From positions 186,001-250,000 of the forward strand of contig CALUZB010000004.1 of NCBI GenBank assembly GCA_944325195.1: DNA of 64,000 nt, read 5' to 3'. Shown in pieces: positions 1 through 64,000 of this stretch (the first letter of the stretch is position 1; each line of letters starts with the position of its first letter). The position numbers and the translations under genes were made by a program. Below the pieces are notes generated by a model, which saw nothing but the letters and a program-made list of their open reading frames with translations, did not search any database and was not told where the DNA came from. The DNA is from an uncultured Desulfovibrionaceae bacterium. GTDB taxonomy: Bacteria; Desulfobacterota; Desulfovibrionia; Desulfovibrionales; Desulfovibrionaceae.

Positions 1-564
1 ATGTCAAAAATTCTTGTTTTCTTAATGCTTCTATCCATTATCCCCCTGCAGGCCACAGCCCGACAGCCACTTGCTCCATTCGGATTATCTTGGGGCATGA
101 GTCAAAAACAAATAGAATCTGCCGGTGTAAATCTTGAAAAGGTGGAAGAAGGAATATTCAGTGCCAAGTCCATGCCCCAAAATATGGAATGGGCCGACAG
201 CTACGCTCTCATGATTGACCCCGCTCTTGGGTTGGTAAGAGTTATTGCTTACAGTACAGACATTCTCAACGATGCCCAAGGTCAGATGGGGCGACGCGTT
301 TACTTCAAACTTAAGAGCGAACTGCAAAAACAAATGGTGCTGATTTACAGTGAAGAGAAAGACGCAGGCACCCCTGGAATAACCCCACCACCAGGCCAGC
401 CGTTTTATGCCTGTCTGGAAGCAGGACCGTGCGGAACCTGGTACAGCAATTTCGTAAAAGAAGATGTAAACGCCCAGATCATCCTTGAAGCGCTGGATTC
501 AAATGCAGGATTTATAAGCGTTATTTATGAAAACAGCGGACTGGTAAGGAAAATTCAAAAATAA
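1..564 (+). CDS. Hypothetical secreted protein
   Basis: A 187-residue protein of unknown function. The N-terminus has a short basic start, a hydrophobic stretch (about residues 4-17) and an Ala-x-Ala-like cleavage region near residues 18-20, so export to the periplasm is likely. The mature part begins with a PFGLSWGMS segment, a pattern common in small secreted proteins of unknown function. Two cysteines lie in a CLEAGPC segment (about residues 137-143) and could form a disulfide. The reading frame opens on the first base of the window, so a start further upstream cannot be excluded, but the signal peptide makes this ATG reasonable. No family recognised. Confidence 0.6.
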   Translation: MSKILVFLMLLSIIPLQATARQPLAPFGLSWGMSQKQIESAGVNLEKVEEGIFSAKSMPQNMEWADSYALMIDPALGLVRVIAYSTDILNDAQGQMGRRVYFKLKSELQKQMVLIYSEEKDAGTPGITPPPGQPFYACLEAGPCGTWYSNFVKEDVNAQIILEALDSNAGFISVIYENSGLVRKIQK

Positions 565-948
565 ATCTGTTCCGGATAATATATGTTCTGAACATTTCAA
601 TGCGACAATTTTTGTAAACATAAAAGCTGTTCCCTTTTTGTCATAGGATAAATGTTCCGGCACGGTTAGGCTGCAGGTGTACATACCGCTCTGAAAGCCT
701 GAATAGTTTCTACTTAATGGCGCAAGTGGTTCAATGTTGAGCATGATTCAATTGCCGCCGTTATACCTTTAACTAAAGACTGAGCTTTCCAGAAAATACA
801 AACACCCCTAAATTACTTGGGGCGTTTGTATTTTCTGTTGCCCGACGTACCAATATTGAGGTGCAGGGAAACTGCATATACCCCTTTGTATCGGTCCGGA
901 TCAGGGTGCACAGCAACGCTCTTGCCACCTTGGAATTCTGTGTACTCA
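565..948. other. Intergenic region between convergent genes
   Basis: The hypothetical gene and metE converge here, so no promoter is needed. Apart from the strong hairpin at 790-837, nothing recognisable was seen; a minus-strand open frame of 81 codons has no ribosome binding site and no protein-like composition. Confidence 0.5.
790..837 (-). terminator. Long hairpin terminator after metE
   Basis: Two 19-base arms (790-808 and 819-837) pair with one mismatch around a 10-base loop. The odd pair is A-C when read on the plus strand but a permitted G-U wobble in minus-strand RNA, so the hairpin fits a metE transcript better. The G+C core is followed by a T-rich descending arm. It may work in both directions. 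Confidence 0.75.
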
Positions 949-3216
949 TCAACTCAGAGTATCCCGCACCAGCAGAGCTGCAGCAACCATGTTTGCAAGC
1001 GAAGGCAGCACTTCTTCCCATTGTCGCGTTTTCAGGCCGCAATCGGGGTTCACCCATAAAAGTTCCCGGGGAATATTACACAAAGCCTTTCGAAGCAATT
1101 CCGCCATTTCTTCAACCGTGGGAATACGTGGACTATGAATGTCATATACCCCTGGCCCGACTCCCCCCTGATACCGGAAGTCGGTAAAGGCGTCCAACAA
1201 CTCCATGCCGCTGCGACTGGATTCAATGCTGATAACATCCGCGTCCATCTTTGCAATCCAGGGCAGAATGGCATTAAACTCACTGTAGCACATATGCGTG
1301 TGTATCTGGGTTGAATCCTTCACACCGGCTGATGCAAGGCGGAACGCATCTACCGCCCATTGCAGATAAACTTCCGCGTCAGACTTGAGCAGGGGCATAC
1401 CCTCGCGCAATGCAGCCTCATCAATCTGAATGATACGGACACCGGATTTTTCCAGATCCAGCACTTCATCGCGAATGGCCAGTGCTATCTGCTTGCAGAC
1501 CTCGCTCCGCTCTATATCGTCCCTCACAAAACTCCAGCACAGAATGGTTACCGGACCGGTAAGCATACCTTTTACCGGTTTTTCGGTAAGCGATTGGGCA
1601 TATCGGATCCAGTCAACCGTCATGGGCTGCTTGCGGTACACATCACCATAGATAACAGGCGGCTTCACGCAACGGCTCCCATAGCTCTGCACCCAGCCAT
1701 TCCGAGTAAAACAGAACCCGGCAAGCTGCTGACCGAAGTATTCCACCATGTCATTGCGCTCTGCTTCGCCATGCACAAGCACATCAAGGCCAAGCTTTTC
1801 CTGCTTTGCAATACACTCCTTGATTTCATGCCTGATCGCGGAAACATACTCCGCTTCCGTCAATCTACCGTTTTTAAACTCGCGCCGGGTCTTGCGGATA
1901 GAGGCAGTCTGGGGAAATGAGCCGATAGTCGTCGTCGGCAACAGAGGCAGATTAATCCAGGCTTGCGCAGCCCGGCGTTGCGGACAGGCAGACTGTCGGT
2001 TAAGATCGCTGGTGCTTATGGTGGCTACCCGCTCGCGTACTGCTTTGACCATACTCTCGGGCTGCATTGCAGCAGCACGCAGAAGCGCTGTATTTTCTTC
2101 CAGAGCTGCTGAGTCGGCATTTTCGATAATCTTGTTCAACCCGGCCAGTTCAGCACATTTCTGCACGGCAAAGGCCATGCGGTTTTTAATATGCTCCGGC
2201 AAGTCGGTCTCTTCCTCCACATCTGCCGGACAATGAAGCAGGGAACAGCTTGAGCCCAGCCAGACCCTTTCTCTACCTATAGCGGCAACAGCTTGCTCAA
2301 TAAGTATCTTCCGGGCGGCATAGTCTGTCTTCCAGATATTCCGTCCGTCAACAACGCCCAGGGAAAGCGACATGGTGGACGGAACGGCCTCCAGAACAGC
2401 TTTCAACTGGCCTGCACCGCGCACCAGATCGAGATGAAGAACCGCGCAACCGGAGTTGACGGCCAGCTTCAGATTGCCGGCAAGCGGTCCAAAATAGGTT
2501 GCCAGCATAAGTCTGTTTCCAGCGCACGCTGCATTCAATGCGGCATATGCCTCGCCAAAGCGCATTGCCGCTTCAGGCGGCAGAAGTTCTGTGCAAAGTA
2601 CAGGCTCTTCAATCTGAATGCAATCGCAATGGGGGCTGAGCTCCCTGAGTATTTTCTCATAAGCAGCAATAACGGCATCCAGTCGCTCCCATTTAGGAGA
2701 GCCGTCCCGCACTTTGGCCAGAGCAAGCCAGGTGAACGGTCCGATCAGTGAGGGTTTGGGAGAGTAGCCAAGCTCTTTTGCCGTTCTTGTATCGGCAATT
2801 ACCGGATGATCCACGACAACCCAAGGCTCGTTGGCACTGATTTCCGGCACAAGATAATGGTAATTGGTGTCAAACCATTTGGTCATCTCCAGGGCTGGAA
2901 TGTTGCGACGCACATCACCCCTGGCGAGGCTGAAATATCCGTCCAGCGGTGAATCCCCCCGACAGACGGAGAACCGACGCGGAATAGCCCCCAACAGGCA
3001 GGTCATATCCAGCATGCGGTCATACAAAGAAAAGTCGCCGGTGCTCACATAGTCGAGCTTGGCATCTTTCTGTATTTGCCAATGGCGTTTTTTCAATTCC
3101 TGACTGGTTTTTAAAAGAGATTCTGCAGGGAGCTCGCCTTTCCAGAAAGATTCGAGCGCCTGTTTCAGTTCCCGCCCTTTTCCAATGGCCGGGAAACCAA
3201 GAATGTGGGTCTGCAT
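949..3216 (-). CDS. metE: Cobalamin-independent methionine synthase MetE
   Basis: 5-methyltetrahydropteroyltriglutamate-homocysteine methyltransferase, the last step of methionine synthesis without vitamin B12. At 755 residues it matches the usual MetE length (E. coli 753). It has the N-terminal MetE half and the catalytic C-terminal half, including the PTTTIGSFPQT segment, the IHTHMCYSEF segment with the zinc-ligand His and Cys, and the WVNPDCGLKTR segment with the last zinc Cys. The frame is open further upstream, but the start chosen is the ATG giving MQTHILGFP, with AAGGAG eight bases before it; upstream codons lie inside the leader. A cobalamin riboswitch precedes it, so expression should fall when B12 is plentiful and MetH can act. 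Confidence 0.97.
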   Translation of the reverse strand: MQTHILGFPAIGKGRELKQALESFWKGELPAESLLKTSQELKKRHWQIQKDAKLDYVSTGDFSLYDRMLDMTCLLGAIPRRFSVCRGDSPLDGYFSLARGDVRRNIPALEMTKWFDTNYHYLVPEISANEPWVVVDHPVIADTRTAKELGYSPKPSLIGPFTWLALAKVRDGSPKWERLDAVIAAYEKILRELSPHCDCIQIEEPVLCTELLPPEAAMRFGEAYAALNAACAGNRLMLATYFGPLAGNLKLAVNSGCAVLHLDLVRGAGQLKAVLEAVPSTMSLSLGVVDGRNIWKTDYAARKILIEQAVAAIGRERVWLGSSCSLLHCPADVEEETDLPEHIKNRMAFAVQKCAELAGLNKIIENADSAALEENTALLRAAAMQPESMVKAVRERVATISTSDLNRQSACPQRRAAQAWINLPLLPTTTIGSFPQTASIRKTRREFKNGRLTEAEYVSAIRHEIKECIAKQEKLGLDVLVHGEAERNDMVEYFGQQLAGFCFTRNGWVQSYGSRCVKPPVIYGDVYRKQPMTVDWIRYAQSLTEKPVKGMLTGPVTILCWSFVRDDIERSEVCKQIALAIRDEVLDLEKSGVRIIQIDEAALREGMPLLKSDAEVYLQWAVDAFRLASAGVKDSTQIHTHMCYSEFNAILPWIAKMDADVISIESSRSGMELLDAFTDFRYQGGVGPGVYDIHSPRIPTVEEMAELLRKALCNIPRELLWVNPDCGLKTRQWEEVLPSLANMVAAALLVRDTLS

Positions 3217-3371
3217 GGGATGCTCCTTATCAAAAAGATTGAAAGGGCAGTCCGCTTCACGTTTGCTTGGGCAGACAGTAAACCGGATATACGCATCTCC
3301 GGACAAGTCCGGGCATATTGCCTGTACGCGAGACAGCACTGCCTTGCCGCGCCAATCGCGGCATTGCGATT

Positions 3372-3500
3372 AGGCGTCTCCTGGCTTCCGGCCCGTGTTG
3401 CCGAACCTTCCCATTGCATCTGCAACAGTGGTTTCGGCCGGTTTTACCGCCGGTTACAGTGGCGCGCCCGCAGCGGATTTTCACCGCTTTCCGTTTCTAA
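3372..3500 (-). promoter_or_regulatory. Cobalamin riboswitch upstream of metE
   Basis: Read on the minus strand, this stretch has the hallmarks of the cobalamin aptamer in order: GGTGAAAATCCGC (about 3472-3486), the conserved GCCACTGTAACC element (3452-3463), a central variable stem, and the B12-box AAGCCAGGAGAC (about 3377-3388). A stem with GCGATT/AATCGC arms follows directly and could be part of the expression platform. About 155 bases separate the aptamer from the metE start. Control of metE by B12 is a well-known use of this riboswitch. The 5' limit is approximate. Confidence 0.93.
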
Positions 3501-3518
3501 TCACAATATCTAGATATA

Positions 3519-3547
3519 TTGATATACTAATTAAATACACTTGTCAA
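3519..3547 (-). promoter_or_regulatory. Predicted metE promoter
   Basis: Minus-strand TTGACA (3542-3547), a 17-base AT-rich spacer and TATCAA (3519-3524); TATATC two bases nearer the -35 box is an alternative -10. It lies just upstream of the riboswitch, where a sigma-70 promoter is expected. Confidence 0.55.
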
Positions 3548-3672
3548 CAGCATCTGAATACAAGCCCGCCCCCCCAGCAAGTCCGACCGGCCCGCCCCAA
3601 GGCGACATCAGGCTCGGCTACCGGCAACCTATCAAGAACGTTATCATACAGTCCAACTAAGCACTAAAGGCA

Positions 3673-3687
3673 TGCCCCAGTGGGGCA
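3673..3687 (-). terminator. Possible terminator after the biotin/symporter operon
   Basis: Six-base G+C arms TGCCCC (3673-3678) and GGGGCA (682-687 of the same kilobase) enclose a 3-base loop, 33 bases after the symporter stop codon. The following minus-strand T-run is weak (CTTTAG), so this is tentative. Confidence 0.35.
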
Positions 3688-3719
3688 CTTCCCGAAAAGG
3701 CGAAAATGCGCCGGCATCT

Positions 3720-5081
3720 TCACAAATCCCGCGCCGCCCCTTTCAACACTGGCGCCAGCCCCATCAGACTTAGTACCAGCGAGGCAAGCAACCCGCCATA
3801 AGCCCAGTCCACATTCCCGGTTACAGCCGAGCACAAACCCAGAGCGCCGCCGCTCAGCACGGCTGCGCACGCCCAACCGGACTGCACAGAACGCGGCCCG
3901 CCCACAATACCGATGAATACAGGAATAACCACACCGCAGACGTAAACATCATTGGCCATGAACAGCAAATCCAGAATTCCCTGCCCCCCGCGGGCAAGGA
4001 AAAAGCCCGCCGCACCAATCAGTAAAGCCGCCGCCCGGCAGTATGACACTTTGTTCCGCCGCACCAAGTCATTGCAGCAAACCGTGGCCGCCGTCAGCAG
4101 GCAGGAATCAGCCGATGAAAGCACCGCACTCAACAGGGCAAGCAACAGCGCCAGACCAAGCCAGGGTGGCAGTAATCCACACAGCACCGGCAGCACCTGA
4201 TCCGCAGCCGTGCCCTCAGGCACAAGCCCGCGGCAGCCTATACCTACAAATACAATAACAAGAGCGGTCAGGATAAGTCCGCCTACAGCCCAAGCTCCAC
4301 CCCGCGCGGCTGTCCGACTGTCACGGGCACTGAAAAAACGGCCGAAAAGCATTGGGCATACCACATAACTACCGCCAAGAATAAGCAGATAACGCATAAG
4401 GGTAAACGGCGGGAATTCGGGTGAGACCACTTCCCAGGTTATGGCGGAAAACGGCTCGGGGTGCATGACGAGCAAAAATACGAATACCAGCAAAAAACCG
4501 ATTGCGAGCAGGGCATACTGTGCAACATCGCTGCGAATTACCGAGGTCTGTCCACCAAGTAGGGAGTAGCCCGTGATAAGCGCGGCTCCTGCAAGCATAG
4601 CGTGTTCTTGAGAAAAGCCGGTAAGCGTGGCCGTAATCGCGCCCATGGCACGGAACTGTGCAGCCAGAATGGCAATCCAGGCCAGAAGAATAATCCCGGA
4701 TACCAGCGGCCGCGCAGATGAGCCAAGATAGCCCCCCACCAATTCCGGCATGGTCCGCGCACCGCTATCCCGAATTTTACGCGCCAGGAAGCAGACAAGA
4801 AGTACAAGCCCGCACGCTCCACTACCCAACCACCAAACTGCCGGCAACCCGACTTCCCAGGCCAGACCGGCCATACCAATGGTGGCGGAGCCGCCGACAC
4901 AGGAAGCCACTATGGATAAAGCCACCTGTGCGCTCCCGGAGCGGCGTCCGTTGACATAATAAGCATCTTCAATTGAGATTGGCCGCAAGCCCGCATGTAC
5001 GCCAATACGCGCCCGGAATGCATCATAAATGCCAAGAACCAGCAGCAGCGTCCCATACAGCAAAAAAACCGTCAGTCCCAT
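3720..5081 (-). CDS. Sodium:solute symporter in the biotin locus
   Basis: A 453-residue, very hydrophobic protein with about 12-13 membrane segments and the SSS-family layout: a first helix at residues 3-18, an AYYVNGRRSG segment before the second helix (the ISDFYVAGR position of better-known members), and a later SAVLSSADSCLLTAA segment typical of the sodium-site helix 8 region. Its ATG lies 3 bases after the bioD-bioA stop, with GGAT ahead, so the two are almost certainly co-transcribed. The position suggests uptake of biotin or a biotin precursor such as a pimelate or KAPA/DAPA-type compound, but that is inferred from context only. Family call secure, substrate unknown. Confidence 0.85.
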   Translation of the reverse strand: MGLTVFLLYGTLLLVLGIYDAFRARIGVHAGLRPISIEDAYYVNGRRSGSAQVALSIVASCVGGSATIGMAGLAWEVGLPAVWWLGSGACGLVLLVCFLARKIRDSGARTMPELVGGYLGSSARPLVSGIILLAWIAILAAQFRAMGAITATLTGFSQEHAMLAGAALITGYSLLGGQTSVIRSDVAQYALLAIGFLLVFVFLLVMHPEPFSAITWEVVSPEFPPFTLMRYLLILGGSYVVCPMLFGRFFSARDSRTAARGGAWAVGGLILTALVIVFVGIGCRGLVPEGTAADQVLPVLCGLLPPWLGLALLLALLSAVLSSADSCLLTAATVCCNDLVRRNKVSYCRAAALLIGAAGFFLARGGQGILDLLFMANDVYVCGVVIPVFIGIVGGPRSVQSGWACAAVLSGGALGLCSAVTGNVDWAYGGLLASLVLSLMGLAPVLKGAARDL

Positions 5082-5084
5082 TTA

Positions 5085-7277
5085 CTATCCTTTTTCCCTG
5101 TCGTATGCCGGGCTCCCCCGCCCTTGAAAACCCTCCGCCTGCGAAAGCGTCCACGCCGCATCTGCAACAGCGCTTGTGAGCCTGGATAAGTCCTGCTTGT
5201 CAATGACATATGGCGGCATCAGGTAAATCAACCTTCCAAAGGGGCGAATCCACACGCCGCGCGCCACAAAAAAATCCTGGAGTGCAGCCACATCCACGGG
5301 ATTGCACATTTCCACCACCCCCACAGCTCCAAGCGCGCGCACATCAGACACTCCCGCGAAAGCGCGACATGGTTCAAGCTCCCGGCGAAGCTGCATTTCA
5401 ATGCCCTGCACCCGCGTCTGCCAAGGAGAACCCAGCAGGAATTCGAGACTTGCACAGGCGGCAGCACACGCCAGCGGATTACCCATGAAAGTGGGGCCGT
5501 GCATGAAGGCGCCGCCGGTATCTGGGAGATCCGGCGCTTCCAGCCGGCGTGAAAGCCCCGTCGCCACGCCCTCGGAAGCAGCCGTGACCGCAAGGCTCAA
5601 CATGCCGCCGGTCAGGGCTTTGCCAAGACAAAGAATATCGGGGGAAACGCCCGCACGTTCCGCCGCAAAGAGCGTACCTGTCCGGCCAAACCCTGTGGCA
5701 ATTTCATCAAAAATCAACAAGACGCCATATGTATCGCACAATGCACGCATCCGGCGGAGATATTCCGGGTGATACAGCCACATCCCGCCGGCCCCCTGAA
5801 GAATGGGTTCCAGAATAACCGCCGCAATTTCTTCACCTTTCTGAGCGAACAGCTTTTCGGCAGCGGCCATGCATGCGGGATCAAAAGGTTCGTCAAAACG
5901 ACAGGTCGGCCGTTCCACAAAATATTGCTGCCACAATACGCCTGAAAAAAGCGTGTGCATACCGGTGACCGGATCACAGACGGACATTGCGCCTGTCGTA
6001 TCGCCATGATAGCCGCCACGCAGTGCGAGCAGCCGTGTTTTTTCCGGCCGTCCGGCAAGCCGCCAATACTGTAACGCCATTTTTATGGCCACTTCCACGG
6101 CAACAGAGCCGGAATCGGCCATAAATAAACGGTTCAGACCAGGCGGTAAGAGGGGAATCAGCAGTTTGGTCAGACGTACAGCCGGTTCATGCGTAAGCCC
6201 GCCGAACATCACATGAGACATTCGCGCGGCCTGTTCCTGCAACGCCGCAACTAAAGCGGGCTGTCCGTACCCGTGAATTGCACACCACCAGGACGACATC
6301 CCGTCCACCAGTTCCCGTCCATCCCGCAACCGAATGCGACAACCGTGCGCGCCTACGGCTTCGTACACCGGCAGAGGCTGCAGCGCTGAGGTATAAGGAT
6401 GCCAGAGATGAGCGCGGTCTATGGCAAGGACCTCCTCCGGGGGCAAACCAACTTCACGCCTGCCGACACATCGCCCGTTATCCGCCGCCCGGATATTCTG
6501 CTCTGACCGGCTATATGGAGCACTGCACCCCGCAAGCAACAGCTTTGCCGGCGGGAGCAGGCAGTTAATCAGTTCCGCGCGGGCCGCAGCCAGGCCATTG
6601 TCACCAACAGCAGTCACAGCAGGCAGGTACGGAAGCTCAGCCAGCAACGGCACGTTGAAACGACGTGCCTGCTCAGCCGCAACCGCCCTGTTGTCGTCCG
6701 CAACAGCCGGGTCAATCTCTCCCGTCCGGCTGAGGATAATACCCAGCGGGCGCAGCGCACGCGCCTCCAACGCTTCCAGCGAGAGCAGGATATGGTTGAT
6801 GCAACCGACGCGGTTGGGAGCCACAAGCAGTACGGGCAGAGTATGACGATCGCGCAACCCGCACATAAGATCAAGCATCGTTTCCCAACGGTTCAAGGGC
6901 GCGAACAGGCCGCCCGCCCCTTCCACCAGTACAACGCCCTGACCATGAGACATGACCGGCGGAACAGACTTTTCCAGCTTTACAAGAAGCCCCTGAACAG
7001 TGGGAGCTTCCACACCCGCCAGCCGGGCGGCAAGAGAAGGCGAACAGGCAGTCTCAAATGTTTCCAGGGCAAAGGCCTGTGCCCCCGGAGCCAATTTAAT
7101 ATACTGAAGAATGTCTGGAGCGGTCATGCCGCACTCCGAAAAAAGGCAGCCTGTCTGCACGGGCTTAACGGCTATAGCGTCTGCTCCCGCCGCCCGGCAC
7201 GCTGCCAGCAGTCCGGCTGTAACTATGGTTTTCCCCACGTCCGTGTCCGTTCCGGTGATGAAACAGCCCCTCAACAT
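5085..7277 (-). CDS. bioDA: Fused dethiobiotin synthetase / DAPA aminotransferase (BioD-BioA)
   Basis: One 730-residue chain with two successive biotin enzymes in reverse pathway order. Residues 1 to about 240 are BioD: the P-loop GTDTDVGKT (9-17), VKPVQTG (37-43) and the VEGAGGLFAPL segment (118-128). After a linker, residues about 285-715 are BioA: WHPYTS (292-297), SSWW (328-331), the GGYHGDTTGAMS segment, DEIATGFGRTG (524-534) and the PLP lysine K553 in LGKALTGG. BioA makes 7,8-diaminopelargonate from KAPA; BioD closes it to dethiobiotin, so the fusion joins consecutive steps. The ATG overlaps the stop of a 69-codon ORF as ATGTTGA, indicating translational coupling. BioF and BioB are not in this window. 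Confidence 0.95.
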   Translation of the reverse strand: MLRGCFITGTDTDVGKTIVTAGLLAACRAAGADAIAVKPVQTGCLFSECGMTAPDILQYIKLAPGAQAFALETFETACSPSLAARLAGVEAPTVQGLLVKLEKSVPPVMSHGQGVVLVEGAGGLFAPLNRWETMLDLMCGLRDRHTLPVLLVAPNRVGCINHILLSLEALEARALRPLGIILSRTGEIDPAVADDNRAVAAEQARRFNVPLLAELPYLPAVTAVGDNGLAAARAELINCLLPPAKLLLAGCSAPYSRSEQNIRAADNGRCVGRREVGLPPEEVLAIDRAHLWHPYTSALQPLPVYEAVGAHGCRIRLRDGRELVDGMSSWWCAIHGYGQPALVAALQEQAARMSHVMFGGLTHEPAVRLTKLLIPLLPPGLNRLFMADSGSVAVEVAIKMALQYWRLAGRPEKTRLLALRGGYHGDTTGAMSVCDPVTGMHTLFSGVLWQQYFVERPTCRFDEPFDPACMAAAEKLFAQKGEEIAAVILEPILQGAGGMWLYHPEYLRRMRALCDTYGVLLIFDEIATGFGRTGTLFAAERAGVSPDILCLGKALTGGMLSLAVTAASEGVATGLSRRLEAPDLPDTGGAFMHGPTFMGNPLACAAACASLEFLLGSPWQTRVQGIEMQLRRELEPCRAFAGVSDVRALGAVGVVEMCNPVDVAALQDFFVARGVWIRPFGRLIYLMPPYVIDKQDLSRLTSAVADAAWTLSQAEGFQGRGSPAYDREKG

Positions 7278-7480
7278 AATGCCACTGCACCTCCGCCACT
7301 CTTAATATCTGCAATGCCGTGAGGCAGACTGCCCTGCCACAGCGCATTGACGCCGACGGCAAAACCGGCCACAATAACCATCTGAAACGGCAGTATAATA
7401 CGTTCAAGCGCCGCCGTCCCAAGAAAGCGGACGTCTTCTCCAATTATCAAACGGCGTGCCGCCTGAGCAAAGAAATACAT
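7271..7480 (-). CDS. 69-residue protein coupled to bioDA
   Basis: Small gene of unknown function at the head of the biotin operon. Its ATG (7480-7478) follows a near-perfect AGGAGG (7486-7491) with 5 bases spacing, and its TGA overlaps the bioDA ATG as ATGTTGA. These two signs make it a real translated frame although it is short. The product begins MYFFAQAARR, then has a hydrophobic stretch (about residues 28-47, ending ...VGVNALW) and a glycine-rich tail. It could be a one-pass membrane peptide, or its main role could be to bring ribosomes to bioDA. No family recognised. Confidence 0.65.
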   Translation of the reverse strand: MYFFAQAARRLIIGEDVRFLGTAALERIILPFQMVIVAGFAVGVNALWQGSLPHGIADIKSGGGAVALC

Positions 7481-7512
7481 AACAACCTCCTGCCGGAGCC
7501 GAACCGGCAAAC

Positions 7513-7572
7513 TAAATATGCCGAATTGCAAAAATATGTCAACCGAAAATACAGCAATAAAAAGTTTACAAT
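7513..7572 (-). promoter_or_regulatory. Predicted biotin-operon promoter with BirA-like operator
   Basis: On the minus strand, TTGACA (7537-7542) and TATTTA (7513-7518) are separated by 18 bases and sit just ahead of the 69-codon ORF. Overlapping the -35 box are two half-sites: ATTGTAAAC (7564-7572) and GGTTGACAT (about 7536-7544). They resemble the BirA consensus TTGTAAACC...GGTTTACAA, but the gap is about 18 bases rather than the usual 14-16. The site lies inside the first codons of birA, so binding could also affect birA. Confidence 0.4.
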
Positions 7573-8396
7573 CTACCAGAGAACAAATTCTAACCCTTCT
7601 ACGCGCGTCCCAAGGTTGGTGTTCGGGCGAGGCCATTTCACGTGAACTTGGCATGAGCAGAGCGGCGATTGCCAAACACATCGCGGTCTTGCGCGATGAG
7701 GGATATGAAATCGAAGCCGCGCCGCGCCGCGGGTATCATCTGCTGCCCGGAGAAGCATATACAGAAGCAATGACACGTTACAACCTGCATACGCGTGTCA
7801 TCGGTCAGGGGAAATGGCTGTGGCTGAAGGAAACAGCTTCCACCAATCAGGAAGCCGTAAAGCTTGCGACGTCAGGCGCGCCGGACGGAAGCATTGTTGT
7901 TGCAGTCCGCCAGCACGCCGGACGGGGACGGCGGGGACGGGAATGGTTCACTGCACCGGGGAGCCTTGCCTTCTCCGTGCTGCTGCGGGCGCCGCAAGAG
8001 AGAGACGTTGAATATGGCGCTCCCAGCTCCGGTTCTTTGCCGACTAATCTGAGAGCGAACGCAATTCCGGATTTTCTGCTGAGACTGCTGACGGCTGTAG
8101 CTGATGCGGTTAGACAGACGACGGGTGTAACGGTTCAGATCAAAAAACCCAACGATCTACTGATTAACAGGCGCAAGTGCTGCGGTGTTCTGGTGGAAAC
8201 AGGCACAGAAATGGACGAAGTGACCTGGCTGATTCTTGGGATTGGACTCAATGTTAATGCGCTTGAGACGGATTTTCCCCCAGCTCTGAGGGAAAGCGTT
8301 ACATCCCTCCGCACCGCCACAGGCTCGCATGTGGGCCGCGCACCTCTGTTGCGGGCCATACTCCACGCGCTGGACACAGCCCTGCCGTGCAAATGA
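7518..8396 (+). CDS. birA: Biotin-protein ligase / biotin operon repressor BirA, short form
   Basis: A 292-residue bifunctional BirA. The N-terminal winged helix-turn-helix is clear (SGEAISRELGMSRAAIAKHI, then LRDEGYEIE). The ligase domain has the biotinyl-AMP loop GRGRRGREW, the KPNDLLINRRKCCGVLVE segment with the catalytic-loop lysine, and LGIGLNVN. Divergent transcription from the biotin operon fits a repressor role. The protein stops about 30-45 residues early compared with E. coli BirA (321): the C-terminal SH3-like domain is essentially missing, and no shifted frame downstream restores it. Two starts are possible, ATG 7518 and ATG 7536 (MSTENTAIK); neither has a good ribosome binding site. 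Confidence 0.88.
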   Translation: MPNCKNMSTENTAIKSLQSTREQILTLLRASQGWCSGEAISRELGMSRAAIAKHIAVLRDEGYEIEAAPRRGYHLLPGEAYTEAMTRYNLHTRVIGQGKWLWLKETASTNQEAVKLATSGAPDGSIVVAVRQHAGRGRRGREWFTAPGSLAFSVLLRAPQERDVEYGAPSSGSLPTNLRANAIPDFLLRLLTAVADAVRQTTGVTVQIKKPNDLLINRRKCCGVLVETGTEMDEVTWLILGIGLNVNALETDFPPALRESVTSLRTATGSHVGRAPLLRAILHALDTALPCK

Positions 8397-8418
8397 AGGG
8401 CTACTGCCTGTGCAATGT

Positions 8419-8458
8419 TGCCGGGAGAATAAGGGGCCGGATTCAGCCTTTCCCGGCA
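8419..8458 (+). repeat. Hairpin downstream of birA
   Basis: Perfect 8-base arms TGCCGGGA (8419-8426) and TCCCGGCA (8451-8458), with further weak pairing inside. No T-run follows, so it is recorded as a hairpin that may slow transcription after birA rather than a classical terminator. Confidence 0.4.
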
Positions 8459-8605
8459 GCGGCAACCGCAGGCTGTATCAACTGAAAGTAAAGTAACATT
8501 GCTTTTTACCGCTGGTTACAACTTTAAAATGATAACGATTCAAAGGGGAGTGCTCTAAACCGACAGAGTTCTCCCGCGCTTTTTCACTTCCACGCACAAA
8601 CGGCA

Positions 8606-8686
8606 AGCGGCCTGAACGGTAACAGGCAGACGGCTGAAAACCCTGATTACGACTTTCAGCCGGGCGCCCTGTTTCATCAGGCCGCT
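8606..8686 (-). terminator. Large hairpin at the end of ybaK
   Basis: Nested inverted repeats: outer arms AGCGGCCTGA (8606-8615) and TCAGGCCGCT (8677-8686), and an inner stem GGCTGAAA (8632-8639) and TTTCAGCC (8654-8661). The ybaK stop codon lies inside the outer arm. The position suggests a terminator or 3'-end stabiliser; the T-run is poor. Confidence 0.45.
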
Positions 8687-9150
8687 ATTGACGCCACATC
8701 AGCGCCAAGAGCCTCAATCAAAGCCGCCGGGGCCACTTCAATCTGCAGCCCCCGGCCACCGCCGTTGATGAATATCGCTTCATAATTTAACGCAAGTTCA
8801 TCAAGCACCACCGGGGTCATTTTCTTCCGCCCAAGCGGGCTGATTCCCCCCACAACATATCCGGTTGCTTTTTCCGCATCCGGAACAGGCATCATTTGGG
8901 CAGTCTTACCCTTGAAAAGATGCGCCAGCTTTTTCATGCTCAATTCCCGGTCAGACGGAACAAGCGCGCAAACCGGCTTGCCGTCCACCAGGGTCATCAG
9001 GGTCTTGAATACCCTGCCTGCTTCAACCCCAAGCTCCTCAGCCGCCTGAATTCCGATTTTCCTGGCAGTCTTATCATAATTGTATTCCACCAGGCGATAC
9101 TTGACCTTTTTAGCGTCCAACGCCTGGGTGGCGCGGGTCGATTTAGCCAT
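8677..9150 (-). CDS. ybaK: Cys-tRNA(Pro)/Cys-tRNA(Cys) deacylase YbaK family
   Basis: A 157-residue single-domain trans-editing enzyme, expected to remove cysteine wrongly attached to tRNA-Pro. Family features are the VFKTLMTLVDGKPVCALVP segment with the key lysine, a central LSMKKLAHLF helix, GYVVGGISPLG with its conserved glycines, and the FINGGGRGLQIEVAP segment near the C-terminus. AAGGAG stands 6 bases before the ATG. It is a single-gene unit on the minus strand, divergent from murA. Confidence 0.93.
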   Translation of the reverse strand: MAKSTRATQALDAKKVKYRLVEYNYDKTARKIGIQAAEELGVEAGRVFKTLMTLVDGKPVCALVPSDRELSMKKLAHLFKGKTAQMMPVPDAEKATGYVVGGISPLGRKKMTPVVLDELALNYEAIFINGGGRGLQIEVAPAALIEALGADVASIAA

Positions 9151-9332
9151 AATTTTCTCCTTAACTCATTTTCGTCATTGCATCTCACAGTTCTTCTTTA
9201 GTGCAGTGCAGGCAACCGTCCGTGATGATTAAGGAACTGGGTGCAATAACCGGCATTGCCATTGCCCTGCAAATACATTATTGTTTACAGGGGGTTTTGG
9301 CAACTAAGCATTTCATATTCCAGGATTGAGTT

Positions 9333-10652
9333 ATGGATAAATTGATTATTCAGGGCGGAGTTCCCCTGCATGGTGAAGTTATAATCAGCGGAGCCAAAAA
9401 TGCCGCATTGCCCATTCTTCTGGCCTCCATTCTGGTTGATGAACCTATTGTCTTCCATAATGTGCCGCATTTACGCGACATTAACACCACCCTTAATCTG
9501 CTTAGTATTTTAGGCTGTGAAGCGAAATTCGATGAAAGATACTTGCCCCCGGTTCCAGGCCGGACAGTGGCTGCCCCGGCAGAACACCCCGGTTCCGGTG
9601 GTGTAGTTCGTACCCAGCCATGCCGATTAAGCCATGAGGCTCCTTATGACCTGGTAAAAACCATGCGGGCATCAGTGCTGTGCCTGGGCCCGTTGTTGGC
9701 CAGATTGGGTAAAGCCAAGGTCGCTTTGCCTGGCGGCTGCGCCATAGGAGCGCGCCCGGTGAACCTGCATCTGAGCGCCCTGGAAAAAATGGGAGCGGAA
9801 TTTGAGCTGGATGAAGGCTATATTTACGGGAAATGCCCCAATGGACTGAAAGGCGCGCACATTAATTTCGACTTCCCTACAGTGGGCGGCACTGAAAACT
9901 TATTGATGGCGGCAACCCTGGCTGCCGGAGAAACCATACTGGAAAACGCCGCCAGAGAACCGGAGGTGGTTGATCTTGCCAAATTCCTGATCGCTTGCGG
10001 CGCGGATATTTCCGGGCACGGTTCAAGCATCATCAAAATCAAAGGCGTGCCAAGGCTGAAAGGAACCAGCTACAGCATCATGCCCGATCGTATTGAGGCC
10101 GGCACATTTATGATTGCAGCAGCTATCACCGACGGTGAACTGCTGATCAAAAACTGCCCCATTCAAGACATGGAAGCGGTTGTGCTGAAGCTTATGGATA
10201 TGGGAGTCAAATTTGAACCCAAACCGGACGGCATCCTGGTAAGCCGTGACAGCCACGGCTTACGCGGCACAGAGATTAAAACGCAACCGCACCCCGGTTT
10301 CCCCACCGACATGCAAGCCCAGATAATGGCGCTGATGTGCACCGCCAACGGGCCAAGCCTGGTTGAGGAAAGTATCTTTGAAAACCGTTTCATGCATGTG
10401 CTTGAGTTGGTACGCATGGGCGCCGACATCCGCCTTTCCGGCCACACCGCTCTGGTAAAAGGCTCATCCTGCTTAAAAGGAGCGCCGGTTATGGCCTCAG
10501 ATCTGCGAGCCAGCGCCTCACTGGTTCTGGCCGGGCTTGCTGCCGGTGGACAAACAGAAATACAGCGCATATACCATCTGGACAGAGGCTATGAGCGCAT
10601 GGAAGAAAAACTGATTCCGGTGGGAGCGCGCATTAAACGGGTTAAAGAATAA
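9333..10652 (+). CDS. murA: UDP-N-acetylglucosamine 1-carboxyvinyltransferase MurA
   Basis: First committed step of peptidoglycan synthesis: transfer of enolpyruvate from PEP to UDP-GlcNAc in the cytoplasm. The 439 residues show the two-lobed MurA pattern with K22 in [10 protein letters not shown]112 in KTMRAS, the fosfomycin-target cysteine C136 in [13 protein letters not shown], and the late FPTDMQAQ and [13 protein letters not shown] segments. The cysteine falls about 20 positions later than in E. coli (C115) because of a Pro/Gly/Ala-rich insertion around residues 73-95. comEC follows after 2 bases. Confidence 0.96.
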
Positions 10653-10654
10653 CC

Positions 10655-13375
10655 GTGCCGGAGAATTACCGTACCCGTCCGCTGCTTGCGTGGCAGATAA
10701 TTCTGATGTTCACCGCGCTTGGCACTCTGGTTCCCCTGTTGGGCGGTATTGCTCCGGTAGCGGCGGTTCCACTGCTTTTTGCCGCATTTCTTAAGCTCCA
10801 TTCAGATTTTGAACTGCATACGCTTCTTGTACATTTGCTTTTCTATTGTGTCGGTTTCGGACTGGGCTGGCTGGCCGCCGCCCTGACAATGACCAAACCT
10901 GCAGACTTGCCCCCTTGGGTGGATCAAGAGTCCCCGCAGAGAGTTCGCGCTGTGGTGGAGCAGGTTGATGCTCTGCCGGGAGAAAGAATGCGCATCATTC
11001 TGTCGGAAGTATCTCCGCTTGCGCTTACCGGTTTAACTGAAAGAGAACCGCCGCCTCTTCCCGCCAAACTGGCCTGGACCTGGCTGCGTCCGGATACGGA
11101 ACCGCCTTTACCGGGTCAGACCATTGAAGTGGATTTGCGCATTAAACGGGTAAGCGGCATGCAAAATCCGGGCACCTTTGACATTGAAGAATATTGGCTG
11201 GAAAAGGGAGTAGCTTTTCGGGCCTGGACACAACAAGAAAAAGGTAACTTTACGGTAATTGAGCCCGCGCCGTTCTGGCAAACGGCCAGAAGCCGGCTGC
11301 AACACAGAATGTTTGAAGCGCTTTTCCCTAAAAATGATGACTTGGCGGAAGAGTACCGGCAGCCTGTCACCATTTCCGGCGGCAAAGCAATTATTCCGGC
11401 TTTACTGACAGGCAACAAATACTATCTGACCAGTCGCCAACTTGAATTATTCGCTGCGGCCTCTCTTTCGCACAGCCTGGCTTTATCCGGCTTGCACCTG
11501 GGCTTGATGGCCGGTATGGGCACGGCCCTGGCCTTTGCAGTTTGCCGGCTCTGCCCGCAAATCATGCTCACTGTTCCCCGCGCCAAACTGGCTGTCGCCT
11601 TTGCCGCCCCGCTTGTATTGATTTATTTGTGGCTCGGCGGCCTTACTCCTTCTTTATTGCGCTCTGCTCTCATGTTCGCCTGCATGGGCTGGCTGCTTTG
11701 GCGGGGGCGGCCGCATATAATTATGGATGGTCTCCTCTGGGCTTTGCTGATTATGCTCATCATCAACCCAACCGCCCTGCACGATTTACGTTTACAACTT
11801 TCCGCCACCTGCATTGCCGCCATTGCCCTTGTTTTGCCTTACGCTTTACGGATTTCCGGACAACTGTTTCCGGGGCATCGGCGCAGCCGGCATTATTTAC
11901 GTGGAATAACCAGTTTACTGATTATTTCTCTGGCTATTCAAATAGTGCTTCTGCCGCTGCAAACCTGGAGTTTCGGACAGGCCACTCCCTGGTTTATTCT
12001 GAATCTGATTTGGTTACCTGTACTTTCCGGTGTGGTTTTCCCTCTTTCTGTTTTCGGGTTACTGCTCAGCCTTATCCCGGGCCTAGAGCCCGCCGCCGGT
12101 TGGATTTTCAATTCAGCCGCTTTGCCGGGAGACCTTCTCTTCTCCCTGCTGGAATGGCTGGATAAGGCCAACGCGCTTTATGCCCCGGCAGTTGTCCGCC
12201 CGGCCCCTCAGGCAGCCCTGGCATACTGGCTGGTTATCTTTGTATTGACGGCGCTGGGAGCAAGCATGTCCAACTCTGACATGCCGCCCCAACAGAGGGA
12301 AAAAGCGTCTGCACAACCTACTATGTCGGGCGGGTTAATTCAAATCATAAAAAACCGGTGGAGCGCCGTTCTGTCAGAAGAGTCCAGGCTACCTACGCCA
12401 AAACCATTATTACTGGTTATCCTGACAATCGGCTGGCTGCTGAGCGTTTATTGCTTGCTCGAACGCTGGCAGGCAGAACACCCGCCTGGTCCGCGTCTCA
12501 GCTTAATTGATGTGGGCCAGGGTCAGGCCGTTTTATTTGAAGGCATGGAAGGGCAACGCATTCTTGTCGATGGCGGCGGCTTAAGAAGCTCAACTTTCGA
12601 TGTAGGCAAAAGTGTATTGGCTCCTGCCCTGACCTTCAACCGGCCGCCCTATCTTACGGCGGTTATCAATACCCACCCGGACACAGACCATATCGGCGGT
12701 TTGGTTTATCTGTTCCAAAAATTTCAGATTGATGAGCTATATCTGGGACAAGGTTTACCCAACAAGGAATATGGCGAATATGTTGAGCAAATTCTGACTA
12801 AGCACGGCTTTGTCGGAGCACATGCCCCTAAACTGCTGCGGGAAGGAGATGAGTTGCCGCTTGACAGCAGCCATACCTTACTAACCTTGTATCCGCCACT
12901 GAAATTCAGTAAAGCCGAAAATACGGAAATAATCGTGCACAAATCCAACAACCAGTCTATTGTGCTTCAGCTCAAATCAGATGCAAAAGGGCTGGCTGTA
13001 ACCTGTGGGGATATTGAGAGAAGCGGAATAAAAAATCTGCTTGAAAATGATGGAACAGCCCCCGACTGGAGTCTGAAATCAGAGGTTCTGATTCTGCCGC
13101 ATCATGGTTCCAAAAACGGATTCAATGCAGATTTTTATGATGCGGTTTCTCCTGAGTTAATCCTGGTAAGCGCGGGGTTCGGCAATCAATGGGGATTTCC
13201 GGTTCCGGCAATAAGAGCTGAGTTTGCCCGACGGAATATCCCGCTTTATTCCACCTCCGACTATGGGCAGATTACCGTGCAGTGGAATAAGCAAGGTAGC
13301 AAAGAGGTAATTCTTGCCCGCCCACACCCCTTGGGATATCGTCTGCAGCAGACTCCAGAGCAGCCTTTGAGGTGA
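10655..13375 (+). CDS. comEC: ComEC/Rec2-type DNA internalisation channel
   Basis: A 906-residue inner-membrane protein with the full ComEC plan: an N-terminal membrane hairpin, a soluble DUF4131-type domain (about 85-200), the polytopic competence domain with the signature SHSLALSGLHLGL (about 270-283), and a C-terminal metallo-beta-lactamase domain starting near residue 615 (SLIDVGQGQAVL) with HPDTDH (674-679) and LPHHGSKNGFN. In transforming bacteria ComEC passes single-stranded DNA across the inner membrane; the MBL domain is thought to degrade the other strand. The start is a GTG 2 bases after the murA stop, with only a weak ribosome site, suggesting coupling to murA. Other competence genes are not in the window. 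Confidence 0.93.
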   Translation: MPENYRTRPLLAWQIILMFTALGTLVPLLGGIAPVAAVPLLFAAFLKLHSDFELHTLLVHLLFYCVGFGLGWLAAALTMTKPADLPPWVDQESPQRVRAVVEQVDALPGERMRIILSEVSPLALTGLTEREPPPLPAKLAWTWLRPDTEPPLPGQTIEVDLRIKRVSGMQNPGTFDIEEYWLEKGVAFRAWTQQEKGNFTVIEPAPFWQTARSRLQHRMFEALFPKNDDLAEEYRQPVTISGGKAIIPALLTGNKYYLTSRQLELFAAASLSHSLALSGLHLGLMAGMGTALAFAVCRLCPQIMLTVPRAKLAVAFAAPLVLIYLWLGGLTPSLLRSALMFACMGWLLWRGRPHIIMDGLLWALLIMLIINPTALHDLRLQLSATCIAAIALVLPYALRISGQLFPGHRRSRHYLRGITSLLIISLAIQIVLLPLQTWSFGQATPWFILNLIWLPVLSGVVFPLSVFGLLLSLIPGLEPAAGWIFNSAALPGDLLFSLLEWLDKANALYAPAVVRPAPQAALAYWLVIFVLTALGASMSNSDMPPQQREKASAQPTMSGGLIQIIKNRWSAVLSEESRLPTPKPLLLVILTIGWLLSVYCLLERWQAEHPPGPRLSLIDVGQGQAVLFEGMEGQRILVDGGGLRSSTFDVGKSVLAPALTFNRPPYLTAVINTHPDTDHIGGLVYLFQKFQIDELYLGQGLPNKEYGEYVEQILTKHGFVGAHAPKLLREGDELPLDSSHTLLTLYPPLKFSKAENTEIIVHKSNNQSIVLQLKSDAKGLAVTCGDIERSGIKNLLENDGTAPDWSLKSEVLILPHHGSKNGFNADFYDAVSPELILVSAGFGNQWGFPVPAIRAEFARRNIPLYSTSDYGQITVQWNKQGSKEVILARPHPLGYRLQQTPEQPLR

Positions 13376-13467
13376 GGCCGAACGAAACCGGGGATTGGCA
13401 AGAGAGTCCCTTGTTTATTGCCGGCCAAGCTTTACAGCCTGCAGCAGGCACAAGGCTATAACGCGAT

Positions 13468-13498
13468 AAAGCCCGCTGCGATACGTGCAACGGGCTTT
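13468..13498. terminator. Terminator between comEC and fliN
   Basis: AAAGCCCG (13468-13475) and CGGGCTTT (13491-13498) form an 8-bp stem with a 15-base loop between convergent comEC and fliN. It probably serves both transcripts. A second small G+C hairpin (13607-13623) lies closer to fliN. Confidence 0.65.
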
Positions 13499-13641
13499 TG
13501 AGCCTGTTTAATTCCAAGAGGAAATAAAGCTGGACGTTTGGCAAACTAAACGCCTTGCGGCCCGGCCGCTTTATACACAGCGTACAATCGTCACCTCACA
13601 TCGCCCTGCCCCGGTGCGGGGCATTCCAAAGTTGAAATACT

Positions 13642-14163
13642 TCAGCCAAGCTGTTTTACCCGTTCAATCGGGCTGATAATGTCCGTCAGACGCACACCGA
13701 ATTTTTCGTTAATCACCACAGCCTCGCCCCGGGCAACCAACTTGCCGTTAACAAACACTTCTAAAGGTTCCCCGGCAAGTTTGTTCAATTCCACCACAGA
13801 CCCCTGACCAAGCTGGAGCAATTCGTTAATCAGCAAACGGGTACGCCCCAACTCTGCGGATACGTCCAAAGGAATATCCAGGATAAAATCCAGTTCCCTT
13901 CTTCCCGATTCCGGCCTTGGCGCTTTGGCTTCTTCAGTGAAATCCGCGAATTTGGCTTCCTGTGCAGTTTGCGCGAAGAAAGTCTGCTCTTTTTCTTTTT
14001 TCAATTGTTCCTGTTCATCAGAGGCAAGCGCGGCAGCCCATTCGGCGGCCAGCGCATCATCATCTGATCCGCCGGAGCCCGCCGCATCGGCGGTCGCGTC
14101 AGCTTCCTGATCCTCAAGCGCGGCGGCCCATTCGGCAGCCAATTTATCCTGATCGTCACTCAT
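13642..14163 (-). CDS. fliN: Flagellar motor switch protein FliN
   Basis: C-ring component that binds CheY-P and helps set rotation direction. The last 85 residues of the 173-residue chain are the SpoA/FliN domain: LDFILDIPLDVSAELGRTR, LLQLGQGSVVELNKLAGEP, VFVNGKLVARGEAVV and FGVRLTDI. The N-terminal half is acidic, alanine-rich and carries a duplicated LAAEWAAAL motif (about residues 8-16 and 37-45) with a low-complexity link between the copies. The frame is open further upstream, but the ATG giving MSDDQDK is preferred because it has a plausible ribosome site and leaves 58 bases after fliL. It is the last gene of the era-fliN operon. Confidence 0.93.
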   Translation of the reverse strand: MSDDQDKLAAEWAAALEDQEADATADAAGSGGSDDDALAAEWAAALASDEQEQLKKEKEQTFFAQTAQEAKFADFTEEAKAPRPESGRRELDFILDIPLDVSAELGRTRLLINELLQLGQGSVVELNKLAGEPLEVFVNGKLVARGEAVVINEKFGVRLTDIISPIERVKQLG

Positions 14164-14221
14164 AACTTTACCTGTCAATTGTATAATAAGCCTGTATCTT
14201 AAATATTCAGGCCTGGTCAAA

Positions 14222-14716
14222 TTACTGGATTACTATCTCCACAAAATAAACCCGTGCAACTTTCGGGCCGCCTAATATCTGGTTCAGCCGTTCCACAATT
14301 TCATTTTTGAGCAATATCTTGCTTTCCGCCGGGGCGAGATCCGCATAAGATTTGCTGGAGAGCAGCAGATTAACCGCATCCCGCACTTTTGCAGTGCTGT
14401 TTTGCAATTCCTCTGCAGCCTGCTCGCTGTTTACCTCCACTTCCAATGTAAGTTTGATATAACGGCGTCCCAAGGGATCGGACAAATTAACCATGAACGT
14501 AGGTAACGGCACAACAATATTACTGCCGCCTGTTGATTCTTCAACATTGCCCTGAGCCTGTGCCGTGGTTTGTGTTTCCGCAGTCGTTCCCGATTCCATA
14601 ACCATGGGCAGAAGATACTTCCAAACGGCAAAGCCAACCCCCGCAAGCAGAATCAACAAGATCAGTATCTTGAGGAATTTACCTTTTTTCTTTTTTGGCG
14701 CTTCATCTTCAGGCAT
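14222..14716 (-). CDS. fliL: Flagellar basal body-associated protein FliL
   Basis: A 164-residue single-pass inner-membrane protein that surrounds or supports the stator. A lysine-rich N-terminus (KKKKGKFLK) is followed by one membrane helix (about residues 17-37), a Thr/Gln-rich linker and the periplasmic FliL domain with VPLPTFMVNLSDPLGRRYIK and the ending VYFVEIVIQ. A TTG codon two positions upstream abuts the GGAGG, so the ATG with 6-base spacing is the better start. It lies between the second motB and fliN. Confidence 0.93.
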   Translation of the reverse strand: MPEDEAPKKKKGKFLKILILLILLAGVGFAVWKYLLPMVMESGTTAETQTTAQAQGNVEESTGGSNIVVPLPTFMVNLSDPLGRRYIKLTLEVEVNSEQAAEELQNSTAKVRDAVNLLLSSKSYADLAPAESKILLKNEIVERLNQILGGPKVARVYFVEIVIQ

Positions 14717-14792
14717 ATTCAACCTCCGGAACGTTTTAGAAATTTCATTATATATCTATTGGCGAAATTTTGCAAAATATGAAGCAAGGCTG

Positions 14793-15533
14793 TTAAGGGT
14801 AGCTTCCCAACCATTGCTCATTTTTCAACATAATTTCCACTCGTCTGTTTTTTGCGCGCCCCTCCGGGCTGGAGTTGGTTACCGCCGGACGATCTGCCCC
14901 ATAGGCACTGATGGAAAAGCGATTGGGTTTCAAGGCCTTGCCGACATTGGCTTCATACAGGAAATAGTCCAAAACGGAAAGCGCCCGCAAGGCGGAAAGC
15001 TCATAACTGTCCATGCCCCTGACTTGATCGTCGGTATGGGCTGAAATATTAATATCCTGATTGGCATAGAGCAGCACATCGTAAAGCGGAGCCAGAAAGC
15101 GTTTATTAGCTTCGCTAAGCGTATATTCCCCCGGAGCAAACAAAAGAGAGTCAGTCATTACAATCACTACGCCCTGTTCATTGAAAATGACATCTATATT
15201 GTCTTTTACCCATTCGCGATCCATTTCATCAGGCAGAGCATCCAAAGGAAACAGCAGATCCTTTATGCGCTCCCGGTTCAGTTCCATGGTGTCTGGTTCC
15301 CGCATATGGTTCAACACCATTAAAATGCGCTGCGGTATATTCCCTGACCTGGAGAAACTGATGTAATTGCGGGGGGAGAAAAATGAATCCACCTGCACAA
15401 ACAAGGTTTGGGTGAGCGACGACATACTGAGCAGCAACACGAAAAAAGTCAGCAGCAGGGTGATCAGATCGGCGAATGTAACCAGCCAGCCGGAACTTGG
15501 CCCGCTGTCTTTCCGGCGTCTTGAGCGGGCCAT
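14793..15533 (-). CDS. MotB-family stator protein, second copy
   Basis: A 246-residue protein with one N-terminal membrane helix carrying the ion-binding aspartate D22 in TFADLITLLLTFFVLL and a C-terminal OmpA/MotB peptidoglycan-binding domain (about 110-240; ISAHTDDQVRGMDSYELSALRA and NRRVEIML). It directly follows another MotB homologue, with stop and start overlapping as TGATG. It may form a mixed stator with its partner, or an alternative one. The MotB name is certain at family level; its relation to the first copy is not. Confidence 0.9.
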   Translation of the reverse strand: MARSRRRKDSGPSSGWLVTFADLITLLLTFFVLLLSMSSLTQTLFVQVDSFFSPRNYISFSRSGNIPQRILMVLNHMREPDTMELNRERIKDLLFPLDALPDEMDREWVKDNIDVIFNEQGVVIVMTDSLLFAPGEYTLSEANKRFLAPLYDVLLYANQDINISAHTDDQVRGMDSYELSALRALSVLDYFLYEANVGKALKPNRFSISAYGADRPAVTNSSPEGRAKNRRVEIMLKNEQWLGSYP

Positions 15534-16543
15534 CAGTTACCGACCTCACCGTTTTCAGGCGGCACTTGCGGCAATGGCGACAATCGGACCGGGGTGCTCT
15601 GACCGGATTGCTCTGCATCGCCTGGTTGCACGAGCTGAAAATATGACCGGTCAAAACTGTCTTCATCCTCCAGCGCCTCTGGCCGAACAATCGGAATAAT
15701 CTGTTCCGAACCGGATCTTTCCGGACGGGCCGGGAGATCCAACTCAAACCGGAATTCGTCTATCTCATAGCCTTTGTCTTCTTTGGGAGTAGTGACATGA
15801 TCAGGGCGAAAAGACTGTTTATTGTTGCGGCGATCCAGCACAATATCAACACGGCGGTTTATTTCACGATTTTCCGGGGTATTGTTCGATACCTTCGGCC
15901 GGTATTCACCGAACCCCTCATTCATTATGGTCAGTCCCGTCAGATTTTTGGAATTAAGGTATTCATACACTGTAAGCGCCCTGGCAAGAGACAGCTTCCA
16001 GGTCAAATTGCCGGCTGAGGGTTCAACATCCGCACGGGCATCATAGTATTCGTTTTGCGTTTCATCACGAAGGGTGGAAGCGTGCCCGGCCACCAGAACA
16101 GGGTATCCCAGATTCTGCAGTTCCGGAGAAATTCTGTCCAGCACATAACGGCCTTTTTCTGAAAGCAGACTGCTTCCAGGATCAAACAACGTTTCTTCCC
16201 CTATGGAAATAATCGCTACATAGCGGTTACTGTCCAGATTTAAGTCCAGGTGCTTGTCCTCCCAAATCATTTGGCGAAGGAACTCCAGTTTTCCGGTTTC
16301 CGGATCCATTGGACCGGGTTGCACGCTGTACCTGCTGTCCTTCATGCTCAACGGGTTGAACATGCCCGCTCCGATTGCATCGCCTCGGGTGGCAATGAGA
16401 AAATCACGCAACCGCCGTTCATCAATATAGGACATGCTGATCAGCAGCACGAAAAACGTTAATAACAAGGTCATCAGGTCTGAGTAAGTGATCATCCACG
16501 GGGGGATGCCGTCTGACGATTCGGTATTTTTTTCTCTGGCCAT
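15533..16543 (-). CDS. motB: MotB-family stator protein, first copy
   Basis: A 336-residue MotB with the membrane helix and ion-binding aspartate D22 in ITYSDLMTLLLTFFVLL and an OmpA-like domain (about 110-240) with VLVAGHAS, a SLARALTVYEYL segment and NRRVDIVL. It is longer than its tandem partner because of an extra C-terminal tail of about 85 residues, rich in acidic residues, proline and glutamine, after the peptidoglycan-binding domain. It lies 13 bases after motA, the usual motA-motB order, and overlaps the second motB by one base. Confidence 0.92.
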   Translation of the reverse strand: MAREKNTESSDGIPPWMITYSDLMTLLLTFFVLLISMSYIDERRLRDFLIATRGDAIGAGMFNPLSMKDSRYSVQPGPMDPETGKLEFLRQMIWEDKHLDLNLDSNRYVAIISIGEETLFDPGSSLLSEKGRYVLDRISPELQNLGYPVLVAGHASTLRDETQNEYYDARADVEPSAGNLTWKLSLARALTVYEYLNSKNLTGLTIMNEGFGEYRPKVSNNTPENREINRRVDIVLDRRNNKQSFRPDHVTTPKEDKGYEIDEFRFELDLPARPERSGSEQIIPIVRPEALEDEDSFDRSYFQLVQPGDAEQSGQSTPVRLSPLPQVPPENGEVGN

Positions 16544-16556
16544 ACCGCCAACCTTA

Positions 16557-17330
16557 TTATGTTGCCTTTCGCTGCTTGGGCGGTTGGAATGAGTTCAGCT
16601 TTTCCTGGATCAGGCGGGGGTTTTCGCCTTTGGCAATAGCCAGAATACCCTGCAACTGCATCTCCCTTAATTGCACTTCTTCAGAACTGCGGGTTTTCAA
16701 TTTATTTGCAACAGGAATGAACACAAGGTTGGCCAGAATAGCTCCGTAAAACGTGGTTACCAGGGCAACGGCCATGGCCGGGCCGATGGCACTGGGGTCA
16801 TCAAGGTTTTTCAACATAGCGACAAGCCCGATAACCGTACCGATCATCCCCAGCGCAGGAGCAAAAGTAGCCAAAGCGTTAATCAAATCTATGCCTGCTT
16901 GGTGACGATTTTCCAGATTTTCGATTTCTCCATTGAGAATTTCCTCGATAACCTGAGGCTCCAGACCATCCACTGTCAGTTGCATTCCCTTGCGCAGGTA
17001 GTCGTCGCCAATAGCGTTAACAGCGCCTTCCAGAGACAGAATGCCCTCACGGCGGGCCCTGTTCGCAAAGTCGATAAATTGGTCTATAACAATCTTTATG
17101 TCTATGGGCTTGGCGAAAAAAGCATTTTTCACGATCTTACCCAGATTTGCTACACCGCCCAATGGGGTGCTTGTTAATGTGGCGCCAAATGTTCCCCCTA
17201 ATACAATGGCCACGGAAGGAATATCCACGAAGGTCATGAACTTGTCCGTCATATCGCCTTCGCCCATCAGCATCCCCATAAGCACCAGGGAAAAAGAACA
17301 GAGCAATCCGATTAAAGTGGCTAAATCCAT
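16557..17330 (-). CDS. motA: Flagellar stator protein MotA
   Basis: The 257-residue partner of MotB in the ion channel that powers flagellar rotation. Four membrane helices are visible (about 2-22, 33-53, 148-170 and 182-203). The cytoplasmic loop carries RRARREG-type charged residues and an EEILNGEI segment, and the conserved FAPALGMIGTVIGLVAML leads helix 3. The length and the GPAMAVALVTTFYGAILANLVFIP segment are typical of the MotA/PomA group. The coupling ion cannot be read from the sequence. It sits 19 bases after yggS. Confidence 0.95.
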   Translation of the reverse strand: MDLATLIGLLCSFSLVLMGMLMGEGDMTDKFMTFVDIPSVAIVLGGTFGATLTSTPLGGVANLGKIVKNAFFAKPIDIKIVIDQFIDFANRARREGILSLEGAVNAIGDDYLRKGMQLTVDGLEPQVIEEILNGEIENLENRHQAGIDLINALATFAPALGMIGTVIGLVAMLKNLDDPSAIGPAMAVALVTTFYGAILANLVFIPVANKLKTRSSEEVQLREMQLQGILAIAKGENPRLIQEKLNSFQPPKQRKAT

Positions 17331-17349
17331 AGCATCAGCCCCTTAAGCT

Positions 17350-18111
17350 CTAAGCATAGTTGCGTTGACCGAAAATGCCTGTTCCCACCCTTACCAGAGT
17401 GGCGCCTTCGGATATTGCTGTTTCAAAATCTTGCGACATACCCATTGAAAGCTCCGGCAGGCTCCCTTTTCCAAATTTAATTTCCATGGCATCCCTTAAT
17501 TCGCGCAATTCAGCAAAATAACGACGAGCATTTTCCGGCGGGCCGTCAAACGGCGGAATGCACATAAGCCCTTTCAGACTCAGGAAAGATAACCCAACGA
17601 TCTGCTCAATCAAGGCGGGCAGGTCAGATGCTGATATTCCGGACTTCTGGTCTTCATGCCCGATGTTCACCTGAATCAGAACCCCCTGTGTTTTCTTATC
17701 GGAACAACCGGGCATCTTATGCAGCTCACCGCTTTCAGTCAGTTGCTCCATGCGCCTATGCAAGGCTTGAGCCACCTTGAGGGAATCGACGGAATGAATC
17801 AATTCAAAACGTCCAGCGGCCTCTCTGGCCTTTCTGCTTTGCAAATGCCCGATAAAATGCCACTGAATGCCCGCCCTTACGGCCGGGTCAACAGATGCAT
17901 CTCCACTCATAAGGTCAAGCTTGGGCAATGCTTCCTGGATATAGCTTTCACCGAACCTGGTTTGTCCCAGGCGCGCCGCCTCAGCGATCAGGCTGTACGG
18001 GTGTGTTTTGGATACAGCGATCAGAGTCACATCGCCGGAATTACGCCCTGAGCTTTTACATGCGTTAGTTATCCGCTCTTGAATTTGTTTCAGACGAACA
18101 GCCAAATCCAT
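17350..18111 (-). CDS. YggS-type pyridoxal phosphate homeostasis protein
   Basis: A 253-residue single-domain TIM-barrel PLP carrier. The PLP lysine is K35 in VSKTHP; other family marks are FGESYIQEA, WHFIGHLQSRKAR, VQVN-like LIQVNIG, GLMCIPP, LSMGMSQDFETAI and GATLVRVGTGIFG. These proteins hold and deliver PLP and affect amino acid balance; no catalytic activity is known. It lies 5 bases after era and 19 before motA. Family certain, cellular role here inferred. Confidence 0.95.
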   Translation of the reverse strand: MDLAVRLKQIQERITNACKSSGRNSGDVTLIAVSKTHPYSLIAEAARLGQTRFGESYIQEALPKLDLMSGDASVDPAVRAGIQWHFIGHLQSRKAREAAGRFELIHSVDSLKVAQALHRRMEQLTESGELHKMPGCSDKKTQGVLIQVNIGHEDQKSGISASDLPALIEQIVGLSFLSLKGLMCIPPFDGPPENARRYFAELRELRDAMEIKFGKGSLPELSMGMSQDFETAISEGATLVRVGTGIFGQRNYA

Positions 18112-18116
18112 TGTGA

Positions 18117-19286
18117 TCAGCCTTTATCCTGTTCTAAGTTAGGGTTACGCCTGGGAAGCCTCCCATCTGTCAGCGAACCACCGGAGGTGGCCTGAGGTCT
18201 GGTTTCACAGTCATCAATTACCTCAGACGACACTTCCATTTCCATAAAATCTGCATTGCTGTTCAGCAACCTATCGTCAATCGACGAAAAAACTGAAGGG
18301 TCAAAATCAGCCGGAAGCGTAACTGCCTGTCTGTCTGTAAGCGGCAGTAACTCATCACTGGCCTGGGTCATAAACTGGAGAAAACTCGGATCCTCGCTCC
18401 AGCCTTCCCGTACCTTTACCCACACCTCAAGAAAAACTTTATGGCCAAGCAACTCTTCCATATCTTTTCGGGCAAGAGTGCTTATTTCTTTAAGTTTATT
18501 TCCCCCTTTTCCTATAACCATGCCTTTATGGCTGTTTCTGCCCACATAAACCACCGCATGGATTACAGTCAGAGGAGCGCCGTCCTTCAGGCTGTTCTTA
18601 TCTTCCCATTTTTCAATTTCAACCGCAGTGTAATAAGGGATCTCCTGCTTGAGTGAAAGAAACAATTTCTCACGAATGATTTCAGCGGCCATGAACTTTA
18701 AAGGAACTGTGGACAGTTGTTCGGCAGGATATTGCGCAGGAGCCACGGGAAGACAGGACTTTATATAGCGCAACATTTCTGGCAACCCCTGGTTGTGCAA
18801 TGCCGATACCGGAAAAATCTCCGCATGCGGCCATAATTCGTGCAGTTGGTCAAGCAAAGGCAACATACGCGATTTATCGTGGAAAAGGTCCACCTTGTTC
18901 ACAGCCACGGCAACCGGACGTTTTTCGCGGGAGATCACTTCCCGCAAAGGGGCGAGGTCATTTTCAAAAAGCTCCGGCTTACGCAGATACTGATCGGCAT
19001 CAAGAATAACCACAATCATATCCGCTCCGCTCATAGCCTGCCAGGCAGACTGCACCAGCATTCGGTTCATTTTTCCTTTAAGCTGATGCACCCCGGGCGT
19101 ATCTAAAAAAATCACCTGAGCCTCATCGTCGGACAGAATGCCACTGATCTGGTTGCGGGTGGTTTGAGGTTTAGGCGTTACTATAGCCACTTTCTGCCCA
19201 AGATAGCTGTTCAGAATAGTGGATTTGCCCGCATTGGGCGGCCCCATCAGAGCTACCCAACCACACCGGTGTCTGGAATTACTCAT
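18117..19286 (-). CDS. era: Ribosome-assembly GTPase Era with extra C-terminal tail
   Basis: Era binds the 3' end of 16S rRNA and helps mature the 30S subunit. The GTPase domain has GPPNAGKS (15-22), DTPGVH, NKVD and the SAL motif of G5. A KH domain follows, with the loop HKGMVIGKGGNKLKEI and the VWVKVREGW strand. Normal Era proteins end about there, near 300 residues; this one continues for about 85 residues that are acidic and low in predicted structure. The gene opens the long minus-strand operon that also contains yggS and flagellar stator genes. Confidence 0.95.
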   Translation of the reverse strand: MSNSRHRCGWVALMGPPNAGKSTILNSYLGQKVAIVTPKPQTTRNQISGILSDDEAQVIFLDTPGVHQLKGKMNRMLVQSAWQAMSGADMIVVILDADQYLRKPELFENDLAPLREVISREKRPVAVAVNKVDLFHDKSRMLPLLDQLHELWPHAEIFPVSALHNQGLPEMLRYIKSCLPVAPAQYPAEQLSTVPLKFMAAEIIREKLFLSLKQEIPYYTAVEIEKWEDKNSLKDGAPLTVIHAVVYVGRNSHKGMVIGKGGNKLKEISTLARKDMEELLGHKVFLEVWVKVREGWSEDPSFLQFMTQASDELLPLTDRQAVTLPADFDPSVFSSIDDRLLNSNADFMEMEVSSEVIDDCETRPQATSGGSLTDGRLPRRNPNLEQDKG

Positions 19287-19504
19287 TAAATATCTCCTAA
19301 ACGCTGAAAAGGCCGGGGCAGTTTTCCCGGCAGTAACTTACATCCAATGTACTGACGAAATGAATTCAGTATTGCAGTCCTTAAAATATGCTGATACTTC
19401 TGCCATGTGGCCTTGATTTTGCAATAATAGCGCATGTCGGGTCAAAAAAAAAGTATTGCCGCGTAATAAATCGGCAGTGATATTCCAATCGTAAGGGGCC
19501 GGAT

Positions 19505-20344
19505 ATGAGGGTGGTTTTTTGCCTGGACGACAAACCGCAGTATTTGTTGCTGCTGAAAGGGGCAGTGCGCTCTTTGCGCGCTGTGCATGGACCGTCTGTG
19601 GAATGCCTGGCCGTATATGGCGGCAGCAATCCGGATGTGATCGCCGGTATTGAATCGGAAAATATTGCTTTGGCCCGGCACAGGCCTGTACTTAACCAGG
19701 AAAATATGGCTCCGTGCACTCATCGGGTGATGGGAGCATTTTTAAAGCTGGAGTTGGCGCTTTTGCCCGAACTTGCAAATGACGACTATGTGCTTTATTG
19801 TGATACAGACGTATTTTTCAATCGTCCCCTGGATGCTCTGACGACAATAAATCCCCCCTACCTGGCAATGGCCCGGGAACAGACTGCGGTATTCTACCCG
19901 GCTCACGAAAGTTTCACCTATCTGCACAAAAACAGGGAATATACTATACCCATGCCTTTCCCGATCTGGACTTACAACAGCGGCGTGGTTTTGTTCAACC
20001 TCAAACGTTTGCGGACAAGGGATTATATTCTCAATTTCCTGGACTTCTGCCGACAGGTTTCCGACCGGATCGGCAATTTCGATCAATCCATGCTGAACTA
20101 CTTCTTTGGCAAAAGGATCACCAAGCTTGACCCTCTTTATAATTGTCCCCCTTATATGCCCCAGTCTAAAGAGCACGGAATTATTGTCCATTTTCACGGC
20201 CCCAAGCCTTGGGACATTTATAAGCCCCTGTGGAAAGATTTGCGGATCGGACATTTCGAGTATTTCCGCCGTCGCTGGCTGGACTTACTGCACCCGGAAG
20301 AATTGGATTTAGTGCGCAAGATGGAAGAAGCGCAAAACAAGTAG
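19505..20344 (+). CDS. GT8-like glycosyltransferase
   Basis: A 279-residue protein with the nucleotide-sugar transferase fold of the glycogenin/LgtC type. It begins with a MRVVFCLDD strand, has the metal-binding DxD as YCDTDVFF (D100 and D102), a later FDQSMLNYFF segment equivalent to the DQD region, and VHFHGPKPW near the end, which matches the HxxGxxKPW motif of GT8. It most likely adds a hexose to LPS or another surface glycan in the cytoplasm. Acceptor unknown. It stands alone between era (divergent) and tag. Confidence 0.75.
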   Translation: MRVVFCLDDKPQYLLLLKGAVRSLRAVHGPSVECLAVYGGSNPDVIAGIESENIALARHRPVLNQENMAPCTHRVMGAFLKLELALLPELANDDYVLYCDTDVFFNRPLDALTTINPPYLAMAREQTAVFYPAHESFTYLHKNREYTIPMPFPIWTYNSGVVLFNLKRLRTRDYILNFLDFCRQVSDRIGNFDQSMLNYFFGKRITKLDPLYNCPPYMPQSKEHGIIVHFHGPKPWDIYKPLWKDLRIGHFEYFRRRWLDLLHPEELDLVRKMEEAQNK

Positions 20345-20463
20345 AGAACAGCCTCAACGGCAACCAGCGCTTCAAATGCTCCTTACCTGAAAGCTGTGTT
20401 CTCAAGGCGGGAGCAGCAATCATTCAAGAATTACTGTTAAACTCGGTTGGAAAGGAAATAGGC

Positions 20464-21057
20464 ATGACTGAACAAATAGTCCGGTGTGCTTGGGGAGAAA
20501 AAGGTTGTCCGGAAGAAACTTTTTATCATGACACCGAATGGGGCTGCCCCTGTTTTGACGATAATATCCAGTTCGAGTTCCTGGTTTTGGAGTCGGCTCA
20601 GGCCGGCCTTTCCTGGCGCACTGTTTTACTGAAGCGGGCTGGTTACCGGGAACTGTTCGCCGGATTCAATCCGGTGTTGATTGCGGAGTTCGGTCCGGAA
20701 AAGGTAGAGGAATTGCTGCTTAACCCTAAAATAATCCGTAACCGGAAAAAAATCGAATCTGCCATAAATAATGCCCGCCGTTTTCTGGAAATCCAAGCCC
20801 GCTACGGCAGTTTTTGCAACTACCTTTGGGATTTTGTGGATGGCAGACCGATTGTAAACCACTGGAAAACTGAGGCTGAGCTCCCGGCAAAAACTGTTCT
20901 GTCCGATAAAATTGCAAAAGACTTAAAGGAAAAAAGATTCCGCTTTCTGGGCAGTACGGTAATCTATGCCCATCTGCAGGCGACAGGCCTGATCAACGAC
21001 CACACGGTTGATTGCTTCAGGCACCTGGAATGCCAGAATATTCAGATAGCCGGGTAA
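20464..21057 (+). CDS. tag: DNA-3-methyladenine glycosylase I
   Basis: Base-excision repair enzyme that removes 3-methyladenine from alkylated DNA. The 197 residues match the Tag family along their length: RCAWG with the first zinc cysteine, YHDTEWG with the zinc histidine, the ESAQAGLSWRTVL helix containing the catalytic glutamate, RNRKKIESAINNA, and the end segment NDHTVDCFRH with the other zinc His and Cys. The frame is open far upstream, but the ATG at 20464 with AAAGGA before it matches the family N-terminus. Confidence 0.95.
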   Translation: MTEQIVRCAWGEKGCPEETFYHDTEWGCPCFDDNIQFEFLVLESAQAGLSWRTVLLKRAGYRELFAGFNPVLIAEFGPEKVEELLLNPKIIRNRKKIESAINNARRFLEIQARYGSFCNYLWDFVDGRPIVNHWKTEAELPAKTVLSDKIAKDLKEKRFRFLGSTVIYAHLQATGLINDHTVDCFRHLECQNIQIAG

Positions 21058-21076
21058 AGTTTTCTCCGGACAAAGT

Positions 21077-21120
21077 GGAAGGGAACCGGTAAGCAATCGG
21101 TTACCTATCGACTCCCTTCC
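21077..21120. terminator. Bidirectional terminator between tag and the aminotransferase
   Basis: Outer arms GGAAGGGA (21077-21084) and TCCCTTCC (21113-21120) with an inner AACCG/CGGTT stem, followed on the plus strand by a T-rich stretch (TCATTTTATT). It lies between convergent genes. Confidence 0.65.
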
Positions 21121-21128
21121 TCATTTTA

Positions 21129-22229
21129 TTACCTTTCCAAAACTGTTTGAATTACGTTTAAAGCCTGGCGCATAAGTTCAGGATCGGCCTGAGTGCCCAT
21201 ATGCCCAAGCCGGAATACTTTATCCAACATCGGCCCGAAACTGCCGGACGTTACCAGGCCATGCTTACGCAAGGCAGCCTGCCACGACTTAAAATCATAC
21301 CCAGCCGGAATGCACGCTGCAGTAACTGTGGGCGATTGCACTGCCTGCTCATCCGGGAAGAGCCCGACTCCCAACCGGTTCAACCCTTCCCTGCACATTG
21401 CCGCAACTTGCTTATGGCGGGCAAAACAGGCTTCCATTCCTTCTTCCAGGATTACGTCCGCCGCCGCCCCCAAAGCAGCCACTCCATGCCAATAGGCGGT
21501 ATAAGGACAACGCCCGTCCCGATAAATGTCGCGCCAAGGCAGCAGGCTGTCATACCCCTGATAACCCACCTGCTGCATAATTTCCCAAGCAATGTTGCTG
21601 ACTGCCACCAAAGTCATGCTGGGCGGAGCTGAAAAGCACTTTTGTGATCCGCCAAGCAGAATATCAACCCCCCACTCATCCGCTTTCAGCTCAACGCCGC
21701 CCCAACTGGAAACCGCGTCCACATAAAACAAAGGCACGCCGAAGTGCTTTTTCATTTCGCCTATTTCCGCAATGGGGTTAAGCGTGCCCGAGGGTGTTTC
21801 ACAATGCACGGCAGTGATCATCTTAGGCTTGAACTCTTTAATTGCAGCTTCAATTTCCTGGAAATACCGGTTAAGGGTAGTGTTGTACGGGAAAGACAAC
21901 GCCTTTACTTCACAACCGAATGAAGCCGCCATTTCGCCGATGCCGTCGCCAAACACACCTGTTCCTAAAGCCAGGACCCTGTCGCCGGCGGAAAGACAGC
22001 TTTTCAATCCACCCCAGAGCCCAAGCATCCCCTCCCCGGTGAGCAGAACCACATCATTTTCAGTCCGGGCCAACTGAGCGTATTTGCGGGAGACTTTCTG
22101 ATAAAACGGTAAAAAGTCGCTTTCAATATCAGCAGAACCGAAATCATGGTTCATGGCGGCCAAGGTACGGGGATGCGCACTGACCGGGCCCGAAACCATG
22201 GGAATGGGAGTATAAGACTTTGAATTCAT
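21129..22229 (-). CDS. Class V PLP-dependent aminotransferase (alanine-glyoxylate/serine type)
   Basis: A 366-residue fold-type I aminotransferase. The PLP lysine is K197 in GGSQKCFSAPP, with the cofactor aspartate D171 in VDAVSSWGG and TGEGMLG in the N-terminal part. The pattern fits the alanine-glyoxylate / serine-pyruvate / phosphonate aminotransferase group; the exact amino donor cannot be told. Serine-glyoxylate or alanine-glyoxylate activity is the most common annotation. It begins 7 bases after murJ on the same strand, so the two are probably co-transcribed, with no obvious functional link. Confidence 0.88.
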   Translation of the reverse strand: MNSKSYTPIPMVSGPVSAHPRTLAAMNHDFGSADIESDFLPFYQKVSRKYAQLARTENDVVLLTGEGMLGLWGGLKSCLSAGDRVLALGTGVFGDGIGEMAASFGCEVKALSFPYNTTLNRYFQEIEAAIKEFKPKMITAVHCETPSGTLNPIAEIGEMKKHFGVPLFYVDAVSSWGGVELKADEWGVDILLGGSQKCFSAPPSMTLVAVSNIAWEIMQQVGYQGYDSLLPWRDIYRDGRCPYTAYWHGVAALGAAADVILEEGMEACFARHKQVAAMCREGLNRLGVGLFPDEQAVQSPTVTAACIPAGYDFKSWQAALRKHGLVTSGSFGPMLDKVFRLGHMGTQADPELMRQALNVIQTVLER

Positions 22230-22236
22230 ACAGACC

Positions 22237-23874
22237 TCAGTTATGTTTTTTTAAAGCATTAAAAACAGATTGGGCATCGTAAGTGCCGGCCATGCGGGTA
22301 ACGCCGAAATAGACGAACATACCGGCTGGAACAGTCACTCCTACGGCCAGCCAAGGAGAATTCAGCAGCGCCTTGGAAGTTAACAAGGCGGCGATGAATA
22401 TCAGCACGGACAGAATTGAGGGCAATAGAGCCGAATGCAGATCATACAAACGTGGTGTAAGTTGTTTACAGCGCAGGCCCAGCCAAAGCAGACTTGCAAA
22501 AATCCATGCCCCCAAGCTTACTGACAGGCCTATCCCGAAAATTGGAGAGTACGGAAACAGTCGCGGCAAGCATACGCCGGAAAAAGCCGTACCGGCCAGG
22601 CTGGCCAAGCCCGCCAACGCTGCTGCCCCCAGATAATTCTTTACATGGCAGGCTGCGAGCAAGGGCCTGGCTATGGCAAGAGCGGGCAGGCACAGGGCCG
22701 CGCCTTGCAGTGCCAGAGCTGTGCCGTGGGCTGCATTTGTATCAAAGGCGCCGCGCAGGAACAAAATCTTCACTAAAGGCTCCGCAATTCCGGCAAGACC
22801 GGCAGCAGCGGGCAGGCTCAGGTAAAGTGCAAGATTTATATTATCCACAATACCGGCATACAGATCGGACTGCCTGTCCGGGTTTGCCAATTCCGTCAGC
22901 TTAGGCAAGGCAACAATCCCGATGGCCATACCAAACATGGCTTGCGGCAAAGCAATAAGCTGGTCGGCATAATGCAATTGAGCAATGGCTCCGTCTGCCA
23001 GAAAAGACGCGCCGATACCGGCTATCAGGATATTCGCCTGATGCGTTGCCGTACTGCAAAGGCTGAGCGGAACTTTTCTGATGAACCCGAACGCGGGCTT
23101 GAACGATACCGGGCCGGGCCAATGCAATTTTTCCTGGCGCATGTTGTTTCCCACATACAGCCACTGTAACAGACCGGAAAACAGCAAAGCCTGACAAAAA
23201 ATCAAAGCCGTTCGCGCCGGCTCCCCTTCACTTTGAGGATAAATATGAATGTCGCCCAACCAAATAGCCGCTCCCATGGCAATGAGTACAGTCGCATTGG
23301 GAATGCACGGGTTAATCACCGGTGAAAGGAACCGGCTTCTGGACTGCATAATGGCACCACCTACGGCCAGAGTGCACAAAATCAGGGTATACGGGAGAAG
23401 GTAATATAAAAGCTGTGCAGCGGCCTCCGCTTCCGAAGGACGGTGCTCAAATCCGGGGGCTACCAACGCGAGTGTTTTTTCCTGATACAATATTCCCAAA
23501 AGGCACAGCGGGGTAAAGATAACCAGTATCCACAGCATGGCACTGCGGGAAAACAACATGGCCAGACGTTCGCCTTCAGCCGCCCCCCCGGCCTTAATTC
23601 CCCGGCGGCGCATACGGCAATATTCCGGTATGAACGGCATACTTATCGCTCCCTCAGCAGCCAAACGACGCACAAAATTGGGGATGCGGAACACCGCCAC
23701 AAATACATCCGCGGAGTTGCTCCCGCCAAGAGTATAAGCAATGATCAGATCACGCCCGAACCCCAGCAGGCGGGATAAAACGGTAATGCCGGTGACCAGC
23801 AGAGTTGAACGGGCAAGCTCCGCGCTGGGGATAGGCGGCGGTGGGGAATCGGCACTTTGGTTTTGCGATGTCAT
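22237..23874 (-). CDS. murJ: Lipid II flippase MurJ
   Basis: Inner-membrane MOP-family protein that flips lipid II to the periplasm for cell-wall synthesis. The 545 residues contain about 14 membrane helices. Family marks are VTGITVLSRLLGFGRDLIIA in helix 1, FRIPNFVRRLAAEGAISMPFIP, and FGMAIGIVALPKL in helix 8. Two upstream codons extend the frame; the ATG giving MTSQNQ is preferred, but no start has a good ribosome site. The N-terminal 20 residues are proline-rich. It leads a two-gene unit with the class V aminotransferase. Confidence 0.94.
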   Translation of the reverse strand: MTSQNQSADSPPPPIPSAELARSTLLVTGITVLSRLLGFGRDLIIAYTLGGSNSADVFVAVFRIPNFVRRLAAEGAISMPFIPEYCRMRRRGIKAGGAAEGERLAMLFSRSAMLWILVIFTPLCLLGILYQEKTLALVAPGFEHRPSEAEAAAQLLYYLLPYTLILCTLAVGGAIMQSRSRFLSPVINPCIPNATVLIAMGAAIWLGDIHIYPQSEGEPARTALIFCQALLFSGLLQWLYVGNNMRQEKLHWPGPVSFKPAFGFIRKVPLSLCSTATHQANILIAGIGASFLADGAIAQLHYADQLIALPQAMFGMAIGIVALPKLTELANPDRQSDLYAGIVDNINLALYLSLPAAAGLAGIAEPLVKILFLRGAFDTNAAHGTALALQGAALCLPALAIARPLLAACHVKNYLGAAALAGLASLAGTAFSGVCLPRLFPYSPIFGIGLSVSLGAWIFASLLWLGLRCKQLTPRLYDLHSALLPSILSVLIFIAALLTSKALLNSPWLAVGVTVPAGMFVYFGVTRMAGTYDAQSVFNALKKHN

Positions 23875-23891
23875 AGCGCTGCATACTAGCC

Positions 23892-23974
23892 CCATTTTAC
23901 AGGCTAGGGAAGAGCTATTTTATAAGCTTACGCAGAAATTCCACCTGCAGCCCTGCAGAGGCCATTTTACAGGC
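23892..23974. repeat. 13-bp direct repeat upstream of murJ
   Basis: CCATTTTACAGGC occurs at 23892-23904 and again at 23962-23974, 70 bp apart, in the region between murJ and flavodoxin. It could be a regulator site or chance; the first copy overlaps the upstream extension of the murJ frame. Confidence 0.35.
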
Positions 23975-24192
23975 ATTGTCGATCGCAAACAATGTGCCTT
24001 TATGCAACAAAATTACAGTCACTCCAAAGCAGGCAACTGTTGACAGCTTGCCCACATGTTCAATACCAATCGCATATCCCCACACTTACCTGCAGTCTGT
24101 ACGATGCCAGACGTATAGAACCCGACAACAAGCCAATCAAACCAAATCCCGAAAAGGAAAACCCTTACTGAATCACTCTGCCCCCACAAAAG

Positions 24193-24639
24193 CTATGAAA
24201 GCTGTTTAAGGATTTCCTGTGTCCAACAGACAATCTCATCATCTTCCGTTTCAGGCGAGCCGTCAATTTTCAAAGTATCAGCCACTTTTGCACCCAGTTC
24301 CTTAAGCCTTGAAGCAATTACGTCCACGGCTCCGCAAAAGTGGGGGTAATCACTGTCACCACAGCCGAACACCGCCACAGGCTTCCCCTGAGCGGAAATC
24401 TGCTCAAAAGCCTCAAACAGCTCTATAAAATCGTCCTGCATCTCCACTGTATCATAGCCCCAGGTTGAACAACCAAAAAACACAAGATCATAGCCACGGC
24501 ACAGTCCCTCAGGTTCAACCTGCGCCGCGTTCATTTTGTTTACCGTTATACCAGACTCTGCAAGCGTTTTCTCAATCATGCCGGCGACGTATTCAGTATT
24601 GCCGGTAGTCGAACCATAAACTATCAAAGCTGAAGACAT
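24193..24639 (-). CDS. Flavodoxin, short-chain Desulfovibrio type
   Basis: A 148-residue FMN electron carrier, exactly the length of Desulfovibrio vulgaris flavodoxin. The phosphate loop is STTGNT (10-15). The residues flanking the isoalloxazine ring are W60 (CSTWGYD) and Y98 (CGDSDYP). It can replace ferredoxin as partner of pyruvate:ferredoxin oxidoreductase, which is encoded at 30.1 kb, and of hydrogenase. The start chosen has GGAG 7 bases upstream; a start four codons earlier would overlap that site. Confidence 0.96.
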   Translation of the reverse strand: MSSALIVYGSTTGNTEYVAGMIEKTLAESGITVNKMNAAQVEPEGLCRGYDLVFFGCSTWGYDTVEMQDDFIELFEAFEQISAQGKPVAVFGCGDSDYPHFCGAVDVIASRLKELGAKVADTLKIDGSPETEDDEIVCWTQEILKQLS

Positions 24640-24675
24640 AACAAACTCCATTTTGGTTAAATTAAGGATAAAGTA

Positions 24676-24705
24676 ACTATAGGTTTAATTGATACAGAAT
24701 TTCAA
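24676..24705 (-). promoter_or_regulatory. Predicted flavodoxin promoter
   Basis: Minus-strand TTGAAA (24700-24705), an 18-base spacer and TATAGT (24676-24681), about 37 bases before the start codon. Confidence 0.45.
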
Positions 24706-25086
24706 TTTCAAATGCAAGTAAAATTTATACCCCCAGAGTAATGTTCCGGCAGACTGGCCGCGTCAGTACGCGCATGAAACCGGCCCCCTTTCAGCCAGCT
24801 AATTTACTCAGATTTGGTGGATTAAGACGGGCGTGAGAAACCGGCCTTGCAATCTCCCAAAGCCGAATCCTCTAAAGCAGGCGCCGCCCAGTCACCCGCA
24901 TAAAGCCAAGGAGGCGCCTAGGTAAGGAATTGAGGCAAGGCTGTTTAAGAATTTAGGCAATCATACTTGAGCCGAATACCCGCACGGCGGCATCAAATCA
25001 GATGAAAGAAGGGAGGTGTGACTGTCCCGGTGAGAAGAGCGGCCATTGCCCCAACTCAAACCAGCATTCAGAGCCGCGGACAGGCA
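24706..25086. other. Gene-free stretch between flavodoxin and yjbQ
   Basis: About 380 bases with no convincing gene. It holds an inverted repeat, AGGCGCC (24879-24885) and GGCGCCT (24913-24919), and two similar blocks ending AAACCGGCC about 60 bases apart. No known RNA family could be recognised. It lies downstream of yjbQ, so one hairpin may end that transcript. Confidence 0.4.
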
Positions 25087-25482
25087 TCAAGCCGGCAAAA
25101 ACTGCACCCAAAGCCTGCGGTTGCGCGGGCCATCCCACTCGCAGAAATACACGCCCTGCCATGTGCCCAGCATCAGCTCCCCGTTTTCCACAATCAGCAT
25201 GACCTGTGCCCCGCACAAGCTGGTTTTGATGTGGGCATCTGAATTGCCCTCGACATGGCGGAATTCCGGTGCGTTGGGCACCAGGCGGTTCATAAACCAG
25301 CGCATGTCATAGGCTACATCCGGGTCGGCATTCTCATTAATGGTCAAACCGGCAGTGGTATGGGGAGAATAGACCAGCAGAGCCCCGTTTTCCCACCCCT
25401 GTTTCCGAACGAGTTCACGCAGGGTATCGGTAACTGCCACTAACTCTTCCCGTTGCTTTGTGCTAATCGCAATTTGTTTCAT
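25087..25482 (-). CDS. YjbQ / UPF0047 family protein
   Basis: A 131-residue protein of the YjbQ family, described as having a weak thiamin-phosphate-synthase-like activity but with uncertain true role. Conserved segments are LLVYSPHTTAGLTINENADPDV with its histidine and asparagines, HVEGNSDAHIKTSLCG, and the C-terminal LGTWQGVYFCEWDGPRNRR. The length is normal for a single-domain member. No linked gene explains its job. Confidence 0.92.
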   Translation of the reverse strand: MKQIAISTKQREELVAVTDTLRELVRKQGWENGALLVYSPHTTAGLTINENADPDVAYDMRWFMNRLVPNAPEFRHVEGNSDAHIKTSLCGAQVMLIVENGELMLGTWQGVYFCEWDGPRNRRLWVQFLPA

Positions 25483-25590
25483 CGGTTAATCCCTTTTTAA
25501 AGCGGGTATGCCTACGGAAAAAGCATCTGTAACAGGCTTAATCCAGCGGATATGCCTGCTGATTATTGAATCTGCCGGGAAACAGCCGGA

Positions 25591-26379
25591 CTATTGCGCC
25601 ACTACAAAGCTGCCGGGAAATTCCCTCAACACGGCCTCGCGCGCGTCCTCGGCCTGGTTAAGGGTGCTGTAGGGTCCGATTTGCACCCGCCAGAAATCCA
25701 CCATATCGGAATAATAGTAGCGGGCCTTTCTGCCTTTGGCTTTAATGCCAGCAGCCAAGCGGCTGGCATTCTGCTTCTGACTGAACGCGCCAACCTGAAC
25801 ATAGAAAGTGCCGCGCATTTCAAATGTACCGGCCTGCTTGCCGCGCGAGATGCCTTTAACCGCTCCGATGCTCTCAATACGCACCGGCGCTGTTCCCGTG
25901 GCGATCATCCCCAGGTTCTTGGCCCCGGTGTAACTGAGGTCAATGACTCTTTTCTCCACAAACGGGCCGCGATCATTTACCCGGGTGATAATTGACTTGC
26001 CGTTGCGCAAATTGGTCACTTTCACCTGAGTATTGAACGGAAGCAGTTTATGGGCGGCGGTCATTCCATACATATCGTAAATTTCGCCGTTGGCGGTTTT
26101 CTTGCCGTGAAAATCCTTTCCATACCAGGAGGCAATTCCTTCTTCTGAAAACCCCACCCCCGACTCCAGGGGATAATAAGTTTTCCCCCGAATAGTATAG
26201 GGCTTGCTGCCTTTGGAAGGTTTGATTGTGGGGTCATAGACGCCATGAGAGCCCCCCTGCCCGGTTATGGAACAACCGGCGCAAACCAGCAGCAGCACAA
26301 ATATCAGGAACGACGCCCCGCTGATTTTTCCCAAAGCAGCGCTGTTCGACATCCGATTATAAACTCCAGCAGCGGACAT
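25591..26379 (-). CDS. rlpA: RlpA-type septal lytic transglycosylase with SPOR domain
   Basis: A 262-residue envelope lipoprotein. The N-terminal hydrophobic helix ends in LVCAGC, with C36 the likely lipidated residue. The double-psi barrel (about 80-165) has GIASWYGKDFHGKKTANGE, the AAHKLLPF histidine and the NDRGPF aspartate that are catalytic in Pseudomonas RlpA. A SPOR domain (about 187-262; FYVQVGAF, RVQIGPY) binds glycan strands lacking side peptides at the septum. The first ATG has GGGAG close upstream; a second ATG at codon 10 is possible. Confidence 0.93.
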   Translation of the reverse strand: MSAAGVYNRMSNSAALGKISGASFLIFVLLLVCAGCSITGQGGSHGVYDPTIKPSKGSKPYTIRGKTYYPLESGVGFSEEGIASWYGKDFHGKKTANGEIYDMYGMTAAHKLLPFNTQVKVTNLRNGKSIITRVNDRGPFVEKRVIDLSYTGAKNLGMIATGTAPVRIESIGAVKGISRGKQAGTFEMRGTFYVQVGAFSQKQNASRLAAGIKAKGRKARYYYSDMVDFWRVQIGPYSTLNQAEDAREAVLREFPGSFVVAQ

Positions 26380-26462
26380 AATCTCCCCAGATTGGAAAAA
26401 CTGAACATATCAGGCTTACGTTGAGCGGGATTGCAGCCGCCTGCATATTTGACATTTTCCCC

Positions 26463-28310
26463 TCAACGAGCCGGTTCCTGAAAACGGCTTTCCTCTTCCA
26501 ATTCCTCGGAGCGCTTAAGCAATGCCTCCCACTGGATATCCGCGCCGATTACCCCGGTTATATTATCGTCCGCGTCAGTTACCGGAATAGACACTGTAAT
26601 AACCAGCTTGCCGGTAAACAAAGACTGGTATATGTCGGTTACATGCAACTGCCCGTCTTTCAGCGGTTCTTTGAACCATTCGCGGTCAGAGAAGTCATAG
26701 CCCAACGGGAACTTCTCATAATTATGCCGATAGGCCGGATCGCCCACCACAGCCTGGAGCAAGGCTCCGGTTGCATTTGTGAGATACAGATATTGAATGA
26801 AATCGTGTTCCTGGGCGAACTTTTCCATGCGCGTCAGGTTTTCCGTGCTGCAACTGCCGCTGGTTATATCCCCCTGAATATCACAGGCCTTGGCCAGTTT
26901 GGTGATCACATGAGCCGCCAGATCGCGCGCCAGTTTTTTCATCTGGTCAAACTCGCTGGTCAGAAGTTCGGGAATATAACGCCGCACTAAGGCCATCATC
27001 TCAATATTGGAATAAGAGGTAGTGCGCCCCTGTTCGTAAGCCTGGACTATGCGGTTGTAAATCTGCCCGACTGCCGGATGAGCTTTGGTCAATCGTTCTT
27101 CATTGCCCAATTTAAGTTTCTGATTAATCCAGTAGGCCACGCCTGCGCGCCCGGATTTATCATTAATGATAATCGGAACCGGGCGCTTCAGCAGCAAGTT
27201 GGTATCAAAAATGTTATATATCTCCTCATTCTTAATCAGACCATCGGCATGAATACCGGCCGACGTGGCGTTGAAATCGCGGCCGGCAAAAGGATAGTTA
27301 TCAGGAATGCGGTATTTCAACTCGTTTTCAAAATACTCAGCTATTTCTGTAATTACAGTTGTATCGGCGGCATCGTCATCCCCGGTCAGTGAAATGTAGT
27401 CGATAACCAAAGCTTCAATGGGCGTGTTCCCGGTACGTTCGCCAAAGCCGAGCAGAGTGCCGTTGACCCCGGAACAACCGTTGATCCAGGCTGTTACCCC
27501 GTTGACCAGAGTTTTATGAAAATCGTTGTGCCCGTGCCATTCCAACCATTGCCCCGGCACCCCGGCCTCATCGGTGAAGGTGCGGACAATTCTGGCCACG
27601 GAACGCGGCATGGAAGCGCCCGGGTAAGGCACGCCATACCCCATGGTGTCGCACAACCGGATTTTTACCGGCAAACCGCTTTGCTTGGAAAGTTCCATCA
27701 GCTTCAGGGCAAAGGGCAGGCAAAAGCCGTAAATATCAGCCCTGGTAACGTCCTCGAAATGGCAACGCGGGCTGATGCCCCACTCCAGAGCCTGCTCGAT
27801 AACCGCAAGATAGTTATTCAAAGCCTTTTCCCGGTCAAGCCCAAGCTTCATGTAAATGTGGTAATCCGACACACTGGTCAGCATACCTACCTCATCAAAC
27901 TCCATGCTCTTGGCGATTTTCAAATCATCCACATTCGCCCGGATCCAGCCGGTTATGCGGGGGAACTTAAAATCCAGCTCTCTGCAGAGCTCTATCGCCC
28001 GCCGGTCCTTTTCCGAATACATAAAAAACTCTGAGGCGCGGATAAGACCGGACTTTCCCCCCAGCCGATGCAGCATGGTGAAGATATCAACGATCTGACG
28101 GGCGGTATAAGGCGGCCTGGCCTGCTGCCCGTCACGGAATGTGGTGTCGGTAATAAACATGGGGTCAGCCGGACGCGGCGGCAGATAATAGCCATCGAAC
28201 TCAATGCGACTGACTTTAGTATAAGGATAAATTTGCCTGTAAAGTTCAGGTTTATCATGATTTTGCAGCTCAGGGCGCAAAAATGGGCGCGCCGGATGTA
28301 ATAAATCCAT
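26463..28310 (-). CDS. Homocitrate/isopropylmalate synthase-family enzyme (candidate Re-citrate synthase) fused to a Cache-like domain
   Basis: A 615-residue enzyme. Residues about 48-320 form the HMGL-like barrel of acetyl-CoA-dependent Claisen condensing enzymes: TDTTFRDGQQ (54-63) with the catalytic Arg and metal Asp, and WHGHND (258-263) with the two metal histidines. Homologues of this family act as Re-citrate synthases in Clostridium kluyveri and Desulfovibrio vulgaris, which fits the organism. Residues about 455-595 are unlike that family and look like a Cache/PDC sensor fold (LGYDFSDREWFKEPLKDG, VTDIYQS, VITVSIPVTD, ITGVIGADI). There is no signal peptide or membrane helix. The start chosen has AAGGAG 8 bases upstream. 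The barrel call is firm, citrate as product is likely, the Cache role is inference. Confidence 0.75.
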   Translation of the reverse strand: MDLLHPARPFLRPELQNHDKPELYRQIYPYTKVSRIEFDGYYLPPRPADPMFITDTTFRDGQQARPPYTARQIVDIFTMLHRLGGKSGLIRASEFFMYSEKDRRAIELCRELDFKFPRITGWIRANVDDLKIAKSMEFDEVGMLTSVSDYHIYMKLGLDREKALNNYLAVIEQALEWGISPRCHFEDVTRADIYGFCLPFALKLMELSKQSGLPVKIRLCDTMGYGVPYPGASMPRSVARIVRTFTDEAGVPGQWLEWHGHNDFHKTLVNGVTAWINGCSGVNGTLLGFGERTGNTPIEALVIDYISLTGDDDAADTTVITEIAEYFENELKYRIPDNYPFAGRDFNATSAGIHADGLIKNEEIYNIFDTNLLLKRPVPIIINDKSGRAGVAYWINQKLKLGNEERLTKAHPAVGQIYNRIVQAYEQGRTTSYSNIEMMALVRRYIPELLTSEFDQMKKLARDLAAHVITKLAKACDIQGDITSGSCSTENLTRMEKFAQEHDFIQYLYLTNATGALLQAVVGDPAYRHNYEKFPLGYDFSDREWFKEPLKDGQLHVTDIYQSLFTGKLVITVSIPVTDADDNITGVIGADIQWEALLKRSEELEEESRFQEPAR

Positions 28311-28444
28311 TTTATAACTCCTTAAAGCAATGCACGTCTTTACCTGCATTGTATAATTGAGTGACTTTCTAAACACAGAAGCGGCTTGCCTTACAAACAC
28401 CACTCCCAACCGTCACTGCCGCCAAAACCGTAATGCGGATACAG

Positions 28445-29128
28445 TCAATCCGCCGGGGAAATATCTCCCCGCCCGGCCAGAGCACCTATAAAATCTTCAT
28501 ATGAACCAGCCATTATCCGTTTAATCAGTTCCTGACGCCCGGCCAGATACTTTGTGAGCATTTGATTACTGCCTTTACCCGCAAAACAAATGCACAGCAA
28601 GGGGCGAGCGATTTCTAAAAGCTCCTCCAAACGCTCAATGCCGCAGCCCAAGTCGTCAGTGCATTCCTGCAGCACTGTCAAAAGTCGCCCCGCCGATCGG
28701 GCTATTACTGCCTCTTCAGCCGGGCTGCTTGGGCCGTCATTCTCCACATTACCTGCATTGGAAAAATTGCGTTCCAGAAACGTTTTGCATGCGCTTGCAT
28801 AATGCTGGCTCTGGTAGGTGGCTTCCATCAATTTTACAGTTTCATGGTAAATTGCGCCCAAGGTGCGGTCAAGCAACTGTCCGGCCGGATTTTCCGGAGT
28901 GGAAAAAAGCAAATGCCCAACATCCTTAAGCCGCCAGAGCGAACCGCGGTTTTCAAATACGCCGATCAATTCACTGAGCGTTGGATGTGAAAGCGTTCCG
29001 GAACGCTTAAAACGGCTGAACTGTTCCAGCAAGGCATCGACGGACATGCTGAAGTCGCGAATCAACTGGCACTCCATTCTGGCTATTGTTCCCGGCTTTC
29101 CTCTGTTGGTAGGCATTATCAAACTCAC
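28445..29128 (-). CDS. Conserved-looking protein of unknown function
   Basis: A 227-residue soluble, mainly helical protein with no recognised domain, signal peptide or membrane segment. It has several cysteines (ECQL, ACKTF, ECTDDLGCGI, LLCICF) but no clear metal motif. The first possible start is GTG 29128; ATG four codons later (MPTNRGK) or a further ATG (MECQ) are alternatives, none with a strong ribosome site. It lies upstream of the citrate-synthase-like gene on the same strand with 134 bases between, so co-transcription is possible. Confidence 0.55.
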   Translation of the reverse strand: MSLIMPTNRGKPGTIARMECQLIRDFSMSVDALLEQFSRFKRSGTLSHPTLSELIGVFENRGSLWRLKDVGHLLFSTPENPAGQLLDRTLGAIYHETVKLMEATYQSQHYASACKTFLERNFSNAGNVENDGPSSPAEEAVIARSAGRLLTVLQECTDDLGCGIERLEELLEIARPLLCICFAGKGSNQMLTKYLAGRQELIKRIMAGSYEDFIGALAGRGDISPAD

Positions 29129-29246
29129 TTTTTTGACATTTGAGTTAATGATACTTCATTTTGTCATAAATAAAAAGTTACATCTGTGCAGGGATTTTTC
29201 GGTAACCCCACATTGAGCATAGCGTGCTTCAAATTACTTAAGCCCC

Positions 29247-29283
29247 TATGGCGAACACCATATTAAATACGGCATTCGCCATA
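29247..29283. repeat. Inverted repeat in the 29.1-29.4 kb gap
   Basis: Perfect 9-base arms TATGGCGAA (29247-29255) and TTCGCCATA (29275-29283). It lies in the divergent region between the unknown gene at 28.4 kb and the 34-codon gene. It could be an operator for either. Confidence 0.35.
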
Positions 29284-29353
29284 AATATGCTTGAGATTTT
29301 TCCCGGCTTTCATTATGGTAATGACTAAGTTTGCTTGTAAAACTTGCATGGCT

Positions 29354-29411
29354 GCCGGGGGTCGCTTTCATACGCGAAAACCGGCTGAATAAGGGACATA
29401 GGGCTCAGCCC
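29354..29411 (+). promoter_or_regulatory. Structured leader before the 34-codon gene
   Basis: Nested stems GCCGG (29354-29358) with CCGGC (29381-29385) and TCGC (29362-29365) with GCGA (29374-29377), then a small GGGC/GCCC hairpin (29401-29411) just before the AGGAGG. The arrangement suggests a folded 5' leader. No known riboswitch family was recognised. Confidence 0.3.
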
Positions 29412-29434
29412 AAAATCTTAGGAGGCAACATTTA

Positions 29435-29539
29435 ATGGAACAGACTTACGAATTTGCTATGACTTGGGACGTCTGGCTGTGTATCGCTATTTTCGGCATT
29501 TCAGTGGTGGTGGGCATGATTGCCCTTAGAAGCCTGTAG
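29435..29539 (+). CDS. 34-residue membrane microprotein
   Basis: Short gene with a very strong AGGAGG 9 bases before its ATG and its own terminator 59 bases after its stop. The product starts MEQTYEFAMTWDVWL, continues with a hydrophobic helix (about residues 13-30) and ends RSL. One membrane pass with an acidic outer end and a basic inner end is predicted. The size and form recall small accessory subunits of transporters or oxidoreductases, but no family could be assigned. It is a one-gene unit upstream of pyruvate:ferredoxin oxidoreductase, separated by a terminator. Confidence 0.65.
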   Translation: MEQTYEFAMTWDVWLCIAIFGISVVVGMIALRSL

Positions 29540-30099
29540 GCTTGCATCATACAAATTGGCCGAATGTGCGTTTACGTCATTCGAACCAATCTGAACTAAA
29601 AGGACGGTCCTGCCGTCCTTTTTGCATGCAATGCCGATTTTAAAGATTTACACCGGAACTCTGTAATCCCATGTCGGCGATAAACCCGCAAACAGCCCTT
29701 CTCCAGTCTGTAATCAAAAGATCAAATCCCAAATTCTTCCGGATTAAAGTAACCTGTTAAAACCCTAAAAGTCGGCAAAGCTCAACCGTCCGCCGGGCGT
29801 CGGGGGAAGCCGCCGCCTACCGGCATTTAAGCTGCTGATTTTTAAATCTTGACAAAAATGCGGGGACAAGTAAGGGTAGAAGTTCCTTCTTAGGTCAAAG
29901 CGTTTTTTCAATACAACGGTGCAGGTTATCTGCGCTCATTGGTCAGGCGTTAAAAAGTGAAAAATTGCTCAAACTCCAGAGTACTTTCAACCACAAACGC
30001 CAGTCCGACGAAATGAACGCGAGGTAATCAGCGGCCCATTTTTCATCAAAAGAGAAGTTAAAGGCAAGTACACCCTTAGTTAGTTATGGAGACACTTGA
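29540..30099 (+). other. Terminator and long leader region ahead of pyruvate:ferredoxin oxidoreductase
   Basis: About 560 bases without a gene. The first part has the terminator of the microprotein gene. A TTGACA at 29849-29854 has only a poor -10 about 17 bases on. If it is the promoter, the oxidoreductase mRNA has a leader of more than 200 bases. No Rex-type TTGTGAA...TTCACAA site or known RNA motif was found. Confidence 0.35.
29598..29623 (+). terminator. Terminator of the 34-codon gene
   Basis: AAAAGGACGG (29598-29607) and CCGTCCTTTT (29613-29622) pair perfectly around a 5-base loop and end in a T-run. A classical intrinsic terminator. Confidence 0.85.
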
Positions 30100-33783
<3,684 letters not shown>

Positions 33784-34117
33784 ACCAGCCAGCCAACCAA
33801 CATAAAAGGAAACAAAACGGGCATTTAACTGCCCGTTTTGTTTTACTCAACATCTTTTCAACCCCTGTTTCAATGGTTATTATAATATTGACCAGACCAG
33901 ATATGTTTCAGAGCAGGTTACTGTTGAGAGCAGCAGGTGACTCAAAGTTGAATCTGTCCCTAAACTGCGGTAAAGCAGCGTCAACGGTGCCTGAAAAAAC
34001 ACTGAATTACTGTAGGGCTCTTTTGGACGTACTTGTTTGCTGCATATAAAACTATGCCTGAAAACTTAAGCAGTGCGCGCCCAAGTTTGACGTTAACCCT
34101 GTCTTCACGAGGCTGAT
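33784..34117 (+). other. Intergenic region after pyruvate:ferredoxin oxidoreductase
   Basis: Apart from the terminator at 33814-33843, nothing recognisable is seen. The promoter of the following TPR gene should lie in the last 200 bases, but no clear boxes stand out. Confidence 0.4.
33814..33843 (+). terminator. Terminator of pyruvate:ferredoxin oxidoreductase
   Basis: AAAACGGGC (33814-33822) and GCCCGTTTT (33831-33839) with an 8-base loop, followed by GTTTT. Confidence 0.85.
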
Positions 34118-34993
34118 GTGAACAACAAATACCTTGGGGTATATTCAACTGTAGAAACAAGCAACACCCCCAGCAGGCGGAACAGTTATAACTACGGCTA
34201 TAAAAACTCACAAACCATACGCAAACGCTACTGGTACGCATGGGAATGGGATACCGGCACAGTACTGGTGCTGAACACGGATGAAAATTACAACCCGGTT
34301 GGTCAGCCCAGAATTTTGGTCTATGCTGTTTTTGACAGTCGGTTTACTCTGGAAGAGGGCAAAACCAGAACCTTGCCGGAACCGAAAATTCCCAACCCGG
34401 AGTCGCAACCCCAAGACATTGAAAAACCGGGCAGCAACAAACAGCGTATACAGGTCTCTGCCCCCAAGGTCGCTTCAACAGACTCTCAAGCAAATAAAAG
34501 CTCACCTGAAAGGAAGCCTCCGTCGTACTCCGGGCTAGACTCTGAGGCCGGCTCGCCCCCAGCCTCACCTGAGGAAGCCGGGGCAAGACGCAACTACTCC
34601 CTGGAAGAAATAGACCTGGCGGAACAAGATGCTGTGGCATCATTCCAAGATGGCCTTAGATTGTTAAAAAGCGGGCATCGTTCCGAGGCGATGCGTGACT
34701 TCGAATTGCCTCTGCAACTGAACGCTCCCTGGCAACGCAGGCACAAGCATATGTTCTCCAACTTCGGAATAACCTTGCGCAAAATCAAAGCGGGAGAGCT
34801 GGCTTTGAAGTACCATCAAAAAGCGCTCTCACTGTCTCCGGCTGAACCCAACATCATGTTTAATCTTGCAAGAACCTATCTTATCCTGGGAAATTTGCCG
34901 GCGGCAAAGTCCTATATTGAATTTGTTCTGGCCAGAAATCCAAATCTGAAGGTAGGACAGCTTCTTAAAGATTATATTGACAAAAATCAGTAA
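34118..34993 (+). CDS. Tetratricopeptide-repeat protein
   Basis: A 291-residue soluble protein. The first 75 residues are tyrosine- and tryptophan-rich (KRYWYAWEWDTG...) and unlike any family recognised. A Pro/Ser/Gln-rich linker runs from about 85 to 160. The C-terminal part (about 168-285) holds about three TPR units, best seen in MFSNFGITLRKIKAGELALK and ALSLSPAEPNIMFNLARTY. No signal peptide. The start is GTG with GAGG 5 bases upstream. It heads a cluster with AMIN and TM2 proteins, so a scaffold role in envelope assembly is possible but unproven. Confidence 0.75.
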   Translation: MNNKYLGVYSTVETSNTPSRRNSYNYGYKNSQTIRKRYWYAWEWDTGTVLVLNTDENYNPVGQPRILVYAVFDSRFTLEEGKTRTLPEPKIPNPESQPQDIEKPGSNKQRIQVSAPKVASTDSQANKSSPERKPPSYSGLDSEAGSPPASPEEAGARRNYSLEEIDLAEQDAVASFQDGLRLLKSGHRSEAMRDFELPLQLNAPWQRRHKHMFSNFGITLRKIKAGELALKYHQKALSLSPAEPNIMFNLARTYLILGNLPAAKSYIEFVLARNPNLKVGQLLKDYIDKNQ

Positions 34994-35107
34994 AATGGGA
35001 AAATTTGGAATTCATTCCACCTCGGCATTTATTACTCATTGGCAGGCATCAGCCATTTGCATGGGCTCAGGCCTTAACCAGACATTGACTAAACAGGAGC
35101 ACCTGAA

Positions 35108-35908
35108 ATGAACCGTACCATTGCCCTTCTGATCCCGGCAATTCTGTTGGCAGCAATGGCTTTAATCGTTTTCCAACAATTTTACAGCTCCAGCGACGAG
35201 ACCTTAACGCCACAATCTGTTAATGCTGAAGCCCCCGCCCCCCAAGCAAACAACCCTGTATCGCCCGGATATCAGGAGCAGACCGCGCAAAGCTCCGGTG
35301 AAAGCAACCTGCCCGGTATCAGCGCACCAGAGCAATCCGCTCCCGTGACTATGGGACAGCAAACGTCCACGCTCCAGGCCCAGACACAGCCAACATCCTC
35401 TCTCCCTGCGCAATCCGGACAAACTCAAGCTCAAACAGTGCAGGAAAGGCAATCAGCCGCCGGACAAAGTTCTGCCGCCGCAACTGAAACAGCCACGACT
35501 CCAAACACAGAAAGTAAACGCTCCGACAAGCCGAAACAAACAGAACAACCGACTGCGGCCGGCTCTGAAAAAGATAAGCCCGCAAGCGCGTCAACTTCCG
35601 GTAAAACACATAAAGCGGAGTCCTTTAAGTTCCAATACCAGGGAAGCGACATGCTGTTTATTATAAACGCCGACTCTGACTTTGAATACAAATCGTTTGT
35701 GCTTAACTCTCCGGATCGCCTGATTATCGACCTTTTAGGCAATTGGAGTGGAGTCGAAAATATTAAGGCGCCTTCCAACCGGCTGATCAGCGGGATGCGC
35801 AACGGAAAGACTGAACGCGGCCACAGAGTCGTGCTTGATCTAAAAGAAGCTCCCAAAGGTTATGACACCAAACGGGAAGGGAGCAAGCTTACAGTAAGAG
35901 TGTTCTAA
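35108..35908 (+). CDS. AMIN-domain envelope protein
   Basis: A 266-residue protein with an N-terminal membrane anchor (about residues 5-24), a long Gln/Ser/Ala/Pro-rich linker (about 30-170) and a C-terminal AMIN domain (about 172-266): FKFQYQGSDMLFIINADSD, SPDRLIIDLLGNWSG, IRSGNH-like LISGMRNGKTERGHRVVLDL. AMIN domains target amidases and secretin proteins to peptidoglycan or the envelope, but no enzyme domain is present here. AGGAG lies 8 bases before the ATG. It is 21 bases from the TM2 gene, so likely one operon. Confidence 0.8.
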   Translation: MNRTIALLIPAILLAAMALIVFQQFYSSSDETLTPQSVNAEAPAPQANNPVSPGYQEQTAQSSGESNLPGISAPEQSAPVTMGQQTSTLQAQTQPTSSLPAQSGQTQAQTVQERQSAAGQSSAAATETATTPNTESKRSDKPKQTEQPTAAGSEKDKPASASTSGKTHKAESFKFQYQGSDMLFIINADSDFEYKSFVLNSPDRLIIDLLGNWSGVENIKAPSNRLISGMRNGKTERGHRVVLDLKEAPKGYDTKREGSKLTVRVF

Positions 35909-35929
35909 CTGCCGGTAAAAGGTAGAAGT

Positions 35930-36616
35930 ATGAACAATGGCCAGCATTTAAACAGCTATAACCAGTTCTCCGGCACACAACCGTTTAACGGCCAGCCACA
36001 GGATGCAGGGGGGAACCTGTCCGATACTTCCACCCGATTGCTCAATAATGCTTGGATGCAGTCAAGCTCTGCATTGCAGCAGCCCAACAACACTCAAGCT
36101 TTCAATGGCGGACCCTCCCGTACAGCCAAGGCATGTGGACAAGCGCCAAATTACCTTGCACAGCCGGTTCATAGCGCATCAGCGCCGTTAAATCGCTCAG
36201 AACAGACATGTGATAATGCAACAACCAATAACGGTTACGCACAACACCCCCTTGATGCCGCTCAGCTTAATGGCGTGAGCCGTACCCCTCAACAAGTTGC
36301 CGGTACCGCAGCCGTCTATCCTGGTTCCTTCTGCCCCACCTGCGGCAGACAGGTAGATCCACGGGCGATTATATGCCTGACTTGCGGTTCCCCAATCAGA
36401 AAATTTGATTACAGCGAAAAAAGCCGGTTGGCCGCAGGCATACTTGCCATTTTGCTCGGCGGGTTTGGAATCCATAAATTCTATATGGGTAAAATCGGCA
36501 TGGGCATTCTCTATCTTGTGTTCTGCTGGACTGGAATACCCGCAATCATCGGATTAATTGAAGGCATCATCTATTTGTGTGAAGACGACTCAAAATTTGC
36601 AGGCAGATTGGCTTGA
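35930..36616 (+). CDS. Zinc-ribbon and TM2-domain membrane protein
   Basis: A 228-residue protein. The first 130 residues are Asn/Gln/Ser-rich and probably disordered. A zinc ribbon follows with two CxxC pairs, FCPTCGRQ and ICLTCGSP (about 137-162). The C-terminal TM2 domain has two membrane helices: SRLAAGILAILLGGFGIHKFYMG and GMGILYLVFCWTGIPAIIGLIEGI, with GIHKFY being diagnostic. TM2 proteins of this build have no settled function. It is likely co-transcribed with the AMIN gene. Confidence 0.85.
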   Translation: MNNGQHLNSYNQFSGTQPFNGQPQDAGGNLSDTSTRLLNNAWMQSSSALQQPNNTQAFNGGPSRTAKACGQAPNYLAQPVHSASAPLNRSEQTCDNATTNNGYAQHPLDAAQLNGVSRTPQQVAGTAAVYPGSFCPTCGRQVDPRAIICLTCGSPIRKFDYSEKSRLAAGILAILLGGFGIHKFYMGKIGMGILYLVFCWTGIPAIIGLIEGIIYLCEDDSKFAGRLA

Positions 36617-36740
36617 TTCAATCAAAACAGCTTGCCTGTTCCCAAATTTTAGTGGACAATCAACGCGGGCTGGCGTATAGGAAGTTGTTTTAGCTTAGAT
36701 TAAAAGTAAGCGCTTTTATGTATATTTCAGGAGATTATCT

Positions 36741-36851
36741 ATGGCTCACAAAAAAATTGAACGCAGAAAGGAACTTGATCGTCGCCGTCATCGTCGCGAA
36801 CAGCGCATAAAAGATCGCATTCGCGAAGCCAAAGCCGCTAAAAAGGCTTAA
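36741..36851 (+). CDS. 36-residue basic microprotein
   Basis: Short gene with AGGAG 7 bases before its ATG. The product is extremely basic and all-helical (MAHKKIERRKELDRRRHRRE... ending AKAAKKA): about 19 of 36 residues are Lys, Arg or His. It probably binds nucleic acid or ribosomes. The strong ribosome site and dense K/R helix pattern make it a real gene despite its length. No named family. It lies between the TM2 gene and fmdB on the same strand. Confidence 0.75.
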   Translation: MAHKKIERRKELDRRRHRREQRIKDRIREAKAAKKA

Positions 36852-36962
36852 TCCGGTTTTTGCGTCGGCAAAACATCAACAGTAACGTTAGGACGGAACA
36901 GTCTGTGTTCGGCTTGTTTCGGTCTGATGTGTTGATAAATTTTCGAGTTTAAGGAGGATGCA

Positions 36963-37268
36963 ATGCCTATTTACGAATATCAATGTCAGGAATGTGGCAG
37001 TGTATTCGAAGAGATGTTCAGAGAATATGATGTGGATGAATACCCCTGTCCTAAATGCAAACATGGTGTAGGAAAACGCCTGATTTCCCGCCCTACTTTG
37101 CAATTCAAAGGAATGGGCTGGACTTGCCATGACGGACCGCCTAATAAAAACTGGGGTAAACCTTCTGCAGCAGAGGATCCTTACCATAACCCGGGACTTC
37201 CTCTAGAGCAAATAAAGCGTCCTGAAAAAAATGAAAAGACCTCAGAAGCCAATAAAGCCGCTGAGTAA
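36963..37268 (+). CDS. FmdB-family zinc-ribbon protein
   Basis: A 101-residue protein with the FmdB/CxxC-CxxC putative regulator domain: MPIYEYQCQECGSVFE and YPCPKCKHGVGKRLIS give four zinc cysteines, then LQFKGMGW as in other members. The Lys/Glu-rich tail is disordered. The family was named from a Methylophilus regulator, but the function of most members is unknown. A perfect AGGAGG stands before the ATG and a strong terminator follows. Confidence 0.9.
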   Translation: MPIYEYQCQECGSVFEEMFREYDVDEYPCPKCKHGVGKRLISRPTLQFKGMGWTCHDGPPNKNWGKPSAAEDPYHNPGLPLEQIKRPEKNEKTSEANKAAE

Positions 37269-37280
37269 ATCGGTTACCTT

Positions 37281-37318
37281 GCGGACGGGCAACTCGGGTT
37301 GCCCGTCCGCCTTATTTT
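37281..37318 (+). terminator. Terminator after fmdB
   Basis: A perfect 13-bp G+C-rich stem, GCGGACGGGCAAC (37281-37293) with its complement (37298-37310), a TCGG tetraloop and a following CTTATTTT. Confidence 0.9.
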
Positions 37319-37366
37319 CAATATCCACTTTATAAAACCGGTGCCCCGGCCTGGAATGTAGTAGTT

Positions 37367-38659
37367 ATGATTGAACGTTACACTCGCCCTGAAATGGGAA
37401 ATATCTGGTCTGATCACAGTCGATTCAGTGCCTGGCTGGAAGTTGAACTGGCTGTGTGTGAAGCTTGGCACAGGCTGGGACGCATTGAGAGCTCCGACAT
37501 AACCGAAATCAGAGAGAAGGCCGGTTTTGATCTGAATAGAATATATGAAATCGAACGGGAAACCCGACATGACGTAATCGCCTTCCTTACCGCTGTTGAG
37601 GAAAAGGTCGGGCCTGCATCCCGGTTTATTCATCTAGGCTGCACTTCCTCTGATATAGTGGATACAGCCAATGCTTTATTGCTGACGCGGGCGGGCAACC
37701 TGATTCTTGCGGATATTGATAAATTCATGACGGTATTGCGCAAAGTAATCGAAGATAACCAGGGACGTCTATGTATAGGACGAACCCATGGCATTCATGC
37801 CGAGCCTACCAGCTTTGCCCTGAAAATGGCCACTTTTTATGCTGAATTCAAACGCTCCCGTCAACGTTTTGCTGATGCCCTTGAGGGTATTCGAGTGGGG
37901 AAAATTTCAGGGGCTGTCGGTACATACGCCATGCTTACCCCTGAAGTTGAGCAGATTACCTGTGAACTGCTGGGCCTGAAACCCGATGAAATCTCAACCC
38001 AAATAATTCAGCGGGACCGGCATGCCCACTACTTTTCCAGTTTGGCCATACTGGCAGGCGGTATAGAACGTTTATGTGTTGAGCTGCGACATCTTCAGCG
38101 CACTGAAGTGCTTGAGGTGGAAGAGGGGTTCGCAAAGGGCCAGAAAGGCTCCTCGGCAATGCCCCATAAAAAGAACCCGATCTCCGCTGAAAACCTTACC
38201 GGCTTAGCTCGATTGTGCAGAACAAACAGCTTGGCTGCATTGGAAAATATGGCACTGTGGCATGAACGCGACATCAGCCACTCATCAGTAGAGCGGGTAA
38301 TAATGCCTGACTCCACGATCATGATTGATTATATGTTAACCCGTTTAACCGGGCTCGTTTCAAATTTACGTATTATTCCTGAAAATATGGAGCGCAACCT
38401 GAATCTTTCACATGGGCTCTTTTTCTCCCAACGTGCGCTTTTAGGACTTATCAACAGCGGCATGAAACGACAGGAAGCATATGTGCTGGTTCAGCAACTG
38501 GCTATGGAAAGCTGGAACAGCGCACAAAGCTTTGAACTGCTGGTACGCAACTGCGCAGATGTAAAGTCGCGGCTCACAGCGGAACAACTTGATGAAATAT
38601 TTAATATTAACTACTACTTAAGATATGAGAACAATATCCTGAATAGAGTATTGTCATAA
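37367..38659 (+). CDS. purB: Adenylosuccinate lyase
   Basis: Acts twice in purine synthesis: on SAICAR and on adenylosuccinate. The 430-residue protein has the N-terminal MIERYTRPEMGNIWSD, the HLGCTSSDIVDTANALLL and GRTHGIHAEPTSFALK regions that build the active site, and the fumarase-superfamily signature GSSAMPHKKNPI on the mobile loop with its catalytic serine. Length is normal for the bacterial 430-residue class. It begins a plus-strand group with pyrE, the L,D-transpeptidase and the coiled-coil membrane protein. Confidence 0.96.
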   Translation: MIERYTRPEMGNIWSDHSRFSAWLEVELAVCEAWHRLGRIESSDITEIREKAGFDLNRIYEIERETRHDVIAFLTAVEEKVGPASRFIHLGCTSSDIVDTANALLLTRAGNLILADIDKFMTVLRKVIEDNQGRLCIGRTHGIHAEPTSFALKMATFYAEFKRSRQRFADALEGIRVGKISGAVGTYAMLTPEVEQITCELLGLKPDEISTQIIQRDRHAHYFSSLAILAGGIERLCVELRHLQRTEVLEVEEGFAKGQKGSSAMPHKKNPISAENLTGLARLCRTNSLAALENMALWHERDISHSSVERVIMPDSTIMIDYMLTRLTGLVSNLRIIPENMERNLNLSHGLFFSQRALLGLINSGMKRQEAYVLVQQLAMESWNSAQSFELLVRNCADVKSRLTAEQLDEIFNINYYLRYENNILNRVLS

Positions 38660-38760
38660 TTTCCAGAAAATGGCATAAAGACTAAATACGTTTGATAATT
38701 AATTTCAATCTTTTTTCTACCATGCTGGCAACAATTCATTCAAACACACTTGGGGATTGA

Positions 38761-39321
38761 ATGCACTCGCTTAAACAACGCCTTGCCAAACTTTTGCTCG
38801 AAAAGTCATACCGGGAAGGCAATTTCACTCTGGCGTCCGGTAAAAAGAGCGATTATTATTTTGACTGCAGACAAACCGCTTTACATCCGGAAGGAGCTTG
38901 GTTAATCGGCACTTTGTTTTTTGATTTGATTAAAGATCTGCCTGTCTGTGGAGTGGGCGGAATGACTCTTGGTTCAGACCCGCTGATCACGGCCACATCC
39001 GTAATTTCGTATGAAAAGGGGCATCCTTTGAATGGTTTCATTGTACGCAAGGAGCCCAAAGGCCATGGCACTAATCAATATATCGAGGGCCTTGGCAACT
39101 TCAAACCGGGTGACCAGGTTGCGCTTCTGGAAGATGTGGTCACCACGGGCGGGTCAATCCTCACCGCTTGCAAACGGGCGGAGGCAGTCGGCCTGAAAGT
39201 AGTGCGGATTTGCAGTGTTCTTGACCGTGAAGAAGGCGGGGTTGAAAAACTTGCCGCTGCAGGGTATGGGCTGAGTTCCTTGTTTAACAGAAGAGAATTG
39301 CTGAATACTGGGAAAAGTTAA
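38761..39321 (+). CDS. pyrE: Orotate phosphoribosyltransferase
   Basis: Makes OMP from orotate and PRPP in pyrimidine synthesis. The 186-residue protein has FTLASGKKSDYYFDCRQ near the N-terminus, VRKEPKGHGTNQYIEG with the flexible-loop lysines, and the PRPP-binding motif VALLEDVVTTGGSI. GGGG lies just before the ATG. A gap of about 100 bases separates it from purB. Confidence 0.96.
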   Translation: MHSLKQRLAKLLLEKSYREGNFTLASGKKSDYYFDCRQTALHPEGAWLIGTLFFDLIKDLPVCGVGGMTLGSDPLITATSVISYEKGHPLNGFIVRKEPKGHGTNQYIEGLGNFKPGDQVALLEDVVTTGGSILTACKRAEAVGLKVVRICSVLDREEGGVEKLAAAGYGLSSLFNRRELLNTGKS

Positions 39322-39348
39322 TCTCAACCGCCAGGGAACGAATCGGGC

Positions 39349-40650
39349 ATGTTTTTTTCAAAAATAAATTACCGGGCTTCATTGGCCTTTGCAATTCCAC
39401 TGGTGCTCTTGCTGATGCTTGTCTCTGTTCAGACTGGGCTGGCAGAGGGGTGGCATGCTGATATCAGCGACATGGACACTACTCCCCACAGTTTTCTCGC
39501 TATTGACAAGAATAAACAGCAAGTACATGTGCTTGAAAAGCACAGTCCTCTTTCAATTTCCGCCACTTATCCCTGTACGACCGGCCAGGTAGAGGGCGAC
39601 AAGCAAATCCAGGACGATTTAAAAACCCCTGAGGGTGTGTACTTTGTAGGTCAGAAGCTCACTGCTCTTGATTTTGATGAGTATGGAGGCGTGGCCTACA
39701 CTCTCAATTACCCCAATCCGGTAGACCGCCTGCGCCAAAAAACAGGGTATGGTATCTGGATTCATGCAAAGGGGCATGAAATCAGCCCTAGAGAAACCAG
39801 GGGCTGCATTGCCCTGAATTTGCAGGATCTGGAGCGGATCGGTGATACTCTGATCTTCGGATACCCTGTAACCGTGGCTCATCAAGTTGACACCAGCCTG
39901 GCCCGGAATAAGCAAATGATTGCTACCGCTAAAATACTGGATCAGCAGGTAAAGGCCTGGGCCAATCTTTGGTCCGCTCGGTCAACCCAAATGTTCGATC
40001 TCTATCATGGAAATTCATATAGCCTGGCCCAGACCGATGAAACATTTGAACATTTTACTTCCACCAAAAGGAGTTTGTTTGAGCGCTTACCCTGGATTCA
40101 TACAATTATAACAGATATAAACATGCTTCCCGGTCCAGGCTACTGGGTGACTTGGTTTAATCAGTTTTATCGCGCTCCCAACCTGACTACTGAAGGCGTG
40201 CGCCGCCTTTATTGGCAGGAAAAAGACGGCAAATGGCTGATTGTGGGTATGGAATGGGAACCAAGAGATCTCGGCATGTCCGCCCACTATCTTGAGTTCA
40301 TTGAACCTGATCTCACTGAATTCCTTGAGAATTGGCGCTTGGCATGGGAGAAGGGTAATGTTGAGGAATACTCCAAATACTACGCCGCTAACGCAACGCA
40401 AGGAAAGCTGCATAGCCGCCAGGCAATTGCGGAATTTAAAAAGACCCTTTGGAGCAACAAACACCCCACAACAGTTACCTTGAATGGAATTCGGCTGGCA
40501 ACTTCCAGCGGCGGTATTCAGGCGGATATGGAACAGATTTATAAAGACAGCAGCGGATACAAAGATAAGGGGATAAAAACGCTTACTCTTCAGCCGTCCG
40601 GGGACAGTTGGGTGATAACCCGGGAAGAATGGCAGGCTACAGGCAAATAA
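39349..40650 (+). CDS. L,D-transpeptidase (YkuD) with two NTF2-like domains
   Basis: A 433-residue envelope enzyme. A signal peptide (about 1-32, ending GLA) is followed by a YkuD domain (about 45-185) with the catalytic HAKGHEISPRETRGCIAL segment: H139 and C153. Two C-terminal modules of about 105 residues (roughly 200-305 and 325-430) each have the helical AWANLW / NWRLAW start, a middle strand set and a final KWLIVGMEW / SWVITREEW strand, and look like tandem NTF2/Cif-like domains. YkuD enzymes make 3-3 peptidoglycan cross-links or attach proteins. The stop overlaps the next ATG as TAATG. Confidence 0.88.
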   Translation: MFFSKINYRASLAFAIPLVLLLMLVSVQTGLAEGWHADISDMDTTPHSFLAIDKNKQQVHVLEKHSPLSISATYPCTTGQVEGDKQIQDDLKTPEGVYFVGQKLTALDFDEYGGVAYTLNYPNPVDRLRQKTGYGIWIHAKGHEISPRETRGCIALNLQDLERIGDTLIFGYPVTVAHQVDTSLARNKQMIATAKILDQQVKAWANLWSARSTQMFDLYHGNSYSLAQTDETFEHFTSTKRSLFERLPWIHTIITDINMLPGPGYWVTWFNQFYRAPNLTTEGVRRLYWQEKDGKWLIVGMEWEPRDLGMSAHYLEFIEPDLTEFLENWRLAWEKGNVEEYSKYYAANATQGKLHSRQAIAEFKKTLWSNKHPTTVTLNGIRLATSSGGIQADMEQIYKDSSGYKDKGIKTLTLQPSGDSWVITREEWQATGK

Positions 40651-41462
40651 TGAGTGATAAATACAGCCTCTTAATCATGCGCGACTCATCTGAAAAGGTG
40701 CGTCGATTAAGATTCAGCGTAAAACTGATTAAATTTCTATTGGTCAGTCTCATTGTTTTTGCCCTAGTGGCTGCAGCCGGGATAGCCTTTTCTATTTACA
40801 GCTTTAAACAATATAATACCCTGGTTACTGAGAACAGTGAGCTGAAAGCCACTCTTACCAGCACAAATGTGCAACTGGAACGACTCAAAGCATATGAAGC
40901 ACTTCTTAAAGACTCTGAAGAAGTGGTGCGAATGCAAATGCCCATGAACGAAGAGGCCGATGTCAATAAAATCGTCGAATCCAACCAAACAGAGGAAATC
41001 AATACACAGGAAGTAGTCGCAACTGTTTTCCCAGACGCAGTTAATGCAACTGCTGATGCGCCTGAAGCTGAAGCACTGGAGACTGCTTCAACCGATACCC
41101 CTGAAGGGGAAGGTATGCCCGCAGCGGAATCTCCTGCCAAAATTTCCAATGTTGAAATCAGAACGCGTTCTCCTAAAAGCATTCGGCTGGCCTTCGACCT
41201 CAATAATGACAATCAGGGCGTAACCCTGACAGGCAGTGTCGATCTGGCTTTAATTACCAAAGACAATAAAGTCATAAATGTAAGTGTGCCCAGCCATGAC
41301 ATGATCTTCCAGATTAACTATTATAAACGAATGAGCACAGCATTTCCCTTGCCTGAAGGGGTAACTCCGGCAGATATTCAGTCTCTGCGCTTAACAGTGA
41401 ATGCAAACGGCAAACGGTTACAAACTGAGACTTTTGCTTTTTCTGATTCGGCCTCAGAATAG
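40650..41462 (+). CDS. Membrane-anchored coiled-coil protein coupled to the L,D-transpeptidase
   Basis: A 270-residue protein whose ATG overlaps the preceding stop by one base. A basic cytoplasmic start (residues 1-25; RDSSEKVRRLRFSVK, as in membrane M23 peptidases) leads to one membrane helix (about 28-50), then a short coiled coil (about 55-90), a Glu/Ala/Thr-rich linker and a beta-rich C-terminal domain (about 165-265). No peptidase residues are present. It probably works with the L,D-transpeptidase in wall remodelling; this is inferred from coupling only. Confidence 0.7.
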   Translation: MSDKYSLLIMRDSSEKVRRLRFSVKLIKFLLVSLIVFALVAAAGIAFSIYSFKQYNTLVTENSELKATLTSTNVQLERLKAYEALLKDSEEVVRMQMPMNEEADVNKIVESNQTEEINTQEVVATVFPDAVNATADAPEAEALETASTDTPEGEGMPAAESPAKISNVEIRTRSPKSIRLAFDLNNDNQGVTLTGSVDLALITKDNKVINVSVPSHDMIFQINYYKRMSTAFPLPEGVTPADIQSLRLTVNANGKRLQTETFAFSDSASE

Positions 41463-42010
41463 CTCTCAATAACTTTTATACATCATGCAGGTTGTGTTTT
41501 GCACAATCTAAAATCCAAACATCAAGCTGATATAGTATAATTAGAAACTGCTTTAAGCCTGTTCGACTGCTTCCTCACTGTTACTAATACAACAAAAGAC
41601 TTATAGTTGATACGGCTTTCACATCTCAAAAGATTGTAAGCCCCTGCTCCGATTAGACTTTTACAACGTCCAAAGTGTTGCTCTCGTTATCCGATTTTAC
41701 GCTGTTCCACAAACCACAACTCTGCTTTCCAAAAAACAACGGCTGCTTGCAGTCTCCGGCATCATGCTAAACTTTTTGTAATAGAATCAGAGGTGAAGAA
41801 ATAACCTGGCAATTACTGTATAACTCCAAACTAGACCACAATGAAGCGCCCCTGTACAACCTCAGAGTAAAAGATCAGATGAGATAAGAAATTAATAAGC
41901 TTAAATATTTACTTCTCTAATAATATATGGTTATAGGTAAATTCCAGGCCAAATCTCCGGCAAAAACAACCATAAAAAGCCGCTTGAAAGCCTGATTGCA
42001 GAAAATGTTT
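41463..42010. other. Gene-free stretch between convergent units
   Basis: 548 AT-rich bases between a plus-strand and a minus-strand gene end. No gene with a ribosome site, no strong terminator and no known RNA was found; the longest frames are below 30 codons or lack protein-like composition. Confidence 0.5.
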
Positions 42011-43009
42011 TCAAGTAAACTGCCCGCCGGTAAACTTCAAACTTCCCTTACCCAAAATATCGTGTAAATGCACAATGCCCACAGGGCGCATATCCTGATC
42101 AACAACAGGCAAAACCGTGATCTGTCTCTGCTCCATAAGATCAATCAACTCCGCCACACTCTGATGTTCAAAGCAATGTAAAGGGGAGCGGATCATCATT
42201 TCCGAAACAGGCCTGTCCACTTCCAAACAGCCGTTGCAAACCGCCCGGCGCACATCGCCATCAGTCACAATACCTGAAAGCAGCCCATTATTAGAACTGA
42301 CAAGCAGCACAGCTCCCATTTTACCCCGATCAAGCACTCTTAGGGCCTCGGCCGTAGTTTCCGCATCACTTACAACAGGGACATTGCCGCTGTGCATAAT
42401 GTCTCGCGCATATAATTTCAAGCGCTGCCCCAAGCTCCCCCCGGGATGCACCTTGAAAAAGTCAGTTTCGGTAAAACCTTTGCAATTTATCAGGCAAACA
42501 GCCAAAGCATCGCCCACCGCAAGCACAGCCGTAGTGCTGGCGGTAGGCGCCAAGTTATATGGGCAGGCTTCCCGGGGAACCCCACAGTTTATGTTCACCA
42601 CGGACATACGGGCAAGCGTGGAGTTATCACTGCCGGTAAGGGAAATTAGTGAACAGCCAAGCGCAAGCAATGATGGTAAAATAGCATTAAGTTCGTCAGT
42701 TTCACCGGAATTTGAAATAGCCAAGATTAAATCATTGGCGCAGATGGCCCCTAAATCGCCATGCGCTCCCTCTACCGGATGCAAGAAAAACGACGGCGTA
42801 CCGGTGGAAGACAAAGTAGCGGCTATTTTACGTCCAACCAAACCGGATTTCCCAATACCGGTAACCACAATTCTGCCGCTGCAGGCCTGCATCAGTTGCA
42901 CAGCCGAAACGAAACTCTGATTCAAGCGTTTACGCACAGCCAGAAGACCCTCTATTTCAAGGTCCAGAACCTCGCGAGCCTGCTCAAGCAAAATTTCGTT
43001 CGTCAGCAT
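42011..43009 (-). CDS. kdsD: Arabinose-5-phosphate isomerase KdsD
   Basis: Makes arabinose 5-phosphate from ribulose 5-phosphate, the first step to Kdo for LPS. The 332 residues contain a SIS sugar-isomerase domain (about 35-190; GIGKSGLVGRKIAATLSSTG, HPVEGAHGDLG, ISNSGETDEL) and two CBS domains (about 205-325). This SIS-CBS-CBS layout is typical of KdsD. It follows purF by 14 bases on the minus strand. A Gram-negative LPS role agrees with the heptose gene at 57 kb. Confidence 0.94.
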   Translation of the reverse strand: MLTNEILLEQAREVLDLEIEGLLAVRKRLNQSFVSAVQLMQACSGRIVVTGIGKSGLVGRKIAATLSSTGTPSFFLHPVEGAHGDLGAICANDLILAISNSGETDELNAILPSLLALGCSLISLTGSDNSTLARMSVVNINCGVPREACPYNLAPTASTTAVLAVGDALAVCLINCKGFTETDFFKVHPGGSLGQRLKLYARDIMHSGNVPVVSDAETTAEALRVLDRGKMGAVLLVSSNNGLLSGIVTDGDVRRAVCNGCLEVDRPVSEMMIRSPLHCFEHQSVAELIDLMEQRQITVLPVVDQDMRPVGIVHLHDILGKGSLKFTGGQFT

Positions 43010-43023
43010 ATATCACTGCCCAC

Positions 43024-44463
43024 TCATTTATGTGCCGATTTCACGCACGACTCGCAATTAGCCGCGTTTTCTTCCTCATCGTCCGGGAGTATCGGATAGT
43101 TGCCGTCGAAACACGCATAACAAAAACTTTCCGGCTTCGCCAATACCTCTTTAAGCCCTTCCAGACTTAAATGGTGCAAACTGTCCAGACCGATATATTC
43201 ACGGATTTCCTCATTGCTTTTGTGCACGGCGATCAGTTCCTCACGCGACGGGAAATCAACACCGTACAGGCAAGGGAATTTTACCGGCGGCGAGCTTACC
43301 CGGAAATGCACTTCCTTTGCGCCGGATTCGCGCAAGTGACTGGTGCGCCCCCGCACAGTCGTGCCGCGCACGATGGAATCATCGGCAATAACTACCCGTT
43401 TTCCCCGAATAAAACCGCTCACAGGGTTCAGTTTAATACGCACGTCGAAAGAACGCATTTCCTGAGTCGGCTGAATAAAGGTGCGCCCCACATAATGGTT
43501 ACGGATCATCGCGTGTTCATACGGCAACCCGGTTCCCTGAGCATACCCTAAAGCAAAATACACGCCGGAATCAGGAAGGGGCATTACGCAATCGGCTTTA
43601 CAGGGAGCTTCCTTTGCGGTTTGGATACCCATTCTTTTCCGGCAGGAATAGACTTCCTCCCCGAACACTACTGAATCAGGCCGGGCAAAATACACCAGCT
43701 CAAATACACAATGCTTGCAACCCGGAGAGTTCGCCCACTGAATACTGGTGAGGTTAGGAGCGTTAAGATTCTCAGCGGCATCGATAATAATCATCTCACC
43801 CGGTCTGATACTGCGCGTTACCTGCGCTTCCAATAAATCAAACGCGCATGTTTCCGAAGCAATCACCCAAGTGTCGGTTTTTTCAACCCGCCCCAAGCTT
43901 AAAGGTTTAATACCCAAAGGGTCACGCACGGCAATCATCTGGTCATTGGCCAAAATCAAAAGGCAGAATGCACCCCTGACAGCTTTACACGCTGAAATCA
44001 CCGCCTCTGATAAATTATCTCCTTTTTCCAGGGCTTCAATGATCAAATGCGCAAAAATCTCACTATCGGTATTGGTATGAAAAATTGCGCCCGCTTTTTC
44101 CAAGCGCAGACGCAAGCACTCGGCATTCAACAATGCTCCGTTATGAGCAATGGACAGGTCAAGGCCTCGATGCTGCACCCGAAAAGGCTCTGCATCACGC
44201 AAGCGGGGAGAACCGGAACGGGAATAAAGCACATGCCCAATAGCCCGACTGCCCCGCAACTGATTAAGCACCTCTTCCGGAAATACATCCGGCACTAACC
44301 CAAGCCCGATATGTTCGAATATCTGTAGCTCTTCTCCCGCCGCCTTGGGTGGACGTCGGCTGACAATGCCAGCACTTTGCTGTCCGCGGTGCTGTTGAGC
44401 ATATAAACCAAAATACGCCATTTTGGCGGCCTTGGGGTGGTTATATATTCCAATTAAACTCAT
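43024..44463 (-). CDS. purF: Amidophosphoribosyltransferase PurF lacking the glutaminase cysteine
   Basis: A 479-residue PurF-like protein, normally making phosphoribosylamine from PRPP and glutamine. The phosphoribosyltransferase part is intact: VVIADDSIVRGTT (357-369), FVKNRYVGRTFI-like MIRNHYVGRTFI. The [4Fe-4S] ligands of the Bacillus-type enzyme are present (C252, C398, C448, C451). The glutaminase domain keeps QHRGQ, AHNG and the TDSE aspartate, but starts MSLIGIY where others have CG-x-x-GI, so the nucleophile Cys1 is replaced by Met; the E. coli Arg73 and Thr76 positions are L79 and R82. No cysteine lies in the upstream frame. It may use free ammonia, or be a paralogue with another role. 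AAGAAGG precedes the ATG. Confidence 0.85.
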   Translation of the reverse strand: MSLIGIYNHPKAAKMAYFGLYAQQHRGQQSAGIVSRRPPKAAGEELQIFEHIGLGLVPDVFPEEVLNQLRGSRAIGHVLYSRSGSPRLRDAEPFRVQHRGLDLSIAHNGALLNAECLRLRLEKAGAIFHTNTDSEIFAHLIIEALEKGDNLSEAVISACKAVRGAFCLLILANDQMIAVRDPLGIKPLSLGRVEKTDTWVIASETCAFDLLEAQVTRSIRPGEMIIIDAAENLNAPNLTSIQWANSPGCKHCVFELVYFARPDSVVFGEEVYSCRKRMGIQTAKEAPCKADCVMPLPDSGVYFALGYAQGTGLPYEHAMIRNHYVGRTFIQPTQEMRSFDVRIKLNPVSGFIRGKRVVIADDSIVRGTTVRGRTSHLRESGAKEVHFRVSSPPVKFPCLYGVDFPSREELIAVHKSNEEIREYIGLDSLHHLSLEGLKEVLAKPESFCYACFDGNYPILPDDEEENAANCESCVKSAHK

Positions 44464-44568
44464 AACGCCTTCTTTATTGGGGTTGAAAATGGATACTTTA
44501 TTCCTCGGCAAAGCATATGGCAAGAAAAATAAACTTCTTTACCGAAAATCCGGACTTCCCCGGGACAA

Positions 44569-46071
44569 CTATTCGCGCCGTTTTAACAGAGCTATCGTTT
44601 CTAAATGGTGAGTATGGGGAAACATATCCAAGCCCTGTACCGATTCCAGCTCATACTTTTCTGAAAGTGACCGCAAATCACGGGCCAGGGTATCGGGGTT
44701 ACAGGAAACATAAACAAGACGTCCAACCTTTTTTAAAAGCAGAGTTTTCACCAGTTCCGCCGCAAGTCCGGCCCGAGGCGGGTCAAGTACCACCAACTGA
44801 GGGGTCCCCGGAAATTTACGCACCAGCTTTGGCGCATCGCCGGCCGCGAACACACAATTTGAGAAACCGTTCAAACGAGCGTTTCTTTGCGCCGCCACCA
44901 CAGCCACACGAGACAGTTCAAAGCCTACCACCTTTTCAAACAGAGGAGCAAGGGGCAAGCTAAGAGCCCCCACTCCACTGTACAAATCCCATGCTTCAGT
45001 TCGCATATCGGGAACCTGCCTGGAAACGATTTCCAAAACTGTTTGCTGCAAAAGCGCAGCAACCTCGATGTTGGTTTGAAAAAAAGCCCCGGGGAGCAGA
45101 TCATACTGAAATCCGCCCAACTCCTCCCGCAAACACTCGTCCCCCAGTTGAAAGACAGTATGCTCGCCTGCAGAAAGGTAATCCTCCGTCTCGCGGGTCA
45201 TATGCGTGAAACAGGCAACCGCCGGCCGCTCAAGCAAAGCCTGACCAAGCTTCATGATTTTCCCGGCGCAATGTGGGGCAGGAAAAGTAATCAACTCAAC
45301 GGCAATTTTCCCACTGAACTTAGAAATACGCAGATTTAAAAAACGCAAAATCCGATTTCCGGTTTCAGCCTCACCTGGTTTGTATGCAGACAGACCTGAC
45401 CGTTGAACCCATTCCCGCGCTACCTGCAAAATACCCTGGAACTCCGGAGCGGCTACAGGACAGTTTTCTATCGGAACAACCTGATGAGAGCCTCGCTTGC
45501 GTAAACCCAGTAATGTTACGGGCTGTCGGCTGTTTCGCTTATCTCCCGGAGTTTCCGCGCTGAACGCAAACTCCATTTTAGCCCGGAAATTTCTCACTTC
45601 AGGCGACGCCACTATCGGCTGCAAAGCCTTATCCAGCTGAGCAGCGGAGAAGCCGCCGCTATTGAGCAATACTTTCCGCAGAAAGGTTTGCTTCAACTCA
45701 AGCTGAACCGGATAGGGAATTTCCTGCCATTGACAACCGCCGCAAACGCCGAAATGAGCGCAGAAGGCATCCGCCTGCCCTGGAGCAGGCGTAATCACCG
45801 CTAATCTCCGCGCCTGGGCCGAGTCTTTAGAACTGGATATCACCTCGGCCCGGATTTTTTGGCCGGGACATCCCACATCCACATAAAAAGAGGTGCTTCC
45901 ACAACGCGCAAACAGTTCACCGCCCGGTGCGGCTGTTTCCAACTCAAGCTCAAATATCCGCCCGGCCAAAGGGTCAATTTCCAGACTCTCCCTTGCCGGC
46001 GCCGGAGCAATATACAGGGGGGCAGGGCGCTTTCCGGCAAGCAGCCCCTTCTTTTTACGCCCGTTAGCCAT
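44569..46071 (-). CDS. RlmD/TrmA-family rRNA (uracil-5)-methyltransferase
   Basis: A 500-residue SAM-dependent RNA m5U methyltransferase. It has an N-terminal TRAM-like barrel, an iron-sulfur motif ([14 protein letters not shown] plus a later IENCPV cysteine), the SAM-binding [15 protein letters not shown], and the catalytic [12 protein letters not shown] with VLDPPRAGL. The family methylates 23S rRNA U1939 or U747, or tRNA U54; the target here is not certain. Its first eight bases overlap the end of rmlA, so the two genes are in one transcript. Confidence 0.9.
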
Positions 46072-46954
46072 AAAAATCCGAGTGCACTTGTTTATCTAAA
46101 AGATCCAACAGATAACGACCATAGTCATTGTTACGCATAGGCTGGGCCAGCCGCTTCAGCTGTTCGTCATCAATGTATCCCAAACGAAAGGCAATTTCCT
46201 CGGGGCAACTGATTTTCAAGCCTTGCCGCTCTTGCAGGGTGCGCACATAGTTAGAAGCCTGATGCAAAGAATCAAAAGTACCGGTATCAAGCCAAGCAGT
46301 ACCGCGGCCCAGAATATCCACCTGCAAGGCGCCGGCCTGTAGATACAAGTTGTTCAAATCGCTGATCTCCAGTTCACCCCGGGCGGACGGCTTTAAGCTT
46401 TCAGCATATTCTACAACCTGGTTATCGTAAAAATACAGACCGGTAACTGCATAGCGCGATTTGGGCCGGGCCGGCTTTTCCACTATGCTCAATGCCTTGA
46501 AATTCTGATCAAACTCAACCACTCCATAGCGTTGCGGGTCATTCACCGGATAACCGAACACTTTAGCCCCTTTTTCCAGCCTTGTAGCCTCTTGCAGTTT
46601 GGCAGTCAGATGATCGCTATGAAAAATGTTATCCCCCAGAATCAGGCAACAGCTATCATCGCCAATAAAATCACGGGCAAGCAAAAAAGCCTGAGCCAAA
46701 CCATCCGGACTGGGCTGAACAATGTAGCTGAGAGCAATGCCCAGCTGACTTCCATCTCCCAAAATCTGCCGGAACAGGGGCAAGTCAACCGGAGTGGAAA
46801 TAATGCAGATCTCCTTGATTTTGCTGAGCATTAACGTAGACAAGGGATAATAGATCATCGGCTTGTCGTAAATAGGCAGCAACTGCTTGCAAACGGTTAG
46901 GGTAATTGGATATAACCGGGTACCGGAACCGCCCGCCAGAATAATTCCTTTCAT
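46064..46954 (-). CDS. rmlA: Glucose-1-phosphate thymidylyltransferase RmlA
   Basis: First enzyme of dTDP-L-rhamnose synthesis, making dTDP-glucose. The 296-residue protein has [18 protein letters not shown] at the N-terminus, [16 protein letters not shown], the LGDNIFHSD metal-binding region and a [14 protein letters not shown] segment. The start at MKGI is preferred to an ATG two codons earlier because it matches the family and has better spacing to AAGG. RmlB, RmlC and RmlD are not in this window. It overlaps the methyltransferase gene by 8 bases. Confidence 0.94.
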
Positions 46955-46981
46955 GGGCATACCTTGTTTTTAAGTTACAAA

Positions 46982-47758
46982 TCAGCCGGCCAGCCGCACC
47001 AGTTCAACACTCTTGCAACGGCCGCTCCCCTGCTCGATATCAAAAATCGCCCCACACAGCCACAACGGCCCTTCAGCCAACTTGAACTTGCCGGGCATTT
47101 TATTTAAATATCGCTCCACTATAATACCGGGCTCCAGACCCAACACCGACTGCTCAACCCCGCACATTCCAAGGTCGGTTAAATAGCCTGTGCCCTGCGG
47201 CAGAATTTGGTTATCATTGGTCTGAACATGCGTGTGCGTTCCCGCCACAGCCGATACCTTCCCGTCCAGAAACCAGCCCAACGCTTTTTTTTCGCTACTG
47301 GTTTCAGCATGGAAATCCACCAGTATAATCCTGACATCTTGGGGCAACCCCTCAATCAAAGCAGCGGCCCCACGGAAAGGGCAATCCACCTCTTCCAGGT
47401 TGTGTCGGCCCAACAGGTTTATAACCGCGAACTTTACTCCGGAATGTTCATACACTCCCAAACCAACCCCGGGGGCGGCGGGTGGATAGTTGGCCGGGCG
47501 AAGCAGCCTGGGTTCGCGCTCCAGATAAGCGTAAATCTCACGGTTTTTCCAAATGTGGTTGCCGCTGGTAATGACATCAACCCCCAGACTGAACAGCTCG
47601 TTCATTACCTTTACAGTAATGCCGGACCCCCCGGCGGAGTTTTCCCCATTCAAAATAACGACGTCTATGTCCTTTTCCCTGCGCAAGCCCGGCAGTTCAT
47701 TCCTGATGACCGTCCGCCCCGGTCTGCCCACAGCATCTCCCAGCATCAGAAAACGCAT
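46982..47758 (-). CDS. YmdB-family metallophosphoesterase
   Basis: A 258-residue metal phosphodiesterase of the YmdB group, some of which hydrolyse cyclic nucleotides. The metal motifs are in order: MLGDAVGRPGR, LNGENSAGG, TSGNHIWK, VDFHAETSSEK and AGTHTHVQTND. The last GTGYLTDLGMCG is also typical. Role here unknown. It lies 27 bases upstream of rmlA on the same strand, so may share a transcript with rmlA, rlmD and purF-kdsD. Confidence 0.92.
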   Translation of the reverse strand: MRFLMLGDAVGRPGRTVIRNELPGLRREKDIDVVILNGENSAGGSGITVKVMNELFSLGVDVITSGNHIWKNREIYAYLEREPRLLRPANYPPAAPGVGLGVYEHSGVKFAVINLLGRHNLEEVDCPFRGAAALIEGLPQDVRIILVDFHAETSSEKKALGWFLDGKVSAVAGTHTHVQTNDNQILPQGTGYLTDLGMCGVEQSVLGLEPGIIVERYLNKMPGKFKLAEGPLWLCGAIFDIEQGSGRCKSVELVRLAG

Positions 47759-48004
47759 ATCTTCTCCTGAAGGATATTCAAAAACAGCCCAGCCGTCTGC
47801 AAGTTAAAAGCAACTGCCTTAAATAGCTCTTGTCCGTCTAATCAGGCAATTATGCCTTTTTAACCGGGAATGTAAAGCTGAACATATTGTGCCCTCAGTT
47901 TTGCTGTGCTTTCAGCCCTGTCTGCCCCTGGACGCGGGGCTCGCCCGGAACTCCGGACGACGTCCGCAAACAACCGCTCCCACTCCAGAACATTTACTTT
48001 AAAA

Positions 48005-49396
48005 TCAGCGCTGGTTCAGCCCTTCCTCTTCATACTTCTGTAATTTGAGATGCAGAGTTTTTCTGCTGATGCCAAGCCGTTTTGCAGCCTCAGACTTGTT
48101 CTGCCCGGTTTCTTCCAGGGTTTTCAGAATAATTGCTCGTTCCACATCATACAAAGTGCCGCGGCCGTGAATAAAGCCGGCCGACTCAACCCCGCACTCC
48201 GGCTGCCGCTTCAACTCAGCCGGAATTTGGGGCGGAATTTCCCGTTCCCCGATATATTCACCCACAAGCAGAACCACAGCCCGCTCAATCGCATTTTCAA
48301 GCTCCCGCACATTGCCCGGCCAAGAGTAACGCAAAAGAGCATCCATAGCCGCCGGGGTAAATCCCTGCACACTTTTACCGCTTTCCTTAGCGAACTTATT
48401 CAGAAAATGCTGTGCCAGCAACGGAATATCTTCACGGCGCTCGCGCAAAGGCGGCAGTTCCAGACTGACCACATTAATCCGATAATACAAATCCTCGCGA
48501 AAGCGTCCGGCATGAACCTCCGCCTCCAGATTCCTGTTCGTGGCGGCAATGAGCCGTACGTCCACCTTAAGCGGACGGTCTTGCCCCAAGGGCTGTACTT
48601 CCCGTTCCTGAATTGCCCTCAACAGCTTGGCCTGCATGGCAAGCGGTATTTCTCCGACTTCATCCAGGAACAGAGTGCCTTTATCAGCGGCTGCAAACCG
48701 GCCCTCGCGCCGCTTATCGGCCCCAGTGAAAGCGCCCTTCTCATGCCCGAACAGCTCAGATTCAAACAGGCTTTCTGTAATTGCAGCACAGTTAAAAGCA
48801 ATGTAGGCTTCACTTCTGCGCGGACTGTTCAGATGAATGGCCCGGGCAATCACCTCCTTGCCTGTGCCGGATTCTCCGGTTAAAAGCACCGTGGCGTCAG
48901 AAGCGGCGAATGTTTCCACCATGCTGAGAACTTCGCTCATGGCCTTGCTTTTACCCACGATTCCCTTTGCGTTAAAACCGGAACCAAGGCTTTGACGCAA
49001 TCTCGCATTTTCCTCCTGAAGGTTGCTGAACTCAAAAATATTGCGCAAGCTTACTTTAAGCTTTGTAAAATCAAGCGGCTTGGTCAGGTAATCAAAGGCT
49101 CCTTCCTTTATAGCCTGCACAGCGTCTTCCACACCGGAATAAGCGGTCATAATCAATACAGGAATGGCCGGATTGAAGTCTTTGATTTCACGAAGAGCTT
49201 CCAGACCGGATTTCCCCGGCATGCGCACATCCATTAAAACCAGGTCATACGGCCCTTCCCGGCACAGCTCCACAGCCCGTTCTCCGTTGCTGGAGCTGCT
49301 TACCGCATATCCCCAGCCTGTGAGCAAAGTATTGAGCATGGCCAGATGCCCTCTGTCATCATCCACTACCAGAATATGCGCTTTCTCTTTTTTCAT
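48005..49396 (-). CDS. zraR: ZraR-like sigma-54-dependent response regulator
   Basis: A 463-residue NtrC-family activator. The receiver domain (about 1-120) has VVDDD, phospho-acceptor D56 in LMDVRMPG, and K of TKPLD. The AAA+ domain (about 140-370) has [14 protein letters not shown], the loop that touches sigma-54, and [10 protein letters not shown] Fis-type helix-turn-helix closes the protein ([20 protein letters not shown]). The ATG chosen has AAGGA 6 bases upstream; a TTG two codons before it is less likely. It follows the kinase by 16 bases and probably drives the sigma-54 promoter of the zraP-like gene. Confidence 0.9.
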
Positions 49397-49412
49397 ACAC
49401 AATCCTTTCCGA

Positions 49413-51485
49413 CTACTTCAAAGACGGTAAAATGATGCTGAAGCGGCTTCCTTTGCCCGGCAAACTGAATACTTCCAGGCGCCCCTGGTGCTGCTCGACA
49501 ATTTGGTGGGTAATTGTCAGGCCCAAGCCCGTGCCTTCCGGCTTGGTTGTGAAGTATGGGGTGAACAGTTCAGACTGCACATCATACGGTATTCCCGGCC
49601 CATTGTCCGTAACACTGACACGCAATAATTCATCGCTGCTCCCCGCGTCGCTGCCCTTTTCCCGATTTATCTCAACCCGGATTTCCGCATTTTCCGGGCT
49701 GGCCTGCACTGCATTTATCAGAATATTCAACAAGGCCTGCAGCAGCCTGTCCTTATCAATCAACGCCAAAGTTTCTTCCGGGGAAAGAGCAACCGCCAGT
49801 TCAATCCGGATATTTTTCTGTTCCGCTTCAGGCCGGGCCAGACGTACGGCCCTTTGCACCACCTCAAACAAGTTCTGATCCTGCAGGTTCAACCTGCCCG
49901 CTCTGGCCACGCCGAGCAACTCGGCCACTACTTTGTCGAGCCTCTCTACTTCATCGCTCATCAGGCGCACGACATCAGTAATAATTTTATCGCCTTTAAA
50001 AGTATCTTCCAAGTCCCCGCCCGCAATTCCTGGGCGGTTCTGCCTAACCGGAAATGCTTCTTCCATTTCCGAGCGCTCAGAAGAATTAAGATTTACCAGT
50101 TTTTCCCCCAACCAAGTCAGATATCCTTTCAACGCGCTTAACGGATTGCGGATTTCATGGGCCACACCGGCCGCCAGATTGCCCAATGCGCTTAAACGCT
50201 CACCCCGTCTTACCTGCTCCTTCAGTCGGTTCACCTCTTTCAAGTCGCGCAGGATATACAAATAGCCGGCGTCGTTGCCGTCATAATCCTTAATCGGGCT
50301 GACGTTTAAACTTACAGGCAGAACAGAGCCTTGGCGATCTATCTCCAACTCCCGATCAACAACAAATCCGCCTTGGTCAACCTGGGCCTGCAATCCCTGC
50401 CAATCAAGAACCGGATAGGCTTCAAGACCATGCTGTTTTTCCAGGTTTGCCCGTCTGGAACCGGAACTTACGGGACTGTCCGGAAGCCCCAGCATATTGG
50501 CGGCATGCTGATTGTAGAGAAGAAGCGAGCCGTCTTTGCCTGCAACAACCAACCCCAGAGGAAGATTGTCAAACACTTGAAAGGTCAACACCCGTACCTG
50601 GTGATAGTCCCGCCTGGAACTGCGAAAATTCCGAAGCAGAAGCACAAGGGCCAGACAACTGATTCCGGCAAACGCCGTCGTCGCCGCGGTTATCCACGCG
50701 CCCCGCGTACTTTGAACCAGTACATGCTCAAAGGGTGCCGCGTCAAGACCGATAAAAATATACGCATCCGGTTGAGCAGTCTCTGACTGAGGCCCCTCCG
50801 ACTGAACTTCAAAGCTGCCGGAAAAATCGTGTCCGCCATGATGAGCGCCGGACATGTGCCCTCGCCTCATGTGCCCCGCCCCGCTCCTTATCCCCAACGG
50901 CAAACTGCGCGGAGTAAAGGCCTTAACCACCTCAAAAATGTTCTTGCCGGACCTGTTGACATAATGCCCTGTTGACTCATTGAGCCCTTCCCAAGATTGC
51001 ATTTCCAAAGCCGGGTATAAATAGGTTCCAACCTGTCCGGGGTCGTTGTGAGCGAGCACTTTCCCATTGCGATTGCATATTGCAATATATTCAACAGCCG
51101 GCTGTAACACGGCCTGCTCTAAAAGGAGCTGCCGCCCGGCATAAAACAGATCATGCTTATGGCCGCCCGGCCGGCTGGGAACAGCCCCGCCCGTTCCGGA
51201 CCAGGGCAAGCTCAAAGTGCGGGCACTTCCCTCCAAAGTCCAAATCAATACGTCAGCCCGATTTTTCATATATTCGAGCATTCTGGCCTGCTCTTCCCGG
51301 ATATTTGCCTGCACAATTAAAAACATCGCTGCCAATAAAATAAGGCTGAGCAACAGCAACAGTTTAACGGGAAACTCCGGCCCGGTCGGGCGCCGCAAAA
51401 AAATAGCTTTACTCTGCCCCCCTTGTGATACTCCCGGCATTACCGTTGATGCTGCCGAGCCAGGATATGTAACTTTTTTACACAT
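49413..51485 (-). CDS. zraS: ZraS-like sensor histidine kinase with histidine-rich periplasmic loop
   Basis: A 690-residue membrane kinase. TM1 is at about 40-58, TM2 at about 262-285, with a Cache/PDC-like periplasmic sensor between. The sensor carries a cluster of histidines at 205-219 (H205, H210, H215, H216, H219) plus H109 and H111, apt for zinc or copper binding. A PAS domain (about 300-415), a HisKA helix with phospho-site H443 (AGVAHEIRNPLS) and a HATPase domain (DNGPGIP, TTKPEGTGLGL) follow. Between the H-box and N-box there is an extra acidic insertion of about 40 residues. Paired with the sigma-54 activator next to it. Confidence 0.88.
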   Translation of the reverse strand: MCKKVTYPGSAASTVMPGVSQGGQSKAIFLRRPTGPEFPVKLLLLLSLILLAAMFLIVQANIREEQARMLEYMKNRADVLIWTLEGSARTLSLPWSGTGGAVPSRPGGHKHDLFYAGRQLLLEQAVLQPAVEYIAICNRNGKVLAHNDPGQVGTYLYPALEMQSWEGLNESTGHYVNRSGKNIFEVVKAFTPRSLPLGIRSGAGHMRRGHMSGAHHGGHDFSGSFEVQSEGPQSETAQPDAYIFIGLDAAPFEHVLVQSTRGAWITAATTAFAGISCLALVLLLRNFRSSRRDYHQVRVLTFQVFDNLPLGLVVAGKDGSLLLYNQHAANMLGLPDSPVSSGSRRANLEKQHGLEAYPVLDWQGLQAQVDQGGFVVDRELEIDRQGSVLPVSLNVSPIKDYDGNDAGYLYILRDLKEVNRLKEQVRRGERLSALGNLAAGVAHEIRNPLSALKGYLTWLGEKLVNLNSSERSEMEEAFPVRQNRPGIAGGDLEDTFKGDKIITDVVRLMSDEVERLDKVVAELLGVARAGRLNLQDQNLFEVVQRAVRLARPEAEQKNIRIELAVALSPEETLALIDKDRLLQALLNILINAVQASPENAEIRVEINREKGSDAGSSDELLRVSVTDNGPGIPYDVQSELFTPYFTTKPEGTGLGLTITHQIVEQHQGRLEVFSLPGKGSRFSIILPSLK

Positions 51486-51580
51486 TCAACTTGCCTTTTG
51501 GGTAGTTTTGTAACACTTTTCAATTTGCCTAAACATGCTTATTTCAATTAAACCTTGTGTTTTAACCAAGTTATGTCATC

Positions 51581-51595
51581 TGGCATGAAGATTGC
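51581..51595 (+). promoter_or_regulatory. Sigma-54 promoter of the zraP-like gene
   Basis: TGGCATGAAGATTGC has the -24 GG and -12 GC spaced by ten bases, matching the sigma-54 consensus TGGCAC-N5-TTGC with one change. It ends 62 bases before the zraP-like start. The adjacent gene pair encodes a sigma-54 activator and its kinase, so the circuit is complete within 4 kb. Confidence 0.85.
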
Positions 51596-51657
51596 CTTAG
51601 TAAATATAAAACACATTAACGCCAGTGCAAATAATATACTCAATGGAGGTTTTAATA

Positions 51658-52143
51658 ATGAAATTCAAATTTGCAGTTATGGCTGCGGTCGCTTTAATCA
51701 CTGTTGGAGCCGCCGGAGCGGCATCTGCTCACCCCAGTCGACATCACGATGAATGGAGAGGGAGCCACTGTTACAATACCACTGCTCCCGCTTTTGAATG
51801 GAGTGAAGAGCAGCGCTCAACATTTGATGCCCTGAGAAAACATCACTGGTCAAGTGTGGAGCCGTTGACTCAACAACTGATTGTAAAACAAGCAGAACTA
51901 CAGAGCCAGATGATCGCCCAAGTTCCAGATGCCGACAGAATAACCGTTCTCAACCGCGAAATTGGGGAATTGAACGGAAAACTCGCTGCTGAACACATCC
52001 GTTTCAGAAGCGAACTTGAAAAACAGGGTTTCCCGGGAGCTCTGGCCGGCTGCGACCGGGATTATCACCGCAACGGACCTTTTAACTGGCACGGCGGGCA
52101 TAAAAGGCACATGGGTGGCGGTTGGGATTGTCGGGGCTGGTAA
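51658..52143 (+). CDS. zraP: ZraP-like periplasmic metal-binding chaperone
   Basis: A 161-residue secreted protein with a clean signal peptide (MKFKFAVMAAVALITVGAAG..., cleavage near ASA). The mature part starts with a His-rich HPSRHHDEWRGSHC, continues as the helical hairpin of the ZraP/CpxP (LTXXQ-like) family (about 45-125) and ends in a His/Gly-rich tail (HGGHKRHMGGGWD). ZraP binds zinc and acts as an envelope-stress chaperone that also dampens its own kinase. GGAGG lies 7 bases before this ATG; an upstream ATG in frame lacks one and would spoil the signal peptide. Confidence 0.88.
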   Translation: MKFKFAVMAAVALITVGAAGAASAHPSRHHDEWRGSHCYNTTAPAFEWSEEQRSTFDALRKHHWSSVEPLTQQLIVKQAELQSQMIAQVPDADRITVLNREIGELNGKLAAEHIRFRSELEKQGFPGALAGCDRDYHRNGPFNWHGGHKRHMGGGWDCRGW

Positions 52144-52258
52144 ATCAGGCTACAACAGCATACCGCCTAAAACAGCCGACAAGCCGGTAGGCCGGCAATA
52201 AAGCCACCGTGAATAAGTTTACATAAACTAGTCAAACCATTCCTCCTCCTCTCTTCAA

Positions 52259-52300
52259 ATTCCCGGAAGTAGCTAATAGTACTTCCGGGAATATATTTAT
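52259..52300 (+). terminator. Terminator of the zraP-like gene
   Basis: A perfect 13-bp stem, ATTCCCGGAAGTA (52259-52271) with its complement (52280-52292), an 8-base loop and ATATTTAT after it. Confidence 0.8.
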
Positions 52301-52381
52301 GAAAAAATATTCAAAATAAGCTTGCCTATATTATAGATATTATGCTATATATAAATTAACAGATAACGGAGGTATCGAAAT

Positions 52382-52543
52382 ATGTTTCGTTGGGCAATAA
52401 TATTCCTGGTAGTTGCTTTGATTGCAGCTTTCCTGGGATTTGGAACCCTGGCCGGCACAGCCGCCTGGGCAGCCAAAATAGTGTTTGTAGTCGGACTGGT
52501 CATGGCTGTTCTCAGCTTCATTGTAGGCCGCAGGTCCGTTTAA
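52382..52543 (+). CDS. DUF1328 (YtjA-type) membrane microprotein
   Basis: A 53-residue hydrophobic protein with two membrane helices, starting [20 protein letters not shown] and carrying [20 protein letters not shown] and a basic GRRSV end. This matches the DUF1328/YtjA family along its full length. GGAGG lies 10 bases before the ATG. The family is often stress-induced; its function is unknown. It stands between two strong terminators, so it is its own unit next to the zraP-like gene. Confidence 0.88.
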
Positions 52544-52672
52544 TATATATCGACTAAATTAAATATTGCTGCTATGCGGCATTAGAAATACTTGCTCAAA
52601 CCCCCTGAAGCAACACAACCCCTTGTGTTAATACCTGAGCAGTCAGCTAAAAGCTGACACATCACCCCCCAT

Positions 52673-52704
52673 AAAGGGGATGCCTTCCCCCGGCATCCCC
52701 TTTT
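52673..52704 (+). terminator. Terminator of the DUF1328 gene
   Basis: AAAGGGGATGCC (52673-52684) and GGCATCCCCTTTT (52692-52704) with a 7-base loop and a T-run. A smaller GTCAGCT/AGCTGAC hairpin lies just before it. Confidence 0.9.
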
Positions 52705-53170
52705 ATTATTCTGGATATTCGTTTTAAGACGCTCGCTTCAAAGAGGTCGGCGGGAATGAATTCACTTTACTCCCAATCTGTACTGGTCATCAGCTATAAG
52801 TCGGCATATCCGCCAACAGCTTTTCCGTCCGCAAATATAAAAACTCTAAAGCTGAAATGCCCGCCTAAACAATTTACCGTACCGCTATAAGGTACAGCGG
52901 ACAAAACCACAAATGATTCTGGAGAAAAATAATAAATTATGCTGACTATCAGAATATTCATTGATAACCAGTCATTATAACGACTTTTTCGTCAAAAAAT
53001 CTTAAAACAAAACAACCACAAAAAAATCATTCAGCCAGTTTACATAACTATAAAGATAGGATAAGGCCTAGACAATGTTTAGAGGATACACATAATTCAT
53101 CCAAGTATATATCGGTTGATTAAGCAAAAACTTTAGGACTTTTTTTGTTGTAGAGTTGAGGAAGATAGTT
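52705..53170. other. Gene-free stretch before the 117-residue protein
   Basis: About 460 AT-rich bases with no gene or known RNA. The promoter of the following gene should lie here, but no confident sigma-70, sigma-28 or sigma-54 boxes were found. Confidence 0.45.
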
Positions 53171-53524
53171 ATGAAAATATCTAACTCTAGTACTATTAAT
53201 GGAGTATGGGAAAATCTTTCGGCACTGAAACAGCCCCAAAATTCTGCGGACGCCTTTCAACGAGCTTTGGAAGACCAAATTAAAGTTACCAACAATGCTG
53301 CAACATTAAACCAATGTAGCGGAAAAGCCCCTGAAATTTCGCTTTCAAGCCAGGAAAAATCCTTTTTTAATGACATGTTCAGCACTCCCGTTTACAGTTC
53401 AGTAGTATTAAACGATAGTGAACTCAGCTATTTCAACACAGCTTTTTCCACAGCCGCTTATGCCAAGAATGCTGCGTCTGCTGATCCTTCCATCACTAAA
53501 AGCAGCTTGCACATTAATGTTTAA
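53171..53524 (+). CDS. Unknown 117-residue protein with internal repeat
   Basis: A soluble Ser/Asn/Ala-rich protein with no signal peptide. Two similar blocks stand in the C-terminal half: EKSFFNDMFSTPVYS (about 63-77) and ELSYFNTAFSTAAYA (about 84-98), an obvious internal duplication. The N-terminus (MKISNSSTINGVW) and small polar composition recall secreted or flagellum-linked small proteins, but no family was recognised. The ATG with GAGGA upstream is preferred to a TTG five codons earlier. Confidence 0.6.
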   Translation: MKISNSSTINGVWENLSALKQPQNSADAFQRALEDQIKVTNNAATLNQCSGKAPEISLSSQEKSFFNDMFSTPVYSSVVLNDSELSYFNTAFSTAAYAKNAASADPSITKSSLHINV

Positions 53525-53759
53525 AGCAATATCAGCATTATCAGAACAAATTTTCAGAGCCTGGCCGGACTGCCCAAGATTTCTAAGCCTTACGCTGCAA
53601 CGCAAGGCCTTAAGCTTGTTGCAATTTTAACAGAAGACTTTTAGCGACCAGTTTACTTTAAACAAGTGTGAAGCAGGCATTAATTTGTGCTTTTTATCTA
53701 AAATCAGGCTCGTCTTTCAGTGTGCGAGGGGGTTGAACTGAAATGTCTGTCGACAGGCT

Positions 53760-55052
53760 CTATTCATCGCCCTCACCTTCTTCAGCCAAAGGACTCAATA
53801 AATCCGCCCGTTTAAGCATCTCGCGCCCAAACATCTCCCTTACCTTGTCAATAGCACTGTCCAGGGCGGCGTCGCGTTTCAAAACAGCTTTGTCAGTTTG
53901 CACATGAGAAAGTGTAAAAGTCCCTGCGGAGAAAGGATTTTCCAAATTAACCCCATCGTTTTTTATAAACTGTTTAAAATAGCTTTCCAGGCCAGGCAAA
54001 AGCCTCTTGTCAACATAATGAGGCGGGTCTTCCCAATTGAAATTAGACAAACTTACCCCGATCAACCTGACCGGAAGCGCTAGTTCCAGCTTGTCCAACA
54101 AAGCACAGGCAGTGTTGTAAACAAGTCTGGTTGAGGTTGTTGGGGAGTCAAAGGTATAGGAACGCGTAATTTGTCTGAAATCGGCAAACTTCACTTTTAA
54201 GGTAACCGTTCTCCCGGCTGTGCCCATTTTTCGCACGCCCGCCATCACTTTTTCACTTTGATAAAGTAAATACCTTTTCAAGAATACTTTGTCGATGCTG
54301 TCTTTATCGAGAGTATGCTCTCGCCCTTCGCTTTTGGGCAGACCAGCAGGCTCAACCACTGATGAATCCAGGCCAAGAGCCCGGCGGGCAATAGATTCAC
54401 CGAACTTCCCAAGCCTCGCCTCTAGAATCCCCGGCGGCAAACGCGATATCTCTCCCGCAGTCCTTACACCTAATTTAGCAAGAATTTCCTGGGTACGCGG
54501 CCCTACTCCCGGTATTTTCGAGACGGGCAGACTACGCATGAAATCAGCTATCTGCGCTGGTTCCAATATGAATAAGCCGTCGGGCTTGTTCATATCTGAG
54601 GCGATTTTAGCCAGAAATTTAACCGGAGCGATCCCAACAGAGCAGGTGAGGCCTGTTTCCGCAAAAACAGCAGACTTGATTTTCCGTCCAAGTTCAGCCG
54701 GGCTTCCGAACAATCCGCCCAGACCGGTGGCGTCAATGTAGGCCTCGTCTATGGAAGCCTGCTCAACCACCGGCGAAAAAGACCGGAACACCGCCATAAC
54801 CCTGGCTGATATTTCCCCATACACGCCATGCCTGGGTGGAACAAATACGCCTTGAGGACAAAGTTTCCTGGCTCTGGCGCTGGGCATTGCAGAGCGCACT
54901 CCGAACACCCTTGCCTCGTAAGAAGCCGCACACACCACTCCCCTATGCGCATACCCCACAATCACCGGTCGTCCTTTCAGGGCCGGGTTGAGCATTTGTT
55001 CTACAGATGCAAAAAAGGCATCCATATCTATATGAATAATCCATTGTTGCAT
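53760..55052 (-). CDS. dinB: DNA polymerase IV
   Basis: Y-family translesion polymerase used after DNA damage. The 430 residues include the catalytic acids D9 (IHIDMDAFFASVEQ) and D102/E103 (SIDEAYID), the YEARVFGVRSAMPS segment, the thumb with IPGVGPRTQEILAKLG, and the little-finger domain. Beyond the normal end (about 350-360) there is a C-terminal stretch of about 70 residues, without a clear beta-clamp motif. No LexA box was identified upstream. Confidence 0.95.
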   Translation of the reverse strand: MQQWIIHIDMDAFFASVEQMLNPALKGRPVIVGYAHRGVVCAASYEARVFGVRSAMPSARARKLCPQGVFVPPRHGVYGEISARVMAVFRSFSPVVEQASIDEAYIDATGLGGLFGSPAELGRKIKSAVFAETGLTCSVGIAPVKFLAKIASDMNKPDGLFILEPAQIADFMRSLPVSKIPGVGPRTQEILAKLGVRTAGEISRLPPGILEARLGKFGESIARRALGLDSSVVEPAGLPKSEGREHTLDKDSIDKVFLKRYLLYQSEKVMAGVRKMGTAGRTVTLKVKFADFRQITRSYTFDSPTTSTRLVYNTACALLDKLELALPVRLIGVSLSNFNWEDPPHYVDKRLLPGLESYFKQFIKNDGVNLENPFSAGTFTLSHVQTDKAVLKRDAALDSAIDKVREMFGREMLKRADLLSPLAEEGEGDE

Positions 55053-55227
55053 ATTTAAGCATCTGAATACGGCAGTCTGACAACCACATAATTCCCAGTG
55101 TTTCAGGTCACCTTGATTTCAAGTCCGGCAGTCTGGCGATTTGATTGTCCCACTCCAACCTGAGTTTTGATTTATTATACCCCAGCCTGCATAAAAATAC
55201 ACCCTTCCACACCTGCAAGTTGACCCA

Positions 55228-55257
55228 ATGATTTTATGGTGATAACCATAAAATCAT
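55228..55257 (+). repeat. Inverted repeat covering the start codon of the M50 protease gene
   Basis: Perfect 12-base arms ATGATTTTATGG (55228-55239) and CCATAAAATCAT (55246-55257) with a 6-base loop. The last two bases of the right arm are the first two of the start ATG (55256-55258). No Shine-Dalgarno sequence is visible for this gene. In RNA the hairpin would hide the start; in DNA it could be an operator. Confidence 0.75.
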
Positions 55258-55942
55258 GTTTGAAAACATAAATATCCAAAGGGTTGCCATTTTCCTGATC
55301 CCCATGTTCATGGGGATCATTCTGCATGAAGTCGCCCACGGTTATGCGGCCTACCGCTTTGGCGACCCCACCGCAAAAATGCTGGGCCGGCTGACCCTTA
55401 ATCCTGTAAAACATATTGATCCGACCGGCCTTATCGTATTTGTCATTACTTCCCTGGCCATGCCTTTTGCAATCGGCTGGGCAAAACCGGTGCCGATAGA
55501 TGTCCGTTATTTTAAAAACCCGGTGCGCGACATGGCGTTTGCCTCATTTGCCGGACCGCTTGCAAACTTTTTGCTGGCAATAAGCTTTGCGATTGCCATG
55601 CTGCTGGTTCTGCGCATACCCAGTCTGGGAGCATTAGTGGCGTCCCAGCCCCTGATCTGGTCGGTGCTTGAAGCCGGAGTATGGATTAATGTGCTGCTTG
55701 GATTGTTCAACCTGATGCCGATTCCGCCCATGGACGGCAGTCATATTCTGTACAGCCTTCTTCCCCGCAATCTGGGAAACCAATATATGAGGCTGGGGCG
55801 TTACGGCATGGTTATCATAATCGTGCTGCTGGCCACCGGCCTATTCTGGAAAGTGCTGGGACCTGTTCTGATTAAAGCAATTTCCCTGCTGATCAGTATT
55901 TTTAATCTGCCGCCGCTTTGGCAATGGACGTTGTTTAATTAA
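55256..55942 (+). CDS. Site-2 protease-like M50 membrane metalloprotease
   Basis: A 228-residue polytopic protein of the short M50 group (no PDZ domain). The zinc motif is HEVAH (H24, E25, H28) and the third ligand is D160 in NLMPIPPMDGSHIL. About five or six membrane helices. Such proteins are often next to trpS in deltaproteobacteria and related groups; substrates are unknown. An in-frame stop at 55229 limits the start to ATG 55256, which has no ribosome site and is inside an inverted repeat. Confidence 0.9.
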   Translation: MFENINIQRVAIFLIPMFMGIILHEVAHGYAAYRFGDPTAKMLGRLTLNPVKHIDPTGLIVFVITSLAMPFAIGWAKPVPIDVRYFKNPVRDMAFASFAGPLANFLLAISFAIAMLLVLRIPSLGALVASQPLIWSVLEAGVWINVLLGLFNLMPIPPMDGSHILYSLLPRNLGNQYMRLGRYGMVIIIVLLATGLFWKVLGPVLIKAISLLISIFNLPPLWQWTLFN

Positions 55943-56027
55943 AGACGCTGAATAGGCCGGATTTTGAAACCCGGCATAATACCGCTCAACCCATGATACG
56001 CTTAAACATTGTTAGTTGGAGTTTGCT

Positions 56028-57020
56028 ATGAGTTTACCGCCACGCACCCTTTCCGGAATGAGACCTACTGGCCCGCTGCATTTGGGACACTATTTCGGAG
56101 CAATTAAGAACTGGCTTAAACTGCAGGACGAAATGCCCTGCTTTTTCTTTGTGGCTGATTGGCACGCCCTGACTTCCGATTATGCCAACACCAAAGATAT
56201 TAAAGAATATGTAATTGAAATGACCAGAGACTGGCTGGCCTGCGGCCTTGACCCGGAACGCAGCGTGATTTTCCAGCAATCACTCGTGCTTGAGCACGCT
56301 GAATTGTCTCTGCTGCTCGGCATGATCACCCCGGTTTCATGGCTCGAACGCAACCCCACTTATAAAGAACAACGGGAAGAAATTACCAATAAAGACCTGA
56401 GCAACTTGGGATTCCTGAGTTATCCGGTGCTGATGGCTTCCGATATTCTGATGTATCGCCCGGCTTGGGTGCCGGTGGGCGAAGACCAGCTTCCCCATTT
56501 GGAACTGACCAGAGAAATCGCCCGCCGCTTCAATAACTTCTATGGTGACTTCTTCCCGGAACCCCAAGCCAGACTCACCCCGGCTGCACGCTGCCCCGGT
56601 CTGGACGGACGTAAAATGAGCAAAAGCTACGGCAACTCCATTTTCCTTTCTGATGATCTCGCCGATATCGCCAAAAAAGTGCGGGGAATGCTCACTGATA
56701 AAAATAGGTTGCGCCGTTCCGATCCCGGCAACCCGAAAGTATGCAATCTGTACCCCTATCATGAATTGCTCACTGATGAAACAACCAGAGCGGAAATTTG
56801 CGAAGGTTGCGTCACCGCTTCTCTGGGCTGCGTGGATTGCAAGAAGATCCTGATTAACAATCTGGAAAGTTTCCTGACTCCGATCCAGGAACGCCGCAAA
56901 ACGCTGAGCAGCGATTATATCCGGCAGGTGCTTAAAGAGGGAAGCGCCAGTGCCCGCGAGGAGGCGCAGCGCACCATGCAAGGGGCCCGTAAAGCGATGC
57001 ACCTGGATTTTAACTATTAA
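56028..57020 (+). CDS. trpS: Tryptophan-tRNA ligase
   Basis: Class I aminoacyl-tRNA synthetase charging tRNA-Trp. The 330-residue protein has SGMRPTGPLHLGHYFGA with the HIGH-type motif (PLHLGHYFG, residues 16-24), a GEDQLPHLELTREIARRFN segment, and DGRKMSKSYGN with KMSKS. The ATG at 56028 has GGAG 8 bases upstream; a TTG four codons earlier would overlap that site. It is followed after 5 bases by the heptose adenylyltransferase gene. Confidence 0.96.
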   Translation: MSLPPRTLSGMRPTGPLHLGHYFGAIKNWLKLQDEMPCFFFVADWHALTSDYANTKDIKEYVIEMTRDWLACGLDPERSVIFQQSLVLEHAELSLLLGMITPVSWLERNPTYKEQREEITNKDLSNLGFLSYPVLMASDILMYRPAWVPVGEDQLPHLELTREIARRFNNFYGDFFPEPQARLTPAARCPGLDGRKMSKSYGNSIFLSDDLADIAKKVRGMLTDKNRLRRSDPGNPKVCNLYPYHELLTDETTRAEICEGCVTASLGCVDCKKILINNLESFLTPIQERRKTLSSDYIRQVLKEGSASAREEAQRTMQGARKAMHLDFNY

Positions 57021-57025
57021 ACACC

Positions 57026-57511
57026 ATGCTCAAACACCCTAAAATAAAGACCTGGCCGGAGGCAGCCGCCCTGGTAAAAATCTGGCAGGGAGCCGGACTC
57101 AAAGTGGTTTTTACGAACGGCTGTTTTGATATTCTGCACGCCGGGCATGTGGATCTGCTGGCAAGGGCAGGGCAGGCGGGCGACAAACTGGTGATCGGGC
57201 TCAACTCCGACAGCTCTGTGCGCAAGCTTGGGAAATCTCCCGAGCGCCCGGTCAATCCACAGGAACAGCGGGCGTATGTACTGGCTCATCTGGAAAGCAC
57301 CGACTTGGTTGTGATTTTTGACCAGGATACTCCGCTTGAATTGATTGAAGCCTTGCAGCCGGACGTGCTGATTAAAGGTGGAGACTGGCCGGTGGATAAA
57401 ATTGTAGGTGCGGAGATTGTAACAAAGCGGGGCGGCCGGGTGCTGTCCTTGCCGCTTCTGCAAAACTTCTCCACCACTGCTATTATAGAGAAACTGAGTA
57501 AAAACCATTAG
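57026..57511 (+). CDS. D-glycero-beta-D-manno-heptose 1-phosphate adenylyltransferase
   Basis: A 161-residue nucleotidyltransferase equal to the C-terminal domain of HldE (RfaE2/HldC type). It makes ADP-heptose for the LPS inner core. Marks are VVFTNGCFDILHAGHVDLLARA with the HxGH motif, GLNSDSSVRKLGK, RPVNPQEQRA, and LIKGGDW. The kinase half is not attached, so it must be encoded elsewhere. Five bases after trpS, probably one transcript. Confidence 0.93.
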   Translation: MLKHPKIKTWPEAAALVKIWQGAGLKVVFTNGCFDILHAGHVDLLARAGQAGDKLVIGLNSDSSVRKLGKSPERPVNPQEQRAYVLAHLESTDLVVIFDQDTPLELIEALQPDVLIKGGDWPVDKIVGAEIVTKRGGRVLSLPLLQNFSTTAIIEKLSKNH

Positions 57512-57941
57512 CGGGACAGAGGGCAGACTGCATCAGTAGTCCATTTCACCACAAATTGTGTTTCCCAGGCCTGATTGGCACTTGTCCCTGATTATAGAAT
57601 TATGCAAGCAAACCGGCTTTTTTTCAAAAGCTATTCACAAACTAGTTCCAACCAGGTTGGTGTTGCGTATATCAGCTTTTGTGTAGCTCTGCTCAACAGT
57701 ATTGCAAAAGAAGTGTAACGCGCATACCCCATTAAAGTTATGTACATCTCTCATTTTCAGATTAGTAATTACAAAAAAAATTTACATGAAATTTGGGGAA
57801 CTGACTTTTGAGCAAACTAAGATTACTGCCAACAAACTATATTATTTGTAATGCTTGAACTCTGGCACTCTATTTGATTACCTGTAGAATATTGTTATAT
57901 ATAATTAAAAATTTATAAACAAATTTTTAAGAGGCATGCTA
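57512..57941 (+). other. AT-rich boundary region with possible tetR promoter
   Basis: About 430 AT-rich bases with no gene. TTGATT (57874-57879) and TATATA (57896-57901), 16 bases apart, may be the promoter of the TetR gene. No copy of the GGAATGAATATTC operator sequence is present here. Base composition changes sharply from the preceding trpS/heptose genes. Confidence 0.4.
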
Positions 57942-58610
57942 ATGAAACCGCTTTTTCAAAAAATTTCTAAAGAAAAGCAAAATAAAATATTAGGGGCAGC
58001 AATAAAGGTATTTGCCGACCGTGGTTACTACGACGCCAATGTTGAAAACATCTGCACAGAGGCCAATATTGCTGTTGGATCTTTTTACAGATATTTCGGA
58101 AACAAAGAAGATTTATGTATCTGCGCCTACAACTATGTAATAGAAGTAATGTTTAATGTGGTATACCAGATAGACAACTACGATGATAAAACCGTTTTTG
58201 AAGTAATCAGGGAACTACTTCATAGAACTCAGAAATTCTACCTTGAACATTCCAGCTTATTTTTGTTTTACGCAAATATTTGGACCCCTGCAATGAACCA
58301 CTTTGTTCCCAAGCTTAATATTAAAAGTGAAAATGAAATTGATAAATTCTGGATAGAACTAATTAAAAGAGGTCAAGCAAAAGGAGAAATTGACAAAATA
58401 TTTTCTCCCGAAAGCGCAGCATATCTGATTGACAGTCAGACATTGCTTTTTTCGTTCTCTCTCGGATCCATTTATCACAAAGAACGCTTTGATGCTTTTC
58501 TGCAATATGGTTTACCCAATCAAACCCTTGAGGATGTGATTGAAAAAATTATCCACACGCTTCAGTTGAGTCTGGCCCCACGCAACCCCACTACCAACAG
58601 AGCGGCATAG
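57942..58610 (+). CDS. TetR/AcrR-family transcriptional regulator
   Basis: A 222-residue repressor-type protein. The N-terminal TetR helix-turn-helix is clear: KQNKILGAAIKVFADRGYYDANVENICTEANIAVGSFYRYFGNKEDL (about residues 12-58). The rest is the helical ligand-binding and dimer domain, with aromatic segments suited to a small ligand. GAGG lies 7 bases before this ATG; an ATG two codons earlier is too close. Low G+C. It faces the symporter gene with the palindromic operators between, so it likely controls that operon. Confidence 0.9.
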   Translation: MKPLFQKISKEKQNKILGAAIKVFADRGYYDANVENICTEANIAVGSFYRYFGNKEDLCICAYNYVIEVMFNVVYQIDNYDDKTVFEVIRELLHRTQKFYLEHSSLFLFYANIWTPAMNHFVPKLNIKSENEIDKFWIELIKRGQAKGEIDKIFSPESAAYLIDSQTLLFSFSLGSIYHKERFDAFLQYGLPNQTLEDVIEKIIHTLQLSLAPRNPTTNRAA

Positions 58611-58644
58611 CCCACAAATTCTTCAACCAATACAAATTTTTTTG

Positions 58645-58748
58645 TTGACAGCGCTTCTGTTTTTAGAATAAAAAGGAATGAATATTCCTTCCTTTTTATT
58701 CTGGCAGGGAGTTTTTAAAGGGACGTAGGGAATGAATATTCATTCCCT
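58645..58748 (+). promoter_or_regulatory. Promoter and palindromic operators of the symporter operon
   Basis: TTGACA (58645-58650) with an ATAAAA -10 about 17 bases on. Over and after it lie two related sites: GGAATGAATATTCC (58675-58688), inside larger arms AGAATAAAAAGGAA (58665-58678) and TTCCTTTTTATTCT (58689-58702), and the perfect 20-bp palindrome GGGAATGAATATTCATTCCC (58728-58747). Both share GGAATGAATATTC. This is the expected layout for a TetR operator. The first hairpin might also end the tetR transcript. Confidence 0.7.
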
Positions 58749-58799
58749 CAAAACATCTGAGCTCATCATTGCACGCTCAGACTAGCTGAAGGAGGCGTT

Positions 58800-60290
58800 A
58801 TGATTTACGGGGTAGGGATCTTAATCTACATTCTCATAGTTATCGCCGTGGGGTGGAGTGCTAAAAAAAGAATCAAGTCTGCTGAGGATTATCTTGTGGC
58901 AGGTCGTTCACTCAGTTGGCCGCTTAACTCCGCGACCTTGACCGCTGCATTTTTTGGCGGATTTATTGCCATTGCGATCCCAGGTGCCGCTTATACCACG
59001 GGTATTTGGAATGACGAATACGCATGGGGGCTAATTCCCGGCATTGGTGGTCCGGTTCTTTGCCTGATTCTGGCAGGGACTTTTTTCATGCCTAAAATCT
59101 GGCGTATGAAGCTCTATTCCCTAGCCGACTATTTCTTTTTGCGCTACGGAAAAATAACAGGCACTTTGGCCACAATAATGCTCTGCGGCAGTTTTATTAT
59201 GTATGGCGCAGTACAGATTGTTGTTTTTGCGAAAGTTGCGTCATCTATCCTCGAATGGCCGTCATTGCAGGCAACACTTGTCGCCGTCACAGTGATTTGC
59301 ATATACTCGGTGCTTGGGGGGCTCTGGGCTGTTTCACTTACTGATATTCTACAGGTAAGCGTGATGATCATCAGCATCGCCTTTGTACTATGTGGAATAG
59401 TCTATATGATGGGTGGTTGGGAAGTGGCTTCAGCCACCATTCCTGAAGACAGGTTGCAGTTTTTCCCTAAAGAATTAGCGTTCACACCCTGGCTGGCTTG
59501 GATCGCAGCTTGGTTGACCAGCGGATTCGGCTCCATTCCCAGCCCGGACCTGATGCAACGCGCATTTTCAGCGAGAACCCCACAAATAGCACGTAATTCA
59601 GCTTATACCGCTGCTTTTATAATATTGGTTGTCGGGAGTCTTTCTTCCGTAATCGGATTTTTAGGAATCGAGTTAATAAAAAACGGTACTGTGCCTGAGT
59701 CGGCTTTGATGGGTGACCCTGAACTGCTTGCTCCTGTCATTGTTAAGGCAATGTTCCCGGTAGGAATTGTTGCTGTTTTCCTGGGTGCATGCCTGGCCGC
59801 AGTTATGTCCACAGGCGCCTCATGCATGTTAGCGCTTTCCAGCATGCTTTATCAAAATGTGATCAGGAAAGTCTTTTTCCGGAACAGCGGTGATGACAAA
59901 ATGGTGCTCCTAACCCGCTTAACCGTCGTCGCCATGTGCTTGATGGTACTCTTTATCGCCCTGGGGTTCCCCTATGCCTATGTTCTTACGATGTTTGCCT
60001 TTGATCTTACTCTTTCCACCCTGTTTATCCCCCTGGTACTTGGATTTTTCTGGAAGAAATCTAATGGATTCGGGGCAACTTGCGGGATTGCGGCTGGAGC
60101 TATGGTCAGGATTGTTGGCGCGGGCATTCTTGGGGGATTCAGCTTTGAAGGGATAACTGCAACTTCTGAATACTGGTATTACTTTACCCTTGCCGGACCG
60201 TTAGCTTCCCTAATCTTTATGATACTTGGTACACTGCTTACGCAAAAGCAATTCCCTCCGAAACAGGTTGTGGTTTCAACAGACGATTAG
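58800..60290 (+). CDS. Sodium:solute symporter, TetR-linked
   Basis: A 496-residue SSS-family transporter with about 13 membrane helices. Marks: SAEDYLVAGRSLSWPLNSATLTAA after helix 1 (the xDFYVAGR position), a GGLWAVSLTDILQ segment, the GSIPSPDLMQRAFSARTPQIARNSA cytoplasmic segment, and LAAVMSTGASCMLALSSM at the sodium-site helix. GGAGG lies 5 bases before the ATG. It lies just downstream of the palindromic operators and upstream of an MBL-fold gene. Substrate unknown; a small organic acid, amino acid or choline-like compound is possible. Confidence 0.88.
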   Translation: MIYGVGILIYILIVIAVGWSAKKRIKSAEDYLVAGRSLSWPLNSATLTAAFFGGFIAIAIPGAAYTTGIWNDEYAWGLIPGIGGPVLCLILAGTFFMPKIWRMKLYSLADYFFLRYGKITGTLATIMLCGSFIMYGAVQIVVFAKVASSILEWPSLQATLVAVTVICIYSVLGGLWAVSLTDILQVSVMIISIAFVLCGIVYMMGGWEVASATIPEDRLQFFPKELAFTPWLAWIAAWLTSGFGSIPSPDLMQRAFSARTPQIARNSAYTAAFIILVVGSLSSVIGFLGIELIKNGTVPESALMGDPELLAPVIVKAMFPVGIVAVFLGACLAAVMSTGASCMLALSSMLYQNVIRKVFFRNSGDDKMVLLTRLTVVAMCLMVLFIALGFPYAYVLTMFAFDLTLSTLFIPLVLGFFWKKSNGFGATCGIAAGAMVRIVGAGILGGFSFEGITATSEYWYYFTLAGPLASLIFMILGTLLTQKQFPPKQVVVSTDD

Positions 60291-60311
60291 AGCGCATTTT
60301 TAACTAATACC

Positions 60312-60333
60312 CATGAAATGTAAATATTTCATG
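60312..60333 (+). repeat. Hairpin between symporter and MBL gene
   Basis: Arms CATGAAAT (60312-60319) and ATTTCATG (60326-60333) with a 6-base loop, in the 68-base gap between the two genes. It may set the relative amounts of the two messages. Confidence 0.5.
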
Positions 60334-60358
60334 AAAACAAAGCAATAAGGAGACAAAC

Positions 60359-61339
60359 ATGAGCAAACTTAACCTTCGCCCCAACGGCTTCCGTCCCAAA
60401 CGGGAAAACTGGGTTCCCTCAATTCAGACCATCCAGCTGAGCGACAACCTGCTTTGCTTCTACGATGGCCGCACCAGAGCAGGTGAACCAATTTTTGCCG
60501 AAACAGATGAAAATTGGCCGCAAGTGGATATGGATCTGGGAACCTGCTGCTACGTTCTTTACAGGGGAGATGAGGCAGTGGTGTTTGACACCATGATCAT
60601 GCCGGAACAGGCCCAATATGTACGTAATCGCATGGAATCGTTGGGAGTAAAAAAATTCACCGTAATCATTTCACACATGGACCTTGACCACAATGGCGGG
60701 AATGCAGTTTTCGCAGATTGCGAAATTATTTCGCAAAAAGGAACTCATGACGTTCTGGCAAAACATAAGGAACTAATTGAAAGCGGGGGCTGGTGGGGAA
60801 ATGACAACGAGTTTTGGGGGCCTCCAGCTATAAACCCGTTTGTGCTGCCGAACACCTTGATTGAACAAGATACCAAACGCACTCTTGCCGGATTTGAGTT
60901 GGAACTACTCCATACAAAAGCTCATCAGTTTGGCGGGAACCTCTGTGTTTATATTCCGGAGTACAAAGCGATGATTGTGGGAGATATAGCTGAGGATAGC
61001 TGCATATATGTTGGTGAAGCCGATGATATCCTGATCAGTATAGATGAAACTAAACGACTTTTGGATTTTGACATCGACTATGTATTCCCGATGCACGGCG
61101 ACCCGAACAAAATCGCTAAAGGGGCTTATGACAAGCGCTTTATCGAGGCAGCTATTGTTTATCAGCAACGCCTCCATAGCCGAATGCATGAACCCGGATA
61201 TTTCGACTCGGAGTTGGATGATTACCTGGGAGAATATATCAGGGAAGGTGTGCTTACCCCGTTTGAGCCTTACTATGGAATCCACAAAGTCAACACCCGC
61301 TATGTCTATAAACACTGGGTAACTAAAAGGAAAAAGTAG
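60359..61339 (+). CDS. Metallo-beta-lactamase-fold protein with HxDxDH motif
   Basis: A 326-residue cytoplasmic MBL-fold protein. The metal motif is H106-M-D108-L-D110-H111, followed by H189, D209 and H246 in the expected order. The second histidine of the usual HxHxDH is Asp here; flavodiiron proteins have Glu at this place and ComEC-type domains Asp, so the metal may not be a standard di-zinc pair. AAGGAG lies 7 bases before the ATG. Position after the symporter suggests that it acts on the imported compound or senses redox state. No known subfamily could be named. Confidence 0.8.
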   Translation: MSKLNLRPNGFRPKRENWVPSIQTIQLSDNLLCFYDGRTRAGEPIFAETDENWPQVDMDLGTCCYVLYRGDEAVVFDTMIMPEQAQYVRNRMESLGVKKFTVIISHMDLDHNGGNAVFADCEIISQKGTHDVLAKHKELIESGGWWGNDNEFWGPPAINPFVLPNTLIEQDTKRTLAGFELELLHTKAHQFGGNLCVYIPEYKAMIVGDIAEDSCIYVGEADDILISIDETKRLLDFDIDYVFPMHGDPNKIAKGAYDKRFIEAAIVYQQRLHSRMHEPGYFDSELDDYLGEYIREGVLTPFEPYYGIHKVNTRYVYKHWVTKRKK

Positions 61340-61347
61340 ACTTTAAA

Positions 61348-61560
61348 ATGCCCATTCGCATTAAACAGGATCTTAGCGTTTTTATCGACCTTTGACTGGG
61401 TGGTTAGTGCGTAACCTGTTTATTCCTATGGGCGTTAAAAATGATACAGGCTACCCGGGCAGGCATTCTTTATACCAAGCTTCAAGTGCTTGCCTGGGTA
61501 GCGGAACAAGGATCATTTTAAAGGCTTTGGTTGTTTCATATGTGTTGCTTAGCTGTTTGT
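61348..61560 (+). pseudogene. Decayed fragment of an EamA-type transporter gene
   Basis: The sequence after the MBL gene aligns with the intact EamA gene at 63275. The two ATG regions match (AAATGCCCATTCGCATTAA here against AAATGCTTATCCGCATTAA). A later block around 61391-61510 matches the bases near 63500-63600, and conceptual translation with a frame change gives ATRAGILYTKLQVLAWVAE against AIRASILYALFPMLTWIAA. The part between has been deleted (about 150 bases or more) and the frame is broken by stops. This is a relic of a second EamA copy. The limits are approximate. Confidence 0.75.
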
Positions 61561-61657
61561 GACGCTCCTCATAGTTCATTGATAACGCAAAGATTGATTC
61601 CGTCTTTTCCATATAACTCTACGGGGACTTTAAACAATAAAGAGCAAGGAGGACCAG

Positions 61658-63109
61658 ATGAGAAAATTATTGGGGATAATTTTTTTCTGCACGGCTTTAG
61701 TCGCTGAAAGTACAGCGCAAGCAACAGAAATAAATGTTAAAGGATATTTTGATTTTGGCTTCGGTTTATATAGCGGCACTAACTTTAAAAAACACGACAA
61801 TGAAGAAAATTTCGATGCCGGGCAACAGCTTCGTACCCAGATTGATATCATTGCCAGTGAGTCCTTAAAAGGCGTGTTGATGTTTGAAATCGGACCGACC
61901 TTCTGGGGCAACGGGGGAGGAGCTTCTTGGGGGGACACCCCAAAAGCCGGTGAAGGTACTGGTGGTGCGATGGGCGCCGATGGAGTGAGCATTGAAGTAA
62001 AACAGATGTATATCGACTGGCTTATACCTAATACTGATGCTCAAGTTAGAATGGGGATCCAGATGTTTTCTTTGCCCAATGCGGTATGGCGGGGAGATTA
62101 TCTCATGGGCGGCGTTGTTACAGACGATGAAGCGCCAGGCGTTCTGGTCTCCAATTCATTTAACGAAAATATCGGGATCAGCCTAGGTTGGTTCCGCCCC
62201 TGGGATCCTTACGCCAACGATGAACTTAAAAATCGTACAATGCCTGGCAGGTTGAATAGTGACGAAATTGACGCTTTCTTTTTGACTGTGCCCATTGACA
62301 TGAGAGACATATTCAACCTTACCCCTTATTTTATGTATGCATCCATCGGGGAAGTGGATACAGCTCCTGAGACAAACGGAGAGTTGAGTAGAAACGGTTT
62401 GATTTCACACTACCTAACCTCCAACGGCACACTGGGCAATCACGGTCAAGCATGGTGGACCGGACTGGCTTTTACCCTTAATCACTTTGATCCGTTCAAT
62501 GCCTATTTGGACCTGGTTTATGGTTCATATAGTGCTGATAGTGTAGAGCCCGGTAATATGGCTATCACCCATAACCCTGACCGTGATGGCTGGGTGGCTG
62601 TCGGCAAACTGGAATATAAACTGGATTATTTTACCCCTAACATCTTCGGCTGGTATGCCTCTGGCTCTGACAGTATTACAAAGGACGGTTTTGATGGAAT
62701 GATGCCGGGACTGTCCCCGTTTTTTGGGCTGACTTCTTTCGGCTTCTCCAGTGATAGGAGTGATATTTCCAGGCAAACTATTATGGGGTACGACCCCTAT
62801 GGGAAATGGGCTGTTGGCGTTGGTCTTGACAATATAAATATGATTGAAGACCTCAATTCGCACTTCCGGATAATGTTCATGCGAGGAACGAACAACACTG
62901 ACAATTTTGACTCCGCTTTCTCAGATTACCGTGTGCTTGACTCAAAAGACAAAGCTTTTGAAGTTAATCTGGACAACGTGTACAAAATTTATGACAACCT
63001 TGAATTGCGTGTTGATCTGGCCTATTTCAACTTACAATTACACAACGAGCCTGCTGATTTTGAGGAAAATGCCTGGAAGGCATATACCGGCTTCAGATAC
63101 ACTTTTTAA
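61658..63109 (+). CDS. Desulfovibrio-type homotrimeric outer-membrane porin
   Basis: A 483-residue outer-membrane protein. A signal peptide (about 1-22, ending AQA) is followed by a beta-barrel rich in alternating aromatic residues, starting INVKGYFDFGFGLY and ending in the typical terminal phenylalanine (AYTGFRYTF). An early QLRTQIDIIASESLKGVLMFEIG segment and WGDYLMGG-like WRGDYLMGG match the homotrimeric porin group of Desulfovibrio. It probably lets small anions or nutrients through the outer membrane. AAGGAGG stands 9 bases before the ATG. It lies between a dead and a live EamA gene. Confidence 0.85.
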   Translation: MRKLLGIIFFCTALVAESTAQATEINVKGYFDFGFGLYSGTNFKKHDNEENFDAGQQLRTQIDIIASESLKGVLMFEIGPTFWGNGGGASWGDTPKAGEGTGGAMGADGVSIEVKQMYIDWLIPNTDAQVRMGIQMFSLPNAVWRGDYLMGGVVTDDEAPGVLVSNSFNENIGISLGWFRPWDPYANDELKNRTMPGRLNSDEIDAFFLTVPIDMRDIFNLTPYFMYASIGEVDTAPETNGELSRNGLISHYLTSNGTLGNHGQAWWTGLAFTLNHFDPFNAYLDLVYGSYSADSVEPGNMAITHNPDRDGWVAVGKLEYKLDYFTPNIFGWYASGSDSITKDGFDGMMPGLSPFFGLTSFGFSSDRSDISRQTIMGYDPYGKWAVGVGLDNINMIEDLNSHFRIMFMRGTNNTDNFDSAFSDYRVLDSKDKAFEVNLDNVYKIYDNLELRVDLAYFNLQLHNEPADFEENAWKAYTGFRYTF

Positions 63110-63115
63110 AACCAT

Positions 63116-63150
63116 AAGGAAGCTGTTGGGAACCTGCAGCTTCCTTAATT
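63116..63150 (+). terminator. Terminator of the porin gene
   Basis: AAGGAAGCTG (63116-63125) and CAGCTTCCTT (63137-63146), a perfect 10-bp stem, followed by AATT. Confidence 0.75.
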
Positions 63151-63274
63151 ACAATTTAGGGCCAAATGATTTAGGTCAAATATTCATAAAGCCTGTGTGC
63201 ATTACCATACTTTGGTGGAATCAATAATAAATTTGTATAAGATATTGAAATAACCCCAAAAAAGTAGGTCTTAA

Positions 63275-64000
63275 ATGCTTATCCGCATTAAGCTGATTCT
63301 AACAACATTGTTTATAGGCTTTGTCATTGTCGGCAATAAAATTATTGCCTCAGATGTGCCACCGTATTCCGCTATTATTTTAAGATTTTCAATCGCCACA
63401 ATCCTATTACTGTTTTTGCTCGCTAAACGCAAAGAATTAAAACAGTTACTAAAGCCCTCCCACACACAATGGATTGCGTTTGTTGTTTTGGCTTTCAGCG
63501 GCGTAGTCGGTTACAATCTATTTATGCTTATAGGCGTAAAAACCGTGCCCGCTATCCGAGCAAGCATTCTTTATGCCTTATTTCCAATGCTTACCTGGAT
63601 AGCTGCATGGTTCATATTTAAGGAAAGATTAACACTAAAAGCCATGTTCGGCTCATTGTGCTGTCTGGCCGGCGTGGTACTTGCACTCGGTCAGGGATTT
63701 CAGGATGTTACAAGCAATCTTTCTTTGAACATTGGCGATATCTTTATTTTACTATCGCTTCTGTGTTGGGTGTCCTACGCCCTTATAAGTAAATGGCTGT
63801 TATCAAATTTTGACCCACTGCTGGTTACAACTATAACTTGTCTGGTTGCATGCGTACTACTCGCGCCTTTCGCAGTGGTAGAAGACTTTTTTATAGTTTT
63901 AACTACCCTGAACACCACCGCGTGGATTGTTATAGTCATTCAGGGCATATTCTCCACCTTTTTGACATTTCTATGGTATTGTGAAGGAATGGAAAGTCTC
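63275..64000 (+). CDS. EamA/DMT-family transporter, cut by the window end
   Basis: The first 242 residues of a 10-helix drug/metabolite transporter; the frame runs to the last base without a stop. About eight membrane helices are visible. Marks are the first helix TTLFIGFVIVGNKIIASDVPP, LRFSIATILLL, the YNLFMLIGVKTVPAIRASILYALFPMLTWIAAW region that is highly typical of EamA, and a second repeat beginning GDIFILLSLLCW. AGG lies about 6 bases before the ATG. Substrate unknown. A broken copy of this gene lies upstream of the porin. Confidence 0.88.
   Translation, partial: MLIRIKLILTTLFIGFVIVGNKIIASDVPPYSAIILRFSIATILLLFLLAKRKELKQLLKPSHTQWIAFVVLAFSGVVGYNLFMLIGVKTVPAIRASILYALFPMLTWIAAWFIFKERLTLKAMFGSLCCLAGVVLALGQGFQDVTSNLSLNIGDIFILLSLLCWVSYALISKWLLSNFDPLLVTTITCLVACVLLAPFAVVEDFFIVLTTLNTTAWIVIVIQGIFSTFLTFLWYCEGMESL

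Follow-up and report, generated by a model that had tools for sequence, protein, structure and literature searches.

Which compound could be served by a locus that joins a TetR-family regulator, a sodium symporter and an MBL-fold protein? The question is raised by a window of 64 kb (the whole stretch of DNA that was analysed, to which all positions refer) from a gut Desulfovibrionaceae bacterium, in which the three genes belong to a 6.9-kb block that genome comparison shows to be absent from a sister species. Our reading, to which we give about an even chance, is that the block is a substrate-inducible uptake-and-hydrolysis module, probably acquired, whose likeliest substrate would be a small amide, ureido or guanidino compound. 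An unassigned MBL subfamily in which one metal-ligand residue is altered gains here a concrete genetic context, and the locus offers two candidate operators together with a testable substrate class. If this class is true, a gut member of the Desulfovibrionaceae would be tied to the breakdown of host guanidino/ureido compounds. No description of this kind of locus was recognised in the parts of the literature consulted.

Gene Block and Composition

Where the block sits here, rfaE2 and fliR of the sister species are direct neighbours, which constitutes an empty site. The absent block runs from 57499 to 64000 (no strand), the end of the window, and homology resumes at 64426, past this end; the AT-rich stretch spans about 57.5-64.4 kb. 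This DNA had been described as AT-richer than the first 57 kb, and it is: GC content is 44.3% over 57936-63109 vs 50.6% over positions 1-57000, and none of the 5.17-kb stretches sampled every 200 bases in the first 57 kb is as GC-poor (minimum 45.8%). The empty site and the atypical composition together characterize a block that was recently gained or lost, acquisition being probable. There is no tRNA at the block and no repeat pair at its two ends, and no integrase, as an integrase-borne mobile element would have, was recognised by eye among its ORFs.

Regulator, Transporters and Porin

The three protein families named in the earlier note were all recovered by profile searches. The TetR gene (57936-58610, + strand) encodes the TetR_N DNA-binding domain (PF00440, E 5.4e-14, 52.2 bits, cut-off 24). 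Its start is 57936 or 57942, and the latter, the next in-frame ATG, has the better spacing from AAGAGG and is no less possible. The DNA-binding part (residues 12-77 only) is closest to FadR in NCBIfam; identity with a Bacillus-type FadR was rejected (49.9 bits, below the equivalog cut-off of 200). The consensus of B. subtilis FadR is close to GAATGA-N4-TCATTC. A source for this consensus was not found in the portions of the literature consulted, and it was left out of the evidence.

The symporter (58800-60290, + strand) matches the SSF profile of SSS sodium:solute symporters (PF00474, E 6.3e-40, 137.7 bits, cut-off 22.8). The identities PutP (118.5 vs an NCBIfam equivalog cut-off of 515.5) and PanF (99.4 vs 328.05) were rejected. 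It belongs to a clade of nine in its own genome, and AGAT-like genes lie at most 1.4 kb from six of its eight clade-mates (binomial 1e-6, a rough guide as the distances were picked after the data were seen); for the two others, no AGAT-like gene was found within 16 kb or on their contig. Two AGAT-like proteins were tested and match solved arginine:glycine amidinotransferase (E 3e-48 and 1.5e-58), and a creatininase-family gene adjoins one AGAT-like gene. The window locus itself carries no AGAT, the nearest AGAT-like gene being 38.8 kb off. The SSS and MBL genes are separated by 68 bp, and AAGGAG ribosome sites precede SSS, MBL and porin.

The porin (61658-63109, + strand) is of the Desulfovibrio type and falls into the DESULF_POR1 subfamily of NCBIfam (406.6 bits, cut-off 250), while Pfam gave no match. 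Two of the seven porins of the genome are found 0.7 kb or less from one of the four MBL copies and four within 10 kb (binomial 5e-4 within 1 kb and 4e-5 within 10 kb; the distances were picked post hoc, making these values a rough guide). This proximity lends some support to the earlier suggestion that the porin may add an outer-membrane step. However, a decayed EamA fragment (61413-61524, + strand; 112 nt with 72% identity to the EamA gene that starts at 63275) lies in the gap between MBL and porin, and the porin may therefore sit outside the operon; the remnant suggests that it joined later. A similar remnant was sought in the corresponding gap of contig C15 of the same genome, where the raw local score was 19, and was not accepted. 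The EamA transporter gene itself (63275-64000, + strand, running past the window to 64159 in extended coordinates) is of uncertain membership of the unit; identification with the exporter of the AGAT loci was ruled out (25-29% identity).

Palindromes and Promoter

A perfect 20-bp palindrome and a related second site had been noticed around what was called a clear promoter. Both sites stand, far beyond chance as judged from shuffles. GGGAATGAATATTCATTCCC is a perfect palindrome that extends to 22 bp (58727-58748, no strand; candidate operator 2), and the related site forms the central part of a 38-bp palindrome with 18 of 19 pairs (58665-58702, no strand; candidate operator 1), which is RNA-foldable too. 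The 189-bp intergenic region was put through 20,000 dinucleotide shuffles, which yielded a perfect 22-mer once, a perfect 20-mer five times and an 18-of-19 palindrome never. Each palindrome is the sole one of its strength within the window, and one further perfect 20-bp palindrome was encountered among the other stretches of the genome that were scanned (locus L110). Copies of GGAATGAATATTCNTTCC at 0-1 mismatches occur in this genome only at this locus.

The promoter held up in part. A perfect candidate -35 box, TTGACA (58645-58650, + strand), starts 39 bp from a palindrome centre, but the best candidate -10 at a legal spacing of 18 bp (TAAAAA, 58669-58674) is weak and went unlisted in the consensus promoter scan, so that "clear" was an overstatement.

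RNA folding is favourable for both palindromes (z -5.1 and -4.6), which might be leader hairpins acting by attenuation instead of operators. This is highly unlikely: such folding is expected of any perfect palindrome, no Rfam match was obtained, and the two palindromes share the core GGAATGAATATTC, 54 bp apart. They are treated below as candidate operators.

A Parallel Locus in the Same Genome

The view of the locus as a compact import-and-process unit is backed by a second locus of the genome, on contig C15, whose order TetR-MFS-MBL-porin parallels the order TetR-transporter-MBL-porin of the window. The C15 regulator is the single paralogue of the window TetR (39% identity); identities are 54-56% for the MBL proteins, both with Asp in motif 2, and 48-50% for the porins. 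On C15, a TTGACA starts 37 bp from the palindrome centre, close to the distance in the window. However, C15 has an MFS where the window has the SSS, its measured genes have a GC content of 49-55%, and its candidate operator, AGAGAGCGAGCGCTCTCT, differs from the window palindrome, each exact form being found within the genome at its own locus only. Homology of the two promoters was rejected: the upstream DNA aligns no better than shuffles (score 19, shuffle mean 19.0), and the promoter layouts are thus parallel in placing only. The C15 locus has another porin and three cysteine hydrolases nearby, whereas the window locus has no cysteine hydrolase. Such enzymes, of the isochorismatase fold (biuret-hydrolase fold), occur near MBL relatives on both C15 and C19; in NCBIfam the C19 enzyme comes nearest to biuret amidohydrolase, with 77 bits against a cut-off of 370.

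A conserved TetR-SSS-MBL order in relatives, the check proposed by the earlier note, fails for orthologues. No orthologous neighbourhood was found in 288 family genomes, in 395 phylum genomes or among the matches listed in a genome-contig scan, a listing that may miss near relatives, and conservation therefore rests on one paralogous pair.

The MBL-Fold Protein and Its Family

The MBL gene (60359-61339, + strand) encodes a protein of 326 aa with a single Pfam domain, Lactamase_B (PF00753, E 7.5e-11, 42.8 bits, cut-off 22.7); this profile and fold matches with Z 22-26 among 50 listed place it in the MBL-fold superfamily. Asp replaces the second His of the HxHxDH motif in two proteins, that of the window (HMDLDH) and that of C15 (HMDMDH), while His occupies this second position of motif 2 in 63 of 66 family rows among the matches listed. 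The window protein is accordingly not a canonical HxHxDH hydrolase.

At E 1e-20, the family is confined to the genus, being present in 2 of the 288 family genomes (this one and the sister species, which holds only a different member). At E 0.001, some match exists in 34 of 59 relatives; those outside the genus (best 9e-13) are taken as ordinary MBL-fold proteins. A plasmid scan gave 22 records, all below 60% identity (31-34% in the ten of the 22 that were listed), and a search of viral contigs with both HxDxDH proteins brought up a single match, 34 residues long, that was put down to chance. The family analysis used 62 of at least 67 loci from the genome-contig scan; five loci (L101-L105), which matched just part of the query with E values no better than 2e-6, were removed ahead of counting. 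Among the matches listed, AAA, CoxE and XdhC proteins recur as neighbours in 10-18 of 66 loci, as do two unscanned protein clusters, one of which resembles a glycosyltransferase; these neighbours do not speak for ureido chemistry.

Since the host family includes sulfate reducers, the MBL protein could be imagined to cleave an organic ester and to feed sulfur respiration with the sulfate, or other respirable anion, set free. PDB searches matched sec-alkylsulfatase weakly (E 0.005) and SdsA1 is among the fold matches, which points that way; but the former match spans about 55 residues and the protein has one domain only, which makes this role highly improbable.

Proposed Function and Substrate

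Under the uptake-and-hydrolysis reading, a TetR dimer would, without ligand, occupy either palindrome, or both, over the transcription start of a presumably co-transcribed SSS-MBL operon and block it. Binding of the compound or its product to TetR would lift repression; the porin would pass the compound through the outer membrane, the symporter would import it with sodium and the cytosolic MBL-fold enzyme would hydrolyse it, while EamA may export a product. The parts had been said to have no recognisable substrate. The field can be narrowed by analogy with paralogous loci: because SSS clade-mates lie near AGAT-like genes and MBL relatives near cysteine hydrolases, a small amidino, ureido or amide nitrogen compound, of the creatinine or biuret type, is suggested.

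A bolder proposal, which we hold to be unlikely, is that the two HxDxDH proteins define an MBL subfamily of their own, whose iron- or manganese-type site would open or hydrolyse a guanidino or ureido (creatinine-like) compound without oxygen. The genus, with about 16 amidinotransferase-like genes plus symporters, would then specialise in scavenging guanidino waste of the host in the hindgut of ruminants.

Comparison with Known Systems

The best fold match among the matches listed is chlorothalonil dehalogenase (6UXU; Z 26.1, rmsd 2.9, 264 residues), which shares the MBL fold over nearly the whole protein; the second His of motif 2 is Asp in the window protein. With the TetR control, it could indicate detoxification of a xenobiotic or drug sensed by TetR and destroyed by the MBL protein. 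This is unlikely: identity is 14%; SSS and porin suit uptake better than efflux; and a class B beta-lactamase was rejected (34 bits, NCBIfam class B core cut-off 100). In the same way, the Burkholderia MBL 8D2Z aligns over nearly the whole protein (Z 24.7) but at 18% identity and with the same replacement of His by Asp.

In flavodiiron proteins, too, the second His is replaced by an acidic residue (Glu, against Asp here), and within the superfamily an acidic residue at this motif is the mark of an iron site (PMC7785958). Asp could create an iron site in a redox or sensor protein that is not a hydrolase. This is very unlikely, as neither a flavodoxin domain nor another redox partner is found among the ORFs; a flavodiiron protein was rejected for want of the fused flavodoxin domain.

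The HXDXDH motif is shared with Y2-AiiA, a putative Acinetobacter lactonase (PMC6146095). Together with the FadR-like DNA-binding part, this would fit a unit of the quorum-quenching type, in which the MBL protein opens lactones and TetR senses the lactone or an acyl product. Such a unit is improbable: the AHL lactonase AiiA was rejected at 26.5 bits, far below the equivalog cut-off of 375, the FadR score likewise falls short of its own cut-off, and acyl-CoA genes are absent among the ORFs of the block.

In favour of uptake and hydrolysis, a contig of the rumen Coriobacteriaceae RUG12840 (L090) carries a cluster of TetR, MFS, cysteine hydrolase, MFS, MBL and SSS. The window TetR has no BLAST match there at 1e-3, the MBL protein is 30% identical to that of the window with a motif HWHLDH, and the SSS is 26% identical. 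The MFS proteins of the cluster are 57-64% identical to those of C15.

Organization of the locus and its candidate operators

The TetR gene (57936-58610), the SSS symporter gene (58800-60290), the metallo-beta-lactamase-fold (MBL) gene (60359-61339) and the porin gene (61658-63109, DESULF_POR1) described in the earlier note are all present in the window, and an EamA gene starts at 63275. The palindromes reported between TetR and the symporter are real. One is a perfect 22-mer (58727-58748); the other, at 58665-58702, is a 38-mer in which 18 of 19 positions pair. Both are candidate operators, and their cores are separated by 54 bp. When the 189-bp intergenic region was shuffled 20,000 times with its dinucleotides preserved, a perfect 22-mer came up once and a palindrome of the 38-mer type never. 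With 0-1 mismatches, GGAATGAATATTCNTTCC has no other place in the 2.48-Mb genome; the next-best place, with 2 mismatches, lies inside an unrelated ORF on contig C20. The promoter had been called clear, which holds for the perfect TTGACA at 58645 but not for the -10 box, which is weak and absent from the list of the promoter scan. The 68-bp gap between the symporter and MBL genes (60291-60358) holds the repeat CATGAAAT-GTAAAT-ATTTCATG.

The genome carries seven porin copies. Of the four MBL genes, one lies at most 0.7 kb away from two of these copies and within 10 kb of two more; one porin is 0.4 kb from a gene related to arginine:glycine amidinotransferase (AGAT) and two are near neither. A decayed EamA fragment, with 72% identity over 112 nt (score 66 against a maximum of 28 in 300 shuffles), sits in the 318 bp that precede the window porin. 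A likely history is that of an earlier SSS-MBL-EamA arrangement, with the porin, a candidate operon member, afterwards located between a dead and a live EamA copy.

Probable acquisition of the block

In the sister species of the same genus (G001), rfaE2 is followed by 175 bp and then by fliR-flhB-flhA. At this site, the window genome has 6.9 kb between rfaE2 and fliR: homology ends at 57498 and restarts at 64426, the rfaE2, fliR and flhB proteins sharing 81-83% identity. The AT-richness noted earlier was also found, with 44.3% GC in the block genes (57936-63109) versus 50.6% for positions 1-57000. The MBL family was found at E 1e-20 in 2 of 288 genomes of the bacterial family (the own genome and G001) and at E 1e-30 in 1 of 395 genomes of the phylum (the own genome); the single member of G001 is of a different type (35% identity). 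The empty site in G001, the low GC and this restricted distribution suggest that gain of the block is likelier than its loss. For this comparison, trpS positions were obtained for 12 genomes and the sequence of five regions was read; the rfaE2 neighbours differ in four other family genomes among those read, which are therefore silent on the ancestral state. Neither a tRNA nor a recognisable integrase was found, and the ends of the block carry no repeat pair.

A parallel locus on contig C15

The window TetR has exactly one paralogue in its genome, on C15 (39% identity), and the closest paralogue of the window MBL is near it (54-56% identity). The gene order there is TetR, MFS, MBL, porin: the transporter is exchanged, whereas the families of the regulator, enzyme and porin are kept. 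From the start of a TTGACA box to the centre of the palindrome AGAGAGCGAGCGCTCTCT, whose exact sequence is confined to this locus in the genome, the distance is 37 bp, versus 39 bp for the window palindrome. Since the upstream DNAs of the two loci align no better than shuffles, the likeness of their promoters is one of placing. Three isochorismatase-fold cysteine hydrolases, two further MFS genes, one GntR gene and a second porin lie beside the C15 cluster. Upstream of the second MFS gene (L035:13944-13976), a perfect 13-bp inverted repeat, ATATGACGACTTA/TAAGTCGTCATAT, is a possible GntR operator, a GntR/UTRA gene being located further along.

AGAT-like genes and the putative substrate

The window symporter belongs to a clade of nine from its own genome (support 100/100), in which it is sister to the other eight (85/84). 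Six of these eight lie 68-1327 bp from an AGAT-like gene, one is 16 kb from such a gene and the contig of the last carries none; for the window symporter, the nearest is 38.8 kb off. Two AGAT-like proteins tested align almost end to end with a solved AGAT (E 1.5e-58 and 3.1e-48), and the catalytic His and Cys stretches are kept in the alignment of one.

The own genome gives 17 matches to the AGAT-like protein, about 16 genes with one in two pieces (loci L107, L108, L110, L111, L112, L114, L116, L138 and L140-L144). The split copy (L140:5305-6451; C4:490304-491435) is broken into two pieces that overlap, and has an inner stop. In G001 the count is 16, which includes fragments at contig ends, and no match was found at E 1e-20 in the 57 other genomes searched. 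An SSS symporter and a divergent protein of about 540 aa with weak TPR matches accompany several of these genes. Such an expansion, confined to the genus, may be a greater surprise than the TetR-SSS-MBL locus.

It seems about equally probable that the substrates of the window locus are amidino, ureido or amide compounds and that they are not. This class is suggested by the AGAT-like genes adjoining the symporter clade, by cysteine hydrolases near MBL relatives on C15, C19 and in a rumen Coriobacteriaceae cluster (L090), and by creatininase-family genes near an AGAT-like gene or an MBL. For the C19 hydrolase, the nearest NCBIfam family is biuret amidohydrolase, below cut-off. A creatininase-family gene adjoins an AGAT-like gene on C10, an AGAT-like gene, EamA and a creatininase-family gene stand in a row at L142:3704-6789, and such creatininase-family genes lie 6-8 kb from the MBL in at least five loci (one Pfam-checked, in Hyphomicrobium facile, L054). 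The window locus itself has no AGAT-like, cysteine hydrolase or creatininase-family gene. Furthermore, the most recurrent neighbours of the MBL family, each in 10-18 loci among the matches listed, count against this class: two unscanned protein clusters and AAA, CoxE and XdhC proteins.

In loci such as L066, L093 and L064, the MBL relative is preceded at 0.9 kb by an AAA ATPase (at least 10 loci) and followed at about 1 kb by a CoxE VWA protein (at least 11) and at 3-5 kb by XdhC (at least 11), with one Pfam-checked for each. A link of these relatives to molybdenum-enzyme maturation is possible. TetR would repress the window locus, import would proceed via the porin and the symporter, and the MBL would act as the hydrolase.

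The MBL and comparison with known systems

The comparison of the MBL family used 66 rows, made up of the four own copies and 62 of 67 loci among the matches listed. At the second position of motif 2 (HxHxDH), 63 rows have His, the copies of the window and of C15 have Asp, and the one remaining row is in the wrong frame. The full set of seven ligand positions is canonical in 61 of the 66. The two Asp copies pair on a long branch of the family tree (SH-aLRT 100) and share an N-terminal GFRPKRENWVP, where AlphaFold confidence is low. The MBL of the C6 type and its counterpart in the sister species are each followed by a protein of 145-153 aa (L036:8777-9214, L038:7782-8243); the two are similar in sequence, and the C6 one gives no Pfam match.

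The nearest solved SSS structures to the window symporter are choline transporters (E 8e-27). The AlphaFold model of the window MBL (mean pLDDT 88, from 20 sequences) is closest in fold to chlorothalonil dehalogenase (Z 26.1, rmsd 2.9 over 264 residues, 14% identity), followed by 8d2z (Z 24.7, rmsd 3.1, 262 residues) and by beta-lactamases (Z 22.5-24). Among the papers searched, one gives a precedent for HXDXDH in the putative lactonase Y2-AiiA (PMC6146095). Every part of the window locus belongs to a known family, and its novelty lies in how the parts are combined, in the exchange of the transporter and in the HxDxDH pair.
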